Origin: Natrinema sp. HArc-T2
Lineage (GTDB): Archaea; Halobacteriota; Halobacteria; Halobacteriales; Natrialbaceae
Assembly: GCF_041821085.1 (NCBI RefSeq)
Contig: NZ_JBGUAZ010000001.1
Span: 434,001 to 498,000, forward strand
DNA length: 64,000 nt
Direction of reading: 5' to 3'
Part shown: one piece after another, positions 1 through 64,000 of the stretch
Layout of the letters: the number at the start of each line of letters is the position of its first letter
Numbering within the stretch: position 1 is the stretch's first letter
The notes under the pieces: model-generated
Database searches by the model: none
The model's input: the letters and a program-made list of their open reading frames with translations, nothing else
Told to the model about the DNA's origin: nothing
Made by a program: the position numbers and the translations under genes

Positions 1-2226
1 GGAACCCGTGGGCTCCTCGTCGACGAGTACGAGGCGCTTGCTGCCGATCGTGCAGCGCTTGCCGACGGCCTCGAGCCGTCGCTGTCGGCCCAGATCGAGC
101 AAGTGGAATCGATGGACGACGACGAACTCGCGGCGACGATCGAACGGGTGCTCGACGCCGAAACCGGTCGCGACGAACTGTTCGCACTCATGCCGACCGC
201 GTACGAACCCGGCGAGCCGACGGCGTCCGGAACCATCGTCGCTGTCGTCCAAGATACTGACGGCGAGTACGTTGCCGTCGACACTGCTCCGGACACGATC
301 GTGACGAGCCAGCAGGCGATCGGCGACCTCGCCGCGTCGGAACTCGAGGGGTCGACCGCCGTATTCGGCCACGGGATTACGGCAGACGAAATCACCACCG
401 CGTCGTCGGACAGTCTCGCCGTCGTCGGGCCGCTGGCGCTTGCGTTCGTGCTCGTCGTCCTGTCGATCGCTTACCGGGACCCGATTGACGTCGTTCTCGG
501 GCTCGTCGGCGTCGCACTCGTACTCGTCTGGACGATCGGAGCCATGGGCTGGCTCGGGATCGACTTCGGGCTCGTCTTCATCGCCGTCCCCGTCTTGCTG
601 ATCGCGCTGTCGATCGACTACGCGATTCACCTCCTCATGCGAAGTCGGGAGGAACGAGACGGAGAAGACCGCGGTCCAGCAGCTGGAATGACCGCTGCGC
701 TCGCCGGCGTCGGCGTCGCGCTCGTCACGGTGACGCTGACGACGGCGACGGGCTTTCTCTCGAACCTCGTCAGCCCGATCGGTCCGATCAGGGAGTTCGG
801 CCTCGTCTGTGCGCTCGGGATCCTCGCCGCGCTCGCCGTCTTCGGGCTGTTCGTCCCAACCGCCAAAGTCGAGATCGATACGTTTCTCGAGGCCCGAGGG
901 ATCGACCGGCAGCGAGCCGCAATCGGGACCGGCGACCGGCTGGGGTCGATGCTCGCTGTCGGCAGCCGGCTCGCTCGCCGGGCACCGGCTGCGGTGCTCG
1001 TTGTCGCGCTCGTCGTCAGTGCTGGCGGTGCCTACGGCGCGACGCAAGTCGACACGTCCTTCGAGACGACCGCGTTTCTCCCCGAAGAGCCCGACTGGAC
1101 CCACGACCTCCCCGACGGGATGGCACCAGACGAATATACCGTGGCAACGGCGCTCGAGACGCTCGAGGAGGAGTTCATCCGGCAGGACCGCCGCGCACAG
1201 CTGCTCGTCGAGGGTGAGCTCACCAATCCCGAGACGTTACAGCGGATCGACGACGCCGAGCGAGTGGCGACGGCAAGCGGGACGGTCGCGCAACTCTCGA
1301 ACGGCGACCACGCCGTCCGGAGCTCGCTTACGGCCATGGAGTCCGTCGCGGCGACCAACGAGTCGTTCAACGCGACGTTTCATGCGGCGGATACCGACGG
1401 CGACGGGGTTCCGGACTCGAACCTCGAGACCGTCTACGACGAGTTCCTCGCTGCTGATCCCGCGACAGCCGAGGCGGTCGTCCACCGAACCGATGACGGG
1501 GAGTACGAGGCCGCCCGACTCGTCCTGACGGCTACCGGTGACGCGTCCAACGAGGAGGTAACGGCGGCAATGCGGGACGCGGTGTCACACGTCGACGGTG
1601 ACGGGCTCACCGCCACGGCGACGGGACAGGCCACCGTGGTGAACTATCGAACCGAAGGGGCGATCGCCGACACGATCGTCATGAGCTTGCTCGTCACGCT
1701 CGCCGTCGTCGGCGCACTTCTACTGGTCGTCTACCGCCGGACAGCTGGCGCTGCCTCGCTTGGTGTCGTGACGCTCGGTCCCGTCCTCATGACGCTGTGT
1801 TGGGTCCTCGGCACGATGTGGCTGCTCGAGATCCCCTTCAATTACATCACGGGTATGATCGCGAGTCTCACTATCGGACTCGGCATCGACTACAGCATCC
1901 ACGTCAGCGAGCGCTATCATCAGGAACTCGAGCGCAGCGACGCGGCCGGCGATCCACTCCGACGGACGGTGACCGGGACCGGCGGTGCGCTACTTGGCAG
2001 TGCAGCGACAACGGCTGGCGGGTTCGGCATCCTCGCGTTCGCATTCCTGCCGTCGCTGCAGTATTTCGGGCTCATCGCCGCAACCTCGATCGGGTACGCC
2101 TTCGTCGCGAGCGTGCTCGTCTTACCGAGTTTGCTCGTCTACTGGACGCGGCTCGTCGGCCGTGGCCAGAGACAGGCGACGGTCGGTCAGGTGTCACAGC
2201 CGTCCGCGACGCACGAAGACGACTGA
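1..2226 (+). CDS. RND/MMPL-family membrane exporter, 5' end outside window
   Basis: The frame is open from base 1, so the gene is cut by the window edge; 741 codons are visible before TGA. The protein has two similar halves, each with a cluster of hydrophobic segments (about residues 140-290 and 555-710) separated by a large soluble domain, the layout of RND/MMPL permeases. Each half carries the recurring D-Y-x-I-H signature (SIDYAIH and GIDYSIH) in a membrane helix. Such proteins move lipids, hydrophobic compounds or drugs across the membrane using the ion gradient; the substrate here is unknown. The missing N-terminus should contain the first helix and most of the first extracellular loop. 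Family assignment is firm, substrate is not. Confidence 0.88.
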   Translation, partial: GTRGLLVDEYEALAADRAALADGLEPSLSAQIEQVESMDDDELAATIERVLDAETGRDELFALMPTAYEPGEPTASGTIVAVVQDTDGEYVAVDTAPDTIVTSQQAIGDLAASELEGSTAVFGHGITADEITTASSDSLAVVGPLALAFVLVVLSIAYRDPIDVVLGLVGVALVLVWTIGAMGWLGIDFGLVFIAVPVLLIALSIDYAIHLLMRSREERDGEDRGPAAGMTAALAGVGVALVTVTLTTATGFLSNLVSPIGPIREFGLVCALGILAALAVFGLFVPTAKVEIDTFLEARGIDRQRAAIGTGDRLGSMLAVGSRLARRAPAAVLVVALVVSAGGAYGATQVDTSFETTAFLPEEPDWTHDLPDGMAPDEYTVATALETLEEEFIRQDRRAQLLVEGELTNPETLQRIDDAERVATASGTVAQLSNGDHAVRSSLTAMESVAATNESFNATFHAADTDGDGVPDSNLETVYDEFLAADPATAEAVVHRTDDGEYEAARLVLTATGDASNEEVTAAMRDAVSHVDGDGLTATATGQATVVNYRTEGAIADTIVMSLLVTLAVVGALLLVVYRRTAGAASLGVVTLGPVLMTLCWVLGTMWLLEIPFNYITGMIASLTIGLGIDYSIHVSERYHQELERSDAAGDPLRRTVTGTGGALLGSAATTAGGFGILAFAFLPSLQYFGLIAATSIGYAFVASVLVLPSLLVYWTRLVGRGQRQATVGQVSQPSATHEDD

Positions 2227-2310
2227 GATCGGTGAATGGGAAAGCGACAGACAGGGGGCACAGTCGTCGGTACTGCTGGCTGTAAATCGAATCGGAAACC
2301 GAGACGGCGA

Positions 2311-2865
2311 CTACTGCGATTCGCAGATCGACAGGAAATTCTCGAAGATCTCGTCACCCTCCTCAGTGTGGGCCACCTCGGGGTGCCACTGGACGCCATA
2401 GAGGTCTCGATCGGTGTCACTCATCGCCTCGACGTCACAGACGTCACTTTTCGCCGTCAGCTCGAATCCCTCGGGGAGTGCCGTGACCTCGTCGGCGTGG
2501 CTCGCCCAGACGCGGGTTTCGGGGTGCAGCGATCCAGTCAGGGGGTCGTCTTCGTCAACGATGTCGACCGAGACGTCGGCGTAGCCGCCGTACTCGCCGC
2601 TCCCGACCTGCCCGCCGAGTTCCTCGGCGATCAGTTGCATGCCCAGACAGATGCCTAGCACCGGCATATCCGTCCTGAGATACTCGGGAGACTTTCCGAT
2701 CCGATCCATGTCGGGGCCACCGGAGAGGACGACGCCGTCGGCGTCGACCTCCTCGGGCGGCGTGTCGTTGTCGATCAGTTCCGTATCGACGCCGAGGTCA
2801 CGAAGCGCCCGGCGCTCTAAGTGGGTGAACTGTCCGTGATTGTCCACCACGACGATTTTCGTCAT
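2311..2865 (-). CDS. guaAA: GMP synthase glutaminase subunit (GuaA N-terminal type)
   Basis: This 184-aa class I glutamine amidotransferase supplies ammonia to the separate ATP-pyrophosphatase subunit of GMP synthase, as in archaea where the enzyme is split. The nucleophile Cys73 lies in GICLGMQ and the His-Glu pair in QWHPEV. An in-frame GTG 21 nt upstream is possible, but ATG at 2865 gives the expected MTKIVVVDNHGQ start and has a TATA-like CTTTTACC about 30 nt before it, fitting a leaderless transcript. The synthetase subunit is not in the window. It is convergent with the RND gene. Confidence 0.93.
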   Translation of the reverse strand: MTKIVVVDNHGQFTHLERRALRDLGVDTELIDNDTPPEEVDADGVVLSGGPDMDRIGKSPEYLRTDMPVLGICLGMQLIAEELGGQVGSGEYGGYADVSVDIVDEDDPLTGSLHPETRVWASHADEVTALPEGFELTAKSDVCDVEAMSDTDRDLYGVQWHPEVAHTEEGDEIFENFLSICESQ

Positions 2866-2977
2866 TGGGTGTCCGTAGCGGGTCACCCGGTAAAAGCGGC
2901 CCGAAACGTGCGCTTTCGATGACTCCCCGACTCGGCATAGCTATTTGTCGATCCGTTCCGTTACGTCTACAGGAATC

Positions 2978-4018
2978 ATGGTGTCTGTTAGCGAGTTACA
3001 AGAGCTGTACGAGAACATGGTGACGGCGCGCCAGTACGAGGAGCGATTACAGGAGGAGTACATGGCGGGCAAACAGCCCGCGTTCGATATCTCTGCCGGC
3101 CCGATTCCGGGCGAACTCCACCTCGCAGCGGGCCACGAGGCTGCCGGCGCAGGCGTCTGCCAGCACCTCCGGGACGACGACACGGTCACGGCACCACACC
3201 GACCCCACCACATCGCCATCGCGAAAGGCGTCGACTTGAAGCGGATGACCGCCGAGATCTTCGGCCGCGAAAGCGGCTTAAGCGGCGGGAAGGGCGGTCA
3301 TATGCATCTGTTCGATCCCGACGTCAACTTCGCGTGTAGTGGCATCATTGCCGAGGGCTGTCCGCCTGCGGTCGGCGCTGGACTGGCCGCAAAGAAGCGC
3401 AACACCGACAGCGTCGCCGTCGCGTTCCTCGGCGAGGGCGCGATCGATCAGGGGGCGTTCCTCGAGTCGCTGAACCTCGCGAGCGTTCAGAACCTCCCCG
3501 TCGTTTTCGTCGTCGAGGACAACGACTGGGCGATCAGCATGCCAAAAGAACGCGTCACCGACGTCGAGAACGGAGCCCAGCGCGCCGACGGGTTCGGCCT
3601 CCAAGGTGCGCGTGTGGACGCCGACGACGCCGTCGCGATCTCCGATGCCGCCAGAGAAGCCGTCGGACGCGCCCGCGACGGGAACGGCCCGACGCTGCTC
3701 GAGGTCCAGGTCCACCGACGCATGGGTCACTTCATGGGCGATCCCGAGTCGTATCGCCCCGACGAGGACAAAGCCGCCGCCGAGCAGCGGGATTCGATCG
3801 AGCGACTCGAGGCGGATCTCCGTGCCCACGGCGTCGACGACGAGGAGATCGACGACCTGCGCTCGCGGGCCCACGACCGCGTCGAGGAGGCGATCGAGTG
3901 GGCGAAAGACCAGCCCGAACCAGACCCGGACGACGCCTACGAGGACGTGTTCGTGAATCCGCCCTCGGGCGTAACAGACAGCGAACCGTCGACCGCGGAC
4001 ACAGGGGGTGATGACTAA
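2978..4018 (+). CDS. 2-oxoacid dehydrogenase E1 alpha subunit (thiamine-dependent)
   Basis: This 346-aa protein is the alpha subunit of an E1 component of the pyruvate/branched-chain/acetoin dehydrogenase type. It binds thiamine diphosphate and Mg2+ through the GEGAIDQG...NDWAIS stretch, corresponding to the GDG-(x)n-N motif. The ATG at 2978 gives the normal N-terminus (MVSVSELQELYENM); a longer frame from 2945 adds eleven uncharacteristic residues. Its stop overlaps the next start by one base, so alpha and beta are translationally coupled. Sequence alone does not separate pyruvate, branched-chain 2-oxoacid or acetoin as substrate. Confidence 0.9.
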   Translation: MVSVSELQELYENMVTARQYEERLQEEYMAGKQPAFDISAGPIPGELHLAAGHEAAGAGVCQHLRDDDTVTAPHRPHHIAIAKGVDLKRMTAEIFGRESGLSGGKGGHMHLFDPDVNFACSGIIAEGCPPAVGAGLAAKKRNTDSVAVAFLGEGAIDQGAFLESLNLASVQNLPVVFVVEDNDWAISMPKERVTDVENGAQRADGFGLQGARVDADDAVAISDAAREAVGRARDGNGPTLLEVQVHRRMGHFMGDPESYRPDEDKAAAEQRDSIERLEADLRAHGVDDEEIDDLRSRAHDRVEEAIEWAKDQPEPDPDDAYEDVFVNPPSGVTDSEPSTADTGGDD

Positions 4019-5064
4019 TGGCACAACAGGAAAAAGACGACGCGAGCGGACAGCAGACGGGCCGGTCGCTGACGATGAGCCGAGCGATGGTCGAGGCGAT
4101 CGCCCACGAGATGCGCGAGGACGACGAGGTCTTCTACATGGGCGAAGACGTCGCGGACTACGGCGGCATCTTCGACAGTACTGAGGGCCTGTTGGATGAA
4201 TTCGGTCGCGACCGCATCATGGACGTGCCGATCAGCGAGACGGCGTACCTCGGTGCCGCTGTCGGCGCGGCTCAGGAGGGGATGCGCCCGATCGCCGAGC
4301 TGATGTTCGTCGACTTCTTCGGCGTCGCGATGGATCAGATCTACAACCAGTTGGCCAAGAACACCTACATGAGCGGCGGCTCGGTGAACGTCCCGATGGT
4401 GCTTACCGCCGCCGTGGGCGGGACGTACAACGACGCCGCCCAGCACTCCCAGACACTCTACGGGACGTTCGCACACCTCCCGGGGATGAAAGTCGTCGTG
4501 CCCTCGACCGCCTACGACGCGAAGGGACTGATGCACAACGCCATCCGCGACGACGACCCGGTCGTCTACATGTTCCACAAGCGGTTGATGGGGATCGGCT
4601 GGCTGCCGGCACCCGACGGCCCGAAGACCGGTGTTCCCGAAGACGACTATACGATTCCCTTTGGCAGCGCCGACATCAAACGCGAGGGGGCAGACGTGAC
4701 TGTCGTCACCCTCGGGTTGCACGTCCACCGCGCGCTCGAGGCTGCCGCGGACCTCGCCGACGACGGAATCGACGTGGAGGTCGTCGATCTGCGGACGCTC
4801 GTGCCCCTCGACACCGACACCATCCGCGACTCGGTGGCCAAGACCGGCCATCTGGTCGTCGTCGACGAGGACTACCGCTCGTACGGCGTCACCGGCGAGA
4901 TCATCGCGAGCGTGGCCGAGGCCGGACTCGACGACCTCGAGGCCGTCGAGCGGGTCGCCCTCCCGGACGTGCCGATCCCGTACGCGCGACCGATGGAAGA
5001 CGAGGTCGTTCCGGGGACGGACGACATCGTGGCTGCCGTTCGCGCCGCTCAAGGGGACGAATGA
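4018..5064 (+). CDS. 2-oxoacid dehydrogenase E1 beta subunit
   Basis: This 348-aa partner of the preceding alpha subunit forms the alpha2beta2 E1 decarboxylase. Typical transketolase-type signatures are MGEDVADYGGIF near residue 40, VPISETAYLGAAVGAA near residue 72, and the C-terminal transketolase domain starting near VTVVTLG. It sits in a tight operon: one-base overlap with E1 alpha upstream and a 4-base ATGA overlap with the lipoyl-domain gene downstream. The complex would transfer the acyl group to the lipoyl lysine of its partner. Confidence 0.9.
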   Translation: MAQQEKDDASGQQTGRSLTMSRAMVEAIAHEMREDDEVFYMGEDVADYGGIFDSTEGLLDEFGRDRIMDVPISETAYLGAAVGAAQEGMRPIAELMFVDFFGVAMDQIYNQLAKNTYMSGGSVNVPMVLTAAVGGTYNDAAQHSQTLYGTFAHLPGMKVVVPSTAYDAKGLMHNAIRDDDPVVYMFHKRLMGIGWLPAPDGPKTGVPEDDYTIPFGSADIKREGADVTVVTLGLHVHRALEAAADLADDGIDVEVVDLRTLVPLDTDTIRDSVAKTGHLVVVDEDYRSYGVTGEIIASVAEAGLDDLEAVERVALPDVPIPYARPMEDEVVPGTDDIVAAVRAAQGDE

Positions 5065-5324
5065 GCGGGACCGATGACCGCGTCGCCGTCGAGACGAGCG
5101 ATCGCTGGCCCGACGACGCAGACGAGGACGTCGGTGTCGTCGTCAACTGGTTCGTAGCCGAGGGCGGTCACGTCGAGGAGGGCGACGCGATCTGCGAATT
5201 TCAGGTCGAAAAGGTAAGCGTCGACGTGCCGGCACCGGTGACCGGCACGCTCGCAGAGATCACGATCGGGGAAGACGAGGAGTTCGAGCGGGGTGATCGG
5301 CTCGCCTGGATTCGACCGGCATAG
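5061..5324 (+). CDS. stand-alone lipoyl-domain protein
   Basis: This 87-aa protein is a single biotin/lipoyl-attachment domain. The predicted lipoylated residue is Lys51 in EFQVEKVSVDV, followed by the usual VPAPVTG turn and a C-terminal G-D-x-L strand. It starts inside the E1 beta stop codon (ATGA). A normal E2 would continue into a peripheral-subunit-binding and acyltransferase domain; this one stops directly after the lipoyl domain, and no E2 catalytic or E3 gene follows. It probably serves as a mobile acyl carrier for E1 while acyltransferase and dihydrolipoamide dehydrogenase are encoded elsewhere. Confidence 0.88.
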   Translation: MSGTDDRVAVETSDRWPDDADEDVGVVVNWFVAEGGHVEEGDAICEFQVEKVSVDVPAPVTGTLAEITIGEDEEFERGDRLAWIRPA

Positions 5325-5668
5325 CCGTCACCAGGCTTGAGCGAGCGCGAAGTTTGCTCAGTTCTGCTCGCCCCCACTTAAAGACGCAAGCTGTCGAGGT
5401 GTCGGTTTTTAATGTGCTCACTTCCCCCTCCAGCGTCGGTTCGTATGACCCGTCCGAGTGTGGACGCAGGTGAGGGGAGTGTAACGATGAAAACTGCGAT
5501 GCCGCCGGCTTCGGATTCACCTCACATTGCAGGGCACGACTCGCCCGCAGAGTGCACTGCGACCGACAGCACATCGACTGTTATTAACGCGCTCGCTGCT
5601 GGATATACGCCGATTCTCGAGTCACGCGTTCCGGTACGCTTATGCGGTCGTCACCGGATGAACGTGAC
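5325..5668. other. 344-nt stretch without a convincing gene
   Basis: No reading frame here has haloarchaeal codon bias. A plus-strand frame from 5412 to 5744 exists but runs through the small membrane-protein gene in another frame and has unremarkable composition. Two AT-rich promoter-like patches occur, CACTTAAAGAC near 5377 and GTTTTTAATG near 5405. They could drive a short untranslated RNA, but nothing else supports that. Confidence 0.4.
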
Positions 5669-5806
5669 ATGGCAGTCGATCTCAGTGAATTCGACCATCC
5701 GGCGTGGCGTACCGCGGCGGGAACGGGCATCGGGTATGTGCTGATTCTCGCGGTGCTGACCGTGGCTATGTTCGTCGTGCCGTGGCTCGTCTTCTCGGCG
5801 CTATAG
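5669..5806 (+). CDS. 45-aa single-pass membrane protein
   Basis: A short frame encodes an acidic N-terminus (MAVDLSEFDHPAWR) followed by one long hydrophobic helix from about residue 20 to 45, ending in VFSAL just before TAG. Codon choice is haloarchaeal (GTC, CTC, GCG), unlike the surrounding intergenic DNA. An in-frame ATG 27 nt upstream (5642) would add nine residues and cannot be excluded. I do not recognise a family. The C-terminus ends inside the membrane span, as in small tail-anchored or complex-associated peptides. It converges with the PAN gene. Confidence 0.62.
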   Translation: MAVDLSEFDHPAWRTAAGTGIGYVLILAVLTVAMFVVPWLVFSAL

Positions 5807-5973
5807 TCTCGGACCGTACACACTGGCCGCTTCGTTGATCGCGGCAGATCGGCCACGAAACTGAGATTGGTTCTCTCGACGACAGAGCGAACGCTGTCTG
5901 GATAGCGCATCGAACGGGATGGCTCGAGCGAGTGAAAAGCGAAGAGAAAGATCGCCGTCGACCTCGAGCGCGT

Positions 5974-7191
5974 TCAGGCGAAGGTTTTCGAGACGTCTTC
6001 GGTCTCGTCAGATTCGGCCTGAACCTTGTCCCAGGCGCTGCGGAAGTCTTCCATCCGGATCTCGGTGCGGTCGTCGCGGATGGCGAACATGCCGGCTTCG
6101 GTACAGACGGCCTTGATGTCGGCACCGGAGGCCGCCTCGGCCTCTTCGGCCAGTTCGGCGAAGTCGACGTCGTCGGCGACGTTCATCCCGCGGGTGTGGA
6201 TCTCGAAGATGATCTCGCGGCCCTCCTGGTTGGGCTTTGGCACTTCGATGAGGCGGTCGAACCGGCCCGGGCGGAGGATGGCCCGGTCGAGCATATCGAA
6301 GCGGTTGGTGGCCGCGATGATGCGGATCTCACCGCGTTCCTCGAAGCCGTCCATCTCGGAGAGCAGTTGCATCATCGTCCGCTGGACCTCGGCGTCGCCG
6401 GAGGTCTTGGACTCAGTCCGTTTGGCGGCGATGGCGTCGATCTCGTCGATGAAGATGACGGCGGGTTCGTGCTCGCGGGCGACGTCGAAGAGGTCGCGGA
6501 CGAGCTTCGCACCCTCACCGATGAACTTGTGGACCAGCTCCGAGCCGGCCATCTTGATGAAGGTGGCGTCGGTCTGGTTGGCCACGGCTTTGGCGAGCAT
6601 CGTCTTCCCGGTGCCCGGCGGCCCGTAGAGCAAGACGCCGCTTGGCGGGTCGATCCCGACGTCGTCGAACATCTCGGGCTTCTCGAGGGGCATCTCGACG
6701 GTCTCGCGGACTTCTTGCATCTGCTCTTCGAGACCGCCGATGTCCTCGTAACTGACGTCGGGACTCTCGGTGACTTCCATCACGCGAGCGCGCACGTCGG
6801 TCTCGCTCGAGAGGGGCTTGACGATAGACAGCGAGTTGTTGACAGCCACTCGAGCGTCGGGCTCGAGATCGGCGCGCATCTCGTCGGTGACTTCGGTCAG
6901 CGCCTCCTGGTTGTTCCCGTGTTGTTTGATGATGACGCCCTCGTCCGTGACCTCTTGGACGGTGGCGACGAACAGCGGGGACTGCTTGAGCTTCTTGTTT
7001 TCGTGTGTAAGTCGCTCGAGTTTCTGCTGGTACTTGTTGTTCTCGGCGTTGGCGTCGAGGAGCTTGTCACGCATCTCCTCGTTTTGCGCCTCGAGGATCT
7101 CCAGCCGTTCCTCGAGCGCCTGGATTTTCTCCTGTTGGGACGCCTCGTCCTCATCATATGGGAGGTCGACGTCGTCCACAGTGTCGCTCAT
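5974..7191 (-). CDS. pan: proteasome-activating nucleotidase PAN (AAA ATPase)
   Basis: This 405-aa hexameric AAA ATPase unfolds substrates and feeds them into the 20S proteasome. In order it has an N-terminal coiled coil (about residues 18-72), an OB fold (SPLFVATVQEV onward), then the AAA module with Walker A GPPGTGKT, Walker B VIFIDEID, and the second region of homology with the arginine finger near LRPGRFDR. ATG at 7191 is preferred over GTG at 7194; a TATA-like CTCTTAAGAAC lies about 28 nt upstream. The last three residues are Thr-Phe-Ala, where proteasome-docking ATPases usually end in hydrophobic-Tyr-X. Confidence 0.96.
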   Translation of the reverse strand: MSDTVDDVDLPYDEDEASQQEKIQALEERLEILEAQNEEMRDKLLDANAENNKYQQKLERLTHENKKLKQSPLFVATVQEVTDEGVIIKQHGNNQEALTEVTDEMRADLEPDARVAVNNSLSIVKPLSSETDVRARVMEVTESPDVSYEDIGGLEEQMQEVRETVEMPLEKPEMFDDVGIDPPSGVLLYGPPGTGKTMLAKAVANQTDATFIKMAGSELVHKFIGEGAKLVRDLFDVAREHEPAVIFIDEIDAIAAKRTESKTSGDAEVQRTMMQLLSEMDGFEERGEIRIIAATNRFDMLDRAILRPGRFDRLIEVPKPNQEGREIIFEIHTRGMNVADDVDFAELAEEAEAASGADIKAVCTEAGMFAIRDDRTEIRMEDFRSAWDKVQAESDETEDVSKTFA

Positions 7192-7280
7192 CACCCGTCC
7201 TTTGGGTGTTGGTTCTTAAGAGGCTTCGGGTAGGTGCACTCAACCACAGCGTATTACTAGTGAGCATTAGATAGAATGGA

Positions 7281-7290
7281 AAATATTATT
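7281..7290 (+). promoter_or_regulatory. TATA-like promoter box
   Basis: AAATATTATT is the most AT-rich decamer of this intergenic region and ends 28 nt before the ATG at 7318, the spacing of an archaeal TATA box for a leaderless transcript. It supports 7318 rather than the GTG at 7309 as start of the HTH gene. Confidence 0.6.
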
Positions 7291-7317
7291 ACCCCGTATT
7301 CGGAATAGGTGGATAAG

Positions 7318-7587
7318 ATGAGTGCATCAGAGTCCCTTCAACAGGAGACTGCCGATCGGGGAACGTGGGACGACGTCCGTGAGCTGCCGCCGAGTGCGAA
7401 ATTGGTCGCGAAAGTCCTCGAGTACAACGACACGATGACCCAACAACAGATCGCCGACGAGACGCTGCTGCCGTCCCGGACGGTCCGGTACGCGCTCAAC
7501 CGACTCGACGAAAAGAACGTCGTCGACTCGCGCTTTTCGTTCTCTGACGCACGTAAGCGCCTCTACAGTCTCGATATCGACGCGTAA
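7318..7587 (+). CDS. winged helix-turn-helix transcriptional regulator (MarR/TrmB-like)
   Basis: This 89-aa protein is essentially one DNA-binding domain: PPSAKLVAKVLEYND, then MTQQQIADETLLPSRTVRYALNRL as helix-turn-helix, and a wing (VVDSRFSFSDARKRLYSL). Haloarchaea carry many such single-domain regulators. No ligand-binding domain is visible. It lies between PAN (divergent) and mre11-rad50 (same strand, about 100 nt downstream); its target is unknown. Confidence 0.85.
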   Translation: MSASESLQQETADRGTWDDVRELPPSAKLVAKVLEYNDTMTQQQIADETLLPSRTVRYALNRLDEKNVVDSRFSFSDARKRLYSLDIDA

Positions 7588-7684
7588 CTGACTCGTCTCT
7601 CCCGACCCGCGCTGTCGGTTCGTGGCGTTTACTTTCACTCCGGTGACGGAACCCCTTTAGGGTGGACTCGCAAACCACTGGCCA

Positions 7685-9022
7685 ATGACGCGGGTTATCC
7701 ATACGGGCGATACCCACATCGGGTACCAGCAGTACAACTCGCCCGAGCGACGACAGGACTTTCTCGAGGCGTTCCGCTCGGTCGTCGAGGACGCCGTCGC
7801 CGACGACATCGACGCGGTGGTCCACGCCGGCGACCTCTTTCACGACCGTCGACCGAGTCTGGTCGATCTGCAGGGCACGATCGACGTCCTCCGGACGCTC
7901 TCCGACGCCGGGGTTCCCTTTCTCGCCGTCGTCGGCAACCACGAATCGAAACGCGACGCCCAGTGGCTCGATCTCTTCGCGGATCTCGGGCTGGCGACGA
8001 GACTCGGTGCTGACCCGGTCGTCGTCGGCGACGCTGCCTTCTACGGTCTGGACTTCGTCCCCCGCTCGCGCCGGGACGACCTCGAGTACGCGTTCGATCC
8101 GGTCCCCGAGGAAGCCGACCACGCGACGCTGGTGAGCCACGGCCTCTTCGAACCCTTCGCCCACGCCGACTGGGACACCGAGGTCGTCCTCGAGGAATCG
8201 ACGGTCGATTTCGATGCTGTCCTGTTGGGCGACAACCACGCGCCTGACACTGCCGAGGTCCGCGACACCTGGGTCACCTACTGCGGCTCGACCGAACGGG
8301 CAAGCGCCAGTGAGCGCGAAGACCGAGGCTACAACATCGTCGACTTCGAGGAGTCGGTCGCGATCAGTCGCCGCGGGCTCACCGACACCCGCGAGTTCGT
8401 CTTCGTCGACGTCGACCTCGCCGAGGGCGAGGGAATCGACCGCGTGCAGGAACGCGTCCGCCAGCACGACCTCGAGGAGGCGGTCGTCATCGTCACGATC
8501 GAGGGTGAGGGTCGTCCGATCACGCCTGCGGCGATCGAGGAACTCGCGATCGACCGCGGGGCGCTCGTCGCCCGCGTCAACGACCGCCGGGAACTCCCCG
8601 ACGAGGACGACGAGGTGTCGGTCAGCTTCGCAAACCCAGATGACGCCGTTCGCGAGCGGGTGCGCGAACTGGGGCTCAGCGATGCCGCCCGCGAGATCGA
8701 CGAGGCCGTCCGGAACAGTGACCTCGCCGACGCGAACGTCCGCGAGACCGTCGAACGACGGGTTCGCGAGTTGCTCGAGGACGACCGATCGGCCTTCGAG
8801 CCCGCGCCGGAGCGCGAACCGGGCGACGAGGACGTAACGACGGTCGCCGACCACCTCGCCGACGAGGCCGACCCCGAAGCCGATTCGACTGGCACCAGCG
8901 CTGGTGGTACGGGCGAAGGCACCGAGCCGACAGCCGACACAGCCGAAAGCACGACCGACGACGCCGGCGAGGCCGACGAGACTGCCGACGCCGACACCGC
9001 TTCGCTGGGTGATTTCGCATGA
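7685..9022 (+). CDS. mre11: DNA double-strand break repair nuclease Mre11
   Basis: This 445-aa calcineurin-like phosphoesterase forms the nuclease half of the Mre11-Rad50 complex that tethers and resects DNA ends. Mn2+ ligands are visible as DTHIG (Asp9, His11), HAGDLFH (Asp50), GNHE (Asn85, His86), the HGLF histidine and GDNHA. After the catalytic and capping domains it has an acidic, Thr/Glu-rich tail of about 70 residues, usual for salt-adapted proteins. The stop overlaps the rad50 start (ATGA), so the two subunits are co-translated. Confidence 0.96.
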
Positions 9023-11706
9023 GAGTCGACCGTGTTCGCCTGCTGAATTTTAAATGCTATGGCGACGCCGATCTCACCCTCGAGCGCGGCGTGACCGTCG
9101 TTCACGGCGTCAACGGCAGCGGGAAGTCGACGCTGCTCGAGGCCGTCTTCTTTGCGCTCTACGGTTCGAAGGCCCTCGATGACCGCACGTTAGACGATGT
9201 CATCACGACCGGCGAAGACGAAAGCGAGGTCGAACTCTGGTTTACCCACGACGGTCGCGAATATCACGTCGAGCGCCGACTCAAACTCCGCGGTGACCGT
9301 GCCACGACGACGAAGTGCGTCCTCGAGACACCGACCGAGACGATCGAGGGGGCCCGCGACGTCCGCCGAGAGGTGACCGAACTCTTGCGAATGGACGCCG
9401 AGGCGTTCGTCAACTGCGCGTACGTCCGACAGGGCGAGGTCAACAAGCTCATCCACGCCTCGCCGAGCGACCGCCAGGACATGATCGACGATCTCCTCCA
9501 GCTGGGGGCACTCGAGGACTACCGCGAGCGGGCCAGCGACGCCCGACTCGGCGTCAAAACGGTACTCGACGGCCAGCGCGATGTACTCGACAATATCCAA
9601 CAGCAGGTCGAAGAAAAGGAGACACAGGATCTCCACACACAACTCAACGAACTCGAGTCTCGCCGTGCTGACCTCACCGAGGAGATCGACCACTACGAAA
9701 CACAGCGCGAGCAGGCCCGGGAGACCCTCGAGACCGCCGAAGACGTCCTCGAGCGCTACGAAGAGACTCGCGAAGAGATCGTCACGCTCGAGGACGAGAT
9801 CGAGGACCTCCAGTCGAAAATCGCCGATACCGAACGGGAGCGCGAGGACGCGAGCGACGAGATTAGCGAGCACAGAACGCGACGCGAAGCGCTCGCCGAC
9901 GAGCGTGCCGACCTGCTCGAGACGGTCGGTTTCGAGACGACCGACCCCGACGATGCAGTCATCAAGACCCGAATCGAGGAACTCGACGCACGCGACGAGG
10001 ACCTCCGTGACGATCTCGAGGATGTCCGGGTGACGATCACGGAGGGGACAAACGAGATCGAGCGACTGCGCACGGAGGCCGACGACCTCGAGGCGCAGGC
10101 CGAAGCCGCCCGAGAAGACGCCGACGACCTCACAGCGCGAATCGAGGACGACGAGGAGACGATTGCCGACCGGGAAGCGAAACTCGAGGACCTCGACGCG
10201 GAGATCGCGGACGCACGGGCGGCATTCGACGACGCTCCCGTCGACTTCGGGACGAGCGAATCTCACCTCGAGTCTCTCAAAGCCGACCGCGAGGAGTTGA
10301 GCGCAGCGATCAACGACATCACCGCGGACATCCGGACCGCCGAGAACGCGATCGAAGAGGGCGAACGGCTGCTCGAGGAAGGCAAATGTCCGGAGTGTGG
10401 CCAGCCCGTCGAGGACTCGCCACACGTCGACGTGCTGGACGATCGCCGGGCGGAGCGTGACGAGTTAGCGACCGAACGCGACGAACTCGAGGCCGAGCGC
10501 GACGAGTTAGACGAACGGATCGACCGCGCCGAGGCCTTACTCGAGGCCGAGCGACGGGTCGACCGGCTCGAGGACAACCGCGAGAACGTCGAACAGTTAC
10601 TCGCCGAGAAACGCGACAGCGTTGCGGACCGGCGCGACCAGCGCGACCAGCTGCGAGCGGACGCCGACGAGTACGAGACCGAGGCCGAGGCGAAGCGAGC
10701 CGCCGCCGACGAACGCGAAGCCGAGGTGGCTGACGCACGGGCAGCCATCGGCGAACTCAACACCAAGCGCGGGGAACTCAAGGAGACGATCCAGACGCTC
10801 GAGCGGATCTCTGAGATCACCGACGTGCGAGCCACGCTCGAAACCGAGATCGACCGGCTTCGCGAGCGCATCACGGACTGGGAGGAGATCAACGAGGAGC
10901 GTCGCGAGACCCTCTCGGCGAAACGCGAACGCAAGCGCGATCTCGAGTCCGAATTCGACGACGAGCGAGTCGAAACCGCCCGAGAGGACAAGCGAAACGC
11001 CGAGCAGTACATCGAGCAGGTCGACGAGAAACTCGCCGACCTCGAGTCCGAGCGCGACGAGGTACAGGGGGCGATTGGCAGCGTCGACGAGAAACTCGCC
11101 GAACTCGAGCGACTTCGCGAGCGCTTAGAGCGCGTCGAGGCCCAGTGTAAGCACCTCGAGTCGCTGTATGGAGAAGCTGAGACGCTCCAAACGACCTACG
11201 GCGAGTTGCGGGCGGAACTGCGCCAGCGCAACGTCGAGACCTTGGAACGGCTGCTCAACGAGACGTTCGACCTAGTCTATCAGAACGACTCCTACGCGGC
11301 GATCGATCTCGACGGCGACTACCGGCTGACGGTCTATCAGAAAGACGGCGAAGCCTTAGAGCCCGAGCAACTCTCGGGTGGCGAGCGGGCACTCTTTAAT
11401 CTCAGCCTGCGGTGTGCGATCTACCGGCTGCTGGCCGAAGGGGTCGAGGGAACCGCGCCGATGCCGCCGCTCATCCTCGACGAGCCGACGGTCTTCCTCG
11501 ATTCGGGTCACGTCACCCAACTCGTCTCGCTGATCGAATCGATGCGCAACGACTTCGGTGTCGAACAGATCGTCGTCGTCAGCCACGACGAGGAACTCGT
11601 CGGGGCGGCCGATTCGCTCGTCCGCGTCGAGAAGGATGCGACGTCGAACCGCTCGCGACTCGAGCGCGGCGAGCCCCCGGAGGCGGAACTCCTCGCGTCG
11701 GAGTGA
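9019..11706 (+). CDS. rad50: DNA repair ATPase Rad50
   Basis: This 895-aa SMC-like ATPase partners Mre11. Walker A is GVNGSGKST at residues 30-38, the ABC signature [13 protein letters not shown] lies near residue 785, and Walker [12 protein letters not shown] follows. Between them run two very long coiled coils around the zinc hook CPEC at residues 457-460, through which two Rad50 dimers join. The coiled coils are full of Glu/Asp/Arg repeats, which also create long spurious open frames on the opposite strand. Length is normal for haloarchaeal Rad50. Confidence 0.97.
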
Positions 11707-11740
11707 GGCCGCTCGAGGCTCGACTCGAGCGGCCCCTCGC

Positions 11741-12199
11741 TCAGTTGGAGTCGTCGGTCTCGTCCGCCGATGCAGCCGCCGGTCGGATCGTCTCGAGTGC
11801 GGTCTCACAGGTGTCGGTAACCTGATAGCCCCGTTCGCCGGCGACCTCGGTCTCCTCGAGCAAGCCGGCAGCCACAAGCACCGTCAGCCGACCGTGTAGG
11901 TCGCTTTCACAGAACTCGTAGGCGTCGAGTAGGGTGCGGACGCCGAGTGGCCCCCGTGTCGCGAGCTCGAGCAACAGTCCGAGCGTTTCCTCGTCGTGAA
12001 CGTTCGTGAGCAGCGTCAGCACCGGGTCGCCGACGCTGCGGGTAGCCGTCTCGAGGGGCGATTCACCGTCGACGGGTTCTAAGCGGTCGTTCTGAACGTA
12101 GCACTCGTTGCCGGTTTCGGGATCGCGAACGAGACTTGCACTGTCGGAGTGTTTGAGAAGCAGGTATCGTTTGCCGGTGTCGTCCTTGACGGTATTCAT
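11741..12199 (-). CDS. haloarchaeal conserved protein with helix-turn-helix-like C-terminal half
   Basis: This 152-aa acidic protein has an N-terminal part (GKRYLLLKHSDSASLVRDPETG) that looks like a small beta domain. A helical region follows (VLTLLTNVHDEETLGLLLELATRGPLGVRTLL) and reads like a winged-helix fold with HGRLTVLVAAGLLEE as recognition part. It is convergent with rad50 and overlaps the upstream membrane-protein gene by 4 nt (ATGA), so the two are expressed together. I recognise it only as a haloarchaeal conserved protein; a regulatory role is inference. Confidence 0.72.
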   Translation of the reverse strand: MNTVKDDTGKRYLLLKHSDSASLVRDPETGNECYVQNDRLEPVDGESPLETATRSVGDPVLTLLTNVHDEETLGLLLELATRGPLGVRTLLDAYEFCESDLHGRLTVLVAAGLLEETEVAGERGYQVTDTCETALETIRPAAASADETDDSN

Positions 12200-12765
12200 T
12201 TGCGATCGGATCGGGTCGGTGACTGTGGTTGGGCACCGTCCCCCGAAGCCGTTTCGGTTGCCTCGCTCGCTGATGGGGTCCCGTCAGCAGAGTCGTCGTC
12301 CGCTGCACCGTCGTCGCTATCGGCTCGAAACGCACGGTAGCGTCGTCCGGCAAGTCCGAACAGGACGATCCCAGCGCCAACGAGGATACCGCCGCGAGTT
12401 GCATCGCCTTCGAATACCAGCAGTAAGGCCCCGATCGAGACGATGAAGAGGGCGGCGTTGATGACCAACACCAGCCCCCAGAACGCCTGTAGGATGTCGC
12501 TTGGAACGTCCGTCTCGGCGGTGGACACGCTCGGCACGTCGATCGCACTTTCGGCCCCATCCGCATCCGGCTCGTCCTCGGTCGCCACCTGCGGAATCGT
12601 CAGCCCGTCGCTGTCGGGATCGTAGAACTCCTCCTCGGGGTCCCACTCCTCGGGTTCGTTCTCGGTCCGGTCGAATACCACATGGAAATCGATGATAAGC
12701 GGGCGGAAAAGCGTTCGCTTCGCGATCTGTTTCAGATACTCGGTCGAAACTGTGGTCCGGCGCAT
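12196..12765 (-). CDS. haloarchaeal membrane protein with two transmembrane helices
   Basis: This 189-aa protein has a basic N-terminus, a long acidic segment to about residue 85, two transmembrane helices (about 90-112 and 122-140) with a short loop, and an acidic disordered tail. No enzymatic motif is visible. It overlaps the following HTH-like gene by 4 nt, suggesting a membrane-anchored partner of that protein. The function is not known to me. Confidence 0.72.
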   Translation of the reverse strand: MRRTTVSTEYLKQIAKRTLFRPLIIDFHVVFDRTENEPEEWDPEEEFYDPDSDGLTIPQVATEDEPDADGAESAIDVPSVSTAETDVPSDILQAFWGLVLVINAALFIVSIGALLLVFEGDATRGGILVGAGIVLFGLAGRRYRAFRADSDDGAADDDSADGTPSASEATETASGDGAQPQSPTRSDRK

Positions 12766-12808
12766 ACGTTGATCGTCGTTGCGCCGGAAACCGGTACCGC
12801 AGCCGGTC

Positions 12809-12985
12809 TTAGGCCAGGTCCTCGAGCGTGAGCGTCTGGGAGGTCTCTACCCACGCGAGGGGGTTCTCCGCGTCGTAGAAGACGACGCCGTCGTCGGTCT
12901 CATAGGATTCGATCGTCGCGGTCCCGTCAGGAATGCTACTCGGCTCGCTCCGATCTGCCGCGTCGTCGTTTAGATGGGAAGACAT
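12809..12985 (-). CDS. 58-aa acidic haloarchaeal protein
   Basis: A short frame starts at the ATG at 12985 and ends with TAA at 12809. It encodes a hydrophilic start, then GTATIESYETDDGVVFYD and AENPLAWVETSQTLTLEDLA, a compact beta-rich acidic domain. Codon usage is strongly haloarchaeal. A TATA-like GCATATAACC lies about 27 nt before the ATG. I recognise the Y-x-x-x-x-P-L-A-W-V/I pattern from small conserved haloarchaeal proteins of unknown function. Confidence 0.75.
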   Translation of the reverse strand: MSSHLNDDAADRSEPSSIPDGTATIESYETDDGVVFYDAENPLAWVETSQTLTLEDLA

Positions 12986-13020
12986 ATCCAGTATCCGGTT
13001 ATATGCTATGTGTTACCACG

Positions 13021-13143
13021 TTAAATGTCTTCTTGCTTCTGCAAGGCTTGTGTGTAGTTGTCCATCTCGTCGTTTGTGACGGAGACGGATGCCTCGAGCC
13101 AGGTGTCGAAGACGGTCTCGGCGAGCGGTGAATCTGGGGGTTT
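13021..13143 (-). pseudogene. possible gene remnant without a start codon
   Basis: The minus strand is open for 41 codons between two TAA stops. It encodes residues with haloarchaeal protein-like composition, including ETVFDTWLEASVSVTNDEM and ending in QALQKQEDI. No ATG or GTG opens the first 26 codons; the only ATG would give a 14-residue peptide. This looks like the C-terminal stub of a lost gene, or chance coding character. It sits directly upstream of the polymerase gene on the other strand. Confidence 0.3.
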
Positions 13144-13171
13144 TTAGCCGCCGCCTGCCAACCCCAGTACC

Positions 13172-15901
13172 ATGACTGAGGCGGGCCAGACCGGGCTCAC
13201 GGATTTCGGCGACGAGTCCGACGACAGTGACGACCGGCCGGCAGAAGAGGCTGTTGCCGTCGCTGGCAACGGCGGGACCGACGCCGCGGAGGTGATTGAC
13301 GTCCTCGAGGAGACGCTTCCTGAACCCGAGGGCGACCTCGAACTCGCGGTGATGCAGGTCGATTACACCATCGCCGGCTACGGCGACGAGGAGCGACCGA
13401 TCATGCACGTTTTCGGGCGCACGCCCGACGGCGAGTTAGAGCACGTCCAGGTGGTCGGCTTCAAACCGTACTTCTATGCGCCGACGGACACGCTTGAGCG
13501 ACCACCCGAAGAGGCCTACGACCGGCTGACGGGCAGCCGAGAGTTCGATCACGATGGTGAGCCCTACGAGAGTATCCGCGGCGAGAAACTCACCAAAATC
13601 TTCGGCCAGACGCCACGGGATGTCGGGCAAGTGCGTGATGACTTCGACCACTACGAGGCCGACATCCTCTTTCCGAACCGGTTTCTGATCGACAAGGACG
13701 TCCGGAGCGGGATCCGGGTGCCCGAACGGCGCGCTGACGACGACTCGCTGGTCGTTCCTCACGACGAAGTCGAGGCTGCAGACGTCGACGCCGACCCGCG
13801 CATCAACACCTTCGACATCGAGGTCGACGACCGCTCGGGCTTTCCCGAGGACGGTGAAGAACCGATCGTTTGTCTCACCAGCCACGACTCCTATCGCGAC
13901 GAGTACGTCATGTGGCTCTACGAGGCACCCATCGGCGACGGGCCGATTCCCGGCGAAATAGACGACTACGAGCCGATCGAGGGCGTGATCGACCACGAGG
14001 TCCGGAGCTTCGCGGAGGAAGAAGCGATGCTCGAGGCCTTCATCGAGTATATCGACGCAACCGATCCGGATATCCTGACCGGGTGGAACTTCGAGGACTT
14101 CGACGCGCCCTATTTCCTTGACCGGCTCGAGGAACTCGCCGGCCCCCACCACGAGTACGATCTCTCGATCGATCGCCTCTCGCGGGTCGACGAGGTCTGG
14201 CGCAGCAACTGGGGCGGCCCCGACATCAAGGGGCGGATCGTCTTCGACCTGCTGTATGGCTACCAGCGGATGGTGTTCTCCGAACTCGACTCCTACCGGC
14301 TCGACGCCGTCGGCGAAGTCGAACTCGGCGTCGGCAAAGAGCGCTACGCCGGCGACATCGGCGACCTCTGGGAGGACGACCCGACGCGACTGCTCGAGTA
14401 CAACCTCCGGGACGTGGAACTCTGTGTCGAACTCGATCGCCAGCAGGAGATCATCCCCTTCTGGGACGAAGTGCGGTCGTTCGTCGGCTGTAAACTCGAG
14501 GACGCCCCCACCCCCGGCGACGCGGTCGACATGTACGTCCTCCACGAGGCCCACGGTCGTTTCGCGTTGCCCTCGAAGGGCCAACAGGAGGCCGGCGATG
14601 AGTACGAGGGCGGCGCGGTGTTCGAGCCGATTACGGGCGTCAAGGAGAACGTCACCGTGCTCGACCTCAAGTCGCTGTATCCGATGTGTATGACGACGAT
14701 CAACGCCTCGCCGGAGACGAAAGTCGACCCCGACGAGTACGACGGCGAGACCTATGTCGCGCCCACGGGCACACACTTCCGGAAGGAACCGGACGGCGTG
14801 AACCGGGAGATGATCACGGAACTGCTCGACGAGCGCGAGGAAAAGAAGGCGCTCCGGAACGAACACGAACCCGGGTCGCCCGAGTACGAGCAGTACGACC
14901 GGCAGCAAGGAGCTGTCAAGGTTATTATGAATTCGTTGTACGGTGTGTCGGGATGGGATAAATTCCGTCTCTATGATAAAGAGGCAGCAGCCGCAATTAC
15001 CGCGACTGGCCGCGACGTCATCGAGTTTACGGACGAAGCGGCAAACGAACTGGAGTATCAAGTTACGTATGGGGACACCGACTCGGTCATGCTCGAGCTC
15101 GGCCCCGACGTTCCCAAAGAAGATGCGCTCGAGCAGTCCTTCGAGATCGAGGAGTACATCAACGAACGGTACGACGACTTCGCGATCGAGGAGCTAAACG
15201 CTGAGGAGCATCGGTTCCAGATCGAGTTCGAAAAACTCTACCGGCGCTTTTTCCAGGCGGGCAAAAAGAAACGCTACGCTGGCCACATCACCTGGAAGGA
15301 AGGCAAAGACGTCGACGACATCGACATCGTCGGCTTCGAATACCAGCGCTCCGACATCGCGCCGATCACCAAGGAAGTGCAACACCGGGTCATCGAGATG
15401 ATCGTCCGCGAGGGCGACGTGGAAGGTGCCAAGGAGTACGTCAACGGGATCATCGAGGACGTGCTGGCGGGCGAGATTTCGCTCGAGGAGATCGCCATCC
15501 CCGGCGGGATCGGCAAGCGACTCGACAACTACGACACCGACACGGCACAGGTCCGCGGGGCGAAGTACGCCAACCTCCTGTTGGGAACCAACTTTCAGCG
15601 CGGGAGCAAACCCAAACGGCTGTATCTCGACCGCGTCGATCCCTCGTTCTTCGAGCGTCTCGAGGACGAGGAAGGGTTCGACGCTCGCACGGACCCGCTC
15701 TATGGTGCGTTCAAGCGCGATCCGGACGTGATCTGTTTCGAGTACGACGACCAGATCCCCGAGGAGTTCGAAGTCGACTACGATACGATGCTCGAGAAGA
15801 CGCTCCAGGGCCCGATCGAGCGCATTCTCGAAGCACTGGGCGTCTCGTGGGAGGAGATTAAAAGCGGCCAAGAGCAGAAGGGCCTGGATAGCTTCATGTA
15901 G
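13172..15901 (+). CDS. polB: family B replicative DNA polymerase, intein-free
   Basis: This 909-aa polymerase has a 3'-5' exonuclease domain with Exo I NTFDIEVDD and Exo II GWNFEDFDAPY, then the polymerase domain. Motif A is DLKSLYP (Asp498), motif B KVIMNSLYG (from Lys583) and motif C YGDTDS (Tyr633, Asp635, Asp637), followed by KKRYAG. It is the main archaeal chromosomal family-B enzyme. Haloarchaeal homologues often carry inteins at these motifs; this copy has none and all catalytic residues are present. Bases from about 14921 to 15070 use AT-ending codons (AAT, AAA, GAT, TAT, ATT) unlike the rest of the gene. Confidence 0.97.
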   Translation: MTEAGQTGLTDFGDESDDSDDRPAEEAVAVAGNGGTDAAEVIDVLEETLPEPEGDLELAVMQVDYTIAGYGDEERPIMHVFGRTPDGELEHVQVVGFKPYFYAPTDTLERPPEEAYDRLTGSREFDHDGEPYESIRGEKLTKIFGQTPRDVGQVRDDFDHYEADILFPNRFLIDKDVRSGIRVPERRADDDSLVVPHDEVEAADVDADPRINTFDIEVDDRSGFPEDGEEPIVCLTSHDSYRDEYVMWLYEAPIGDGPIPGEIDDYEPIEGVIDHEVRSFAEEEAMLEAFIEYIDATDPDILTGWNFEDFDAPYFLDRLEELAGPHHEYDLSIDRLSRVDEVWRSNWGGPDIKGRIVFDLLYGYQRMVFSELDSYRLDAVGEVELGVGKERYAGDIGDLWEDDPTRLLEYNLRDVELCVELDRQQEIIPFWDEVRSFVGCKLEDAPTPGDAVDMYVLHEAHGRFALPSKGQQEAGDEYEGGAVFEPITGVKENVTVLDLKSLYPMCMTTINASPETKVDPDEYDGETYVAPTGTHFRKEPDGVNREMITELLDEREEKKALRNEHEPGSPEYEQYDRQQGAVKVIMNSLYGVSGWDKFRLYDKEAAAAITATGRDVIEFTDEAANELEYQVTYGDTDSVMLELGPDVPKEDALEQSFEIEEYINERYDDFAIEELNAEEHRFQIEFEKLYRRFFQAGKKKRYAGHITWKEGKDVDDIDIVGFEYQRSDIAPITKEVQHRVIEMIVREGDVEGAKEYVNGIIEDVLAGEISLEEIAIPGGIGKRLDNYDTDTAQVRGAKYANLLLGTNFQRGSKPKRLYLDRVDPSFFERLEDEEGFDARTDPLYGAFKRDPDVICFEYDDQIPEEFEVDYDTMLEKTLQGPIERILEALGVSWEEIKSGQEQKGLDSFM

Positions 15902-16113
15902 CTTGGAACACCCGTCTGACCTCGAGCAATCGATTCGCGGTCAGCTGTCGCGCTCGAACCGAACAGCCCCGGTTTTGGACGCTCTCGAGCCGTCCCGTGT
16001 CCAGAACTTGCCAGTTGCCGCGGTTTCGCAATAGACGGGTCATATGATGGATTGTCTCGGCCTATGGGAACAGTGGTTTCCAAATAGAAAACTTATTTTG
16101 CGAATAGAAGACA

Positions 16114-16129
16114 GTATCCAGTTGGATAC
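16114..16129. promoter_or_regulatory. palindrome upstream of sufC, candidate operator
   Basis: GTATCCA-GT-TGGATAC is a perfect inverted repeat with 7-bp arms, ending 47 nt before the sufC start. An AT-rich box (AACTTATTTTG) lies about 15-25 nt upstream of it and a weaker one (CGTTATCAG) just downstream, so a bound protein would interfere with transcription. It is a plausible site for an iron or redox regulator of the suf operon. The binder is unknown. Confidence 0.55.
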
Positions 16130-16176
16130 GAAACCGTTATCAGTCATACGACCCACCTTTGAGGTGACAGAGTACT

Positions 16177-17082
16177 ATGGCACGTCTCGAACTACGTAAC
16201 CTGCACGCGGAAGTGGCGGAGGGCGACGAGAAAATTCTCGAGGGCGTCGATCTCGAGGTCGAATCCGGCGAGATCCACGCCCTGATGGGGCCGAACGGCT
16301 CCGGGAAGTCGACGACCGCGAAGGTCATCGCCGGCCACCCGGCCTACGAGATCACCGACGGTGAGGTCCTGTTGCACCTCGAGGACGAGGAGTTCGGCGA
16401 GGACATCGAGATCGACGAGGACCAGCGCACCTGGGACCTGCTGGATCTCGAGCCGAACGAACGCGCCGCGCTCGGTATTTTCCTCGCCTTCCAGTACCCC
16501 GCCGAGATCGAGGGCGTCACGATGACGAACTTCCTTCGCACGGCGCTCAACGCCAAGATCGAAGAGCGCGAGGAGCTCTTTGAGGGCGAGGAGGGTGACG
16601 ACGAGGACGAGGACGAAGGCTTCGAGACCTCGCCGATGGAAGGTCCCGCGGACGAAGGCGAAGTCGGCGTCGCCGAGTTCCAGGAGATCCTCCAGGAGAA
16701 GATGAAGCAACTGGACATGGACGAGAAGTTCGCCCAGCGCTATCTCAACGCTGGCTTCTCCGGTGGGGAGAAAAAGCAGAACGAAGTGTTGCAGGCTGCC
16801 ATCCTCGAGCCGTCTATTGCTGTCCTCGACGAGATCGACTCCGGGCTCGACATCGACCGCCTGCAGGACGTTTCAACCGGCATCAACGCCTTGCGCGACG
16901 AGCAGGGCACCGGCGTCCTCCAGATCACGCACTACCAGCGTATTCTCGACTACGTCGAGCCCGATCACGTCCACGTGATGCTCGACGGCCAGATCGCCAA
17001 AAGCGGCGGTCCCGAACTTGCCGAAGAACTCGAGGACAAGGGGTACGACTGGGTCCGCGAGGAAGTCTACGGCACTGCGTAA
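16177..17082 (+). CDS. sufC: Fe-S cluster assembly ATPase SufC
   Basis: This 301-aa ABC-type ATPase energises the SufBCD scaffold that builds Fe-S clusters in the cytoplasm. Visible are Walker A GPNGSGKST, the signature FSGGEKKQNE, Walker B AVLDEIDSGLD and the switch histidine in ITHYQR. Between about residues 125 and 165 it carries an acidic insert (EGEEGDDEDEDEG) that makes it longer than bacterial SufC, a salt adaptation. It is the first gene of sufC-sufB-sufD, 61 nt before sufB. Confidence 0.96.
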   Translation: MARLELRNLHAEVAEGDEKILEGVDLEVESGEIHALMGPNGSGKSTTAKVIAGHPAYEITDGEVLLHLEDEEFGEDIEIDEDQRTWDLLDLEPNERAALGIFLAFQYPAEIEGVTMTNFLRTALNAKIEEREELFEGEEGDDEDEDEGFETSPMEGPADEGEVGVAEFQEILQEKMKQLDMDEKFAQRYLNAGFSGGEKKQNEVLQAAILEPSIAVLDEIDSGLDIDRLQDVSTGINALRDEQGTGVLQITHYQRILDYVEPDHVHVMLDGQIAKSGGPELAEELEDKGYDWVREEVYGTA

Positions 17083-17143
17083 CCGGATTCAGCTAGAACA
17101 AGCGTAATACCGCTACAGCCGTAACCATAATACTGATCAACCA

Positions 17144-18574
17144 ATGAGTTCCGATCAAGACCACCTAAAAGAGACTGACACCGAGGCCCGCTTCGAGTTC
17201 AAGAAAGAACAGAACGCCGCGGTCAAATCCGACAAGGGCCTGACCGAGGAGGTCATCCGCATGATCTCCGAGGACAAAGACGAGCCCGACTGGATGCTCG
17301 AGCGTCGCCTGCGCGCGCTCAAGCAGTACCAGAACATGCCGATGCCGACGGATTGGCCCGGTCAGCCGGACCTGACCGAACTGGACATCGAGGAGATCGT
17401 CCCCTACATCCGCCCGGACGTCGACAAGCGTGAAGGCGTCGACGACTGGACGGAGCTGCCCGACGAGATCAAAGACACCTTCGACAAGCTAGGCATTCCG
17501 GAAGCCGAGAAGAACGCCCTCTCGGGCGTCGGCGCCCAGTACGAGTCGGAGGTCGTCTACCAGAACATGCAAGAACAGTGGGAGGAGAAGGGTGTTATCT
17601 TCATGAACATGGACCGCGCGGTCCAGGAGCACCCTGACCTCGTCAAAGAGCACTTCATGACTTCCTGTGTGCCGCCAAGCGACAACAAGTTCGCTGCGCT
17701 ACACGGCGCCGTCTGGTCCGGCGGATCGTTCGTCTACGTCCCCGAGGGCGTCACCGTCGAGATGCCCGTCCAGGCGTACTTCCGCATGAACTCGGAAGGG
17801 ATGGGCCAGTTCGAGCACACGCTCATCATCGCCGAGGAAGGCTCCGAGGTTCACTACATCGAGGGCTGTTCCGCACCGAAATACGGCACCCACAACCTGC
17901 ACTCGGGTGGCGTCGAAGTCTTCGTCGGCGAGGACGCTCACGTCCAGTATTCGACCGTCCAGAACTGGTCGAAGAACACGTTCAACCTCAACACCAAGCG
18001 CGCCATCGTCGAAGAAAACGGCACGATGGAGTGGATCTCGGGCAGCATGGGCTCGAAAGCCACCATGCTCTACCCGTGTTCGATCCTCAAGGGTCGCGGC
18101 GCGACCGACACCCACATCACCATCGCCTTCGCCGGCGAGGGTCAGGACATCGACACCGGCGCGAAGGTCTACCACAACGCGCCAGACACGAGTTCGACCA
18201 TCGAGTCCAAGTCGATCTCCAAAGACGGCGGTCGCACCAACTACCGCGGCCTCGTCCACATCGCCGACGGTGCCGAGAACTCCTCGACTGCGGTGGAGTG
18301 TGACGCGCTGATGTTCGACAACGAGTCCACCTCGGACACCATGCCGTACATGGAGATCGAGGAGTCGAAAGTCGACGTCGCCCACGAGGCGACCGTCGGC
18401 AAGATCGGCGACGAGGACATCTTCTACCTCCAGTCCCGTGGGCTGGACGACGACGACGCCAAGAAGATGATCGTCGCCGGCTTCATCGAGCCGATCACGG
18501 AAGAACTGCCGATCGAGTACGCGGTCGAACTCAACCGCCTCATCGAACTCGAGATGGAGGGGAGCCTCGGATAA
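17144..18574 (+). CDS. sufB: Fe-S cluster assembly scaffold protein SufB
   Basis: This 476-aa protein forms the right-handed beta-helix scaffold on which Fe-S clusters are assembled together with SufC and SufD. The diagnostic stretches are EGCSAPKYGTHNLHSGGVE, the core IAFAGEGQDIDTGAKVYH and ESKSISKDGGRTNYRG, with family-conserved cysteines at EGCSAP and VECDAL. Length matches the family. It is separated from sufD by a single base. Confidence 0.96.
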   Translation: MSSDQDHLKETDTEARFEFKKEQNAAVKSDKGLTEEVIRMISEDKDEPDWMLERRLRALKQYQNMPMPTDWPGQPDLTELDIEEIVPYIRPDVDKREGVDDWTELPDEIKDTFDKLGIPEAEKNALSGVGAQYESEVVYQNMQEQWEEKGVIFMNMDRAVQEHPDLVKEHFMTSCVPPSDNKFAALHGAVWSGGSFVYVPEGVTVEMPVQAYFRMNSEGMGQFEHTLIIAEEGSEVHYIEGCSAPKYGTHNLHSGGVEVFVGEDAHVQYSTVQNWSKNTFNLNTKRAIVEENGTMEWISGSMGSKATMLYPCSILKGRGATDTHITIAFAGEGQDIDTGAKVYHNAPDTSSTIESKSISKDGGRTNYRGLVHIADGAENSSTAVECDALMFDNESTSDTMPYMEIEESKVDVAHEATVGKIGDEDIFYLQSRGLDDDDAKKMIVAGFIEPITEELPIEYAVELNRLIELEMEGSLG

Positions 18575-18575
18575 T

Positions 18576-19796
18576 ATGAGCGCAGGAACACAGGTACACG
18601 CCAATCTGACGGAGGAACAGGTACGCGAGATCAGCGGGGACTTAGACGAGCCCGAGTGGCTCTTAGAGACCCGTCTCGAGGCCCTCGACGCACTCGAGGA
18701 CCTCGACATGCCCGATGTCATCCGGACGCCGGGTCGCAACTGGACGAACCTCCACGAACTCGACTTCGAGTCGCTCGTGGATCCGCTGAACGCAGCGGAG
18801 AACAAAGACCAGGTCGGTCCCGATGAGGCCGACGTGCTGTCGTGGGCCGACGCCGTCGACGAGCACGAGGAACTTCTGAAAGAGCACTTCGGCTCTATCG
18901 TCGATCCGCAGGAGAACTACCTGACGGCGCTGTCGACAGCGCTGTTCAGCACCGGGACGGTCATCTACGTTCCCGAAGGTGTCGACGCCGAGGACGTGAC
19001 GATCCGGACCGAGCAGAACTCCCGCTCGCTGTTCAATTACACGCTCGTCGTCACCGAGGAGTCGTCCTCGGTCACGATCTTAGAGCGCCAGTCGACCGGC
19101 CAGGAGGCCGAGGAGCAGTACTACAGCGGCGTCGTCGAAGTCGCCGCCGGCGAGAACAGCTACGTCCAGTACGGCAGCCTCCAGAACCTCTCGGAGGAGG
19201 CCTACAACTTCACCGTCAAACGCGGCGTCGCCGACACCTACGCCACGATCGACTGGATCGAGGGCAACCTCGGCACGCAGCTGACCAAGACTGAGGTCTC
19301 GACGACGCTCAGCGGCGACTCTTCGGAGACGCAGATCGTCGGTGCCTTCTACGGCCACAACGACCAGCACTTCGACCTCGACGCGAAGGTCTGGCACCGC
19401 GCCGAGCACACGACGGCAGACCTCGTCACCCGTGGCGTCACCGACGACGTGGCCCGCTCGGTCTACGAGGGTGTTCAAGACGTTGGACAGGACGCCTGGG
19501 ACACCAGCTCCTACCAGCGTGAGAACACGTTGATGCTCTCCGACGAGAGCGAGGCCGACGCCTCCCCGAAGCTGATCATCAACAACCACGACACCGAGGC
19601 CAGCCACTCCGCGACGGTCGGCCAGATCGACCAGGAGGACCTGTTCTACATGACCTCCCGTGGTGTCGATCCGCGCGCCGCCCGCAACATGCTCGTCGAG
19701 GGCTTCTTCGTGCCCGTCTTAGAGGAGATCGACGTCGACGAACTCCGCGACGACCTCGAAGAGCTGATCGGCGCGCGTCTTCGCGACCGAGAGTAA
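18576..19796 (+). CDS. sufD: Fe-S cluster assembly protein SufD
   Basis: This 406-aa SufB paralogue forms the SufBC2D complex. It shares the C-terminal beta-helix with SufB (EGNLGTQLTKTEVSTTL, FYGHNDQHFDLDAKVWHRAEHT), ending in the family-typical DLFYMTSRGVDPRAARNMLVEGFF helix region. It begins one base after the sufB stop and ends the operon; a short hairpin follows the stop codon. Confidence 0.95.
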   Translation: MSAGTQVHANLTEEQVREISGDLDEPEWLLETRLEALDALEDLDMPDVIRTPGRNWTNLHELDFESLVDPLNAAENKDQVGPDEADVLSWADAVDEHEELLKEHFGSIVDPQENYLTALSTALFSTGTVIYVPEGVDAEDVTIRTEQNSRSLFNYTLVVTEESSSVTILERQSTGQEAEEQYYSGVVEVAAGENSYVQYGSLQNLSEEAYNFTVKRGVADTYATIDWIEGNLGTQLTKTEVSTTLSGDSSETQIVGAFYGHNDQHFDLDAKVWHRAEHTTADLVTRGVTDDVARSVYEGVQDVGQDAWDTSSYQRENTLMLSDESEADASPKLIINNHDTEASHSATVGQIDQEDLFYMTSRGVDPRAARNMLVEGFFVPVLEEIDVDELRDDLEELIGARLRDRE

Positions 19797-19802
19797 ACAG
19801 CT

Positions 19803-19823
19803 CGTGGGAGCTTCGATCCCACG
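19803..19823 (+). terminator. hairpin after sufD
   Basis: CGTGGGA and TCCCACG form a perfect 7-bp stem around a 7-nt loop containing CTTCG, starting 7 nt after the sufD stop codon. It is not followed by a T run, so it may stabilise the mRNA 3' end rather than terminate transcription. Confidence 0.4.
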
Positions 19824-20048
19824 GCGACTCCATCGGCGCGAGTAACGACTGCGGCTGCGGTTTCGATTCAATTTTCGGTTTCGCTGACCCGGGAGACACG
19901 GCTCCGTCCGGATGACAGGACACCGAACGACCCGCGACTACGTCGCTTCGAATCCCGATCGACGCGGGAGACCGGGTGGCGTCTCGACTCGAGTCATGCC
20001 CGTGTCACCTATCGGCTCTCGAATTCGAGCAATAGGGAAACATAAGTA
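19824..20048. other. intergenic region upstream of the ferritin-like gene
   Basis: I see no gene here. Frames on both strands lack haloarchaeal codon bias. The last bases contain AAACATAAGTACC, a TATA-like box about 27-30 nt before the ATG at 20071. Confidence 0.4.
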
Positions 20049-20068
20049 CCGACAGACCTGTATGTCGG
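20049..20068. promoter_or_regulatory. inverted repeat over the start of the ferritin-like gene
   Basis: CCGACA-(8 nt)-TGTCGG is a perfect 6-bp inverted repeat directly after the TATA-like box and just before or across the start codon. A repressor bound here would cover the transcription start of a leaderless mRNA. A DtxR-family gene lies three frames downstream in the same transcript, making autoregulation by that protein the simplest hypothesis. Confidence 0.5.
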
Positions 20069-20565
20069 CTATGAGTCTGGGACAGCGTGTCTCGAGCGAC
20101 CACCAGCTGACCCGATTGCTCCAGATCGGGGTCGTCCTGGAGGAAGTCGTCGAGTCACGCGCCGCCCTCCATCTCGACTCGCTCCCGCCCGAGGAGCGAG
20201 CGGACTTCGACGAGGAGGTCGAAGAGTTACTCGCCGACGCAGCCGCCGAGTCGGCCGCCCACCGCGAGCAACTCGAGGCGCTGATCGACGATCTCGAGGC
20301 AGATACGGTTGAATACGAAGAAATCAACGCACTGGTCGACGCCCAGTACGGGCCGCCAGAGGATACGGACGGCGTCCTCTACGACCAGTTGGCAAACGAG
20401 GAGACAGCCTACAAGTTCTACGACGACCTGATCACGGCGATCGAAGCCTCCGACACTGAGTTTGCCGTCGATCGCGACCGGCTGCTCGAGGCGCTGTACG
20501 ACATCCGTGAGGAGGAACGCGCGGGCGTCGAAGAAGTAACCGGGATTATGGAGCGGAGAGCATGA
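20062..20565 (+). CDS. ferritin-like / rubrerythrin-like diiron protein
   Basis: This 167-aa all-helical protein resembles the ferritin-like superfamily. Candidate metal ligands are a Glu in helix 1 (VVLEEVVESRAALH), ESAAHREQLE in helix 2, NEETAYKFYDDL in helix 3 and REEERAGVEEV in helix 4. It may start at ATG 20062 or 20071. It stands between the suf operon and a DtxR-type regulator gene, which fits a role in iron storage or peroxide defence. Iron binding is inferred from the fold and context only. Confidence 0.72.
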   Translation: MSAMSLGQRVSSDHQLTRLLQIGVVLEEVVESRAALHLDSLPPEERADFDEEVEELLADAAAESAAHREQLEALIDDLEADTVEYEEINALVDAQYGPPEDTDGVLYDQLANEETAYKFYDDLITAIEASDTEFAVDRDRLLEALYDIREEERAGVEEVTGIMERRA

Positions 20566-20696
20566 CCGAGCGATCGACGACCACGGCGCGTGCAGCCGCC
20601 AACACGCCGTCCGATACCTGTACCGACGCCCGGTTGCGGTTACACCGGCGCACCACCGCCACGACAGACCGTGGCACTGACGGAGGACTGGTATGA
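20562..20696 (+). other. 44-codon frame bridging ferritin-like and DtxR genes
   Basis: A frame starts in the ATGA that ends the ferritin-like gene and stops in the ATGA that begins the regulator, so ribosomes could pass through all three. The encoded peptide is rich in Thr and Arg, contains no recognisable domain and looks unlike a haloarchaeal protein. Part of the DNA (20611-20673) resembles the dispersed palindromic repeat described elsewhere in this window. It may act only as a translational bridge. Confidence 0.3.
20611..20673. repeat. degenerate partial copy of dispersed palindrome (copy E)
   Basis: The segment with TGCGGTTACACCGG and ACAGACCGT matches one half of the intergenic palindrome seen at 23034-23121 (read on the minus strand as TGCGGTTACACTGG ... 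ACAGCAAACCGT). The other half is poorly preserved. It lies in the gap between the ferritin-like and regulator genes. Confidence 0.4.
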
Positions 20697-21121
20697 ACAC
20701 TGCAGACCAATATCTCAAGGCGATCTATCTGGCTCAACGAATCGAGGACGGCCCCGCATCGACCGGCATGCTCGCTGACCTGCTCGACGTCAGCCCCGCA
20801 AGCGTCAACGAGATGATCGGAAAACTTCAGGACCGAGAACTCGTCCAACACGAGAAGTACAAGGGCGCGAGTCTGACCGACGAGGGCCTCGAGCGCGCTC
20901 ACAACGCCCTCCAGACCTACTGTATTATCGAACGCTTCCTCGCGAACGTCCTCGAGGTCGAGGAGTTCCGCGACGAAGCCCGCGCCTTAGAGAGCGTCAT
21001 CGACGACACCGTCGCAGAGCGACTGGACACGATCATCGACCGCCCCAGCCAGTGTCCCGACTGTTTCGATCCCGAAGACGATTGTTGTGAACTGCTCGAG
21101 GTCGGCGGTCGCGCGGACTGA
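20693..21121 (+). CDS. DtxR/SirR-family metal-dependent transcriptional regulator
   Basis: This 142-aa protein starts with the family's winged helix-turn-helix (NTAADQYLKAIYLAQRI-type start, TGMLADLLDVSPASVNEMIGKL recognition helix, LVQHEKYKGASLTDEG wing). A helical dimerisation and metal-binding domain follows, with the Cys-rich end CPDCFDPEDDCCELLEV. Such regulators sense Fe2+ or Mn2+. It lacks the SH3-like third domain of long DtxR proteins. Neighbours (suf operon, ferritin-like protein) and the inverted repeat at 20049-20068 point to iron. The start overlaps the preceding 44-codon frame. Confidence 0.88.
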   Translation: MNTADQYLKAIYLAQRIEDGPASTGMLADLLDVSPASVNEMIGKLQDRELVQHEKYKGASLTDEGLERAHNALQTYCIIERFLANVLEVEEFRDEARALESVIDDTVAERLDTIIDRPSQCPDCFDPEDDCCELLEVGGRAD

Positions 21122-21143
21122 CACACGATCGGTTGGGCTTGCG

Positions 21144-22931
21144 TTATACTCCCGGTGACTCCCCAAACCGGATGTATCGCCGACCGGCGATCGCCACAGC
21201 GACGAGCGCAGCGGCGAAAGCGGCGCTGAGGCCGATCGGAATTCGCCACCTCGTCCCTTCCCAGTCCGCTTCGAACACGGCAGCATAGTAGCTCGCGATC
21301 TCCTCACCATAGAGTGCAACGAGTACCTCGCGGTTGTTCCCGAGCGAGTTCGAATTCCAGTTGGCGCTGCCGACGACCACCACTTCTCGGTCGATTACGA
21401 TGCCCTTCGCGTGGAGTTTCCCGAATCGATCGGTGTCGCCGACGAGTTGGACCTCGAGCGGGAGCGCTTCGCGAGCAGCGAGCCGCTCGAGGTCGGCTGC
21501 GAGCCGTTCGTTCTCGTCGGCGTTGTACCACGTCGATCCGAGCAAGATCCGAACCTCAACGCCGCGGCGGGCTGCTTCGATGGTTGGCTCGAGCAACGAG
21601 ACGTCGGCGGCGACACTGGGCTGGAGAACGAGGAGTTCGTCGTCTGCTGTTGCAAGAAGGTCCGTCAGTCGCTGCTCGGCGTTGTCCGGTGCGACCAGCA
21701 ATTCGGCTGACTCGACGGAAACCGTCGACGGCTCGTGTGTCGTAGGAAATTCGGACTGAGCCGGCGAACGGATGTCATCAGTGCCGTCGTCGACGAACGA
21801 CGCGGTCTCGAGATACGCCGTCCCGGTCGTCGTATCTCGGCCCTCGAAGTCGGCCCAGAAGACGGTCGCGAGATCGTTCGCGAGCGCCTCGCTCTCGAAC
21901 CGAACACCCCAGCCGCGGCTGCTCTCGCCGCCGACACCCGCGGGCTTCCAGTTCTCGGTCGTGACCAGCACGCGATCGTCGGCGACGGCATACTTGGGGT
22001 GGTGGTACCGATAGCGCCCGTGTTCGCCGCCGATGACGCGGACATCGACACCGCCGGTCTCGAGCGTCTCGATGACAGCTTCGGTCGGTGCCGGCGTCCC
22101 GCCGACGGGACTCGCCTCGAACAGTACCGTGACGTCGACGCCGCGTTCGGCTGCAGCCACGAGGTCGGTCGCAATCGTCTCGGAGGTGACGGTATAGCCG
22201 GCCAGCAGGAGCCGGTTGTCGGCACTTCGAATCGTCTCCCGCGGAATGTGTGGTGCATCCGGGAGGACGAACGCCGTTGCGTCGTCGATCGTCGCGCTCG
22301 AGACGGGCAGGCAGGTGGCATCTCGCGGCCACCACTGGCCGCGAGCGCTGACTGTCTCGCCCGCACGCGCCCTCGTTCGATACCATCGCTCGGCGGTCGG
22401 CGCGCGGTTGTAGGAGACCATATCGATCGTGGTCGTCGCGTTTCGGAGTCGAAGCGCGTCGCCGTCAGCCGACAGCTTGAGCCGGCCCTCGAGTTCGAGA
22501 ACGCGCAGGTCGGTCAACGTCTCAGTGACGTTCGGAGCCGTGCTCAGCGCGACGCGACCGGTGGTCGTCTGGTTCGGTAGCGACGCCGTCGTCTCCCCGT
22601 CGGTAAGCGTCAGATTCGCGAGCCGAGTGTCAGGCGGCGTCTCGAGGACGACGAACTCGCCGACGTTGCCATCGGTCGTGGGATTCGGGTAGAGGCCGAC
22701 GATCCGCGAGTGCCGTCGTGTGGCCGAGACAGTCGCTGTCGCCTCGCCTGCTCGCGGCGGACAGGCGAGTTCGGTTGCGTTCACGGCCGGTTTCGCAGTG
22801 GCTCTCTCGGCGGACCGGTCTGGGAGTGCGGTTCCGGTCCCGTGAGCGATCGGCAATCCGGCGAGTATCACGGTGCTACAGGCGAGACAGCAAACGAAGA
22901 CGGCACCGAGCGCGACCCGACGGGTATCCAT
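21144..22931 (-). CDS. secreted phospholipase D-like protein with lamin-tail domain
   Basis: This 595-aa protein begins with a hydrophobic signal segment. About residues 75-165 read as a lamin-tail-type beta domain (VGEFVVLETPPDTRLANLTL...). Two PLD domains follow: the first HKD site is HPKYAVADD and the second HAKGIVID followed by VVGSANWNSNSLGNNRE. A C-terminal transmembrane helix precedes a short basic tail. Both catalytic His/Lys pairs are present, so it may act as an extracellular phosphodiesterase on phospholipids or nucleic acid. It converges with the DtxR gene. Substrate is unknown. Confidence 0.82.
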   Translation of the reverse strand: MDTRRVALGAVFVCCLACSTVILAGLPIAHGTGTALPDRSAERATAKPAVNATELACPPRAGEATATVSATRRHSRIVGLYPNPTTDGNVGEFVVLETPPDTRLANLTLTDGETTASLPNQTTTGRVALSTAPNVTETLTDLRVLELEGRLKLSADGDALRLRNATTTIDMVSYNRAPTAERWYRTRARAGETVSARGQWWPRDATCLPVSSATIDDATAFVLPDAPHIPRETIRSADNRLLLAGYTVTSETIATDLVAAAERGVDVTVLFEASPVGGTPAPTEAVIETLETGGVDVRVIGGEHGRYRYHHPKYAVADDRVLVTTENWKPAGVGGESSRGWGVRFESEALANDLATVFWADFEGRDTTTGTAYLETASFVDDGTDDIRSPAQSEFPTTHEPSTVSVESAELLVAPDNAEQRLTDLLATADDELLVLQPSVAADVSLLEPTIEAARRGVEVRILLGSTWYNADENERLAADLERLAAREALPLEVQLVGDTDRFGKLHAKGIVIDREVVVVGSANWNSNSLGNNREVLVALYGEEIASYYAAVFEADWEGTRWRIPIGLSAAFAAALVAVAIAGRRYIRFGESPGV

Positions 22932-23033
22932 CGCCCTGTCTGGCCGCCTTTCAGTATTTAAACTGTTGGAAAGGCTGAGTGTAACATCGACTGTGAAGGT
23001 GGCGGCGGGTCAGCCACGCCACGGCCACCAGTG

Positions 23034-23121
23034 TCTCATACGGTTTGCTGTACCGATGTACCAGTGTAACCGCAGGGCAGGTCGCGGTTGCACCGGTACT
23101 GACTGACAGGAGACCGTCTCA
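23034..23121. repeat. dispersed intergenic palindrome, copy A
   Basis: An 88-bp imperfect palindrome begins CTCATACGG and ends GACAGGAGACCGTCTCAG. It aligns nearly base for base with copy D at 57430-57516. The terminal TCA is the complement of the TGA stop of the minus-strand HEAT-repeat gene, so the element abuts that stop codon. It can fold into a long hairpin with CGCAGG...GGTCGCGG near its tip. Confidence 0.75.
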
Positions 23122-24465
23122 GGCTGCGGGCTCGAGGTCGACGCGTTCGGCTTCGGCCTGTACCAGGTAGGCACGGTCGTCGTCGTAGTCGGCGACGACT
23201 GCGAGCGCCTCTTGGGTACCGATCTGGCGGAGTGCCCACGCACTGCTGGCGCGGACGCGGTCGGAATCGTCGTCTGCGAGGACGTCCGCGAGCGGTTCGA
23301 TGACGCGGGTGTCGCCGATCAGGCCGAGCGCGCGGGCAGCCCAGCTCCGAACGTCGGCCTCGTCGGCGACCAGTTGCTGGGCGATCGGTTCGACGGCGTC
23401 TTCCGCACCGATCTCGCCGAGCGCGCGGAACGCGGGCTGTTGGAGGTTCGGGTTGGAGTCGACGTAATCGAGGAGGGTGTCGACGACCTCCTCGTCGTCG
23501 ACGCCGATTTTGCCGAGGACGGCCATCGCGGCCTGGTCACGGCGGTTTGCCTTCTGGAGCATCGGGTCGATGGCTTCCTCGGGACCCATCCGTTCGAGGG
23601 CCTCCATGCAATGCTCTTCCATGAAGTCGGAGTCGAAGGTGTCCAGCGCCAGGAGGATCATGTCGACGTTGCCGCGTTTCTCGTGGACCTTGAGCGCGTG
23701 CCACTCCGGCGGATAGTCTTTGACGTGCTCGAGTACGTCGTAGTACCCTTCGCGGCGAAGCTGTTCACGGACCTCGAGGTCTGCCCACTCGGTCGCATCG
23801 TCGATGTCGCTTTGGAGATCGTCGGTTGCCTCGAGCAGGCCGGCGATCGTCGCCGCGTCGTCGTCGGCATCGAGAGCTGCGGCCTCGACGGCGTCGACCG
23901 CATCGTCGAGAGTCGCGTCGAGTTGGGCCGACACGTCCTCGCCCTCCTCGACCAGCGTGACCGAACTGTCGAGCAGGTCGTTGAGGTCGTCGAGGAAGCC
24001 CTCGACCGCCTCGATTAGCTCGGCATTTCCTTCTTCGGTCCAGCGGGTGCCCGTGATCGTGCTACTGGCGCTGTTGATTTCGCTAACGACATCCTCGCCG
24101 TAGGGCCCGCGCTGGTCCTCGAGATCGGACTCGAGATCCGAGAGATCGCTCTCGATCTCGTCGTACTTCTCCTGGAGCTCTTCTTCGGGCGCGGGTTCTT
24201 CGTCTTCTTCCTCCTCGTCTTCGTCGGTCTCGGGCGGCTCCGGAATCTCGATGTCTTCGAGGTCCTCGCGGAACGAGTCGAGATCCGCTTCGACGACGTC
24301 GAGGTCGTCTTCGGTGTCGGCTGCCTCGAGATCCGCTTCGAGGTCCTCGAGGTCGGCTGCGAGCGTCGTGAGTCGCTCGTCGATGGCCTCGAGATCGACC
24401 GACTCCTCCTCTTCCGGTTCGGCTTCGGCGGCCGCGTCGTCACCGTTTGCCTCGTCCTCACTCAT
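23119..24465 (-). CDS. HEAT-repeat (PBS-lyase-type) protein with acidic coiled-coil N-terminus
   Basis: The first about 230 residues of this 448-aa protein are very acidic and coiled-coil forming (LEDLEADLEAADTEDDL...). The C-terminal half has at least four HEAT-like repeats, for example AVLGKIGVDDEEVVDTLLDYV, AFRALGEIGAEDAVEPIAQQL, AARALGLIGDTRVIEPLADVL and AWALRQIGTQEAL. Such arrays mediate protein-protein binding; no phycobilin lyase activity is implied. No enzymatic motif is seen. Its stop codon coincides with the end of repeat copy A. Confidence 0.85.
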   Translation of the reverse strand: MSEDEANGDDAAAEAEPEEEESVDLEAIDERLTTLAADLEDLEADLEAADTEDDLDVVEADLDSFREDLEDIEIPEPPETDEDEEEEDEEPAPEEELQEKYDEIESDLSDLESDLEDQRGPYGEDVVSEINSASSTITGTRWTEEGNAELIEAVEGFLDDLNDLLDSSVTLVEEGEDVSAQLDATLDDAVDAVEAAALDADDDAATIAGLLEATDDLQSDIDDATEWADLEVREQLRREGYYDVLEHVKDYPPEWHALKVHEKRGNVDMILLALDTFDSDFMEEHCMEALERMGPEEAIDPMLQKANRRDQAAMAVLGKIGVDDEEVVDTLLDYVDSNPNLQQPAFRALGEIGAEDAVEPIAQQLVADEADVRSWAARALGLIGDTRVIEPLADVLADDDSDRVRASSAWALRQIGTQEALAVVADYDDDRAYLVQAEAERVDLEPAA

Positions 24466-24531
24466 CGTACCACCCGGGGACGACGCCGACGCGTGACTGT
24501 GTGCATACCCGACAGTCGTGTCAGCACGGTC

Positions 24532-25263
24532 CTAAGCGTTTCCATGCACGTCGACATCCGTCTCCGACGATCGCTCCGTCTCGCCCCAGTAGAACCACGG
24601 ACTGAGCGTCATGTACGCCAGCCCGAGCGTGAGGAGTGCATACGGAAACGTCCGCCCGGCGAACGTCGGGACGAGGATCGCGAGCGCGTGGACGACGCCC
24701 ATGATCGCCGCGTCTCGAGCCAGCAGATCGGGATACTCGATCCGTGAAACCATCAGATAACAGAACGCAGCGGTGACCGCGAGGACGAGCCAGGGCTGGG
24801 TTTCACCCGCGAGGATCGCCGCACCGAGGATCGTCGCGGCCAGCGTCGTCTGGACACCCTCGGTGTAGTTTCCGGACACGTCGTATGCGGTGTACATCCC
24901 GAGTCGGGTGACGGCCATGGCGACGAACAGCGCACAGACACCCGCTACGACCAGCAGCTCGGCAGTGACCGCGTCGAACCTGAGCTCGAGGCCGTCTGAG
25001 ACGACGGTAAAAGAGAGGACAGCAGGGGCGACGGCGAAGGAGGCGACGTCGGCGAGCGAGTCGAGATAGGGGCCGGCATCGGTGCCGCCGTAGTGGCGCG
25101 CGAGGATCCCGTCGAGGCCGTCCGCGATCGCCGCCAGCAGGATCAACCGGGCGGCCAGTTCGATGTCGACGACTGCGACGACGACTGCGACGAACCCCAG
25201 CGCGGCGTTGGCGATCGTCACCGCGTCGGCGACGCCCAGTCGACCGACGAACCGGGGAAGCAT
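24532..25263 (-). CDS. CDP-alcohol phosphatidyltransferase (archaetidylserine synthase type)
   Basis: This 243-aa integral membrane enzyme carries the CDP-alcohol phosphotransferase signature D-G-x2-A-R-x8-G-x3-D-x3-D as DGLDGILARHYGG...DSLADVASF, with about seven transmembrane helices. It joins CDP-archaeol to a polar alcohol; in haloarchaea the closest role is archaetidylserine synthesis, which is linked to archaeosortase-dependent protein anchoring. The substrate assignment rests on family resemblance. Confidence 0.85.
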   Translation of the reverse strand: MLPRFVGRLGVADAVTIANAALGFVAVVVAVVDIELAARLILLAAIADGLDGILARHYGGTDAGPYLDSLADVASFAVAPAVLSFTVVSDGLELRFDAVTAELLVVAGVCALFVAMAVTRLGMYTAYDVSGNYTEGVQTTLAATILGAAILAGETQPWLVLAVTAAFCYLMVSRIEYPDLLARDAAIMGVVHALAILVPTFAGRTFPYALLTLGLAYMTLSPWFYWGETERSSETDVDVHGNA

Positions 25264-25369
25264 ATGGCCCGATTCGACGGGGAGATACCTTACGTGTTTT
25301 CGTTTCCACGGGGCCGTTTTCGAGAACTGAACCGGGGCGGTTATACGGCAACTGTCCTAACGAAGGGAT

Positions 25370-25807
25370 ATGCACCGGCGTGTCTATCTCGCTGCTGTCG
25401 GGACTGCCGTTTCAGCTGGTCTGGCAGGGTGTTCGTCCGCGATCAGTATCGGCGGGAGCGATCCCTGTGCTAGCGAGGACTGTCACATCGGTATGAACCG
25501 CACCGAGTTCCTCCCCGACGTCTACGAGATTTCCGTCGGCGACACTGTCGTCTGGAAAAATACGAGCGAAGCCGACCACACCGTCACCGCCTACGACAAC
25601 GGGATCCCGGACGAAGCTGCCTTTTTCGCCACCGGTGGGTTCGAGAATCAAGAGTCGGCACGCCACGCCTGGCAAGGCCAACGCGGCGGTCGCCTCGGTC
25701 CGCGCGAGACGTTCGAACACACCTTCGAAGTGCCGGGCACCTACGAGTACTTCTGTATCCCACACGAACGCGCGGAGATGGACGGCAAGATCGTCGTCTC
25801 CGAGTGA
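25370..25807 (+). CDS. halocyanin-like blue copper lipoprotein
   Basis: This 145-aa protein has a lipobox (SAGLAGC, Cys21) and a plastocyanin-type cupredoxin domain. Copper ligands are the His in ADHTVT and the Cys-His pair in YFCIPHE, with a possible axial Met in AEMDGK. It would sit on the outer face of the membrane as a small electron carrier. A TATA-like GGTTATACGG lies about 28 nt before the ATG. No oxidase or redox partner is adjacent. Confidence 0.9.
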   Translation: MHRRVYLAAVGTAVSAGLAGCSSAISIGGSDPCASEDCHIGMNRTEFLPDVYEISVGDTVVWKNTSEADHTVTAYDNGIPDEAAFFATGGFENQESARHAWQGQRGGRLGPRETFEHTFEVPGTYEYFCIPHERAEMDGKIVVSE

Positions 25808-25927
25808 CGGCTGCGAGTCGAGTCAGTTCGGTCCTTCTATCGACACTCCCACTTCGCTCGAGCCGCCGGCTCCCGGCCGATGTGAGCTGCGAAAAAGGAT
25901 CGAAAACGCGAGTATCGGCTGTGCGTC

Positions 25928-26569
25928 TCAGTCGTCTGCAGCGACGTCGTCTTCGTCGACGTCGACGGCGGTCGCTTCTTCTTCGGCGACTTCCTCGGGG
26001 TGGGCCTCGAGGGTGGTCTTCTGGATCTCGACACGGCGCAGCGGGTAGATCGTCTTGGCCTCGCCGTAGATGGCAGAGGAGAGCCGACCTTCGACGACGC
26101 TGTCGATGAGCTCCTCGAAGGAGCGCTCCTCGGCGGCGTCTTCGATCATTTCGACCATCTGCTCGCGGATGGCCTTCTCCTGACTTGCGTCGGCTTTCTT
26201 GGTCGTGAAGGCGACGGGCTGAATCTGGACGCGGTAGTCGTCCGTCGTGAGGACGGTGACGTAGGCCTCGATCTTCGAGGCACCGCGACGGACCAGCGAG
26301 CGCAGGTAGTCACGGGTCAGGGAGTGTTCCGTGAACTCCGTGTACGCCGAGTCGCTGCCGACGTCGGTGACCTTGAAGGTCAGCTTCGTGTTGTTCTCGC
26401 TGGCGTTGTTCGTGAGTTCGCCGAGCGTCGTTTCGATGGTTCGGTCGTAGACTTTCTCCGGTTCGTCAGCGGGGGTTTCGCCGAGTTCCTGGCGGTCGAA
26501 CTGCTCGGGTGCCAGGACGGTGTACCACCGCTTCTCCTGTTTCGCACGTGAAACTGATCGTTCACTCAT
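25928..26569 (-). CDS. rps3ae: 30S ribosomal protein S3Ae (eS1)
   Basis: This 213-aa protein has the family-typical N-terminus (KEKRWYTVLAPEQF-like, here QEKRWYTVLAPEQF), LSSAIYGEAKTIYPLRRVEI near the C-terminus, and an acidic haloarchaeal tail. It is the last gene of the rps15-recJ-like-pcc1-rps3ae operon and overlaps pcc1 by 4 nt. Confidence 0.96.
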   Translation of the reverse strand: MSERSVSRAKQEKRWYTVLAPEQFDRQELGETPADEPEKVYDRTIETTLGELTNNASENNTKLTFKVTDVGSDSAYTEFTEHSLTRDYLRSLVRRGASKIEAYVTVLTTDDYRVQIQPVAFTTKKADASQEKAIREQMVEMIEDAAEERSFEELIDSVVEGRLSSAIYGEAKTIYPLRRVEIQKTTLEAHPEEVAEEEATAVDVDEDDVAADD

Positions 26570-26871
26570 TGTGTGTCGTGTGTTGAGTCGCTATCGGGGT
26601 CGGACACAGGTCCCGTGTCCGTCGGTTCTGCGTGCTGTTCGGTCCGTGCCTGTGAAACGACGTCGATCGCGACCTCGAGGTTGACGACGTAGTCGTCGAC
26701 CGTCGACTGGAGGCCACTGGTCGTCTCGCGTTCGATGTGCGTGACGACCGTTGCGGTCTCACCGTCACGGTCGACGGTCGTCTCCATCTCGTCGGTGTTG
26801 TCCGGGCGAAGCGCCCGCGCGACGAGCGTCGCGTCGTCGTGGTCCGTCCGAATCGTCGCGTGACGGCTCAT
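26566..26871 (-). CDS. pcc1: KEOPS complex subunit Pcc1
   Basis: This 101-aa protein is the dimerisation subunit of KEOPS, which makes the t6A modification on tRNAs. Recognisable are the N-terminal strand-helix (ATLVARALRPDN), paired strands around VVTHIERETTSGLQSTVDDYVVNLEVA, and a short acidic tail. It overlaps both neighbours by 4 nt. Its place beside rps3ae and rps15 matches the archaeal ribosomal context of this gene. Confidence 0.88.
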   Translation of the reverse strand: MSRHATIRTDHDDATLVARALRPDNTDEMETTVDRDGETATVVTHIERETTSGLQSTVDDYVVNLEVAIDVVSQARTEQHAEPTDTGPVSDPDSDSTHDTQ

Positions 26872-28064
26872 AGCAGGTCCCTCACTGCCGCGATGATCGT
26901 CGTGTCGTCCACGTCGGGGTCGAATCGCAGGTAGCCACGCCGCCTGCCGCCATCATAGTCGACATCGGCGTCAGGCGCTCGCTCCGTGAGTTCGCGGGCA
27001 ACCCTCTCGAGGGTCGCACCGAGCGAGTCAGCGTCGCGGGTCGCGATCGCCGCCTCACCATCTCCGACAGCGAGGACGGCTGATTCGGGCGACCGGTAGG
27101 TAACTCCGACTCGTGCAACCGCGTCGACGGGACCGTCATCGATGCCGACGACGAACAGCCCGTCGTAGCGGCCGGTCGAGCCGTCCCTGAGCGCGGCGTG
27201 TGCGCGGCGACCGTACTCACGCCAGCCCTCGAGCGCCCGCTCGCGGACATCGTGCCCCATCGCGAGCGCGACGCCAGTGCCGGGGTCTACGCTGGCCGTG
27301 GCCTCGAGCACGTCGGCGAAGCCACCGAGCGTCGCGAACGGTCCGTCGGACGTCGCATACGGCTGCAACGCTCGACCGATCGTTGTCGCAGCGGTGTCGG
27401 TCGCCCCGTCGGCACCGACGACGTCGAGTGCGACCACCGAGCCGATCGCCCGATGGACGTCCGCGTCGAAGTCGGCGGGATCACCGTCGACGACGTCCGC
27501 GAGCGCCTCGCGGGTCGCGTCAGGGTCGCCCGACCACGGCGCGTGCAGCCGCGTCGAGTGTGCGAGCCCGTCGACCGGATCGTCGGTCGGGATCGCGACG
27601 CCCGGTCGCTGCTCGAGCAGGCCCTGCTCGCGTGCGGCTGTTTCGAGCCATTCGCTTTCGCCCGCGCCGGGGTCGCCACCGCTTGCGACGATGCCGGCGA
27701 GTGCGACGACCGGGTCCGGCGTCACGTCGAGGTCGCGGACGAGATCGACTGCCTCGAGGGTCGCTGGCCGATCGGGTGTCGCAAGTTGGATGACGTCGTC
27801 CGCGTCGGCAACCGCGTCAGCGGTGCCGACGACGACCGTCACGTCGTCCTTGCGCGTCGATGTGTGAACCCGTTCGGATCGTGCCGCGACTGTGCGTGCG
27901 ACGGTCACCTGAAACGGCGTCTCGCTCGCATCGAGCGCGCTCGCGAGCAATCCGCTCGCGGCGAGTGCGTCGCCATCGGCGCGGGCGATTAGCCGAACGA
28001 AGCCGGCGCTCTCGAGCGCGTTCGTGGCGGACGCCGGCTCGGCGGATCGACCCTCGGTGGACAT
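26868..28064 (-). CDS. RecJ-like (DHH superfamily) protein with degenerate catalytic motifs
   Basis: This 398-aa protein has the overall layout of archaeal RecJ/Cdc45-like proteins. At the position of the H-x-D-x-D motif it reads ARADGDALAASGLL, and no DHH triad is visible; the C-terminal GGxxH of a DHHA1 domain is replaced by DGGRRRGYLRF. It is therefore probably a non-catalytic paralogue, perhaps a replisome or RNA-processing partner. It starts 6 nt after rps15 and overlaps pcc1 by 4 nt, so it is produced with ribosomal proteins. Confidence 0.75.
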   Translation of the reverse strand: MSTEGRSAEPASATNALESAGFVRLIARADGDALAASGLLASALDASETPFQVTVARTVAARSERVHTSTRKDDVTVVVGTADAVADADDVIQLATPDRPATLEAVDLVRDLDVTPDPVVALAGIVASGGDPGAGESEWLETAAREQGLLEQRPGVAIPTDDPVDGLAHSTRLHAPWSGDPDATREALADVVDGDPADFDADVHRAIGSVVALDVVGADGATDTAATTIGRALQPYATSDGPFATLGGFADVLEATASVDPGTGVALAMGHDVRERALEGWREYGRRAHAALRDGSTGRYDGLFVVGIDDGPVDAVARVGVTYRSPESAVLAVGDGEAAIATRDADSLGATLERVARELTERAPDADVDYDGGRRRGYLRFDPDVDDTTIIAAVRDLL

Positions 28065-28070
28065 ACAGTG

Positions 28071-28541
28071 TTACTCGTTCTCGAGGAGCTCGACTGCGAC
28101 GTCGTAGGAGTACGTGAAGTCGGGCTCGAGTTCGTCGCCGCGGTAGTAGTCGACCAGACGGCGAACCTTCGCTTCGGTGTTCTGCAGGGCGCGCTTGTTC
28201 TGGTGGTCCTGCTGGTTCTCGCGGACGTGTTCGCGCAGGCGCACCGCACGCTCCATCAGGTTCCGGAGGTCCTCGGGGATGTCTGACGTGGCGTCGTTTT
28301 CCTCGAGGATCTCGGTGACTTTCTTCCCGGTCGCCAGCTTGACGTCCGGGACGGGCGTACCGGTGACGCCTTCGTCACGCAGCTTCATCCCAATCTGGCT
28401 GGGATCGTAGCCCTGCTCTGCCAGTTCGACGACCCGAGATTCGATGTCTTCTGGGTCGACGTCGCTCCACTCCGGCGGTTCGTCTGCCGACGGCTTGTCC
28501 GAACCGGACGAGCCGCGACGGCGGGTGTGCATTCGTGCCAT
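28071..28541 (-). CDS. rps15: 30S ribosomal protein S15 (uS15)
   Basis: This 156-aa archaeal/eukaryal-type S15 has an N-terminal extension (MARMHTRRRGSSGSDKP) and the conserved GYDPSQIGMKLRDEGVTGTPVPDVK and core RLVDYYR. It leads the operon with the RecJ-like protein, Pcc1 and S3Ae. The 324-nt leader upstream contains a 30-bp palindrome 28 nt before the start codon, a possible autoregulatory structure. Confidence 0.97.
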   Translation of the reverse strand: MARMHTRRRGSSGSDKPSADEPPEWSDVDPEDIESRVVELAEQGYDPSQIGMKLRDEGVTGTPVPDVKLATGKKVTEILEENDATSDIPEDLRNLMERAVRLREHVRENQQDHQNKRALQNTEAKVRRLVDYYRGDELEPDFTYSYDVAVELLENE

Positions 28542-28569
28542 TGTTTGAGGATAGGAATCGCACTGACCG

Positions 28570-28599
28570 CTCGTGTCTGCTGTCGACAGCAGTCACGAG
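28570..28599. promoter_or_regulatory. 30-bp near-perfect palindrome upstream of rps15
   Basis: The arms pair over 15 bp with one mismatch and meet at TGCTGTCGACAGCA. The left edge is 28 nt from the rps15 ATG, so the palindrome lies in the promoter or 5' leader. Part of it, GTCGACAGCAG at 28582-28592, is repeated directly at 28621-28631. It may be an operator or a leader hairpin. Confidence 0.6.
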
Positions 28600-28782
28600 T
28601 CCCGTTTGGGGCCCGTCACCGTCGACAGCAGCCGGCTCTCGCCGTGCACTTCCGCAATCCCAAGCCACCCGGAAAAGGGGGTGACACAGTCGGATTTGCG
28701 GCCGTGCGCTTCCCACCTTCGCTACCGTCGTGGAGGACTAAAGGGTTTCTACACGACGCCGTCCGTCGTGGTCACGCCCTCG
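28600..28782. other. remaining rps15 upstream region
   Basis: I see no gene here. On the minus strand AACCCTTTAGTCC near 28738-28750 is a TATA-like box that could drive the ribosomal operon with a long leader. The second GTCGACAGCAG copy lies at 28621-28631. Confidence 0.35.
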
Positions 28783-28869
28783 CTCATACGGACTCCTGTC
28801 AGTCGGTGCCGGTGGAACCGCGACCGTCCTGCGGTCGGGCCAGGACAGCGGCACAGCAGACCGTCTCAG
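28783..28869. repeat. dispersed intergenic palindrome, copy B
   Basis: This 87-bp copy is inverted relative to copies A and D; its central CGCGACCGTCCTGCGG is the complement of the copy D centre. Its right end CAGACCGTCTCAG contains the complement of the TGA stop of the minus-strand PilC-like gene. Confidence 0.72.
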
Positions 28870-30944
28870 AGCACGACCGTAAAGATCAGCACGGCGAGTC
28901 CGAGCATGGCAGCGGCGTGTTTCGCGCCCGCTCTCACGTCGCCGGTACTCAACTGACCGGCGAGCAGCCCCGAGAAGAGCCCCTGTACGAGTGTCGCGTG
29001 ATAGAACAGTGTGGCGTAGGCGTCTGAATCGACAGTGGAGAACCCGCCGAGTCCGCTGAGATCTGTCCCGGCTCCGTCAGTGAGTGCTGCACTGTCGGTC
29101 GGAAGTTGTGGAATCAGATAGCCCGCGAGCACCGCGATGATGAACAGGAAGACGAGAAACGAGACGTAGACCACAACTGTGTACTCGACCATCGATCGCT
29201 TGCGCTCGCGCTCGAGGCGGCGATCGGCTGCCGCCTGTCGGGCGGCGATCCGAAGGGTGGTCGCGAGATTGCCGCTGGCGTTCATCGACTCGGTGAGCAG
29301 GGTGACGACTCGACCGATCGATCGGGTGCCGACGCGGGCCTCGAGCCGCTGGAGTGCCGTTTGCACGTCGGCACCCCACTGCACGTCAGCTCGGACCCGG
29401 TCGAGTTCGGCGCTGAGCGGACCCAGTTCCGATCCCCGGACCCGGTCGATCGCCGCCACGATCGATAGGCCGGCCTCGTTGACGCTGGCGAGTCGATCGA
29501 GCAAGTCCGGAACTGCGGCTTCGATCGCCGCGAGTCGCCGCCGGTGGCGTTCGTACGCGATCGCGAAGACGGTCACGACGCCGAAGGTACCGACGGCGAT
29601 GGTATCGTCGACCGCAGTCACGTCGAACCCGCCTGCGAGCGCCGCCGGAAGCCGACTGGCTATCGCTGTGAGCACGAGCGGGACGGTGACGACGAGCGTC
29701 AGCGACGGTCGCTCGAGGATCGTCCGAACCGGGTGGCCAAACCGGTCGCGCAGCCCCTGCAGTCGGCGGTAGTACCGAACTCGCTCGACGTTCGGGTGTG
29801 GTCGCGGGCCCGGTCCGGTGCTGGTGGTCGCTGCTGGTCGATCCGATCGAACTGCGGTCGTCTCGGTGGGCTCTGACGCTCCGTCGAGCCCGCTGCTGGG
29901 ATCGAGTTTCTCCGTCATCGTACTCAGATACACCATGAACCCGAGGTTGGCGATCGGCAAGAGCAGGTAGACGAGCACCTGTAACTGCCCAAACGTCTCA
30001 CCGGCGGCGATCCCGATGACGACGAGGATCGTAATGAGAAACAGCGGCCCCGCAACCAGCACCGTGACGTAGGCCTCCGCCAGCGTCGAGAGCAACTCGA
30101 GGATGCTCTCTTGCTGGGAGTCGGCCTCTTCGCGGAAGTCCTGATACTGGCGCTCGAGGAACGGGGCGAGTCCGTGGCCGCTCTGGAGGACGCTGACGAG
30201 GTTGTCGGTGAACTCCCGAAACTGGGGGCTGGGCGAGCGCCGACCCATTCGCTGGAGAGCGGTGATGACGTCGGTGCCGAACGTGTCCATACTTCGAACG
30301 GCGACCGAAAACTCGGTGGCGGGTTCCCCGTAGGTCGCTTCCTGGTCGGCGACGACACGGACGATGTCCGGGACCGCCATACCGCTTTGTGAAAGCGAGT
30401 AAATGAACGCGACCGTTGCGGGGAGCCCCGCTTCGATCCGTCGGGCGCGCGCGTCGGCGACGTAGCCGGGATACCACCACCGGAGCCAGTACGTGATGCC
30501 GCCGGTGATGGCACCGAGCGTGAGCGCAGCCCCGCCGAAGAGGACGACCAGTTCGCCGAGTGAGAGCGATGGCAGCCCACCAAGCGATGCGAGGACGGCG
30601 AGGGAATCCGGGAGCGCCGCACGTAACGTGTCGGTATCGACCGAAAGCAGTACCAGGAGGCCCCAAGCGGCGTAGACGCCGACGATCGAGCCGACGACAG
30701 CGGCGATGGTCGCGTACAGCAGCGTCAGCGAGCCGTACTCGCGGATCGTCGTCGGCCACTGTGCGGCACGTAACGCCGCCTGCCTGTCCGGACGTTCATC
30801 TCGGATCGTCACGACGGCGGAGCCGAACAGTCGGATCGCGATCCGGCTGAGAACGCGGTCGACGCGACCGACGTATCTGCTGACCGCGATCGGCAGACAC
30901 AGCGCCATCGCAACGACCAGCGGAACGACGGTTACAATCCTCAT
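28866..30944 (-). CDS. pilC: type IV pilus/type II secretion membrane protein (PilC/TadC-like)
   Basis: This 692-aa polytopic protein is made of two GspF/TadC-type halves. Each has the motif around MPDIVRVV-like helices: GMAVPDIVRVVADQEATYG in the first and AGLSIVAAIDRVRGSELG in the second, each followed by transmembrane helices. It is the membrane platform that works with the PilB ATPase to assemble archaeal type IV pili. The start overlaps the pilB stop (ATGA). No prepilin or prepilin peptidase is adjacent. Confidence 0.88.
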   Translation of the reverse strand: MRIVTVVPLVVAMALCLPIAVSRYVGRVDRVLSRIAIRLFGSAVVTIRDERPDRQAALRAAQWPTTIREYGSLTLLYATIAAVVGSIVGVYAAWGLLVLLSVDTDTLRAALPDSLAVLASLGGLPSLSLGELVVLFGGAALTLGAITGGITYWLRWWYPGYVADARARRIEAGLPATVAFIYSLSQSGMAVPDIVRVVADQEATYGEPATEFSVAVRSMDTFGTDVITALQRMGRRSPSPQFREFTDNLVSVLQSGHGLAPFLERQYQDFREEADSQQESILELLSTLAEAYVTVLVAGPLFLITILVVIGIAAGETFGQLQVLVYLLLPIANLGFMVYLSTMTEKLDPSSGLDGASEPTETTAVRSDRPAATTSTGPGPRPHPNVERVRYYRRLQGLRDRFGHPVRTILERPSLTLVVTVPLVLTAIASRLPAALAGGFDVTAVDDTIAVGTFGVVTVFAIAYERHRRRLAAIEAAVPDLLDRLASVNEAGLSIVAAIDRVRGSELGPLSAELDRVRADVQWGADVQTALQRLEARVGTRSIGRVVTLLTESMNASGNLATTLRIAARQAAADRRLERERKRSMVEYTVVVYVSFLVFLFIIAVLAGYLIPQLPTDSAALTDGAGTDLSGLGGFSTVDSDAYATLFYHATLVQGLFSGLLAGQLSTGDVRAGAKHAAAMLGLAVLIFTVVL

Positions 30945-32710
30945 CCGTCTCGAGCGTCGTGTTCGGGTTCGATCGGGCTATCGACGCTCGCAGCGGTCGG
31001 TTCGTCGCTGTCACCGTCGCTCTCATCGGCGATTCGCTCGAGGACCTGCTCCGGATCGCGGTAGTACTTGTTGACGAGCGCGCTGAACCGTCGGTAGTCG
31101 CTGCCGCCGGTCGTCTGAAGGTACTCGAGGAACCGTGTTCGGTTTCTGAGTTCGGTCAGCAGTTCCTGCTGACTCCAGCCGCGTTCGTCACGGATCTCCG
31201 AGAGGAGTTTGCTCCCCTCGTTTCGGAACCGGTCGGTCTGTCCCTCCCACGTGTAGGCCATCGAGTAGTCGAGTTCGCCGGTTCGCTGGTCGACGCCCTC
31301 GATTTCGGCGATGACCTTGTTCCGGCGGACGCGCTGGCCATCGACGCGGGTCTGTGTCTGCACCGAGAGCACGTCGAGGCTCTGGACCATCGCCCGCGGG
31401 ACGTTGATCGGGTCGTTCTCGAGGCGGTTGATCGCTGTCTGGACCGAATCGGCGTGCATCGTCGAGTAAGTCGTGTGGCCGGTGTTCATCGCCTGAAAGA
31501 GCGTCATGGCTTCCTCGCCGCGGACCTCGCCGACGAGGATGTATTCGGGCCGGTGGCGGAGTGCAGAGCGCAACAGATCGTACATCGTCACGTCCCGTAC
31601 CTCGTGAACGCGTTCGCGCGTGATCGCGGAGAGCCAGTTGTCGTGTGAGAGCTGGAGTTCGCGCGTGTCTTCGATCGTCAACACCTTCGATCGCGGGGGG
31701 ATGAACATCGAGATGGCGTTCATGCTCGTCGTCTTTCCCGATGCGGTGCCGCCCGCGAACAGCAGGCTCTTGTTGTGCTCGATCGCGAGCCAGAGATAGG
31801 CCAGTTGCTCGACGCTGAACGTCCCGTACTCGAGCAAGTCGATCGGCGTGAAGGGGTCGTCGGCGTACTTCCGGATGGTAAACGCAGAGCCCCGTGGGGT
31901 CACTTCCTCGCCCAGCGCGAGTTCGGCCCGGGAGCCGTCGGGAAGGGTCGTGTTGACCACCGGGTCCCCGATGGAGATGTGTTGTCCCGAGTGCTGGGCC
32001 AGTTTGACGACGAACTGATCGAGCGTCGATTTCCCGAAGCTGACGTCCGTCTCGATGTCGGTGTACTCGTCGTGATAGACGAACAGCGGCAGGTCGTAAC
32101 CGTCACACGAGATGTCCTCGACGTGGGGATCGTGCATGATCGGCTCGAGCGGCCCGTAACCCCGAAACTCGCGGTAGATGTGGTAAAACAGTCGGTAGAA
32201 CGTCGCCGTCTCGATGTCGGCCCCGTAGCGCTCGAGATACTCACGGATCGTCTCCCGTAACACCGCTTCGGCGTCGTGGCTCTCGCCGTCGTCTTCCCGG
32301 TACAGCAGCGGATCGCGGACGTCTTCGAGCAGCACCTCGAGCAGGACCGCCTCGTCCTCGCGAAGCGACGGCTCGACGGTCCGGTACTGGTGTTCGTCCG
32401 CCTCGTGATCGTAACCGATCGAGACGAACGAGAACGGTGCGTCGACCCAGTAGCGGTCGATCTCCTCGAGCCCGTCGGGATCGTCGAACGTGACCAGCGG
32501 GCTGTGGACCGCTGGTTCGTAGTCACCGCCGTCGACCGTCGACCCCCGAAGCGTTTCGACGAGTCGTCGCACTGTTCGACGAGCGGTGTCGATCGTCGAC
32601 TCGTGGCGCTCGCCCGCGTCGGCTCCCGAATCGGCCTGCGACCCGGGGCCGGGACCGCTCTCGCGACCGGTCGTCGTGTCGCTCGAGTCGTCAGTTGCTG
32701 GGATATCCAT
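30941..32710 (-). CDS. pilB: type II/IV secretion system ATPase (PilB/GspE/VirB11-like)
   Basis: This 589-aa ATPase has Walker A GGTASGKTTSMNA, an Asp box ending in VLTIEDTRELQL, Walker B EYILVGEVRGEEA, and the His box near FQAMNTGHTTYSTMHAD. The N-terminal region contains FYRLFYHIYREFRGYGPLEPIMHDPHVEDISCDGYD, which I describe here only by its PilB-like pattern. The ATG at 32710 is preferred; a GTG at 32731 would add seven residues. It pairs with the overlapping pilC downstream. Confidence 0.92.
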   Translation of the reverse strand: MDIPATDDSSDTTTGRESGPGPGSQADSGADAGERHESTIDTARRTVRRLVETLRGSTVDGGDYEPAVHSPLVTFDDPDGLEEIDRYWVDAPFSFVSIGYDHEADEHQYRTVEPSLREDEAVLLEVLLEDVRDPLLYREDDGESHDAEAVLRETIREYLERYGADIETATFYRLFYHIYREFRGYGPLEPIMHDPHVEDISCDGYDLPLFVYHDEYTDIETDVSFGKSTLDQFVVKLAQHSGQHISIGDPVVNTTLPDGSRAELALGEEVTPRGSAFTIRKYADDPFTPIDLLEYGTFSVEQLAYLWLAIEHNKSLLFAGGTASGKTTSMNAISMFIPPRSKVLTIEDTRELQLSHDNWLSAITRERVHEVRDVTMYDLLRSALRHRPEYILVGEVRGEEAMTLFQAMNTGHTTYSTMHADSVQTAINRLENDPINVPRAMVQSLDVLSVQTQTRVDGQRVRRNKVIAEIEGVDQRTGELDYSMAYTWEGQTDRFRNEGSKLLSEIRDERGWSQQELLTELRNRTRFLEYLQTTGGSDYRRFSALVNKYYRDPEQVLERIADESDGDSDEPTAASVDSPIEPEHDARDG

Positions 32711-32843
32711 CGATAGCTGGGTTCGTGACACGTCCGGACGCGACGCTCATAAAGGAGACGGCCAACCGTGGCTGGCCGTCCCTCGATTCGAATCCCCTGT
32801 GCGTTACGTTCATACCGCGCGAGGCCGAAGGAACACGTACGGA

Positions 32844-33311
32844 ATGAGGCGCGAGCACTTCACGTTAGATGTCACCAATATCGACTGGGCCGAAACTGAC
32901 GGCGAGCCGAAAAAACCCTCGGTAGCGATCGACTTCACCGGCCCGGAAGCGATGCTTCGCGAGCGCCTGACTGGTCCCGACGGCGACGTTCTCGAGGCGA
33001 GCGAAACGGACACAGCCCTCCGATTGCAGGGACCGCTCGAGGACGATACTGCGGGGGTAGTGAGCGTGACCAACCGCATCACCGGCGAGTTCATCCTCGA
33101 ACTCAACGAAGACGCTGGCGACGTCTTGCAGTTCATCCGTGCCGCACGGCGCTACGGCGAGACCGCCGGCGACGAGGGCCAGTATCGCGTCGAAATCACG
33201 CTTGATGGCGAGCCGTTCGTCAGCTACGACAAGCGAACGTTTCTCGTCTACGACGACGAGGGCAGCCTGCTTCGCCAACACAGCCTGATCCCAAGCGGCG
33301 TCGAACTCTAA
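32844..33311 (+). CDS. conserved haloarchaeal protein of unknown function (155 aa)
   Basis: This acidic protein starts MRREHFTLDVTNIDW and seems all-beta with one helical stretch (DVLQFIRAARRYGE). It resembles a family of small haloarchaeal proteins without known function (DUF5793-like). The ATG at 32844 gives the conserved start; upstream frame extension to 32586 overlaps the pilB gene and is noncoding in character. The next gene on the strand is the iron-box ABC ATPase. Confidence 0.75.
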   Translation: MRREHFTLDVTNIDWAETDGEPKKPSVAIDFTGPEAMLRERLTGPDGDVLEASETDTALRLQGPLEDDTAGVVSVTNRITGEFILELNEDAGDVLQFIRAARRYGETAGDEGQYRVEITLDGEPFVSYDKRTFLVYDDEGSLLRQHSLIPSGVEL

Positions 33312-33380
33312 TCGCGAGCGGGTTCGCCCGCTGTTCTCCCGAGGGAACCGCTAGTTCCGCCGTCTGGAACTGAACCGGCA

Positions 33381-33408
33381 ATTATAAGTTATTTAGGCAC
33401 GCCTAAAT
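33381..33408 (+). promoter_or_regulatory. promoter with iron-box palindrome
   Basis: ATTATAAGTT (33381-33390) is a TATA-like box followed at once by ATTTAGGC-AC-GCCTAAAT (33391-33408), a perfect palindrome with 8-bp arms. The half-sites TTAGG and CCTAA match the core of DtxR/IdeR iron boxes. A regulator bound here would cover the transcription start of the ABC ATPase gene. Confidence 0.75.
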
Positions 33409-33442
33409 GGATGTGCGCCGGCAGCTGCCGGAGGGGCGATAC

Positions 33443-34615
33443 ATGGCTAACGGAGAACTGCTTACGACGGCGGTCGAGAACCGATCCAAAGAATCGACGA
33501 CGAGTGAGACAGTTCTCGAACTCGACGGTATCGCGAAACGCTACGGGAACCAGGAAGTCATCGGCGACCTCTCGATCGCCGTCCGCGACGGCGAAATCCT
33601 GACCCTGCTCGGCCCGTCCGGCTGTGGCAAGACCACGACGCTGCGGCTGATCGCCGGCCTCGAGAAACCCAACGCCGGCCAGATTCGATTGCAAGGCGAA
33701 CCCGTCTCGGGCGACGATCGGTTCATCCCACCGGAAGACCGCAACGTCGGCGTCGTCTTTCAGGACTTCGCGCTGTTTCCACACCTGACTGCTCGCGAAA
33801 ACGTCGCCTTCGGCTTGCAGGATCGCGCCGAGAGCGAGCGTGCACGTCGTGTCGACGAACTACTCGAACTCGTCGGCCTCGAGACCCACGGCGACCACTA
33901 TCCGGGCGAACTCTCCGGCGGCCAGCAACAGCGAATCGCGCTCGCGCGCTCGCTGGCTCCCGAACCCGAGATGCTGTTGCTCGACGAACCCTTCTCGAGT
34001 CTGGACGTGGACCTGCGTGTCGAGATGCGCGAGGAGGTTCGCCGCATCATCAAGCAGACGGGCGTCACCGCGATCTCTGTGACCCACGACCAGGAGGAGG
34101 CGCTGTCCATTTCCGACCGCGTCGCCGTGATGAACGACGGCGACATCGAACAGATCGACACCCCCCAGCAGGTCTTCCAGCAGCCCGAGTCACGCTTCGT
34201 CGCGGGCTTTCTGGGCCACGCCAGTTTCCTCTCGGGTGAGGTCCACGGTGACAGCGTCGACACCGCACTCGGCCGCGTCCTGCGGGACGACGTTCATGGG
34301 CTGGCCCACCAGTACGACGGCTCCGTCGTCGACCTCCTCGTTCGCCCCGACGACGTGACAGCCTACCCTGCCGACGGGCCGGAAGTCGACGGTCGCGTCG
34401 TCTATCGGCGCTATCTCGGCCCGACCGTCCTCTATCGCGTCGAACTCGACGGCGGCGAAACGATCGAGTGTATGCACAACCACTCCGATCATATCGACTT
34501 AGACGAGCGCGTCGGCGTCCGCGTCACCGCTGACCACAACCTCGCGTGGTTCCCCGCGGATCACCGCGAGGGAGTCGAAGTCGACGCGGACGGAACCCCC
34601 ACTGACGACGACTGA
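33443..34615 (+). CDS. ABC transporter ATPase, probable iron(III) or polyamine type
   Basis: This 390-aa protein has Walker A GPSGCGKTT, the Q-loop FQDFALFPH, signature LSGGQQQRIALARS, Walker B MLLLDEPFSSLD and a switch His in SVTHDQEEA. A C-terminal TOBE-type domain follows (VDLLVRPDDVTAYP...), as in FbpC/PotA ATPases. ATG at 33443 follows a good Shine-Dalgarno GGAGGGG at 33430-33436; an ATG at 33407 overlaps the iron box and is unlikely. No permease or binding protein is adjacent, so it must serve components encoded elsewhere. Confidence 0.88.
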   Translation: MANGELLTTAVENRSKESTTSETVLELDGIAKRYGNQEVIGDLSIAVRDGEILTLLGPSGCGKTTTLRLIAGLEKPNAGQIRLQGEPVSGDDRFIPPEDRNVGVVFQDFALFPHLTARENVAFGLQDRAESERARRVDELLELVGLETHGDHYPGELSGGQQQRIALARSLAPEPEMLLLDEPFSSLDVDLRVEMREEVRRIIKQTGVTAISVTHDQEEALSISDRVAVMNDGDIEQIDTPQQVFQQPESRFVAGFLGHASFLSGEVHGDSVDTALGRVLRDDVHGLAHQYDGSVVDLLVRPDDVTAYPADGPEVDGRVVYRRYLGPTVLYRVELDGGETIECMHNHSDHIDLDERVGVRVTADHNLAWFPADHREGVEVDADGTPTDDD

Positions 34616-34709
34616 TCGCACTCGCACCGTCGTCTCTCCGTTCTCGACTCTCCAGTCGACCCCCCCATCCGTTTGCTTTTGCCCCGTTTCCGGTCGCTTA
34701 CTCGAGTCC

Positions 34710-34806
34710 GTACGGCCTGTGGCGCAAATGGACGCCTGTCAGTGGATGCCGGCAGGTCCACGACACGGCCTGCGGTCCCACCGGGACACCGTGACAGCAG
34801 ACCGAA
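34710..34806. repeat. dispersed intergenic palindrome, copy C
   Basis: A diverged copy in the orientation of copy B: TACGGCCTG at the left, CGCCTGTCAGTGG-ATGCCGG, then GCCTGCGGTCCCACCGGGACACCGTGACAGCAGACCG read in pieces against copy D. It is about 10 bp longer than the others and does not touch a stop codon. It lies between the ABC ATPase and a DUF998-type gene. Confidence 0.6.
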
Positions 34807-34875
34807 CCAGCGCTGTCGCTTATGTTAGCTGCCCGAACGGTCACTTTGATACCGATGCACACGTGAGTCGGTGCT

Positions 34876-35520
34876 ATGGCCGACAGAACGAGGATCGCAA
34901 CGTACTGCGGGTTTGCCGCCCCGACCGTCGCGCTGGGCGCGATTGCCCTCGCGACGATCGTCGCCCCGCCCGAGACGTTCACGTGGCACGATCGGGCGCT
35001 CTCGGAGATGGGTCGGTACGGTGCCCCGACGTTTTGGCTATTCAATGGCGGCCTGATCGTGGGCGGGCTGCTCGGCCTGCCGTTCGTCTGGCGCTGCTGG
35101 CTTGCGAGTCGCAACGCCGTCGAACGCCTCGGCATCGTCCTCCTGGTGATCGCGGTCGGCGGCCTGATCGGTGTCGCCGTCTTCTTTCTCGAGCACACGG
35201 CAGTCTACCTCGAGACGAGTCTACACGGGCTCGCGGCGCTGGCGGTATTCAGCGTGGCCCCGTTTGCGAGCTGGGTCTATGGAACGGGGGCGGCGCTGGC
35301 TGATGACGGTCGCCTCGCGGTCGCGTCGTTTTGGCTCGGAATCGTCCATCCGCTCGCGTGGCTGGGCTGGCTGCTGTCGCTCGGTGGACGCGTCGATACC
35401 GGCACGTGGTTTGCCGTCCCCGAGTTCGTCGCCGCCGTCGCCTTCGGCGGCTGGATTCTCACGCTTGCAGTCGCCCATCGGTATCGAGACGACAGCAGGT
35501 CGACTGCTCCCAGCCGCTGA
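34876..35520 (+). CDS. DUF998-type membrane protein
   Basis: This 214-aa protein has six hydrophobic segments and the family-typical start with a helix, then TWHDRALSEMGRYGAPTFWLFNGGLI. Members are found in archaea and bacteria without an assigned activity. No catalytic motif is seen. Repeat copy C lies immediately upstream. Confidence 0.8.
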   Translation: MADRTRIATYCGFAAPTVALGAIALATIVAPPETFTWHDRALSEMGRYGAPTFWLFNGGLIVGGLLGLPFVWRCWLASRNAVERLGIVLLVIAVGGLIGVAVFFLEHTAVYLETSLHGLAALAVFSVAPFASWVYGTGAALADDGRLAVASFWLGIVHPLAWLGWLLSLGGRVDTGTWFAVPEFVAAVAFGGWILTLAVAHRYRDDSRSTAPSR

Positions 35521-35589
35521 GCGGTCGGACTCGGTTTTGCGACACGTGGCCACACAACGCTTAAATCGAAACCCTTCCTAACGGCGCGT

Positions 35590-35868
35590 ATGCATAAGGA
35601 CGAACTCCTCGAGCTCCACGAAGAACTCGTCGTCATCATGGAGTACTTCTCGGAGCGCGAGGAGGTCGACGAAACGCTGTTCGATCCCTACCGCCAGCTC
35701 GACGTCGACCCCTCGCACGTCCACAAGTCGAAAAGTGAACACAAACACGCGGTCTTCGTCCTCGGCAACGCACTCGCCAACGCGATGAGCGAAGACGAGT
35801 TCTCGAGCGCCGGTCGAATCGGCAAGCGGATGAAAGAACTCGCCGAGGACGCAGAATCTAAGATATAG
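35590..35868 (+). CDS. UPF0058 family protein
   Basis: This 92-aa small helical protein has the recognisable MHKDELLELHEELVVIMEYF start and the central HVHKSKSEHKHAVFVLGNAL. The family is widespread in haloarchaea and of unknown function; conserved His residues suggest metal binding. A TATA-like GCTTAAATC lies about 27 nt before the ATG, indicating a leaderless mRNA. Confidence 0.86.
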   Translation: MHKDELLELHEELVVIMEYFSEREEVDETLFDPYRQLDVDPSHVHKSKSEHKHAVFVLGNALANAMSEDEFSSAGRIGKRMKELAEDAESKI

Positions 35869-35916
35869 AGACAGTCTAGGCGAAACGTATTTGGTGTGGT
35901 TCCCGCTTGTTGACGT

Positions 35917-38358
35917 ATGGATCCGCGCACGCAAGAGCGCGTCGAGGAGTGGGACTCCCGCCCGTTCACCGGCGGTTTCGACGGGCTCTCCGATCTCGCC
36001 CACGCTGATTTCTCTGGCGTTGTGTCGGCGGTTGGGACCTGGCTCTGTATGCTCAACGGTCGCATTGTCGGCATCATCGACGGCGATATCGATGACTTCG
36101 AAACCGCCTCGGGAACGTGTTATGAGGCACCTCACCCGTCGCTGCCCTTGCTCTGTACGATGGAAGAACAGGGCGGCGAGACGCGAGCGAAGTATTACAC
36201 CAACGAAACAGCACTTCGGGAAGTCGACAACACGCTCCAGAGCGGGTCGTTCACCGGATACGTCGAACTGAGCGAGAACGTGCTCAGTGGCGACTACTAC
36301 GCCGTCTACTACGGTGGCCGTCGGATGGCCGCGGCGTACATCGGTAATGCCGAACGGCTGCTCACCGGCGAGGAGGCGTTCGACCGAGCGGCCGACGAGG
36401 TCGGCATCTACGAGGTTATCGACGTCGAGATCGACGTTGTCGACGTTCCTGGGACCGACTCGGCATCGGAAGCTGACCCGACGACCGAGTCCGCCCCCTC
36501 CGACACTGCAGTCGAGGCCGGTGCTCCCAGCACGACGAGCGATGACGGCTCGGAGCCCGACTCGGCGGAGTCATCGATCGAACCGATCGACATCTCGAGC
36601 ACCGACGCAGTCGACGCCGCAGACGTGTCTGGGGCCGATTCGACTGAAGCCGTTACCGACGAGTCGGCACAGCCGTCCGAGATCGACCCAACGGATGATC
36701 CGTCGGGCATCACAGCGACTGACAGCAGTGAGGGCGAATCCGAGCCACCATCGGCTGGGATCACCGAGTCGGGCCCCGCCGATGACGCCGAACCGGCGTC
36801 CGCAGCCGAGACATCCGCTGACGACGAGACACGCCAGAACCTGGACCAAGACGCCCCGCTGGAGTCTGAACCGACCGACTCCGACTCAGTATCGACGCCG
36901 GTCGCGTCGGCTGGCGAGCCGTCGACACTGAATGCCGATGGCGCGACTGACCCAGACCTCGAAGAAATCGAAGCGGCAGCCGAGGTACTCGACCGAAACG
37001 GGATCTCCTGGGTCGACGACGATGACGAGCCAGCGACTGGCTTGGCCAGCGAGTCCGCCACCGAGTCCGAAACGACGGCCACGGGCGACGGACTCGAAGA
37101 AGAGTTCGAACGCGAAGAGGAGTGGCGCGAGACGCGACGCATTCCGTCGATCGATCCGGACAACAGCGACTCGGCCACAGACTCGAGCACGGGCGGGCGT
37201 GAACTACGGATGGACCAGCCGTCGGCGACGTCCGACGCGAACGCGGACGAGACGTCGTCCGCTGTGCAATCCGATACCCAGCCTTCGGATCGAACCGCTG
37301 CATCGACGCCGTCGACGCCGTCAACCGCGGGTTCGTCCGACTCTCGTGAGGATGGATCGCGCGCGCAGGGAGCCCGAACACAGACCACCACGACCGACGC
37401 ACACAGCGAGCAGGTTGCGACGCTCACCGAGAAAGTCGAGACGCTGCAGGAACAGCGCGACTCGCTCGCGACGAAAGCCGAAGAACTCGAGGCCGAACGC
37501 GATCGGCTGCACGCCGAGAACGACGATCTGTCCGCGACGGTCGAGCGACTCCAGTCCCGAATCGACGACCTCGAGACGGAACTCGAGCAGGCTCAGTCGC
37601 GTGTGGACGATAGCGCGACATCCGACGCTGGCACCCAGCTCTCACCGCAGCAGGCGCTCTCGCAGACGAACCTCTTCGTCAGATACGCCTCGAAGAGCCA
37701 GCCGACCCTCGAGACGGCCCACGACGGCGACGCCGATCGCAGCGAGGTCGCCTCGAACCTGCGACTGGAACACCACACTGGATTCGACTCGAGTGACGCG
37801 GTCGTCGACGGGAAATCTTACGACGACTTCCTCGAGACGACGATGGAGCATCGGTTCGTCGACTGGCTCACCGAGATGCTCCTGTACGAAATCCGTGATA
37901 CCGGGAACGCGGACGGACTGGGCGATCTCTACGATGCGATCCCGCGAATCGATCGGGCCGAACTCGGCGCGACGATCTCGCTTGCCGACGACGACACCGA
38001 AGACGTCCCCGAGCAGGTGACCTTCGACATCGTCGCGTTCGACAAGATGGGGAACCCGTTACTGCTGGTCACGCTCAACGACTCGCGCGAGCCTGCGACG
38101 AAAGACTTACTCGCCGAACTCGAGGAAGCCGCCTCCGCGGTCAAGGCCAACTATCCTGATCTGGCAGCTGCGATCGCCGTCACCTCGAGTTACTTCGAGC
38201 CCGGCGCGCTCGAGGTGGCCGAACAGGCGACGAGTAGCGGCTTCCTCAGCCGCAGCTCGAAGCTGAGTTACGTTAACCTCTCGCGGAAATCCGGCTACCA
38301 TCTCTGTCTCGTCGAGTCGCGCTCGGAAGGCTTCCACATGAACGTGCCGGAGCTATAG
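35917..38358 (+). CDS. 813-aa haloarchaeal protein with two folded ends and a disordered acidic centre
   Basis: About residues 1-180 form a compact domain (FTGGFDGLSDLAHADFSG, LCMLNGRIVGIIDG, YYAVYYGGRRMAAAYIG). Residues about 185-500 are an Asp/Ser/Thr/Glu-rich, repetitive, probably disordered linker. A coiled coil follows (about 503-565), then a C-terminal alpha/beta domain (NLFVRYASKSQPTLE, YDDFLETTMEHRFVDWL, VTFDIVAFDKMGNPLLLVTLN). The end domain has a strand pattern reminiscent of restriction-endonuclease-like folds, but I cannot confirm catalytic residues. I do not recognise a characterised family. It stands alone between UPF0058 and a convergent HTH gene. Confidence 0.7.
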   Translation: MDPRTQERVEEWDSRPFTGGFDGLSDLAHADFSGVVSAVGTWLCMLNGRIVGIIDGDIDDFETASGTCYEAPHPSLPLLCTMEEQGGETRAKYYTNETALREVDNTLQSGSFTGYVELSENVLSGDYYAVYYGGRRMAAAYIGNAERLLTGEEAFDRAADEVGIYEVIDVEIDVVDVPGTDSASEADPTTESAPSDTAVEAGAPSTTSDDGSEPDSAESSIEPIDISSTDAVDAADVSGADSTEAVTDESAQPSEIDPTDDPSGITATDSSEGESEPPSAGITESGPADDAEPASAAETSADDETRQNLDQDAPLESEPTDSDSVSTPVASAGEPSTLNADGATDPDLEEIEAAAEVLDRNGISWVDDDDEPATGLASESATESETTATGDGLEEEFEREEEWRETRRIPSIDPDNSDSATDSSTGGRELRMDQPSATSDANADETSSAVQSDTQPSDRTAASTPSTPSTAGSSDSREDGSRAQGARTQTTTTDAHSEQVATLTEKVETLQEQRDSLATKAEELEAERDRLHAENDDLSATVERLQSRIDDLETELEQAQSRVDDSATSDAGTQLSPQQALSQTNLFVRYASKSQPTLETAHDGDADRSEVASNLRLEHHTGFDSSDAVVDGKSYDDFLETTMEHRFVDWLTEMLLYEIRDTGNADGLGDLYDAIPRIDRAELGATISLADDDTEDVPEQVTFDIVAFDKMGNPLLLVTLNDSREPATKDLLAELEEAASAVKANYPDLAAAIAVTSSYFEPGALEVAEQATSSGFLSRSSKLSYVNLSRKSGYHLCLVESRSEGFHMNVPEL

Positions 38359-38562
38359 CGGTCGCGCTCGGCGCTGTTACCGTCTGTCTGTTCTGTGTCG
38401 CTCTCACGTCGCTGCAGAAAGCAGCCGCTCAGACTGGTGTCTGAAACGATCGGGTGCTCGAGCGCCCGCGGCTGCGAAACGTGGCAGAAAGCAGTTACTC
38501 CGTCCGTGTCGCACCGGCGTCGATCGCGGGGACGGGCGACAACGTCCGACGTGGACGAGAGT

Positions 38563-38868
38563 CTAGCCTTCGATCTCTGCGACGTCTTCGATCTTCATGC
38601 CGTCGAGCTTGTCGACGATGTCGTCGAGCTTGTCGTCGAGTTCGTCGACGAACTCGGCGGTGCGCTCGGTCTTGATCGCACCCTGGCTCGAGGGCTCGAT
38701 GAGGTTTTCTTCCTCGAGAACGCGAAGCGAGTAGCGGACTTTGTGGTGCGGGTAGCCCGTCTCGTTCGACATCTTGACGATCCCGATAGGTTCGTTCTCG
38801 ATGACCATCTTCAGGACCTGCAGATGTCGTTCCAACATATCGACTTCCTTCTCAAGTCGGTCTATCAT
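38563..38868 (-). CDS. winged-helix transcriptional regulator
   Basis: This 101-aa protein starts with a coiled-coil helix (MIDRLEKEVDMLERHLQVLKMV), continues with a winged helix (GIVKMSNETGYPHHKVRYSLRVLEEENLI), and ends in a second amphipathic helix (DELDDKLDDIVDKLDG). The ATG at 38868 has a TATA-like TTTTAAAAG about 25-30 nt upstream, so the longer frame to 38943 is rejected. It is divergent from purA. Target unknown. Confidence 0.82.
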   Translation of the reverse strand: MIDRLEKEVDMLERHLQVLKMVIENEPIGIVKMSNETGYPHHKVRYSLRVLEEENLIEPSSQGAIKTERTAEFVDELDDKLDDIVDKLDGMKIEDVAEIEG

Positions 38869-38943
38869 GGCATTTGTTAACTTGTCTTTGGGCCTTTTAA
38901 AAGTTACTCTCGAGCGCTGAAACGACGTTGCCCAACCTGTCAA

Positions 38944-39176
38944 TCGCTCCTGTCAGTAGTTAACGCTTCCGATGTGGCCAGTTTCCTGTCGCTGGGTGTG
39001 TCTCTCTCAGCGAGTTATACGACTGGCAGCGAGCGGTCCGGGGTTCGGTCGTCCGCATGCTGGTTGGACACCGTGATAGGGAGCGTCGATCGGTCGGTGG
39101 TCAACGTTGTGGAGTTCGGTGTCGGCACCCGTATACCGTAATCTGTTTATCGGCCCGGCAAGAACCCGTCGCTGTT
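38944..39176. other. intergenic region between HTH gene and purA
   Basis: I see no gene here. The plus-strand TATA-like CTGTTTATC at 39143-39151 lies about 27 nt before the purA ATG, indicating a leaderless purA transcript. A CCTGTCAGT at about 38950 resembles the end of the dispersed palindromes, but no second half follows. Confidence 0.4.
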
Positions 39177-40541
39177 ATGACCGTCACTATCGTCGGGTCG
39201 CAACTCGGCGACGAAGGCAAGGGTGGGGTCGTCGACCTGTACGGCGACGCCGCCGATGTCGTTGCCCGGTATCAGGGCGGCGACAACGCTGGCCATACCG
39301 TCGTACACGACGGAGAGAAGTACAAACTGTCGCTCGTGCCGTCGGGTGCCGTTCGCGGAAAGATCGGCGTCCTCGGCAACGGCTGTGTCGTCAACCCCGA
39401 GACGCTGTTCGACGAGATCGACACGCTCCGCGATCGCGGCCTCGAGCCTGACGTCCGCGTCGCCGAGCGCGCACACGTTATCCTCCCCTATCACCGCGCG
39501 CTCGACGGCATCGAAGAGGAAGAAAAAGACGACCTCGCCGCCGGCACGACCAAACGCGGCATCGGCCCGACCTACGAGGACAAAGCGGGCCGCCGCGGTG
39601 TCCGGATCGGCGACCTGCTCGACCCCGACGCGCTACGCGAACGCCTCGAGTACGTCGTTCCTCAGAAGAAGGCCCTCGCTGAGGAGGTCTTCGAGAAGGA
39701 AACCGGCGAGGAGTTCGACATCGAGCACCTCTACGAGACCTATCGCGAGTACGGCGAGCGCCTCGAAGAGGAAGGGATGACCGTCGACTGCGGAGACTTC
39801 CTGCAGGAACGGATCGATGCCGGCGACAACGTCATGCTCGAGGGCGCACAGGGAACGTCGCTCGACATCGACCACGGCGTCTACCCCTACGTCACCTCCT
39901 CGAACCCGAGTTCGGGTGGCGCGAGCGTCGGCACCGGCCTCGGCCCGACGGTCGTCGGCCAGGGAGACGTCATCGGCATCGTCAAAGCCTACCTCTCGCG
40001 AGTCGGCACGGGCCCGCTTCCGACCGAACTCGGCGGTGTCGAGGATCAGACGCCCGACTACGACGCCGACGAGGGCGCCGGCGACGACGAAGAGGAACTC
40101 GCGACCTACATCCGCGACGAGGGTGGGGAGTACGGTACCGTCACCGGTCGCCCCCGCCGTGTCGGGTGGCTCGACATGCCCATGTTGCGGCACGCGACCC
40201 GCGCGAACGGCTTTACGGGGCTTGCGATCAACCACATCGACGTGCTGGCCGGCCTCGACGAGGTGAAAGTCGGACACAGCTACGAGTTCGATGGTGAGGA
40301 AATCTTCACGATGCCCCCGACGACCGAAGCCTGGGGCCGCTGTGAGGCCATCTTCAAGTCCTTCGACGGCTGGCCTGAAGTCGACTGGGCCGAAGTCGCC
40401 GCCGAGGGCTACGAGGCGATCCCAGAGAACGCACGGACCTACCTCGAGTACATCAGTGACGAACTCGAGACGCCGATCTACGCGGTCGGTGTCGGCCCTG
40501 GCCGCGAGGAGACCGTCGTCGTCGAGAACCCCTACGAGTAG
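39177..40541 (+). CDS. purA: adenylosuccinate synthetase
   Basis: This 454-aa enzyme makes adenylosuccinate from IMP, aspartate and GTP, the first committed step to AMP. Motifs are GSQLGDEGKGGVVD (phosphate-binding loop), GGDNAGHTVV, the TKRGIGPTYEDK region, EGAQGTSLDIDHG and TGRPRRVGWLDM. The ATG at 39177 matches the family start; the longer upstream frame is noncoding. An acidic insert (DADEGAGDDEEEL) is a haloarchaeal addition. Confidence 0.97.
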   Translation: MTVTIVGSQLGDEGKGGVVDLYGDAADVVARYQGGDNAGHTVVHDGEKYKLSLVPSGAVRGKIGVLGNGCVVNPETLFDEIDTLRDRGLEPDVRVAERAHVILPYHRALDGIEEEEKDDLAAGTTKRGIGPTYEDKAGRRGVRIGDLLDPDALRERLEYVVPQKKALAEEVFEKETGEEFDIEHLYETYREYGERLEEEGMTVDCGDFLQERIDAGDNVMLEGAQGTSLDIDHGVYPYVTSSNPSSGGASVGTGLGPTVVGQGDVIGIVKAYLSRVGTGPLPTELGGVEDQTPDYDADEGAGDDEEELATYIRDEGGEYGTVTGRPRRVGWLDMPMLRHATRANGFTGLAINHIDVLAGLDEVKVGHSYEFDGEEIFTMPPTTEAWGRCEAIFKSFDGWPEVDWAEVAAEGYEAIPENARTYLEYISDELETPIYAVGVGPGREETVVVENPYE

Positions 40542-40621
40542 TCATCGCACTCTCACGGTTGCGTGTGATGCGGTCGGGACGTTCCCGAAACCTTTTGCTG
40601 CAGGCGACGAGCCTACGTAGT

Positions 40622-40816
40622 ATGAAGGAGTCGTTGCTGGACATTCTCTGCTGTCCGCTCGATAAACACGATCTGGAACTCGAGAACGCCGAGTACGACG
40701 GCGACGAGGTCGTCGGCGGCGAACTCGTCTGTACGGAGTGTGGCGAGGCCTACCCGATCGAAGACGGGATTCCGAACCTGCTGCCGCCGGATATGCGCGA
40801 CGAAACGCCGGCCTGA
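40622..40816 (+). CDS. Trm112-like zinc protein (methyltransferase activator)
   Basis: This 64-aa protein matches the UPF0434/Trm112 pattern: MKESLLDILCCPLDKHDLEL, then ELVCTECGEAYPIEDGIPNLLP. Four cysteines (CC and CTEC) suit a small zinc site. Archaeal Trm112 activates several RNA and protein methyltransferases. A TATA-like ACCTTTTGC lies 27 nt before the ATG. Confidence 0.9.
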   Translation: MKESLLDILCCPLDKHDLELENAEYDGDEVVGGELVCTECGEAYPIEDGIPNLLPPDMRDETPA

Positions 40817-40828
40817 CGGACACAAACC

Positions 40829-41419
40829 GTGTCACCAGCCGAGGTTACCGTCCACGTCAACCGCGGGTCCACAAACACACTCGAGCCGGCCAGCACCGCG
40901 CTCGAAACTGACGGCTCGTTTCGCCTCTCGCTGACGGGCCACGAGTCACCCGCACACGTCCACTGTCGGCTTGACGGCGACCTCGAGCGGATCGCGTCGC
41001 TCGCTGGTGCGAACTACTACGTCGAACCGGACAGCGTTACGACCGTCCCGGTCGCCGTCGACGCCGACGCGATCGACCAACCGGTCGACGGCTGCCTCGA
41101 GATCCTGACGGGCTATGGCTCCGAGTCGGTCGCGATCGACGTCACGGTCGTTCCCGGTCCGCCGGGCGTCGATGTCGACGAATCGCTCGCCGAACCGACC
41201 CGTACGGAACCCGAACCGACGCCACTCGAGCAGGTCGTCGATCGGATGACGAACGGTAGCGGGCTCGATTCGGGGACGCTCGCAGTGCTGGCGCTGGGCA
41301 TGGTCGCGCTCGCGATTGCGACGCTGACGACGGCGTCGATCGCGAGTCCGGTCGCGACGGCCGGCCTGGGGATCGTCGTCGCCGGAGTCGTCGTGGCGCT
41401 GTTTCTGTTACTCCAGTAG
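40829..41419 (+). CDS. haloarchaeal membrane-anchored protein of unknown function
   Basis: This 196-aa protein starts at GTG 12 nt after the Trm112-like gene, so likely cotranscribed. It has a beta-sandwich-like N-terminal domain (VTVHVNRGSTNTLEPASTAL ... VHCRLDGDLERIASLAGANYYVEP), a Pro/Glu linker and two C-terminal transmembrane helices. I do not recognise a characterised family. Confidence 0.72.
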   Translation: MSPAEVTVHVNRGSTNTLEPASTALETDGSFRLSLTGHESPAHVHCRLDGDLERIASLAGANYYVEPDSVTTVPVAVDADAIDQPVDGCLEILTGYGSESVAIDVTVVPGPPGVDVDESLAEPTRTEPEPTPLEQVVDRMTNGSGLDSGTLAVLALGMVALAIATLTTASIASPVATAGLGIVVAGVVVALFLLLQ

Positions 41420-41441
41420 AATCGTATAACTCGTAAGCGGG

Positions 41442-42560
41442 CTACTCGTCGACCTGGGTCGCCTCGAGTCCGCCCTCGCCGACGCGCTTGGCCCGGAGGT
41501 ATCGCGCCCGATAACGGTTCGCGCCGTCGTAGACGTCGGCCTCGCGGATCTCATCAGTACGGCCCTCGGCGACGGCGTCGATCAGCTCCTCGAGTTGGTT
41601 GAGTTCGCTGGTCGTGAGCTCGAGTTCGTAGGTGTGTTCCTCCTCGGACTCGAGGATGGCCCACTTGCGGGCGGCTGCGACGACGAGCGAGCAGGGTTCC
41701 CGACAGGGGAACGGCCCATCGCCACCGTCGACGTCCAAGTCGTCGTCTTCGTCGTATTCCCACTCTCGGCGGCGGAGACACTGCGAGTCGACACAGCAGG
41801 CTTCTGCCATCCAGTCGACGGCCTCGCGCGGGAGTTCGTCGATCACGTCGTAGATACCGGTCTGTCGCTCGGCGGTCTCGGTCCAGTGATCGATATCCAG
41901 ATTCCCGCGCAGTTCGCGGTGCCAGTTGGCGATCGTCGCGGGATAGAGAAAGCCGATCGTCTCGACGAGTTCCGCACCCGAGAGACCGGTAAACGCCCAG
42001 CCCGAGACGAGTGTGGGCGCGGTTTTCAGCGGTCGGTAGCGACCGTCCTCGTCGTAAGTCGCGATGTCCCGGGCGTCACGCGGGTCGTCGTAAACCTCGA
42101 GGTCGACAAGGTCGCTGTCGGCGTCGTCGACGTGCCAGAGGTCGTAGACGCGCTCGCCATCGGGATCGTCGACATCGACGAAGCGGACCGTGATCGACAG
42201 TTGGCCCCACTGCCGGTCGATGCCGTTTCGGAGCGCGTCGTACCGTGTCGGCACTGCGAGGCCCTCGGTCGTGTGCTCGTCGGCGTCCGGGAGCGGTGCG
42301 TGCTCGCACCACCGGAGGAACGCACGCCGGGCAGTGCCCTCTCCGCCGACGGTCTCCTGCCAGTAGCGCCAGTTGGTGACGTACTCCTCACAGGTCTCGA
42401 GTGTCTCCCGAAGGGCGGCCTCATCGAGGCCGTGCCACTCGTTGTCGGGCGTCTCGAGGGAGTAGTCGCCGTCAGTTTCGGCGATTCGGAGGCCGTCGAA
42501 CGAAATGCCATCCGACGCGCGCTCGAGCAGCGTCTCGAGGTCGTCGCTCGAAATCGTCAC
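41442..42560 (-). CDS. DR2241-family protein, possible Fe-S protein of cobalamin pathway
   Basis: This 372-aa protein starts at GTG three bases after the cbiX stop, so the two are cotranscribed. A cysteine-rich region, AEACCVDSQCLRRRE then PCREPCSLVV, could hold an Fe-S cluster. Proteins of this family are found beside cbiX in haloarchaea and Deinococcus, suggesting a role in cobalt insertion or corrin ring chemistry, which is inference. It is convergent with the membrane protein gene upstream of it. Confidence 0.78.
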   Translation of the reverse strand: MTISSDDLETLLERASDGISFDGLRIAETDGDYSLETPDNEWHGLDEAALRETLETCEEYVTNWRYWQETVGGEGTARRAFLRWCEHAPLPDADEHTTEGLAVPTRYDALRNGIDRQWGQLSITVRFVDVDDPDGERVYDLWHVDDADSDLVDLEVYDDPRDARDIATYDEDGRYRPLKTAPTLVSGWAFTGLSGAELVETIGFLYPATIANWHRELRGNLDIDHWTETAERQTGIYDVIDELPREAVDWMAEACCVDSQCLRRREWEYDEDDDLDVDGGDGPFPCREPCSLVVAAARKWAILESEEEHTYELELTTSELNQLEELIDAVAEGRTDEIREADVYDGANRYRARYLRAKRVGEGGLEATQVDE

Positions 42561-42563
42561 GTG

Positions 42564-43469
42564 TCAGTCACCCGCGCCCGTTCCCGCGCTCGGTTCGTGG
42601 TCGGCGTCGGCGACCGATCCGGCGAGATCGCGGACCGTCTCGCGAGCGTCGCCGATGTCGGCCCCGGCGTCGGTCGCCCGCTCGAGGACGACGTCGGCCA
42701 TGAGGGCTTCGGTGCCGACGGCACCGGTGTACCAGATTCGGTGGCCATCGACCTCGGCAGGCACGTCCCAGCCGAGCCGGTAGTCCTCGGTCAGTCCCAT
42801 GTCTTCGGGAATGTCCTCTTGGGTGTGGTAGCCATCGGCGATAAACAGCGGGACGACGACGATGTCGTCGCTCTCGAAGTAGTCCGTGACGTCGTCGACT
42901 TCGGGTTCTTCGTCCATGAACAGCGCCTCGACCTCGTCGAAGCGGTCGCGATCGCGGATGCGTTCGCTGTGGTACTCGATGGCCTTCGCGGAGTTTTCGT
43001 TGCGCTCGGTCCCGTGGCCAACCACCGACAGGCCGACGCCCTCACCCACGTCCGGGTCCTCCATCGCGGTTTCGGCCCGCTGGACGATCACGTCCGTCAT
43101 CGCGTCGTGGGTGCCGACCGGCCCACAGTAATGGATGGTCTTGCCGACGTCGTCGGCCTCGAGCGTGGCCTGTGAGGCGCTGGTGCCGTCCGAATCCCAC
43201 TTTTCTGGGTCCCAGTCGTCTAAGCGCAGTTCCCGCGGGATCACCTGCTCGGTAAAATACCCCTCGCTGATAAAGAGTGGAACGACGAACACCTCGTCGG
43301 CCTCGAGCGTGCGGACCACTTCGCGGAAGTGTGGTTCTTCCTTCCAGAACGCCTCGCGGACCTCGTCGAACGCGCCCGTCTCGCGGATCGTATCCGCGTG
43401 GGCGTAGGTCGGATCCGAAGCGTCCGGATTCAGGTGCGATCCGTGTGCCGCGATGACCAGCGCTTGCAT
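42564..43469 (-). CDS. cbiX: sirohydrochlorin cobaltochelatase CbiX
   Basis: This 301-aa enzyme inserts Co2+ into sirohydrochlorin in anaerobic-type cobalamin synthesis. It is the long, two-domain form: metal-binding His motifs are AAHGSHLNP and VVPLFISEGYFTEQVIP in the first half, GHGTERNEN and VVPLFIADGYHTQEDIP in the second. It leads a two-gene unit with the DR2241-like protein. Confidence 0.92.
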   Translation of the reverse strand: MQALVIAAHGSHLNPDASDPTYAHADTIRETGAFDEVREAFWKEEPHFREVVRTLEADEVFVVPLFISEGYFTEQVIPRELRLDDWDPEKWDSDGTSASQATLEADDVGKTIHYCGPVGTHDAMTDVIVQRAETAMEDPDVGEGVGLSVVGHGTERNENSAKAIEYHSERIRDRDRFDEVEALFMDEEPEVDDVTDYFESDDIVVVPLFIADGYHTQEDIPEDMGLTEDYRLGWDVPAEVDGHRIWYTGAVGTEALMADVVLERATDAGADIGDARETVRDLAGSVADADHEPSAGTGAGD

Positions 43470-43601
43470 GGACGGCGCTTAGGATAGTACCGGTATAGGG
43501 GCTTCGCTGCCGGTCCTCGTCGCCGGGTCTGACGGTCTGACACGCGTCGCTCGAGCCCGGAGAACGCTACGTCTATTTGCGCCCAGTGTCAACTCGAGTG
43601 C

Positions 43602-44360
43602 GTGCAACTGGTGGGCTACGAACCGAGCGGGCGGGGCTCGGCGCTGCTGATCAGCGACGGCAGCGGCGCGGTCGATCATCGCCCGCTCGAGCCCGGTGAC
43701 GACCTCGCGTACACGCTCGGCGAGCGCCACTGCGCCGGGACGATCGACGAGACCGGCACGCACGTCGCCTGCGACCGACCGTCAGCCCCCTACTGCGAAT
43801 ATCATACGAGCACGTGGGTCTGTGCCCGCTGTACCGGGACCTGCCTGAAAGACGAGATGGACTGTTACGAGGACCACGCCGTCTACATCGCCGCGTTCGC
43901 CCCAGACACGTTCAAGGTCGGCGTCACAAAGCTGTGGCGTCTCGAGACCCGGCTGCGCGAACAGGGAGCCGACCGCGCGGCCCACGTCCACACCGTCTCG
44001 AACGGTCGCATCGCCCGCGAGCTCGAGGCCGAGATCGCTCAGCGACTGGTTGACCGGGTTCGCGCTGACTCCAAGGTGGCCGCACTCGCTGCTGCCGTCG
44101 ACGAAGACGCCTGGGAGGCCGTCCTCGCGGCGTTCGATGTCATCGATCGGTTCGACTGCGACTACGGCCTTGACCTCGAGACACGTCCGGTCCGCGAGAC
44201 GGTCGCGTCGGGGACCGTCGTCGGCGTCAAAGGGCGGCTGCTGATACTCGACAACGGCGGGACGACCTACGCCGTTGACATGCGCGACCTCGTCGGGTAC
44301 GACGTAGCGGAGGGCTCCACGGGCCGTGACCTGCAGTCGTCGCTGGGGTCGTTTGGGTAG
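43602..44360 (+). CDS. DUF2797 family protein with cysteine-rich zinc-like segment
   Basis: This 252-aa protein has a start region MQLVGYEPSGRG, a Cys/His cluster between residues 44 and 90 (HCAGTIDETG..., CEYHTSTWVCARCTGTCLKDEMDCYE) and a GIY-like strand segment AVYIAAFAPDTFKVGVTKLWRLETRLREQGA, which resembles the GIY-YIG fold start. The family is uncharacterised. GTG is the only reasonable start. Divergent from cbiX. Confidence 0.8.
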   Translation: MQLVGYEPSGRGSALLISDGSGAVDHRPLEPGDDLAYTLGERHCAGTIDETGTHVACDRPSAPYCEYHTSTWVCARCTGTCLKDEMDCYEDHAVYIAAFAPDTFKVGVTKLWRLETRLREQGADRAAHVHTVSNGRIARELEAEIAQRLVDRVRADSKVAALAAAVDEDAWEAVLAAFDVIDRFDCDYGLDLETRPVRETVASGTVVGVKGRLLILDNGGTTYAVDMRDLVGYDVAEGSTGRDLQSSLGSFG

Positions 44361-44453
44361 GCTCTTTCCATACTGGTCCCGGTGTAACGGCTGGTTGTCA
44401 CAGACATTCGAGACATGGCAACCCTTTTCCCCGACGCAGCAGAATCCGAGGGT

Positions 44454-44822
44454 ATGACGGACGAAAACGACTCCAACGGAGACGCAGGCGACGACAGCGA
44501 GGAGAAATCGTTCCGCGAGCGCGTCGAAGAGATCCGCGAGAAGCGCGCTGAAGAGGGCGAAGGCGAGGGCGAGGCCCCCGAAAGCCCGTTCGGCGGCGGC
44601 GGTGGCGGCCCCGGCGGCATGGGCGGCGGCAATCCCTTCGCCCAGATGATGGGTGGCATGATGGGCGGCGGCCCCGGCGCTGGTCCCGGTGGTCCCGGTG
44701 GTCGTGGCGGGCAAGACGAGAGCAACGAGGAACTCGTCCGCGAAGTCCGACAGCTCCGTGACGAAATGCGCGATCAGACCCGTGCGCTCAAGCGCATCGC
44801 CGACGCGCTCGAAGATCAGTAA
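44454..44822 (+). CDS. Gly/Met-rich low-complexity protein with C-terminal coiled coil
   Basis: This 122-aa protein has an acidic charged N-terminus, a Gly/Met/Pro-rich stretch from about residue 44 to 85 (GGMGGGNPFAQMMGGMMGGG), and a short C-terminal coiled coil (ELVREVRQLRDEMRDQTRAL). The central part recalls the flexible GGM tails of group I and II chaperonins. The ATG at 44454 has a TATA-like CCCTTTTCCC about 27 nt upstream, preferable to the ATG at 44415. Function unknown. Confidence 0.7.
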   Translation: MTDENDSNGDAGDDSEEKSFRERVEEIREKRAEEGEGEGEAPESPFGGGGGGPGGMGGGNPFAQMMGGMMGGGPGAGPGGPGGRGGQDESNEELVREVRQLRDEMRDQTRALKRIADALEDQ

Positions 44823-44976
44823 CGGACCCGTTTCATCGCTCTCCGTTTTCGCCGGTCATCCGTTCCGCTGAGCCATGTGTGTCTTGTGATGGTGGACGAC
44901 GCGAGCGTGGTCAGAGCAGTAGTCCGTGATCCCGTCTCGAGCGTGATCCAGGTGCGATCCGCATTGTCCGGCAGGA

Positions 44977-46755
44977 TTATTGTCTGATACGGAGCCGGTC
45001 CCGATCGTCGTACCGAAAGCCGGCGTCTTCGAACGCCGCTCGGGCCGCACGGACGTTCACTTCACCATCAGTTCCCAGAAACGGCGTTTCGGGGTCCTGA
45101 CCGTTCCACGTGAGGCTGTCGGGGACCCACTGCTCGGTAACTGGTGTCGCAACCGGTCGTGCATACCCGTGAAAGACGGTCTCAGCAAGCCACTCCTTGT
45201 CGATCAACTGTGCGATGACCCGCCTGAATCGGGGGTTCCCAAACGGTGCCTTCCGCGTGTTGAATCCAAGGAAATAAAACGTCCACGACGGTGACTCGAG
45301 TCGCTGCTGTCCGTCTGTCTTGTCGACAGTCTCGATGAGTCTCGTATCAAGAGCCGTACTCGTGACGTCGGCAGTGCCGTTTCCGACAGCATCGATCGCC
45401 GTTTCCGGGTTCGGTGGGACCTCGATCACACACTCGTCGACGGTCGGTGCCGGCTGCTCACTGCCGGACCGGAGCGTAAAGTGACCGTCGAACCGCTCGA
45501 GTCTGAGTTGATCGCCCTCGGTTCGATTTACATACTGGTAGGGGCCGCTCCCGACCGGCCGAATGTTGTTCGTGACGACCGCCGTCGTGGTGCCCTGCGA
45601 GAGCGCACCACCGCCCAGTCCCATCGGGCTCTCTGACCGCTCACGCCAGATGTGTGCGGGCAGTATCGGGACGAGGAGGGCGCGTTCGCCGACCGCCTGC
45701 CCCGCATCGACGGTAAACTCGAGACGATCGCGGCTCCGAACGTCGATCGCCTCGACGGCGTCGATCTGTCCGCGAAAGCGGGGTGCAGGAACGACCCGGT
45801 CGTCATCGTCACCGGACATGTCTGCGAGAAACTGGTAGGTGAACTCGACATCGGCGGCGGTCACCGGCTCGCCGTCGTGAAACGCACAGCCGTTTCGAAG
45901 GCGAACGTCGAGCGTCGCCCCGTGCCACTCCCACGACTCCGCGAGCCACGGTTGGACCTCCCCGGTTGGGTCGTCAGTCGCCAGCGAGTCGTAGAGTAAC
46001 TGGGTGATCGTTCCGCGACCACGATAGTCGGAAGCCAGCGGGTTGAGGTTTTTCGTCGGTCGGCTATCCGTGTGGGCGGCGCGCAGCGTCCTAACGCCCG
46101 CCGCAGGCTCGAGTCCGAGATAGCCACTCCGGGTCGCGAGATGACCGTCAGCCCAGCCGGTGAACCGATCCGTTCTGACGACGCGGTGTTCCTCGGGAAT
46201 ACAGATCGGGACGAACGGCTGGTCGCGTGCGATCGCCTCGAGCGCGCTCGTGACGGCGTCGCGCCGATCGTTCCCGTCGGCGTGGCGTTGCTTCTCGAGC
46301 AGGTCGTCGACGGCCAGGTTGGTGTAGCCAAACGGGTTCTGCCAGCCCGATTCGTCGATATACAGCGAGTGTAACGCCTCGTAGAGGAAGTCGGGATCGG
46401 TCCCACCCGGATGTCGACCGATACAGATGTCGAACTCGTGATCGTACAGCACTGCTCGGTTGAAGTCGATCCCGGAGCGGATGTCGAACGAGACATCGAT
46501 CCCGACCGTTGTGAGGATCTGCTCGAGTTCGTTTGCGATCCGGATACTTTCTCTGTCACTGTCAGCAGGGAGGGTGGTGACCGTCAGCGAGAGCTGTTTG
46601 ATATTGCGTTTCGTAACGAGATTCCGGAGTCGGCTCACACAGCCGCTAGTCGAGACCGTCAGACCAGCCGTCGCTGCCAGCGCAGCCCGACGACTGGGAC
46701 CGGTGCCGTCGGTGGCTGCGCTGTTTGATTCTGGGTCGGCCCGTCCTCCGTTCAT
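44977..46755 (-). CDS. family-5 solute-binding lipoprotein, circularly permuted (SBP1)
   Basis: This 592-aa protein has a Tat-type SRRAALAATAG signal and a lipobox Cys39. Residues about 54-215 match the C-terminal part of canonical SBP_bac_5 proteins: LSLTVTTLPADSDRESI, GIDVSF, GGTDPDFLYEALHS, GYTNLAVDDLLEKQR and FVPICIPEE. Residues about 225-592 match the N-terminal part (LNPL at 237-240, VQPWLAESWEW, FHDGEPVTAADV, PVGSGPYQY, FRRVIAQLIDKEWL) and end at AAFEDAGFRYDDRDRL. The order is inverted relative to the family, a circular permutation shared with its paralogue at 47750-49537. No permease or ATPase gene is near. Ligand unknown, perhaps peptide-like. Confidence 0.88.
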   Translation of the reverse strand: MNGGRADPESNSAATDGTGPSRRAALAATAGLTVSTSGCVSRLRNLVTKRNIKQLSLTVTTLPADSDRESIRIANELEQILTTVGIDVSFDIRSGIDFNRAVLYDHEFDICIGRHPGGTDPDFLYEALHSLYIDESGWQNPFGYTNLAVDDLLEKQRHADGNDRRDAVTSALEAIARDQPFVPICIPEEHRVVRTDRFTGWADGHLATRSGYLGLEPAAGVRTLRAAHTDSRPTKNLNPLASDYRGRGTITQLLYDSLATDDPTGEVQPWLAESWEWHGATLDVRLRNGCAFHDGEPVTAADVEFTYQFLADMSGDDDDRVVPAPRFRGQIDAVEAIDVRSRDRLEFTVDAGQAVGERALLVPILPAHIWRERSESPMGLGGGALSQGTTTAVVTNNIRPVGSGPYQYVNRTEGDQLRLERFDGHFTLRSGSEQPAPTVDECVIEVPPNPETAIDAVGNGTADVTSTALDTRLIETVDKTDGQQRLESPSWTFYFLGFNTRKAPFGNPRFRRVIAQLIDKEWLAETVFHGYARPVATPVTEQWVPDSLTWNGQDPETPFLGTDGEVNVRAARAAFEDAGFRYDDRDRLRIRQ

Positions 46756-46785
46756 GTTGTCTGTCTACCATGATTGTCCGCCAGC

Positions 46786-46799
46786 ATATAACAGTATTG
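46786..46799 (-). promoter_or_regulatory. promoter motif of SBP1
   Basis: On the minus strand this reads CAATACTGTTATAT, ending 31 nt before the start codon. The TTATAT part is a TATA box. The same 14-mer with one change precedes SBP2 at identical spacing. Confidence 0.7.
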
Positions 46800-46892
46800 T
46801 GCTCACGTGGCTCGCGCGTCGGTCAGAGAGTTGGCTGTTTTGACGCTTTCAGCACGATATGTCTCGCCATCATAGACCGTGAAACCGGACGA

Positions 46893-47744
46893 TTACTCCT
46901 GTTTTTGGGGCCAGGGCAGCCGATCGGCGAACTGCTCTGAAAGCTCCGCGACCGACCAGCGGTCGACGAGTCGATCCGAGAGGTCGACACAGGCCGCTGC
47001 GAGCATCGTGCCTGCAGCGACGTCGATTCCCCAGTGGATGCCGAGATACATCGTCGAAATCGCGACGCTTACCGCCAGTACGACCGCGATGAGGTGCCAC
47101 TTCGGGAATTCCGACCGCGTCTTCCATGCGAACGCCGCGACGGTCGCCGACATCGAGGTGTGAAGCGATGGGAAGACATTGGTGCTAGCATTGACCTCGC
47201 TTGTGAGCCACTGATATTGTGGATTAGTTTCATACAGCATTCGACCAGCGAATTCGGCGGGCATCATGTTCCGGGGGCCGTACGCGATCACGAAGATATA
47301 GAGGAGAAGACCGATCGAGTAGTTGAGCGCGTAGGCCGTCAGCAGCCGGCGGAAGATCCGAGTATCGGAGAGCGTAAAGTATGCGATAACCGGGAATATC
47401 AGCAGAAACGTGTAGCCGTAGACGTAAATAGCCGAGAAATACGCCGTCGTCTCCGGTGTCTGGATCGACTGAAAGATCAGGATTAACTCTCCCTCGAGGT
47501 CGTAAAACGCCCCAGAGAGATGGAACCCGATCTGTCGCGACAGCTCAGGCGCGGTCTGTCTGGCGACCCGGTTGATCAGTAACACACAGAGTAACACGGC
47601 GATCACCGGGGCGGCAGTCCTGAGTCGGCTTCGCCACTCCGAGCGCGTCCGAGCGAGGCGCTCACGGCCGATGAAAACGACGACTGACACCGGCACCAGT
47701 ATCGAGATGACGAGAGCGAGCTGCGTCAACACCTCAGCGAGCAT
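46893..47744 (-). CDS. PAP2-superfamily membrane phosphatase (AUR1/inositol-phosphotransferase-like)
   Basis: This 283-aa polytopic protein has about six helices. The phosphatase motifs are YGPRN near the middle, FPSLHTSMSA, and STMYLGIHWGIDVAAG with the catalytic His and Asp. The arrangement resembles the PAP2_3 subgroup, which acts on lipid-linked phosphates. It begins 5 nt after the SBP2 stop, so it is cotranscribed with that binding protein, and SBP1 follows on the same strand after its own promoter. Substrate unknown. Confidence 0.85.
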   Translation of the reverse strand: MLAEVLTQLALVISILVPVSVVVFIGRERLARTRSEWRSRLRTAAPVIAVLLCVLLINRVARQTAPELSRQIGFHLSGAFYDLEGELILIFQSIQTPETTAYFSAIYVYGYTFLLIFPVIAYFTLSDTRIFRRLLTAYALNYSIGLLLYIFVIAYGPRNMMPAEFAGRMLYETNPQYQWLTSEVNASTNVFPSLHTSMSATVAAFAWKTRSEFPKWHLIAVVLAVSVAISTMYLGIHWGIDVAAGTMLAAACVDLSDRLVDRWSVAELSEQFADRLPWPQKQE

Positions 47745-47749
47745 CGCGT

Positions 47750-49537
47750 CTAGTAGCCTCCAAGCAAGCGACCGTTATCATCGTACCGAAAGCCGGCAGT
47801 CTCGAACGCCGCTTTCGCCGCCGCCACGTTGAGTTCGCCGTTCGAGCCAAGGAACGGTGTCACCGGATCCTCGCCGTCCCACGTGAGACGGTCGGGGACC
47901 CATTCGTCTGTCACCGGCGTCGCGGTCGGGGTTGCGTGTCCATAGAAGACCTCGTCGACGATCGCTTGCTTTGGAATCAACTGCGTGACCGCACGGCGGA
48001 AGTGCGTGTTGCTGAAGGGTGCGTTTCGGACGTTGAATCCGACGTGGTAGAACGTCCGCGAGGGGTGGTGTAACTGCTCGATGTCCGTGGATTCGGGGAC
48101 CGCATCTAGCGTATTGGCGTCAAGTGCCGACGCCGTCAGGTCAGCGTTGCCATCAACCACCTGTCTGATCGTCGTCTCACTGTTGGGAGCGATATCAAAC
48201 CGAAGCTCCTCGACGGATGGACTGGGAAGTTCGATATCGTCTCGGAGCGTGAAGTGATCGTCAAACTGTGTGAGGACGAGCTGATCATCCTCTGTCCGAC
48301 TCTCGAACTGGAACGGTCCACTGCCGATCGGCGGAATGTGATCGCCCGTCGCAGCGATCCACCGTCCCTGTGGTGCAGTAAACTCGCCATCGGCTGCACG
48401 CTGGTCGACAAGCTCACGCCAGAAGTGTTTCGGCAGGATCGGCACAGTCAGTGCCCGTTTGCCGACCACTCGATTCCCATTCATCGAGAACGTCAGTTCG
48501 TACTCGCCGTCGACCGTAATCCGGTCGACCACGTCGATGTGGCTCTGATATCGCGGTGCCGGCGAGGGTGTTGGCGCTCGTCCGAGTGACGTATCTTCGA
48601 GGAACCGGTAGGTAAAGGCGACGTCCTCGGCGGTTAGCCGTTCACCATCGTGGAACCGACAGTCTTCGTGGAGCGAGACCGTCGCGGTCAGCGTCGGGCC
48701 CTGCTCGTCGGTCGGGTTCGCCTCCGCCCACGTTATGTTGTCCTTGGCAAGCCAGGGCTGTACCTCGCCCTCGTGGACGGTTCCCAGCGAGTCATAGAGC
48801 AGGTCGATCATCGTGTCCCGCTCTCGCATCGTTGCCGATAGTGGGTTGAGGTTACTCGTTGGACGAGCATCCGTTTTGAGCGCGAGCAACTCGTTGCCAT
48901 CGCCGGTCGACTCGGGCTCGAGATAGCCGTGGCGAGTCGTGAGATTGGCCTCGTCCCAGCCGTCGAAGCGGTCCGTACTGGCGACGCGATACTCGTCGGG
49001 CCGACAGATCGGTTCGAAGGGTTTGGACTCTGCGAGCGATCTCAACACCGACTGGACGAGCCGCTTTCGTTGCTCTCCTTTGGCTCGCCGCTGGTCCTCA
49101 AGCAGCGTATCGAAGACCATGTTGGTGAACCCGAAGGGGTTCTGCCAGCCGGCTTCGGTGGCGAACGAGGAGTGGAGCATCTCATAGAGGAAATCGGGGT
49201 CGTATCCGGCAGGATGATGGCCGACGTAGAGGTCGAAATCGTGCTCGATCAGCACCGCTTTCAGCAACTCCGACGGCGACCGCATGTCGATCGAGACGTC
49301 GATTCCGGCCTGTTGGAGGGCCGTCTCGAGTCGACGGGCGATCTGAATGCCCTGTCTATCTGCGTCCGCCGGTACCGTGGCGATGGACAGCGACAGTTGT
49401 CCGTTGACGGCTTTCCCGACCGCGTTGCGCACGTAGTCGGTACAGCCGCTCGTGGTGAGTGCGGCCCCCGCTGCCCCGGCAGCCAGAAACGAACGACGGC
49501 TGATGCCGGTCTCAGAGGGAGTGGGGTCCCAATTCAT
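47750..49537 (-). CDS. family-5 solute-binding lipoprotein, circularly permuted (SBP2)
   Basis: This 595-aa paralogue of SBP1 has Tat motif SRRSFLAAGAAG and lipobox Cys32. Residues about 47-205 correspond to the usual C-terminal lobe segment (LSLSIATVPADADRQGI, YDPDFLYEMLHS, GFTNMVFDTLLEDQR), and residues about 218-595 to the usual N-terminal two thirds (SNLNPLSATM, VQPWLAKDN, FHDGERLTAEDVAF, PIGSGPFQF, FRRAVTQLIPKQAI), ending AAFETAGFRYDDNGRL. The ATG at 49537 is preferred; a GTG 15 nt upstream lies in the GGAGGTG that may be its ribosome binding site. It is followed after 5 nt by the PAP2 gene. Confidence 0.88.
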   Translation of the reverse strand: MNWDPTPSETGISRRSFLAAGAAGAALTTSGCTDYVRNAVGKAVNGQLSLSIATVPADADRQGIQIARRLETALQQAGIDVSIDMRSPSELLKAVLIEHDFDLYVGHHPAGYDPDFLYEMLHSSFATEAGWQNPFGFTNMVFDTLLEDQRRAKGEQRKRLVQSVLRSLAESKPFEPICRPDEYRVASTDRFDGWDEANLTTRHGYLEPESTGDGNELLALKTDARPTSNLNPLSATMRERDTMIDLLYDSLGTVHEGEVQPWLAKDNITWAEANPTDEQGPTLTATVSLHEDCRFHDGERLTAEDVAFTYRFLEDTSLGRAPTPSPAPRYQSHIDVVDRITVDGEYELTFSMNGNRVVGKRALTVPILPKHFWRELVDQRAADGEFTAPQGRWIAATGDHIPPIGSGPFQFESRTEDDQLVLTQFDDHFTLRDDIELPSPSVEELRFDIAPNSETTIRQVVDGNADLTASALDANTLDAVPESTDIEQLHHPSRTFYHVGFNVRNAPFSNTHFRRAVTQLIPKQAIVDEVFYGHATPTATPVTDEWVPDRLTWDGEDPVTPFLGSNGELNVAAAKAAFETAGFRYDDNGRLLGGY

Positions 49538-49567
49538 ATCGTTGTGTAGCACCTCCTCTCATTTGAT

Positions 49568-49581
49568 ATATAACAATATTG
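49568..49581 (-). promoter_or_regulatory. promoter motif of SBP2
   Basis: On the minus strand this reads CAATATTGTTATAT, ending 31 nt before the ATG at 49537. CAATATTG is itself a palindrome and TTATAT is the TATA box. One base differs from the SBP1 motif. Confidence 0.7.
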
Positions 49582-49755
49582 CGTACTCTAAACCAATACG
49601 TGTCACACTAAAGAATCTTTTCAATCAGGGGTACATTCTATTCGAGTTACTTTTTGTGAGATGTTAACAAACTCAGCTCGTGGTGGCACTCGGCACGTTC
49701 GTCTCGGCTCAGTCTCGAGCGCAACATCAATAGGCGCACCCACGAAACGGAAGCT

Positions 49756-50031
49756 ATGGACATCGCTGCCGAACGGATCGAGCGCCTTCACGACCTCGCT
49801 CGAGCGGCGGCAGCGGACGGCGACGACGAGTTGGCTCGCTACTACGTCCGTCTTGCGCGACGGGTCGCAGAGCGGAACCGCCTCACGCTGCCGCGGACGT
49901 TTCGCCGGTTTACGTGCGACGAGTGTGATGCGTACCTCCGGCCGGGAGACAACGCTCGCGTCAGGTTGCAAGACAGCCACGTCGTCATCACTTGTGAGTG
50001 CGGTGCCCACGCTCGATATCCCTACGACTGA
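49756..50031 (+). CDS. rnp4: ribonuclease P protein component 4 (Rpp21/Rpr2)
   Basis: This 91-aa zinc-ribbon protein of archaeal RNase P helps process tRNA 5' ends. The N-terminal helices (AAERIERLHDLARAAA, LARYYVRLARRVAERNRLTLP) precede the zinc ribbon CDECDAYL ... CECGAHARYPYD. Length and layout match the family. It is followed after 99 nt by a YhbY-type RNA-binding protein. Confidence 0.92.
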   Translation: MDIAAERIERLHDLARAAAADGDDELARYYVRLARRVAERNRLTLPRTFRRFTCDECDAYLRPGDNARVRLQDSHVVITCECGAHARYPYD

Positions 50032-50130
50032 CTGCGGACTGTTGGCAGTCGGTCTCGTGACTGCGTCGCACAGCCGGTGGCCGTGCCGCATCGAGAAGAT
50101 TGAAACCGCTTCGCTCTCTTACACAGGGAT

Positions 50131-50379
50131 ATGGATAACCAGGAACGCAAGCGCCGCGCACACGACCTCGACGTGACCGTCTGGGTCGGCAAAAGCGGCG
50201 TCGATGCCGTCGTCGACGAACTCAACGACCAGCTAACCGACAGAGATCTCGTGAAAGTGAAATTCCTGCGGGCCGCCCGTGCCGGGAGCTCGACCGACGA
50301 GAAAGCAGCCGACCTCGCGGAGCGTGTCAACGCTGACCTCGTCGACACGCGTGGACATACCGCGGTGTTGTATCGATGA
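50131..50379 (+). CDS. YhbY/CRM-domain RNA-binding protein
   Basis: This 82-aa single CRM domain (RKRRAHDLDVTVWVGKSGVD, LNDQLTDRDLVKVKFLRAAR, VDTRGHTAVLYR) is related to proteins bound to pre-ribosomal RNA. The GKSG turn corresponds to the GxxG loop that contacts RNA. The start of mscS overlaps its stop by 4 nt. Beside RNase P component 4, a role in RNA or ribosome maturation is likely. Confidence 0.9.
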   Translation: MDNQERKRRAHDLDVTVWVGKSGVDAVVDELNDQLTDRDLVKVKFLRAARAGSSTDEKAADLAERVNADLVDTRGHTAVLYR

Positions 50380-51314
50380 GCGTCGGTTCCGCGGGCCTGC
50401 TTCAGCTTCAGGGTGGGAACGCGGAGCTCGGCCTGATCGGCGGGGCGCTCGAGGAGGCGGGGCTCTCGGCGGCACAGGCAGGGTTAGCCGAGGGTGCGAT
50501 CAAATTCGTCGTCGCGTTTGCAGCGATCTGGGTGATCGGTCGGCTGGTGTTCGTTCCGCTGATCGAGCGGGCTCTCGACAGACGCGATCTCGACGAGCAC
50601 GCCAAGAACCCGCTGTTGTTGCTCACGCGCTTTGGCGTCGCGTTCCTCGCGCTTGCGGTCGCGTTTAGCTTCGCCGGCTTCGGTAACCTCCTCGTCTCGA
50701 TGGCTGGCATCGCGGCAGCCGGCGCATTCGCGATCGGGCTGGCAATGCAGAACGTGATCTCGAACTTCGTGGCTGGCGTCTTCATCTACATGGACAAGCC
50801 GTTCCGCATCGGCGACTGGATCGAGTGGGACGACGGGACGTATGCGGGCGTCGTAGAAGACATCAGCCTCCGCGTGACCCGCGTGCGCACGTTCGACAAC
50901 GAACTGCTGACGGTCCCGAACTCGTCGCTCACCGAGAGTCCCCTCAAAAACCCCGTCGACGCCGACAAACTCCGACTGAAGTTCGTCTTCGGGATCGGCT
51001 ACGACGACGACATCCAGCAGGCGACCGACATCATCGTCGAGGAAGCCGAGCGCCATCCCGACATCATGACCGATCCCGCACCCTCCGTCCGGCTGACGGA
51101 ACTGGGTTCGTCCGACGTCGGATTGCAGTCTCGCTTCTGGATCGAAAACCCATCCCGCGCCGATTTCGTTCGAACGCGCGGCGAGTACGTCACCGCGGTC
51201 AAACAACGCTTTGACGAGGAGGACATCGACATCCCCTACCCCGTCCGCACGCTCGAGGGGGGCCTCGAGTTCGAGAGCGCCAGCGGCCAGAGCGTCGTGC
51301 AGCCGGCCGAATAA
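50376..51314 (+). CDS. mscS: MscS-family mechanosensitive channel
   Basis: This 312-aa protein has three N-terminal membrane helices; the pore-lining third helix reads AAAGAFAIGLAMQNVISNFVAGV. A beta-rich cytoplasmic domain (GDWIEWDDGTYAGVVEDISLRVTRV) and alpha/beta vestibule domain follow. It should release solutes on hypo-osmotic shock. It is translationally coupled to the YhbY gene, an unusual pairing of RNA binding and osmotic protection. Confidence 0.93.
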   Translation: MSVGSAGLLQLQGGNAELGLIGGALEEAGLSAAQAGLAEGAIKFVVAFAAIWVIGRLVFVPLIERALDRRDLDEHAKNPLLLLTRFGVAFLALAVAFSFAGFGNLLVSMAGIAAAGAFAIGLAMQNVISNFVAGVFIYMDKPFRIGDWIEWDDGTYAGVVEDISLRVTRVRTFDNELLTVPNSSLTESPLKNPVDADKLRLKFVFGIGYDDDIQQATDIIVEEAERHPDIMTDPAPSVRLTELGSSDVGLQSRFWIENPSRADFVRTRGEYVTAVKQRFDEEDIDIPYPVRTLEGGLEFESASGQSVVQPAE

Positions 51315-51531
51315 CGCCGTTCGATTGTTCCCTATTCGGAACAGTACGGATCTCCTCGGTTTCAAATTGATGGCCGGGAGCGCGGCTCGAACGACAGTGA
51401 GAGCCGCAGGACCCGGGGGAGGGCAGGCCGTTACCGATAGAACCGCGAGCGAGGCCGCAGGCCGAGCGAGCGGGCTGACGACTGATGTGAGTGTAACGAA
51501 CGGAAGGAGGAATGCTTTTGATCGACCCTAA
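51315..51531. other. gene-free spacer after mscS
   Basis: The plus strand contains purine-rich, self-similar sequence (GCGAGCGAGGCCGCAGGCCGAGCGAGCGG and a run AACGGAAGGAGG, described here in parts). No frame has protein-like composition. It may be the 3' untranslated region of mscS or part of a structured RNA with the hairpins that follow. Confidence 0.35.
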
Positions 51532-51631
51532 GCGGGAGCTTCGCTCCCGCGAGGTCCGAGAGAGCAAAGCTCTCTCGAGATTTTACCGAGCGACGCGACG
51601 GCGTGCGGCAGCAACGCTGCCGTCGCCGTCG
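51532..51631. other. three tandem stable hairpins next to 7S RNA
   Basis: Hairpin 1 (51532-51550) is GCGGGAGC-TTC-GCTCCCGC, hairpin 2 (51557-51577) is CGAGAGAGC-AAA-GCTCTCTCG, and hairpin 3 (51596-51631) pairs CGACGGCG with CGCCGTCG around an inner CGGCAGC-AAC-GCTGCCG. All stems are perfect apart from a small internal bulge in the third, and all loops have three bases. They lie between mscS and the end of the convergent 7S RNA. Confidence 0.65.
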
Positions 51632-51644
51632 CTGAGTGCAGTGT

Positions 51645-51967
51645 AAAAGGTCGTTGTGTATGAATGCGGAGAACCGCTCTTGCCCGGCGTTCCGACCGGG
51701 GGAATCTCGGTTGCCTTCTCCACCCCGCGACCCGTCGAGCGACAGGTGTCCGGCGGTCCACTGCTCGCTTCCGCGCCTGATGGGCTGTCGCCGGCTAACC
51801 ACGATGGGGCGTCCCTGCGGACGGCCATCGTAGACCGCTGTCCCCGACGGACGAGGCTTCTATGTTGGCTCCCGAGGCCCCGGTCGGTCTGACCGGACGC
51901 CTGCGGCGTTCGGTCCCCGCTAAAGACCATACGCGGGTAGTGAGCAGGGCCTAACTGCCCGACCTAT
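51645..51967 (-). ncRNA. ffs: signal recognition particle 7S RNA
   Basis: The minus strand carries the SRP54-binding helix 8 pattern: GCGCGGAAGCGAGCAG with the GGAA tetraloop and AGCAG loop (plus coordinates about 51761-51775). The 5' end AGGTCG (about 51960-51965) can pair with CGACCT at the 3' end (51648-51653), closing a roughly 320-nt RNA, the usual archaeal 7S size. A TTTT run follows the 3' stem. Boundaries are estimated from this pairing and the promoter position. It guides ribosomes making membrane and secreted proteins together with SRP54 and SRP19. Confidence 0.82.
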
Positions 51968-51987
51968 CCGAATCAGAATAGGTGATC

Positions 51988-51999
51988 GGTACTTAAGGG
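51988..51999 (-). promoter_or_regulatory. TATA box of 7S RNA
   Basis: CCTTAAGTACCG on the minus strand lies about 25-28 nt before the proposed 7S RNA 5' end, as expected for an archaeal TATA box. Confidence 0.6.
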
Positions 52000-52083
52000 C
52001 CTTTCGCCTCGAAAATTGAACGGCTGTGCGGGGACGGCGTGAGCCGGCGGACTGTATCACGCGAAACTCCTGCAAACGTCGTA

Positions 52084-53421
52084 TCAGCTGTCGGCTATCC
52101 CATCGGCCACAGGGCCGGTTCGTTCGGTAATCTGGACGAATACGGAGCCGTCGGGCTGGGTCGTCATCTTCGGGAAGACATCGAGATCGTCCGTGGCCTC
52201 GAGTCGGTACCGGCGTCCGATCGCGGCGAGGACGGCTTTCATCTCGAGACGGGCGAAGTGTCGCCCGATGCAGATTCGAGGTCCGTTTCCGAAGGGAATG
52301 AATTCGAACCCGCGCTCGCGAGCAGTCGTGTCGACCCATCGGCCCGGATCGAACTCGAGCGGGGCATCGTAAAATCGGGGATCGCGGTGGACGCTCCACG
52401 TCGAGAGCAGGACCTCCGCGTCCTCTGGCAGGACATAATCGCCGAGAGTGACGCGTTCGGTCGTCACTCGGGGAATCGCGTGAACGGGCGGGTAAAGACG
52501 GAGCGTCTCGTTGATCACCTGCGTCGTATACTCGAGGGCGGACAAATCCTCGAGTGTCAGGGGGCCGTCGAGGACCGTGTCGAGTTCGGCATAAAACCGA
52601 TCAGCGACGTCGGGATGCGAGCCGATCAGGTGGCAGGCGTAGGTCATCGCGAGCGCGGTCGTTTCGTGGCCGGCAAAGAGCATGCCGACGACTTGGTCGA
52701 GTACTTCTGCTTGGTCGAACTCGGAATCGGGGTCGTCCCGGAGCGCAGCCAGTGTCGCGAGGAGACTCTCGTCTGCTGGCCCGGCTCCGGTCTCGTCGAG
52801 GATCGATCGTGCCCAGTCCCGAAGGCGGTCGGAACCACGCCGGAACTTGCGGCGAGCCGGCGTCGGGACCCAGTCCGGCAGCACCCATGATGTCGGCTCG
52901 AACCAGCCGTTGAGCGCATTGGCGTCCGCCGCGAGCGCGTCGATGTCGGTCGCCGGGAGCGACGCGCCGAACACCACCTCGAAGAGGTTCTCGAGTGCGA
53001 TCGAGCGCATTTCCTCGTCGAGTTGGATGCGTCCACCGGTGGGCCACTCTTCGATACGATTCGCTGTAACCTGCCCCATCGTTTCGGCGTCGTCACCGAT
53101 TCGAGCCGGGGCAAAAAAGTCCTCCATTGCGTGCCGCTGGCGGCGCCACTGATCTCCTTCGACGGAGAGCAGCGCCTCGTCAAAAGCGACTCGAAAATCA
53201 TCGAGTTTCGCGAACGTCTCTCCATTTGACAACGCTGTTTCGATTGTCGACGGTGCAGCGACGACATAAACGTCACGTCCCAGCAATTCCATCCGAAAGA
53301 TATCGCCGGTCGACTCGACCGATTGTCTGACGAAGCCGAACGGGTCGGCAGCGAACGCGGCTGTGTGGCCGATGACTGGCGTCCCCGGTGGTGAAGGCGG
53401 GAGTGAACTCGTCCGTCCCAT
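52084..53421 (-). CDS. cytochrome P450
   Basis: This 445-aa soluble haem monooxygenase has the oxygen-binding I-helix AGHETTA, the K-helix E-T-L-R in NETLRLYPP, and the haem loop FGNGPRICIG with the thiolate ligand Cys384. Its start at ATG 53421 gives MGRTSSLPPSPPGTPVIGH, the proline-rich entry of a class without membrane anchor. The longer frame to 53757 runs through a divergent gene and is rejected. No ferredoxin or reductase is adjacent, so redox partners and substrate are unknown. Confidence 0.93.
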   Translation of the reverse strand: MGRTSSLPPSPPGTPVIGHTAAFAADPFGFVRQSVESTGDIFRMELLGRDVYVVAAPSTIETALSNGETFAKLDDFRVAFDEALLSVEGDQWRRQRHAMEDFFAPARIGDDAETMGQVTANRIEEWPTGGRIQLDEEMRSIALENLFEVVFGASLPATDIDALAADANALNGWFEPTSWVLPDWVPTPARRKFRRGSDRLRDWARSILDETGAGPADESLLATLAALRDDPDSEFDQAEVLDQVVGMLFAGHETTALAMTYACHLIGSHPDVADRFYAELDTVLDGPLTLEDLSALEYTTQVINETLRLYPPVHAIPRVTTERVTLGDYVLPEDAEVLLSTWSVHRDPRFYDAPLEFDPGRWVDTTARERGFEFIPFGNGPRICIGRHFARLEMKAVLAAIGRRYRLEATDDLDVFPKMTTQPDGSVFVQITERTGPVADGIADS

Positions 53422-53607
53422 TTCTCGAGTAAAAGAGTGTCGGTCACTAGAATAGTTCTTTTGAAGCAGACGTTGCGATGGACCGGACTGAGAGTGGACG
53501 ATCGACTGCTTGAAGCTCATGACTACCCGCTCGAAGCGACCGGCGATCACTGATCCGTAAGCGCAGAGAGGAAAAGGCCCATTAGTTTCACGACACATCT
53601 CTCCGGT

Positions 53608-53943
53608 ATGGGACTCGGCAGCACTGCAAAGAAGATTCAGACCCTCTCGGATCGGGCCGAGGCGATGTACAAGCAGGTCCAGAAACTCCAGCAGCGGATC
53701 ACGGGGCTCGAGGAGAAGGCAGAGGAAACCCACGAGACGGTCACGCGCATGGACCACCAGCTCACCGAACAGCGCGCGCTCTTGCTCGCGATTGCAGAAG
53801 AGCAGGGAATCGATGGCGAAGCGGTCCTTGCAGAGGCGGCGATCGACGATGCTGAAGCCGAGACCGACGCTGATACCGCCGACTCAGCGACGAACGCGGA
53901 CGCAGCGTCCGACACAGCCTCCGGCGACGCGACCGCCGAATAG
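53608..53943 (+). CDS. DUF5798-type coiled-coil protein
   Basis: This 111-aa protein starts MGLGSTAKKIQTLSDRAEAMYKQVQKLQQRI and forms one long coiled coil to about residue 65, followed by an acidic Ala/Asp-rich disordered tail. It is a conserved small haloarchaeal protein of unknown function. It is divergent from the P450 gene. Confidence 0.8.
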   Translation: MGLGSTAKKIQTLSDRAEAMYKQVQKLQQRITGLEEKAEETHETVTRMDHQLTEQRALLLAIAEEQGIDGEAVLAEAAIDDAEAETDADTADSATNADAASDTASGDATAE

Positions 53944-53979
53944 CGACACGACGAGTCACGGGCGTGCCGACACTAACTG

Positions 53980-53996
53980 GCAGCAGGCCGTTTCAG
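53980..53996. repeat. short remnant of dispersed palindrome (copy F)
   Basis: On the minus strand CTGAAACGGCCTGCTG matches the terminal CTGAGACGGTCTGCTG of copy B at 14 of 16 bases, and again the TGA is the stop codon of the minus-strand gene to the right. The rest of the element is not recognisable. Confidence 0.4.
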
Positions 53997-54403
53997 GCAA
54001 TCAGCCGGCGGTGCTCGACTTTCATACACCGGTCCTGAACGACAGTTCGACCGTCGGCTGCAGCACGGGCCGCGGCGTCGTCGTCGCGAATTCCCGATTG
54101 GGTCCAGATCGCGTTCACGTCACCGCGCTCGAGGACGGCGTCGACGACGTCACTGACTTCCTCACTGGGCCGGAACACACAGACGACATCGATCGATTCG
54201 TCGACGGCTGCCAGCGAGTCGTACGCCTCGCGGCCGAAGATATCGTCTGCGAACGGATTGACTGGAACGATATCGTAGCCGTGCTCGAGCATGTACTTCG
54301 GGACGTTGTGGGCTGCTTTCCCGGGCGTGCTCGAGCAGCCAACGACTGCGATCGTGTCGTATGCGAGCACGGCCTCGATGTCGTCGGTAGAGTCGACCGT
54401 CAT
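53993..54403 (-). CDS. CoA-binding domain protein (YccU-like)
   Basis: This 136-aa Rossmann-type CoA-binding protein has IAVVGCSSTPGKAAHNVPKYMLEHGYDIVPVNP in the N-terminal part (read in pieces) and VVQDRCMKVEH at the end, both conserved in the family. The ATG at 54403 gives MTVDSTDDIEA; the longer frame adds unrelated residues. The role is unknown; related proteins bind CoA derivatives. Confidence 0.88.
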   Translation of the reverse strand: MTVDSTDDIEAVLAYDTIAVVGCSSTPGKAAHNVPKYMLEHGYDIVPVNPFADDIFGREAYDSLAAVDESIDVVCVFRPSEEVSDVVDAVLERGDVNAIWTQSGIRDDDAAARAAADGRTVVQDRCMKVEHRRLIA

Positions 54404-54484
54404 ACCACGGCGTAAGGACGCGACGGTGAAACGTCTCAGGGTCGCGGCGAGGAGAGCGGCCACGGTCGCTCGAGCACGCCGACG

Positions 54485-55540
54485 TTAGATATCGACCGCG
54501 AACTCGAAGTCGTGAGCAGCCACCGCGAACTCCCCGAGGAGCGTCGCCGCCGCGTCGAGATCGTCGAGATCGAGGACCTCGACGGGCGTGTGCATATAGC
54601 GGTTGGGCACGCCGAGGTTGAGCGACGGGATCCCGCCGCGTGACGTGTAGAACGCGTCTGCATCCGTCCCGGTCCGGCTGCCCGCTGCCTGTAACTGCAC
54701 CTCGATGTCGGCGTTGGACGCGACCTCGCGGGCAGCCTCGACGACCCGCGGATGGTTCGCGCTGCCACGTGTGATGACCGGCCCGCCGCCGAGTTCGATC
54801 CCGTTTTTCTCGCCCGCGGGTGTGCTCGGCGCATCCGTCGCGTGGGTGACGTCAGTCGCGACGACGACGTCAGGCTCGAGGTCGAACCCGACCATTTTCG
54901 CACCTTGCAGGCCGAGTTCTTCTTGTACTGTCGAGACGGCGTAGACCGTCGCGTCGGGGTCCGCGGCAGCGGCACGGCGAAGCCCTTCTGCCGCAGCCCA
55001 CACGCCGATGCGGTTGTCCAACCCCCGTGCTGCGATGCGGTCGTTTTCCAACTCGCTGATCGTCTGCTCAACGGTGATCGGGTCACCACGTTCGACCAAC
55101 TTCGCAGCCTCGTCCGCATCGCTTGCGCCGATGTCGATATGCTGTTCGTCGATGTCCTCGAGCGATTCGTCCTCCTGGTCACGCATGTGAATTGCTGTCT
55201 GACCGATCACGCCCGGCACCCGACCGTCGTCCGTGTGAATGCGGACGTGCTGGCCCTTCGAGACTGTCCGATCGGCGCCACCGATCGCCGTCATGCGAAT
55301 CGCGCCGTTGTCCTCGATATCTCGCACCATAAAGCCGATTTCGTCGCCGTGGCCGGCGAGTGCGACTGTCGGCTCGCCGCCCTCGAGGACGGCAACGGCG
55401 TTTCCGTACGCATCAGTCCGCACCTCGTCGGCGAACTCCTCGACGTACTCGACCCAGTGACGTTGGCCGGCTGTCTCGAAGCCGGACGGCGTCGCGGTCG
55501 TGAGCAACGTCTCGAGGAACGCTCGTCGTGGTTGGTCCAT
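54485..55540 (-). CDS. M42-family metallo-aminopeptidase
   Basis: This 351-aa protein resembles archaeal tetrahedral (TET) aminopeptidases and cellulase-like M42 enzymes. Di-zinc ligands are visible in LAGHGDEIGFMV, ARGLDNRIGVWA, VQEELGLQGAK and VATDVTHATDAP, with the distal His in RYMHTPVEVLDLDDL. It trims peptides released by the proteasome. The ATG at 55540 gives MDQPRRAFLETLL, the family start. Confidence 0.93.
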   Translation of the reverse strand: MDQPRRAFLETLLTTATPSGFETAGQRHWVEYVEEFADEVRTDAYGNAVAVLEGGEPTVALAGHGDEIGFMVRDIEDNGAIRMTAIGGADRTVSKGQHVRIHTDDGRVPGVIGQTAIHMRDQEDESLEDIDEQHIDIGASDADEAAKLVERGDPITVEQTISELENDRIAARGLDNRIGVWAAAEGLRRAAAADPDATVYAVSTVQEELGLQGAKMVGFDLEPDVVVATDVTHATDAPSTPAGEKNGIELGGGPVITRGSANHPRVVEAAREVASNADIEVQLQAAGSRTGTDADAFYTSRGGIPSLNLGVPNRYMHTPVEVLDLDDLDAAATLLGEFAVAAHDFEFAVDI

Positions 55541-55631
55541 ACCCGACCTTCGTGGGCCCTGTGCGTGAAAATACCGGTCTCTCGACACTGGTGTGAGCAA
55601 CGAACGGGAAAACAGCGACGACCGCGAGTAC

Positions 55632-56264
55632 TCAGGGCGAGAGACCAGCCGTCCGAATCGTTGGCTCGTCGCCATCGGTCGACTCCTCGAGTTCGATGAC
55701 GGCGTCGAACAGCTGTTTGAGCGTGTTCATCGTTTGATCGTCGTGTGCCGTCGCGTCGATGACGTACAGCCCCAGCGCGTCGGCGCTCTGAATACGGCCC
55801 GTGAATACGTGGAGGAATCGAAACACGGTCTGGAGATCTGAGTACATCAGCAGCGTCGAAACGGAGTGCATGAGCACGCGGTTCTCGGTGTGCCCCCGCG
55901 TCTCGTAGAACTCCTGAAGGAATTCGGAGAGTTTGATCCCGATGCCAGTCATGTCGACGGGCGACGAGGCGTATTTAATCCGCGGATCGTCGTCGATGGT
56001 CCCGATACCGCGCTGTTTCGTGACACAGTCGACGACACCGACATCGGGTTCGACGCCGTCGTCGATACGGGTATCGAAGCCCTCGAGAACCTTGTCGGCG
56101 CTGTCTTTGGTGGTGACGATGATCGATCCATCCCCACGGTTTGCCCCACTTGCGAGGATGTCGAAGGCAATCTGGCGTTTGCCTGTCAGTGGCGGACCCG
56201 TGACGAGTACGTTCGTCCCTGGATCGAGGTCGGCGTCCGGAAGGACATCTGCAAGGTCATACAT
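55632..56264 (-). CDS. RAD55/KaiC-like ATPase
   Basis: This 210-aa RecA-superfamily protein has a Walker A-like VTGPPLTGKRQIAFDIL and a Walker B-like strand ALGLYVIDATAHDD. It has no DNA-binding extension and no histidine-kinase domains. Haloarchaea possess many such short paralogues, often in signalling. ATG 56264 gives MYDLADVLPDADLDPGTNVLV, the typical start; longer upstream frame to 56405 is less protein-like. Confidence 0.8.
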   Translation of the reverse strand: MYDLADVLPDADLDPGTNVLVTGPPLTGKRQIAFDILASGANRGDGSIIVTTKDSADKVLEGFDTRIDDGVEPDVGVVDCVTKQRGIGTIDDDPRIKYASSPVDMTGIGIKLSEFLQEFYETRGHTENRVLMHSVSTLLMYSDLQTVFRFLHVFTGRIQSADALGLYVIDATAHDDQTMNTLKQLFDAVIELEESTDGDEPTIRTAGLSP

Positions 56265-56437
56265 AACGGGATACTCACATCCATCGCCGTGGCGACGAGC
56301 TGGTACCACAGCCCACCCGGTAGCCGGCGTGTTAGTTGGAAATACGTGAAGCGGCTTATAGAACTTTTGATTAGAAACCCCCTCGATTATGTGATGTTGT
56401 ATCACATTTCGGTCGATTGCTATCGTGCGTACGTGTC

Positions 56438-57298
56438 CTATAGCGAGAGCGAAAGCTCGAGGGCGACGCGTCCGATGATGAACGCCAGTGCGGCGAGAAA
56501 CATCCCATATTTGAGGTGCGATTGGCCGGCAGTCGGATTCTCGAAACTCTCGTAGGCGGCGACCAGCATGATGGCATCAGCAGGTGCGACGACGAGCAGA
56601 TATGCGACACCGAACTCCGCACGCAGGTACGGAATCGGACTGGCGACGACGGCTGCCACGAGTAAGACGGCTGCGACGACGAGCGCACGGCGTTCCCCGA
56701 TCGCGATCGGCAGGGTGTGCAGCCCCTCTTCGCGATCTCCTTCGATATCTTCAACGTCCTTGATGATCTCCCGGGTTAGCGTTGCAATCGCCGCGAGCAC
56801 GAACAGCACGACCGCTGGTCCGATCTCACTCCCATCGATCGCTGCAGCCCCAAAGAGGAACGTGCTGCCGACCAGATAGGCGACGAGTGCATTGCCCACG
56901 CCGGGCAACCCCTTGAAAAACTCGGTGTATGCGACCAACGCGAGGAGATTGACGGTCGCAATCGCGATCGCCAACCGCGGCAGTATCAGCGCGAAGGCGA
57001 CCGCGCCAGCAAAGAGTGTAATACTGAATGCTAGCGCACCTCGTGGACTCACTGCCCCGCGGGGAATCGCCCGCTCGGGCTGGTTGATCCGGTCGATCTC
57101 TCGATCGAAGTAGTCGTTGATCGCATTTCCCGCACCGACTGCCAATCCTGTTGCCGCGACCGCAGCGACGACCGCCATCGGCTCCTCGGACACGCCGCCG
57201 GCGATGAACGACCCGATAAACGTCAATACGCTCGCCGCGATGACGTTTATCGGTCGCGTCAACTCGAGCAACCCACGACCTGTCTCGCCGACTGTCAT
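56438..57298 (-). CDS. digeranylgeranylglyceryl phosphate synthase (UbiA family)
   Basis: This 286-aa membrane prenyltransferase adds the second geranylgeranyl chain in archaeal ether-lipid synthesis. The two Asp-rich motifs are NAINDYFDREIDRINQPERAIPRG near residue 60 and REIIKDVEDIEGDREEG near residue 175. It has about eight to nine helices. The ATG at 57298 gives the family-typical LLELTRPINV within the first 20 residues. Confidence 0.93.
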   Translation of the reverse strand: MTVGETGRGLLELTRPINVIAASVLTFIGSFIAGGVSEEPMAVVAAVAATGLAVGAGNAINDYFDREIDRINQPERAIPRGAVSPRGALAFSITLFAGAVAFALILPRLAIAIATVNLLALVAYTEFFKGLPGVGNALVAYLVGSTFLFGAAAIDGSEIGPAVVLFVLAAIATLTREIIKDVEDIEGDREEGLHTLPIAIGERRALVVAAVLLVAAVVASPIPYLRAEFGVAYLLVVAPADAIMLVAAYESFENPTAGQSHLKYGMFLAALAFIIGRVALELSLSL

Positions 57299-57429
57299 AC
57301 GCGGGCATGCTCATGGAACGTGGTTAAACGGTGCGATCCGCCGCTGTGGTCGGCGTGGCGAACCTCTAGAACAGACCGCTATCCGATCGGCCACCGGAGC
57401 TGTGTTTGGATCCCGCCCCGGCGCAGCGT

Positions 57430-57516
57430 TTCATACGGTCTGCTGTCCCGATGTCCCGGTGGGCCCGCAGGACGGTCGCGGGTGCACAGGCACTGCCTGA
57501 CAGGAGCCCGTATCAG
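57430..57516. repeat. dispersed intergenic palindrome, copy D
   Basis: This 87-bp imperfect palindrome begins TCATACGGTCTGCTGTC and ends CTGACAGGAGCCCGTATCAG. Left end and complement of right end match at 13 of 15 bases. CCGCAGGACGGTCGCGG at the centre is identical to the complement of copy B. The TCA at its right end is the complement of the stop of the small gene next to it. Confidence 0.75.
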
Positions 57517-57695
57517 CGCCACTCCTCGAGATCACAGAGCAGATCACTTTCGACCGCGAGCCATTCGCTCACTCGCTCGTCGTCGCTTGCGTCCACGGGA
57601 ACGGCGGTCCAGACGTCCTCCTCGTCGGCCAGCAACTCGAGTGGCGTCGTGCCGGACTGCGCCTCGCCTGGCATCGGGGCCTCGGCTTCCGTCAT
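57513..57695 (-). CDS. 60-aa haloarchaeal protein of unknown function
   Basis: A small acidic protein with GTTPLELLADEEDVWTAVPVDASDDERVSEWL and ending DLLCDLEEWR (read in pieces). The W-T-A-V-P-V-D and terminal E-E-W-R are recognisable features of a conserved small haloarchaeal family (DUF7511-like). Start ATG 57695 is preferred to the longer frame. It ends inside repeat copy D. Confidence 0.72.
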   Translation of the reverse strand: MTEAEAPMPGEAQSGTTPLELLADEEDVWTAVPVDASDDERVSEWLAVESDLLCDLEEWR

Positions 57696-57843
57696 GGTCT
57701 GTGTCGGCCTTGGAACCTCATGCTCAAGGTCCCCGTCGGTGATTATCAGCGGATGAAAATCACCGATAGTGGGTGTGTCGATCACTGTCGAGTCCGGTGA
57801 AAATCGAGTGACTTATACGGGTCCGTCGGGAACAAATCGGTGA

Positions 57844-57918
57844 GGGCGCTTAGCTCAGTCTGGACAGAGTACTTGGCTTCGGACCAAGCTGTCACGGGTT
57901 CAAATCCTGTAGCGCCCA
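57844..57918 (+). tRNA. tRNA-Arg (anticodon TCG)
   Basis: The acceptor stem GGGCGCT pairs with AGCGCCC, followed by discriminator A. The D-arm is GCTCAGTCTGGACAGAGT-like, the anticodon stem CTTGG/CCAAG encloses loop CTTCGGA with anticodon TCG at 57879-57881, and the T-arm contains GGTTCAAATCC. No intron. A TATA-like ACTTATACGG lies about 30 nt upstream. It reads CGA codons. Confidence 0.96.
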
Positions 57919-57991
57919 TCCGTTTTCCGGTTGGTTCGCAGTTGTGGACTATACTTCGCCGATGAGATAGGAGGCCTGCTGCAGAGAGTCG

Positions 57992-59281
57992 TTAGTCTTC
58001 AGCAGGAGCCTGTGTCGACGTCTCTCGAGCAGGGGCCGGTGGTTCGTGCGTCCCGAATTCCGGATGGGTCTCCTCCATCCAGAGAGACACGATTGCTCCG
58101 GAGACGAACATCAAGGCGGCGGTCATGTAGAATGCGGCCTCGAGGTTTACGAACTCCATCGAGAGCCCGATCAGGATCGCGCCGACGCCGTAGCCGGCGT
58201 CGCGCCACATCCGGTAGACGCCCATCCCTGCCGACCGCCAGGTCGGGTGGGCGGCATCGCTTGGGACCGTCATCAGGTTCGGGTAGAGCAGCGCCATGCC
58301 GAGCCCGGAAACGGCGGCTAAGACTGCCCACGGGAGGTAGCTATCGACGAACACCATCCCGAGGACGCCTGCGCCGGCGAGGAACATTCCGACGATGACC
58401 GGCGGGCGGCGACCGATGCGGTCTGCGAGGCCGCCGGTGCCGATCTGGAGGAAGTACATCGCGCTGTGGACCCCGACGACGACCCCGACAGCTTCGATTG
58501 CGAGACCCTGACTCGTGAGATACAGCGGGACAGCGATCCAGAACAGCGTATCGACGAAGTTCTCGATGTGGCCGGCTTGGGCCGCCGCGAACAGCGTCTT
58601 GTCGCCGTAGGTCGCGCGCTTTAGCACCTCGTTGAACGGCAGGTTCGCATCGTGGTGGTCGTCGTCGCCCTCGAGGTGGGCGAGTTGAACCGTCTCTTTG
58701 ATGAGGAAAATCGAGATCAGGAACGCGAGCACCACCACAGCAGCCAGGAAGTAGAACGGCTCGGGCCGGAGGCTGGTCTGGCCGGCGATCACACCGGTGA
58801 GCCACGCACCCACAGCGACGCCGGTGTAGCCAAAGGCCTCGTCGATCCCGACGGCAAGGCCGCGCTGATCGGGGCTCGCGAGGTCGATCTTGGCGTTGAT
58901 CGCCATACTCCAGGTGAGCGCCTGGTTGATCCCCAGGAGGACGTTCCCGACGGTGATCCACCACCAGTTGGGTGCGAAAATGAGGATCACCGGAATCGGC
59001 AGCGCGGTGAGCCAGCCACTGACGAGCACCGGCTTCCGACCGTATTCTTCGCCCCACTTGCCGGCATAGAGGTTGAGCAATGCCTTGACGAAGCCGAAGG
59101 AGACGACGAACGAGCCGATGACGAAAAACGACTCGACGCCGAGGACGTCCTCGCCCAGCACGGGGACGACAGTGCGCTCCGACCCGATCGTTAGGCCGGT
59201 TGCAAAGACCAGCAGCACGTGCAGCGAGAACTGTCCGAGGTGTTCTCGGATTCCCTGTGTCAGCTCGGTCGTCTCGCTCAT
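57992..59281 (-). CDS. major facilitator superfamily transporter
   Basis: This 429-aa protein has about twelve transmembrane helices and MFS-type loops such as NLYAGKWGEEYGRKPVLVSG between helices 2 and 3 and GGLADRIGRRPPVIVG between helices 8 and 9. The substrate is not evident. It is divergent from a bacterio-opsin-activator-type regulator gene, with a perfect palindrome between them, suggesting control by that regulator. Confidence 0.9.
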   Translation of the reverse strand: MSETTELTQGIREHLGQFSLHVLLVFATGLTIGSERTVVPVLGEDVLGVESFFVIGSFVVSFGFVKALLNLYAGKWGEEYGRKPVLVSGWLTALPIPVILIFAPNWWWITVGNVLLGINQALTWSMAINAKIDLASPDQRGLAVGIDEAFGYTGVAVGAWLTGVIAGQTSLRPEPFYFLAAVVVLAFLISIFLIKETVQLAHLEGDDDHHDANLPFNEVLKRATYGDKTLFAAAQAGHIENFVDTLFWIAVPLYLTSQGLAIEAVGVVVGVHSAMYFLQIGTGGLADRIGRRPPVIVGMFLAGAGVLGMVFVDSYLPWAVLAAVSGLGMALLYPNLMTVPSDAAHPTWRSAGMGVYRMWRDAGYGVGAILIGLSMEFVNLEAAFYMTAALMFVSGAIVSLWMEETHPEFGTHEPPAPARETSTQAPAED

Positions 59282-59422
59282 GGATTATACGATCACACAG
59301 CGGGTGGCGTCCAGCTCGCGTTCGGATCGAGTCTCGTCAGTTCGCAGCCATCTGTTCCTGTCGCTCGCGTTCGCGTCGATCATTCGTGGTCATCCGTACG
59401 AACTAGTCTCGAATATAGGTAC

Positions 59423-59440
59423 TGCCGGTCATGACCGGCA
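59423..59440. promoter_or_regulatory. perfect 18-bp palindrome in divergent promoter region
   Basis: TGCCGGTCATGACCGGCA has 9-bp arms and no spacer. A TATA-like GAATATAGG ends about 4 nt before it and the regulator ATG follows 32 nt after it, so it covers the expected transcription start of the HTH gene. It is a candidate operator. Confidence 0.6.
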
Positions 59441-59472
59441 CCATTACATCGTTATCGACCGAAGGAGAGCAC

Positions 59473-60207
59473 ATGAGCTTGTACGAGGCCTCGTTCCGAG
59501 TGAAACACGAGTGTCCTTACCGGGCGCTTTCGGAACGCTATCCGGATCTGACGATCCGTGAGTGGTATCTGAGCGACTGTCAGGTACTCGAGATCACGTC
59601 CGCGGAAACGCCGACGGACGAGTTACTCGCCGACCTCGAGGAACTCGGAACGATCTTGCACCGATCGATCGACGAGAGCGGGCTGCACGTCGTCACGCAG
59701 GCGTGTCTCTGTTCGCTCGAGGAGTCGATCATCGACCGGTTCGAGGCGCACAACTGTCTGTATCAGCCGCCGACGGTTCACCGCCAGGGCTGGGAACACT
59801 ACACGGTGATCGCGTTTGACGAGGCCGACGTGCGAGACCTCATCCGGGACCTCGAGGCGGATCGGGATATCGACGTCCTCTCCAAGACTGCCATCTCGGA
59901 ACAGGGAATTCCCCACAGCATGCTGGCCCCGGTCGATCGACTCTTCGAGGATCTTACCGACCGACAGTTGGCGGCGCTCCGGCTGGCTCTCGAGAGCGGC
60001 TACTACGAGCAGCCACGACAGACGTCGCTGCGTGAGTTGGCCGATCGAACAGCCGTCGCCCGGTCGACGTACGAAGAACACCTTCGGAAGGCGGAGAACA
60101 AGCTGCTGACGAACGCCGGCGAGTTCCTGCGGATGGTGACCGCGACGGCTGTGAGCGATCCGCTCCGGGTCGAGCAGTCGAGAGCGCCCGAACGGCGTGC
60201 CGACTGA
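59473..60207 (+). CDS. HTH-10 (bacterio-opsin activator type) transcriptional regulator
   Basis: This 244-aa protein has an N-terminal sensing part (SLYEASFRVKHECPYRALSERYPDLTI..., read in pieces; ISEQGIPHSM) and the C-terminal HTH_10 domain LTDRQLAALRLALESGYYEQPRQ, TSLRELADRTAVARSTYEEHLRKAENKLL. The Cys-Pro at CPYR and CLCSLE may sense metals or redox. Shine-Dalgarno-like GAAGGAGA is 5 nt before the ATG at 59473. It faces the MFS gene. Confidence 0.9.
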   Translation: MSLYEASFRVKHECPYRALSERYPDLTIREWYLSDCQVLEITSAETPTDELLADLEELGTILHRSIDESGLHVVTQACLCSLEESIIDRFEAHNCLYQPPTVHRQGWEHYTVIAFDEADVRDLIRDLEADRDIDVLSKTAISEQGIPHSMLAPVDRLFEDLTDRQLAALRLALESGYYEQPRQTSLRELADRTAVARSTYEEHLRKAENKLLTNAGEFLRMVTATAVSDPLRVEQSRAPERRAD

Positions 60208-60259
60208 CGGCTGTCGGCTCTCGAGTCCCCTCTTTCACTCTCTCTCGCCGACAACTGCC

Positions 60260-62428
60260 TCATACCGACCGGACGCCGGTCTCGCGGTCGGACGCGGCAC
60301 CGACTGCTGGCAGGGTAAATGAAAACGTCGCGCCCTCGCCGGGTTCGGAGTCGACCCAGATTTCGCCGCCGTGGCGTTCGATGATCCGCTCACAGAGCGC
60401 GAGCCCGATGCCGGTGCCGCTGTGGGTCTCGCGGCTGTGGAGCCGCTGGAACACTTCGAAGATGCGGTCCTGTTCGTCGGGATCGATGCCGATCCCGTTG
60501 TCGGCGACGGAGACCGTCCACGTCGTCCCGTCGCGTTCGGCCGACACGTGCACGCGAGGGGATTGCTCGCCGCTGTACTCGATCGCGTTCGACAGCAGGT
60601 TCTGGAACACTTGGCGCAACTGCCCGTCGTCGCCCTCGACGCGAGGCAAGTCCTCGACCGTGATCTCGGCTCCGTGCTCGTCGATTTTCATCTGCAGGTT
60701 CTTGCGCACGTCCTCGAGGACGGCCTCGAGATCGACCGGCTCGAACGGATCGCCCTGCGTCTCGACGCGCGAATACTGGAGCAGGCCGTCGATCATCTCG
60801 CGCATGCGCTCGGACCCGTCGACGGCGAACGCGAGGAACTCCTGTCCGTCGTCGTCGAGTTCGTCGCCATATCGGCGCTCGATCAGTTGCAGGTAGCTCG
60901 AGACCATTCGCAGCGGCTCCTGCAGGTCGTGGGAGGCCGCGTAGGCGAACTGTTCTAAGCGCTTGTTAGACTCCTCGAGATCGACGACGAGGTCTTCGAG
61001 GTCGGTCCGGTACTGCTGTCGCTCGATCGTCTCGGCGAGGACGTTCGCGACGCTCTGGACGAAGCTGACGTCTTCGTCGGTGAACCGTTTCGGTTCGGTG
61101 TCGTGCGTGGCGAGAATCCCCCACGGGTCGTCGACCGGGCCGATGATGGTGCTAATGCCGCTGCGGACGTCGTGATCCGTTAGCAATGCGGGACCGCTGA
61201 ACCGACCGTCCGTCTCTAGGTCCTCGACGACGATCGGCCGATCCTGCTTGAGGGTGTAGGCGGCTTGAGAGTTGGCTTCGACGGCCGCCACCGTCGCCGT
61301 CCCGACGAGTCCGTCGTCCCAGCCGACGCCTTGGCGGAGCAAGAGTTCCTCGCCCGCATCGTCGAGGTCGAGTACTTTGGCGTAGTCGGTGTCGAGGACG
61401 GTCGCCACCTGGCGGCTCGCGTCGTGCATGAGTTCGTCCAGATCGTCGGTCTCGAGGGCGAGCTGGCCGAGATCGGCGACGACCTGTTGCTGGCTAGCTC
61501 GGCGTTCGAGTTCGCGTTCGCGCGCCATGCGTTCGGAGACATCGCGACCGATGCCCGCAAGCGCCGGCTCGCCGCCAGGTGTCTCGACTCTCGAGGCGGC
61601 GAACTCGTAGGGAAGCTGCTCGCCTGCGCTGGTACGGAGCGTCGCCTCGAGTTGGACGCTCCCCGTTTCGAACCCCTCGGCGATCGCACTCGTGACGCGC
61701 TCGTGATCGTTGCTGTCGATAAAATCCAGAGCGGTCATCGACGCGACGTCCGAGTCCGAGTACCCCGTGATCTCACAGAGACTCTCGTTCCACCGGTGGA
61801 GCGTGCCGTCGGGGTCCAGCACGTAGAAAATGTCGTCGATGGCGTTGAGCACGCGATCGGTGTAGGCCTGATGATGCTCGAGACGCTGGTTCGACTCCGA
61901 AAGCTTCCTGTTGACCTCCTCAAGTCGGGTCACCGTCTCCTCGAGTTCCGTCTGCGTGGCTTGCAGTTCTCGGTTGCGTGCCTCGAGTTCGCGTGTTCGG
62001 GTTTTGGCCTTCGCATCGTAGATCCCGGAAGCGAAGCCGGCAACAGTGGCGAGTGCCGTCAGGATGAGGATCGTCGACAACTCGTCGACGACCTCGCCGG
62101 GCTGGAGGCTGTAGACGACGAGGACGGCGATCATTGCCGCGAAGCCGCTGAGACACCAGCCCGCGATCGTCGTGTAGAACACGGGGTCGATGTCGAACGT
62201 GGGCACTCGATAGCCTCCATAGAGGAGGACGGCCCCGGGACCGGCGATGAGCAGCGACGTAATGAACACGTTGCCAAGCGGCGTCCCCACTGTCAGTTCA
62301 GTGAGTGCCAACCCTGTTGCGAGCCCGACATAGAGGACGCCAAGGACGACGACGAGACGCCGTCCACCGACGACCGAGAGCGTGCGGTTCCAGGAAACCA
62401 CTGATTCCATTCGGACGACGATGACCAT
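60260..62428 (-). CDS. membrane-bound PAS/GAF sensor histidine kinase
   Basis: This 722-aa kinase has six hydrophobic segments in the first about 130 residues, a coiled coil, a PAS domain (about 195-310: DRVLNAIDDIFYVLDPDGTLHRWN), a GAF domain (about 330-480: QVATVLDTDYAKVLDLD), then HisKA with phospho-acceptor His500 in AYAASHDLQEPLRM and HATPase boxes NLLSNAIEYS, VADNGIGID and HSGTGIGLALCERI. No response regulator is adjacent, common in haloarchaea. An alternative start is ATG 62410. Confidence 0.93.
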   Translation of the reverse strand: MVIVVRMESVVSWNRTLSVVGGRRLVVVLGVLYVGLATGLALTELTVGTPLGNVFITSLLIAGPGAVLLYGGYRVPTFDIDPVFYTTIAGWCLSGFAAMIAVLVVYSLQPGEVVDELSTILILTALATVAGFASGIYDAKAKTRTRELEARNRELQATQTELEETVTRLEEVNRKLSESNQRLEHHQAYTDRVLNAIDDIFYVLDPDGTLHRWNESLCEITGYSDSDVASMTALDFIDSNDHERVTSAIAEGFETGSVQLEATLRTSAGEQLPYEFAASRVETPGGEPALAGIGRDVSERMARERELERRASQQQVVADLGQLALETDDLDELMHDASRQVATVLDTDYAKVLDLDDAGEELLLRQGVGWDDGLVGTATVAAVEANSQAAYTLKQDRPIVVEDLETDGRFSGPALLTDHDVRSGISTIIGPVDDPWGILATHDTEPKRFTDEDVSFVQSVANVLAETIERQQYRTDLEDLVVDLEESNKRLEQFAYAASHDLQEPLRMVSSYLQLIERRYGDELDDDGQEFLAFAVDGSERMREMIDGLLQYSRVETQGDPFEPVDLEAVLEDVRKNLQMKIDEHGAEITVEDLPRVEGDDGQLRQVFQNLLSNAIEYSGEQSPRVHVSAERDGTTWTVSVADNGIGIDPDEQDRIFEVFQRLHSRETHSGTGIGLALCERIIERHGGEIWVDSEPGEGATFSFTLPAVGAASDRETGVRSV

Positions 62429-62515
62429 TAGAATTGTGCCGTCTGGTATGACAGTACAGGACGTGCTACCGGCGAGACACCACTGGCAATCGACGGCCCG
62501 ATATCATTGACTCGC

Positions 62516-63862
62516 TCACTCGGTGGCCACGAGCTTGTAGCCGCCGCCGTCGGTGTCGATCCCCTCGTCCGTCGGGCCCTCACCGTCTTCCGGCGGGTTC
62601 GGCGCACGTTCGGCGTAGTAAATCGCGCTGTCGATCACGCGCGGCGTACTCGAGACGATGCCGTCGTTGTCGACCGTCCAGACGATCTCGCCGGTGCGTT
62701 TCTCGAGCGCGTAGACTGTCCCTCCTCTCGAGCCAACCAGAACACGATCGTCGCAGACGGTCGGACAACCGTAGAGCCAGCCGTCCGTCTCGACCGACCA
62801 GTGGCGCTCGCCGGACTGGGCATCGAGGGCGTACAGGTTGCTGTCGTGACTGCCGATGAAGACCGTATCCAGCGTGGGATCGATCGCCGGCCCCGACATC
62901 ACGAGATCCCCCGTCTCGAACGACCAGTCTTCGGAGCCGTCCTCGAGATCGACCCGGTAGACGCGGTGGTCCCACGAGCCGAAATAGGCTCCACCGTCGT
63001 AGGTCGCGATCGGCCCCTTGATCTCGCCGTCGTTATCGCGAGGCTCGGTTTCGAACGACCACTGGAACTCGAGGTCTGGATAGGACCATCCGTAGAGCAC
63101 CCCGTCGTTCGAACCACACACGAGGCGACCGGCGGCGAGGTCGATCGCCGGCGTCGAGTGAGGGTGGTCGGTGGGCCGGCCCTCGGGATCTTCCCAGACG
63201 ACATCCCCGGTTTCCGCGTCGACGACGAACGTGCTCCCCTCCGGATCGGGGTACTCGACTGCCACGACGAGCCGTCCGTCGTGATACAGCGGGCTCGAGC
63301 CGATCGAGCCGCCGAGTTTCGTCTGCCAGTCGATATTGCCCGTCTCAGCGTTGACGGCGTAGCACACGCCGTCGTACGCGCCAACGTAGACGCGACCGTC
63401 GGCGACCGCCGGCGTGCCGTGGATCCCTCTCCCCTCGGTGTCCGTCCCGGTTCGCCAGCGCTCCTCACCGTCGGCGTCGAGGGCGATGAGATAGCCGGTG
63501 TCACCCGGGAAGACGACCCCGTCGTCCGGAAGCGGGACGGCGCTGGCCTTCGCTGCAGTGTGCGACCCCGTGTTGAGTTCGTCGAACCGCCAGTCCTGTG
63601 TCACCTCGTCGGGTACCGTCGCGTCGGGGTAGTAGCCCCACCGCTCGAGCGAGTGTCTGAACTGGGCGACGCCGCCGGGAACGGTCTGCTCGAGGCCGGT
63701 CTCGGCGAGGGGGATCTCGTCGGTTCTGCCTGCCCCGCCTTGGCCGAGACAGCCTGCGAGCCCGGCGATCGATACCGTCGCGCCGCCGACCGCCTGCAGC
63801 ACCTGCCGGCGACTGTGGCTTGTCCGTCGTCGCCGGTCGGTCACGTGCGAGTCGTCCGTCAT
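62516..63862 (-). CDS. PQQ-type beta-propeller lipoprotein
   Basis: This 448-aa secreted protein has a Tat motif SHSRRQVLQAVGG and lipobox LAGC with Cys38. It contains about seven to eight blades with the pattern V-Y-x-G-x-x-D-G-x-x-Y-A-x-x-x-x-T-G-x-x-x-W, for example AVADGRVYVGAYDGVCYAVNAETG and VFIGSHDSNLYALDAQSG. Such repeats act in extracellular enzymes or protein-binding scaffolds; PQQ binding is not shown. It ends the window with 138 nt of gene-free sequence after its start. Confidence 0.9.
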   Translation of the reverse strand: MTDDSHVTDRRRRTSHSRRQVLQAVGGATVSIAGLAGCLGQGGAGRTDEIPLAETGLEQTVPGGVAQFRHSLERWGYYPDATVPDEVTQDWRFDELNTGSHTAAKASAVPLPDDGVVFPGDTGYLIALDADGEERWRTGTDTEGRGIHGTPAVADGRVYVGAYDGVCYAVNAETGNIDWQTKLGGSIGSSPLYHDGRLVVAVEYPDPEGSTFVVDAETGDVVWEDPEGRPTDHPHSTPAIDLAAGRLVCGSNDGVLYGWSYPDLEFQWSFETEPRDNDGEIKGPIATYDGGAYFGSWDHRVYRVDLEDGSEDWSFETGDLVMSGPAIDPTLDTVFIGSHDSNLYALDAQSGERHWSVETDGWLYGCPTVCDDRVLVGSRGGTVYALEKRTGEIVWTVDNDGIVSSTPRVIDSAIYYAERAPNPPEDGEGPTDEGIDTDGGGYKLVATE

Positions 63863-64000
63863 CGTCACGACGCTCACGCCCGAGAAGCACCTGCTTTGTG
63901 TTTTGTCGACACGTCGCCGGAACGAGAGATTCGCCGGCTACACTGTCACTACCGGTCGATCGCGCCCTCTCCCGTTCGGGTAGAGGGTGGTGGGGGACGG
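63863..64000. other. gene-free end of window
   Basis: No coding frame or recognised structure is visible in these 138 bases. Confidence 0.35.

Follow-up and report, generated by a model that had tools for sequence, protein, structure and literature searches.

We report that two paralogous solute-binding lipoproteins, SBP1 and SBP2, from Natrinema sp. HArc-T2 are, with very little doubt, naturally circularly permuted members of family 5 (DppA/OppA-like). In each, the chain starts at the strand after DppA residue 373, runs to the old C-terminus, crosses a short linker to the old N-terminus, and ends just past the "AGY" helix. The window analyzed here is the whole 64,000-nt stretch of DNA, to whose positions the coordinates below refer.

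Locus organization

The three genes are encoded on the minus strand and run from SBP2 (49552-47750) through a PAP2 gene (47744-46893) to SBP1 (46755-44977), with the PAP2 gene beginning 5 bp after SBP2. Both GTG at 49552 and ATG at 49537 are possible starts for SBP2. SBP1 and SBP2 share 50% identity over 583 positions, and each carries a twin-arginine signal and a lipobox. The features, with the evidence used to assign them, are as follows.

44977..46755, minus strand: SBP1, circularly permuted family-5 solute-binding lipoprotein, 592 aa (ORF list, Pfam, block profiles)
46639..46755, minus strand: SBP1 Tat-type signal with lipobox (SRRAALAATAGLTVSTSGC, Cys39) (sequence)
46099..46596, minus strand: SBP1 block A (residues 54-219), corresponding to the DppA C-terminal part (block profile)
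44983..46089, minus strand: SBP1 block B (residues 223-591), corresponding to the DppA N-terminal part (block profile)
46893..47744, minus strand: PAP2-family membrane enzyme (PF14378/PF01569), 283 aa (Pfam, residue conservation, model, fold match)
47750..49552, minus strand: SBP2, circularly permuted family-5 solute-binding lipoprotein, 600 aa (ORF list, Pfam, block profiles)
49442..49552, minus strand: SBP2 Tat signal with lipobox (SRRSFLAAGAAGAALTTSGC, Cys37) (sequence; weak TAT_signal Pfam match)
48902..49399, minus strand: SBP2 block A (residues 52-217) (block profile)
47759..48886, minus strand: SBP2 block B (residues 223-598) (block profile)

The two blocks occur in swapped order

An initial annotation of this DNA had read both paralogs as opening with the second block of the family and continuing with the first, and had proposed that a single continuous Pfam match would appear in a rearranged copy only. 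On the native proteins, PF00496 indeed matched two stretches in swapped order, the best covering residues 266-585 of SBP1 (profile positions 1-283 of 368) and residues 263-594 of SBP2 (positions 1-284 of 368). Native-order scores were 161.1 and 151.4 bits, both far above the curated Pfam cut-off of 32.4. When the block behind the signal was shifted to the C-terminus, each protein gave one stretch with a higher score than its native form (SBP1, profile 1-358, 174.3 bits; SBP2, profile 1-362, 164.4 bits). The junction placed by the annotation at residue ~54 in SBP1 and ~47-52 in SBP2 proved correct, as did its assignment of AAFxxAGFRYDDxxRL to the C-terminus of both proteins. In hundreds of independent genomes, close relatives align over their full length with the halves in this same swapped order, confirming its view that the arrangement is not an assembly artifact.

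By itself, block A matches the Pfam model weakly (E 0.08 and 0.008); its homology is indicated by family profiles and by PDB matches. In alignments to solved structures, the later part of the SBP corresponds to the N-terminal part of the chain and the earlier part to the C-terminal part. Against 5u4o_A, for example, query residues 399-536 align with chain residues 197-326, and query residues 67-216 with chain residues 372-516.

We assessed block order with one profile per half, built from permuted proteins and scanned against all ORFs of the fetched loci. The control, E. coli DppA, was canonical, with its N-terminal part at 35-368 (E 9e-57) and its C-terminal part at 381-523 (E 2e-21), an order opposite to that of the permuted proteins. 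All family-5 SBPs of more than 420 residues could be classed as either permuted (166) or canonical (25), figures that are not numbers of distinct genes because the loci overlap. Both halves of the window SBPs are homologous to canonical SBPs. In the window branch and most other permuted proteins, the cut corresponds to residues 373/374 of the DppA precursor, right behind the AGL/AGY helix and ahead of the strand SIDLW.

The predicted structure is a single fold

The AlphaFold2 model of mature SBP1, which used 50 homologs, is a single compact body (pLDDT 90.8, pTM 0.90) in which the two halves are predicted to pack into one two-lobed SBP fold. As the annotation had expected, the N-terminal residues form no extra domain in the model. 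In order-dependent structure alignment, model residues 179-554 matched the N-terminal ~330-360 residues of family-5 structures (Z 20-23). The first ~178 residues were hardly ever aligned in sequence order, as expected when the chain is permuted. None of the Foldseek/VIA structure matches to the model ran through in order, an absence that is not proof. Among solved structures we found no permuted chain: the best stretch of the permuted profile in PDB chains begins at ~168 or later.

We considered whether these proteins might instead consist of a canonical family-5 domain that lacks its C-terminal part, joined to an unrelated or independently acquired look-alike N-terminal domain. The weak Pfam match of block A alone fits this explanation, and the authors of the TpMglB-2 study considered something similar in their own case (PMC4990184). 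We nevertheless regard it as extremely improbable. A separate N-terminal domain is ruled out by the compact predicted fold, by the block-A profile, which picks up the C-terminal part of DppA at E 2e-21, and by the halves of canonical L145 and permuted L186, which are 56% and 53% identical in swapped order. Separate trees of the two blocks also agree, both recovering the permuted protein L003 with L145.

Permuted family-5 proteins are widespread

The annotation had singled out the two paralogs. Their permutation is real, but it is not special to them, being widespread in archaea and bacteria and recurrent. Of the 391 genomes sampled from the class, 271 contained a match to SBP1 at E <= 1e-20, and the closer of these matches span the whole protein in permuted order. 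A second set, more distantly related at 25-30% identity, has the permuted order as well, with permease and ATPase genes downstream. Permuted SBPs head full dppB-dppC-ATPase-ATPase operons in haloarchaea (L049, L082-L085, L087, L088, L090, L094, L096), and the window genome itself encodes a permuted SBP, L003 (C1:198.6 kb), adjoining two permeases.

Outside Halobacteria, permuted SBPs are found in genomes of family f15, which we take to be Archaeoglobi-like, and in Alphaproteobacteria, including Roseomonas (WP_207415789.1), Nitratireductor (WP_113156578.1), Ketogulonicigenium (WP_013385786.1), Maritalea (WP_117397031.1), Microvirga, and Neorhizobium. Among Alphaproteobacteria, too, permuted SBPs head complete operons of the dppBCDF type. 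At a strict threshold and with order checked by block profiles, permuted SBPs occur in 2/198 genomes of Actinomycetota and 8/199 of Bacillota. An in-frame TGA in three Bacillota matches (G928, G1017, G842) was dismissed: the match overruns the stop, and the ORFs end normally. The presence of permuted SBPs in complete dpp operons suggests, by genomic association, that import can work with this arrangement.

Where annotated, permuted SBPs carry the plain label "ABC transporter substrate-binding protein". Pfam and NCBIfam models cover them in part, with the Pfam match ending at position ~260-290. In 12 haloarchaeal genomes, about a quarter of family-5 SBP genes show this truncated Pfam pattern.

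Permutation arose at least twice

For phylogenetic analysis, sequences were set in canonical order and trees were built together with canonical SBPs; AU tests were run on a 41-row tree. Forcing all permuted proteins into one clade was rejected (log-likelihood loss 234, p-AU 1.3e-70). The L003/L186 group, the most clear-cut independent event, is sister to the canonical haloarchaeal proteins L145 and L190-L193 with support of 100/99, and its canonical sisters are 45-60% identical to it. The position of the cut differs too, lying before the AGY helix in L003-type proteins and after it in the other permuted proteins. Where the canonical sequence reads EEYLGYD|TEQAATLLEEG, the C-terminus of L003 reads ...ADEYVRPN and its N-terminus ...DGPAEELIEEG. 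In L187, zero residues separate the matched blocks at the point where the old C-terminus meets the old N-terminus.

Grouping the window branch with the large transporter-plus-bacteria clade was not rejected (p-AU 0.29), and the two may descend from one common permutation event. Joining the Archaeoglobi-like group or one Bacillota group to the main permuted clade gave p values of 0.0014 and 0.001, respectively. These two groups look separate, but their placement depends on long branches and the groups were picked once the tree had been seen, for which reason we count only two independent origins as solid, with up to four suggested.

A single ancient permutation, with the canonical relatives of L003 as reversals to the ordinary order, appears very improbable. 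Parsimony counts alone give no direction, and besides the joint clade of the window branch and main permuted group noted above, one permuted clade inside the L145 subfamily was not rejected (p-AU 0.335). Against this stand the rejected all-permuted clade and the different position of the L003-type cut, and a reversal would in any case be a second permutation.

Repeated permutation probably proceeded by the usual route to circular permutation, in which a gene is duplicated, the copies fuse in frame, and the fusion is trimmed at both ends; family 5 would have taken this route at least twice, with nearly the same loop cut each time. B-A-B proteins, the relics expected of the duplication step, were not found; the long ORFs contained only over-extended N-termini.

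The window branch is paired with a PAP2-family gene

Neighboring permease and ATPase genes of an ABC importer are present for other permuted SBPs but absent for the window pair, near which we found no BPD_transp_1 permease gene (the nearest is at C1:397256). The window branch usually has a PAP2 gene directly behind the SBP gene, overlapping it or a few bases apart, and several genera carry tandem [SBP-PAP2][SBP-PAP2] units. A PAP2 gene lies immediately downstream in 73 of 109 window-clade SBP entries, some of whose loci overlap. The Natrinema SBP1 ortholog, which has evidently lost its own PAP2 copy, accounts for 32 of the 36 entries without one.

The PAP2 protein matches PF14378 at 65.5 bits (cut-off 27), and its catalytic residues H195, H237, and D241 are intact and invariant across 42 homologs. 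Its predicted model, run without one plasmid row, is confident, and the nearest folds are inositol phosphorylceramide synthase (TM-score 0.53) and Aur1 (9vj4, 9ivc; identity 16-18%). SBPs of the PAP2 branch read GRHPGG-TDPD where DppA reads GWTGDNGDPD, a motif containing Asp408, which we take to be the residue that holds the peptide amine. The Asp408-type column is a gap in all 16 PAP2-branch proteins, a result that depends on the alignment. Judging from this motif, the ligand of the window-branch SBPs is probably something other than a plain dipeptide.

The window-branch SBP is probably co-transcribed with the Aur1-like PAP2 membrane enzyme. Left without a neighboring permease, it might bind an extracytoplasmic ligand that the enzyme makes or consumes, a proposal we draw from gene neighborhood and advance tentatively, as possible rather than probable. 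The window SBPs could also serve an ABC importer encoded elsewhere, such as a dpp-type permease pair of this genome, with PAP2 functionally unrelated; we give this explanation somewhat less than an even chance. The genome does encode two dpp-like permease pairs, and orphan SBPs served by a distant permease are known in general. Its weak points are the tight SBP-PAP2 adjacency, which is kept across many haloarchaeal families and recurs on a Haloferax gibbonsii plasmid, and the loss from this branch of the GWTGDNGDPD pattern with its presumed amine anchor.

Discussion

We envisage that SBP1 and SBP2 act as ordinary venus-flytrap binding proteins, each tethered to the membrane's outer face by a Tat-exported, lipidated N-terminus. 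Going by the published domain limits of DppA and OppA, the new termini would presumably lie in domain III, so the N-terminus would sit in the second lobe rather than in domain I and the tether would hold the opposite lobe. Alphaproteobacterial permuted SBPs have signal peptides without a lipobox (L157), and a lobe-switching tether is thus no universal reason for permutation. More broadly, family-5 SBPs of archaea and bacteria may have undergone two to four permutations at nearly one loop, each shifting the anchor or the free end to the other lobe with the importer still working; one haloarchaeal branch would then have left the importer to become a binding partner of an Aur1-like PAP2 enzyme. 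For this scenario as a whole, we see the chances as evenly balanced.

Natural circular permutations are rarely caught beside close unpermuted sisters. With canonical L145 and L190 and permuted L186 at ~55% identity, the steps of permutation, its reversibility, and its cost become directly testable. Repeated permutation of a transport protein at nearly one site suggests selection on the position of the chain end or anchor.

The PAP2 protein shares a PAP2_3 Pfam match, the H-H-D residues, and the fold with Aur1 and inositol phosphorylceramide synthase-like enzymes. It differs in its low identity to them (16-18%) and in being paired with an SBP gene; to inositol phosphorylceramide synthase itself, the likeness is one of fold only.

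Within SBP_bac_5 or cluster C (E. coli DppA, OppA, NikA; PF00496), both halves of the window proteins are homologous to those of canonical members and the predicted fold is the same, and other permuted members lie within dpp operons. The window SBPs differ in their swapped halves, with termini at DppA 373/374, and their branch lacks both a permease neighbor and the Asp408-type motif. They are a permuted subclass of family 5 and do not have the canonical order of parts.

The initial annotation knew of no described example. For family 5 this stands, as we found no description of a permuted SBP in the literature searched, with most subscription journals outside the search. It does not hold for binding proteins in general: Treponema pallidum TpMglB-2, a Type I sugar-binding protein that has Gram-positive relatives, was shown by crystallography to be naturally circularly permuted, and its authors proposed for it the class Type Ic or Cluster Bc (PMC4990184). 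Like the window SBPs, it is a tethered ABC-type binding protein whose natural permutation is spread over several bacterial groups, and the question of selection on chain end or anchor is raised and left open for it too. However, TpMglB-2 is a Type I (cluster B) protein cut in its N lobe, whereas the window SBPs, as permuted homologs of family 5, belong to a different class and fall outside Cluster Bc. No repeated origin is described for TpMglB-2, and its permuted part is poorly conserved; in family 5, there are multiple origins and canonical sisters, and both halves are clearly homologous. What is unusual here is the recurrence of the permutation together with its close unpermuted sisters.

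A second permuted SBP in the same genome

L003:1468-3114 (C1:198.6 kb, own genome), - strand: permuted SBP, together with loci L122 and L124

The window's genome carries a second SBP that was permuted independently. Its cut falls before the AGY helix rather than after it, and two dpp-type permease genes adjoin it.

Permuted SBPs with a probable C-terminal anchor or in two pieces

L136:8730-10472, - strand: Archaeoglobi-like permuted SBP
L161:4944-6597, + strand: permuted SBP, Neorhizobium galegae plasmid pNgVX
L117:7083-8515, + strand: window-type SBP, genome G353

The Archaeoglobi-like protein has a PGF-CTERM-like membrane segment at its C-terminus, and is therefore probably anchored there rather than through a lipobox. 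The pNgVX SBP is annotated in two pieces, a hypothetical protein and an SBP, probably reflecting a frameshift in that record. In G353 the window-type SBP is divided between two adjoining ORFs, of which one matches block A and the other block B; either a frameshift or gene decay is the likely cause.

Other genes in the window

41442-43469, - strand: CbiX chelatase and adjoining DR2241/Fer4_23 protein
46893-47744, - strand: PAP2_3 enzyme

The chelatase pair is ordinary and cobalamin- or siroheme-related. The PAP2_3 enzyme belongs, with the 41 homologues compared, to a haloarchaeal family tied to permuted SBPs; catalytic residues are invariant throughout, and the nearest fold is Aur1/IPC synthase.
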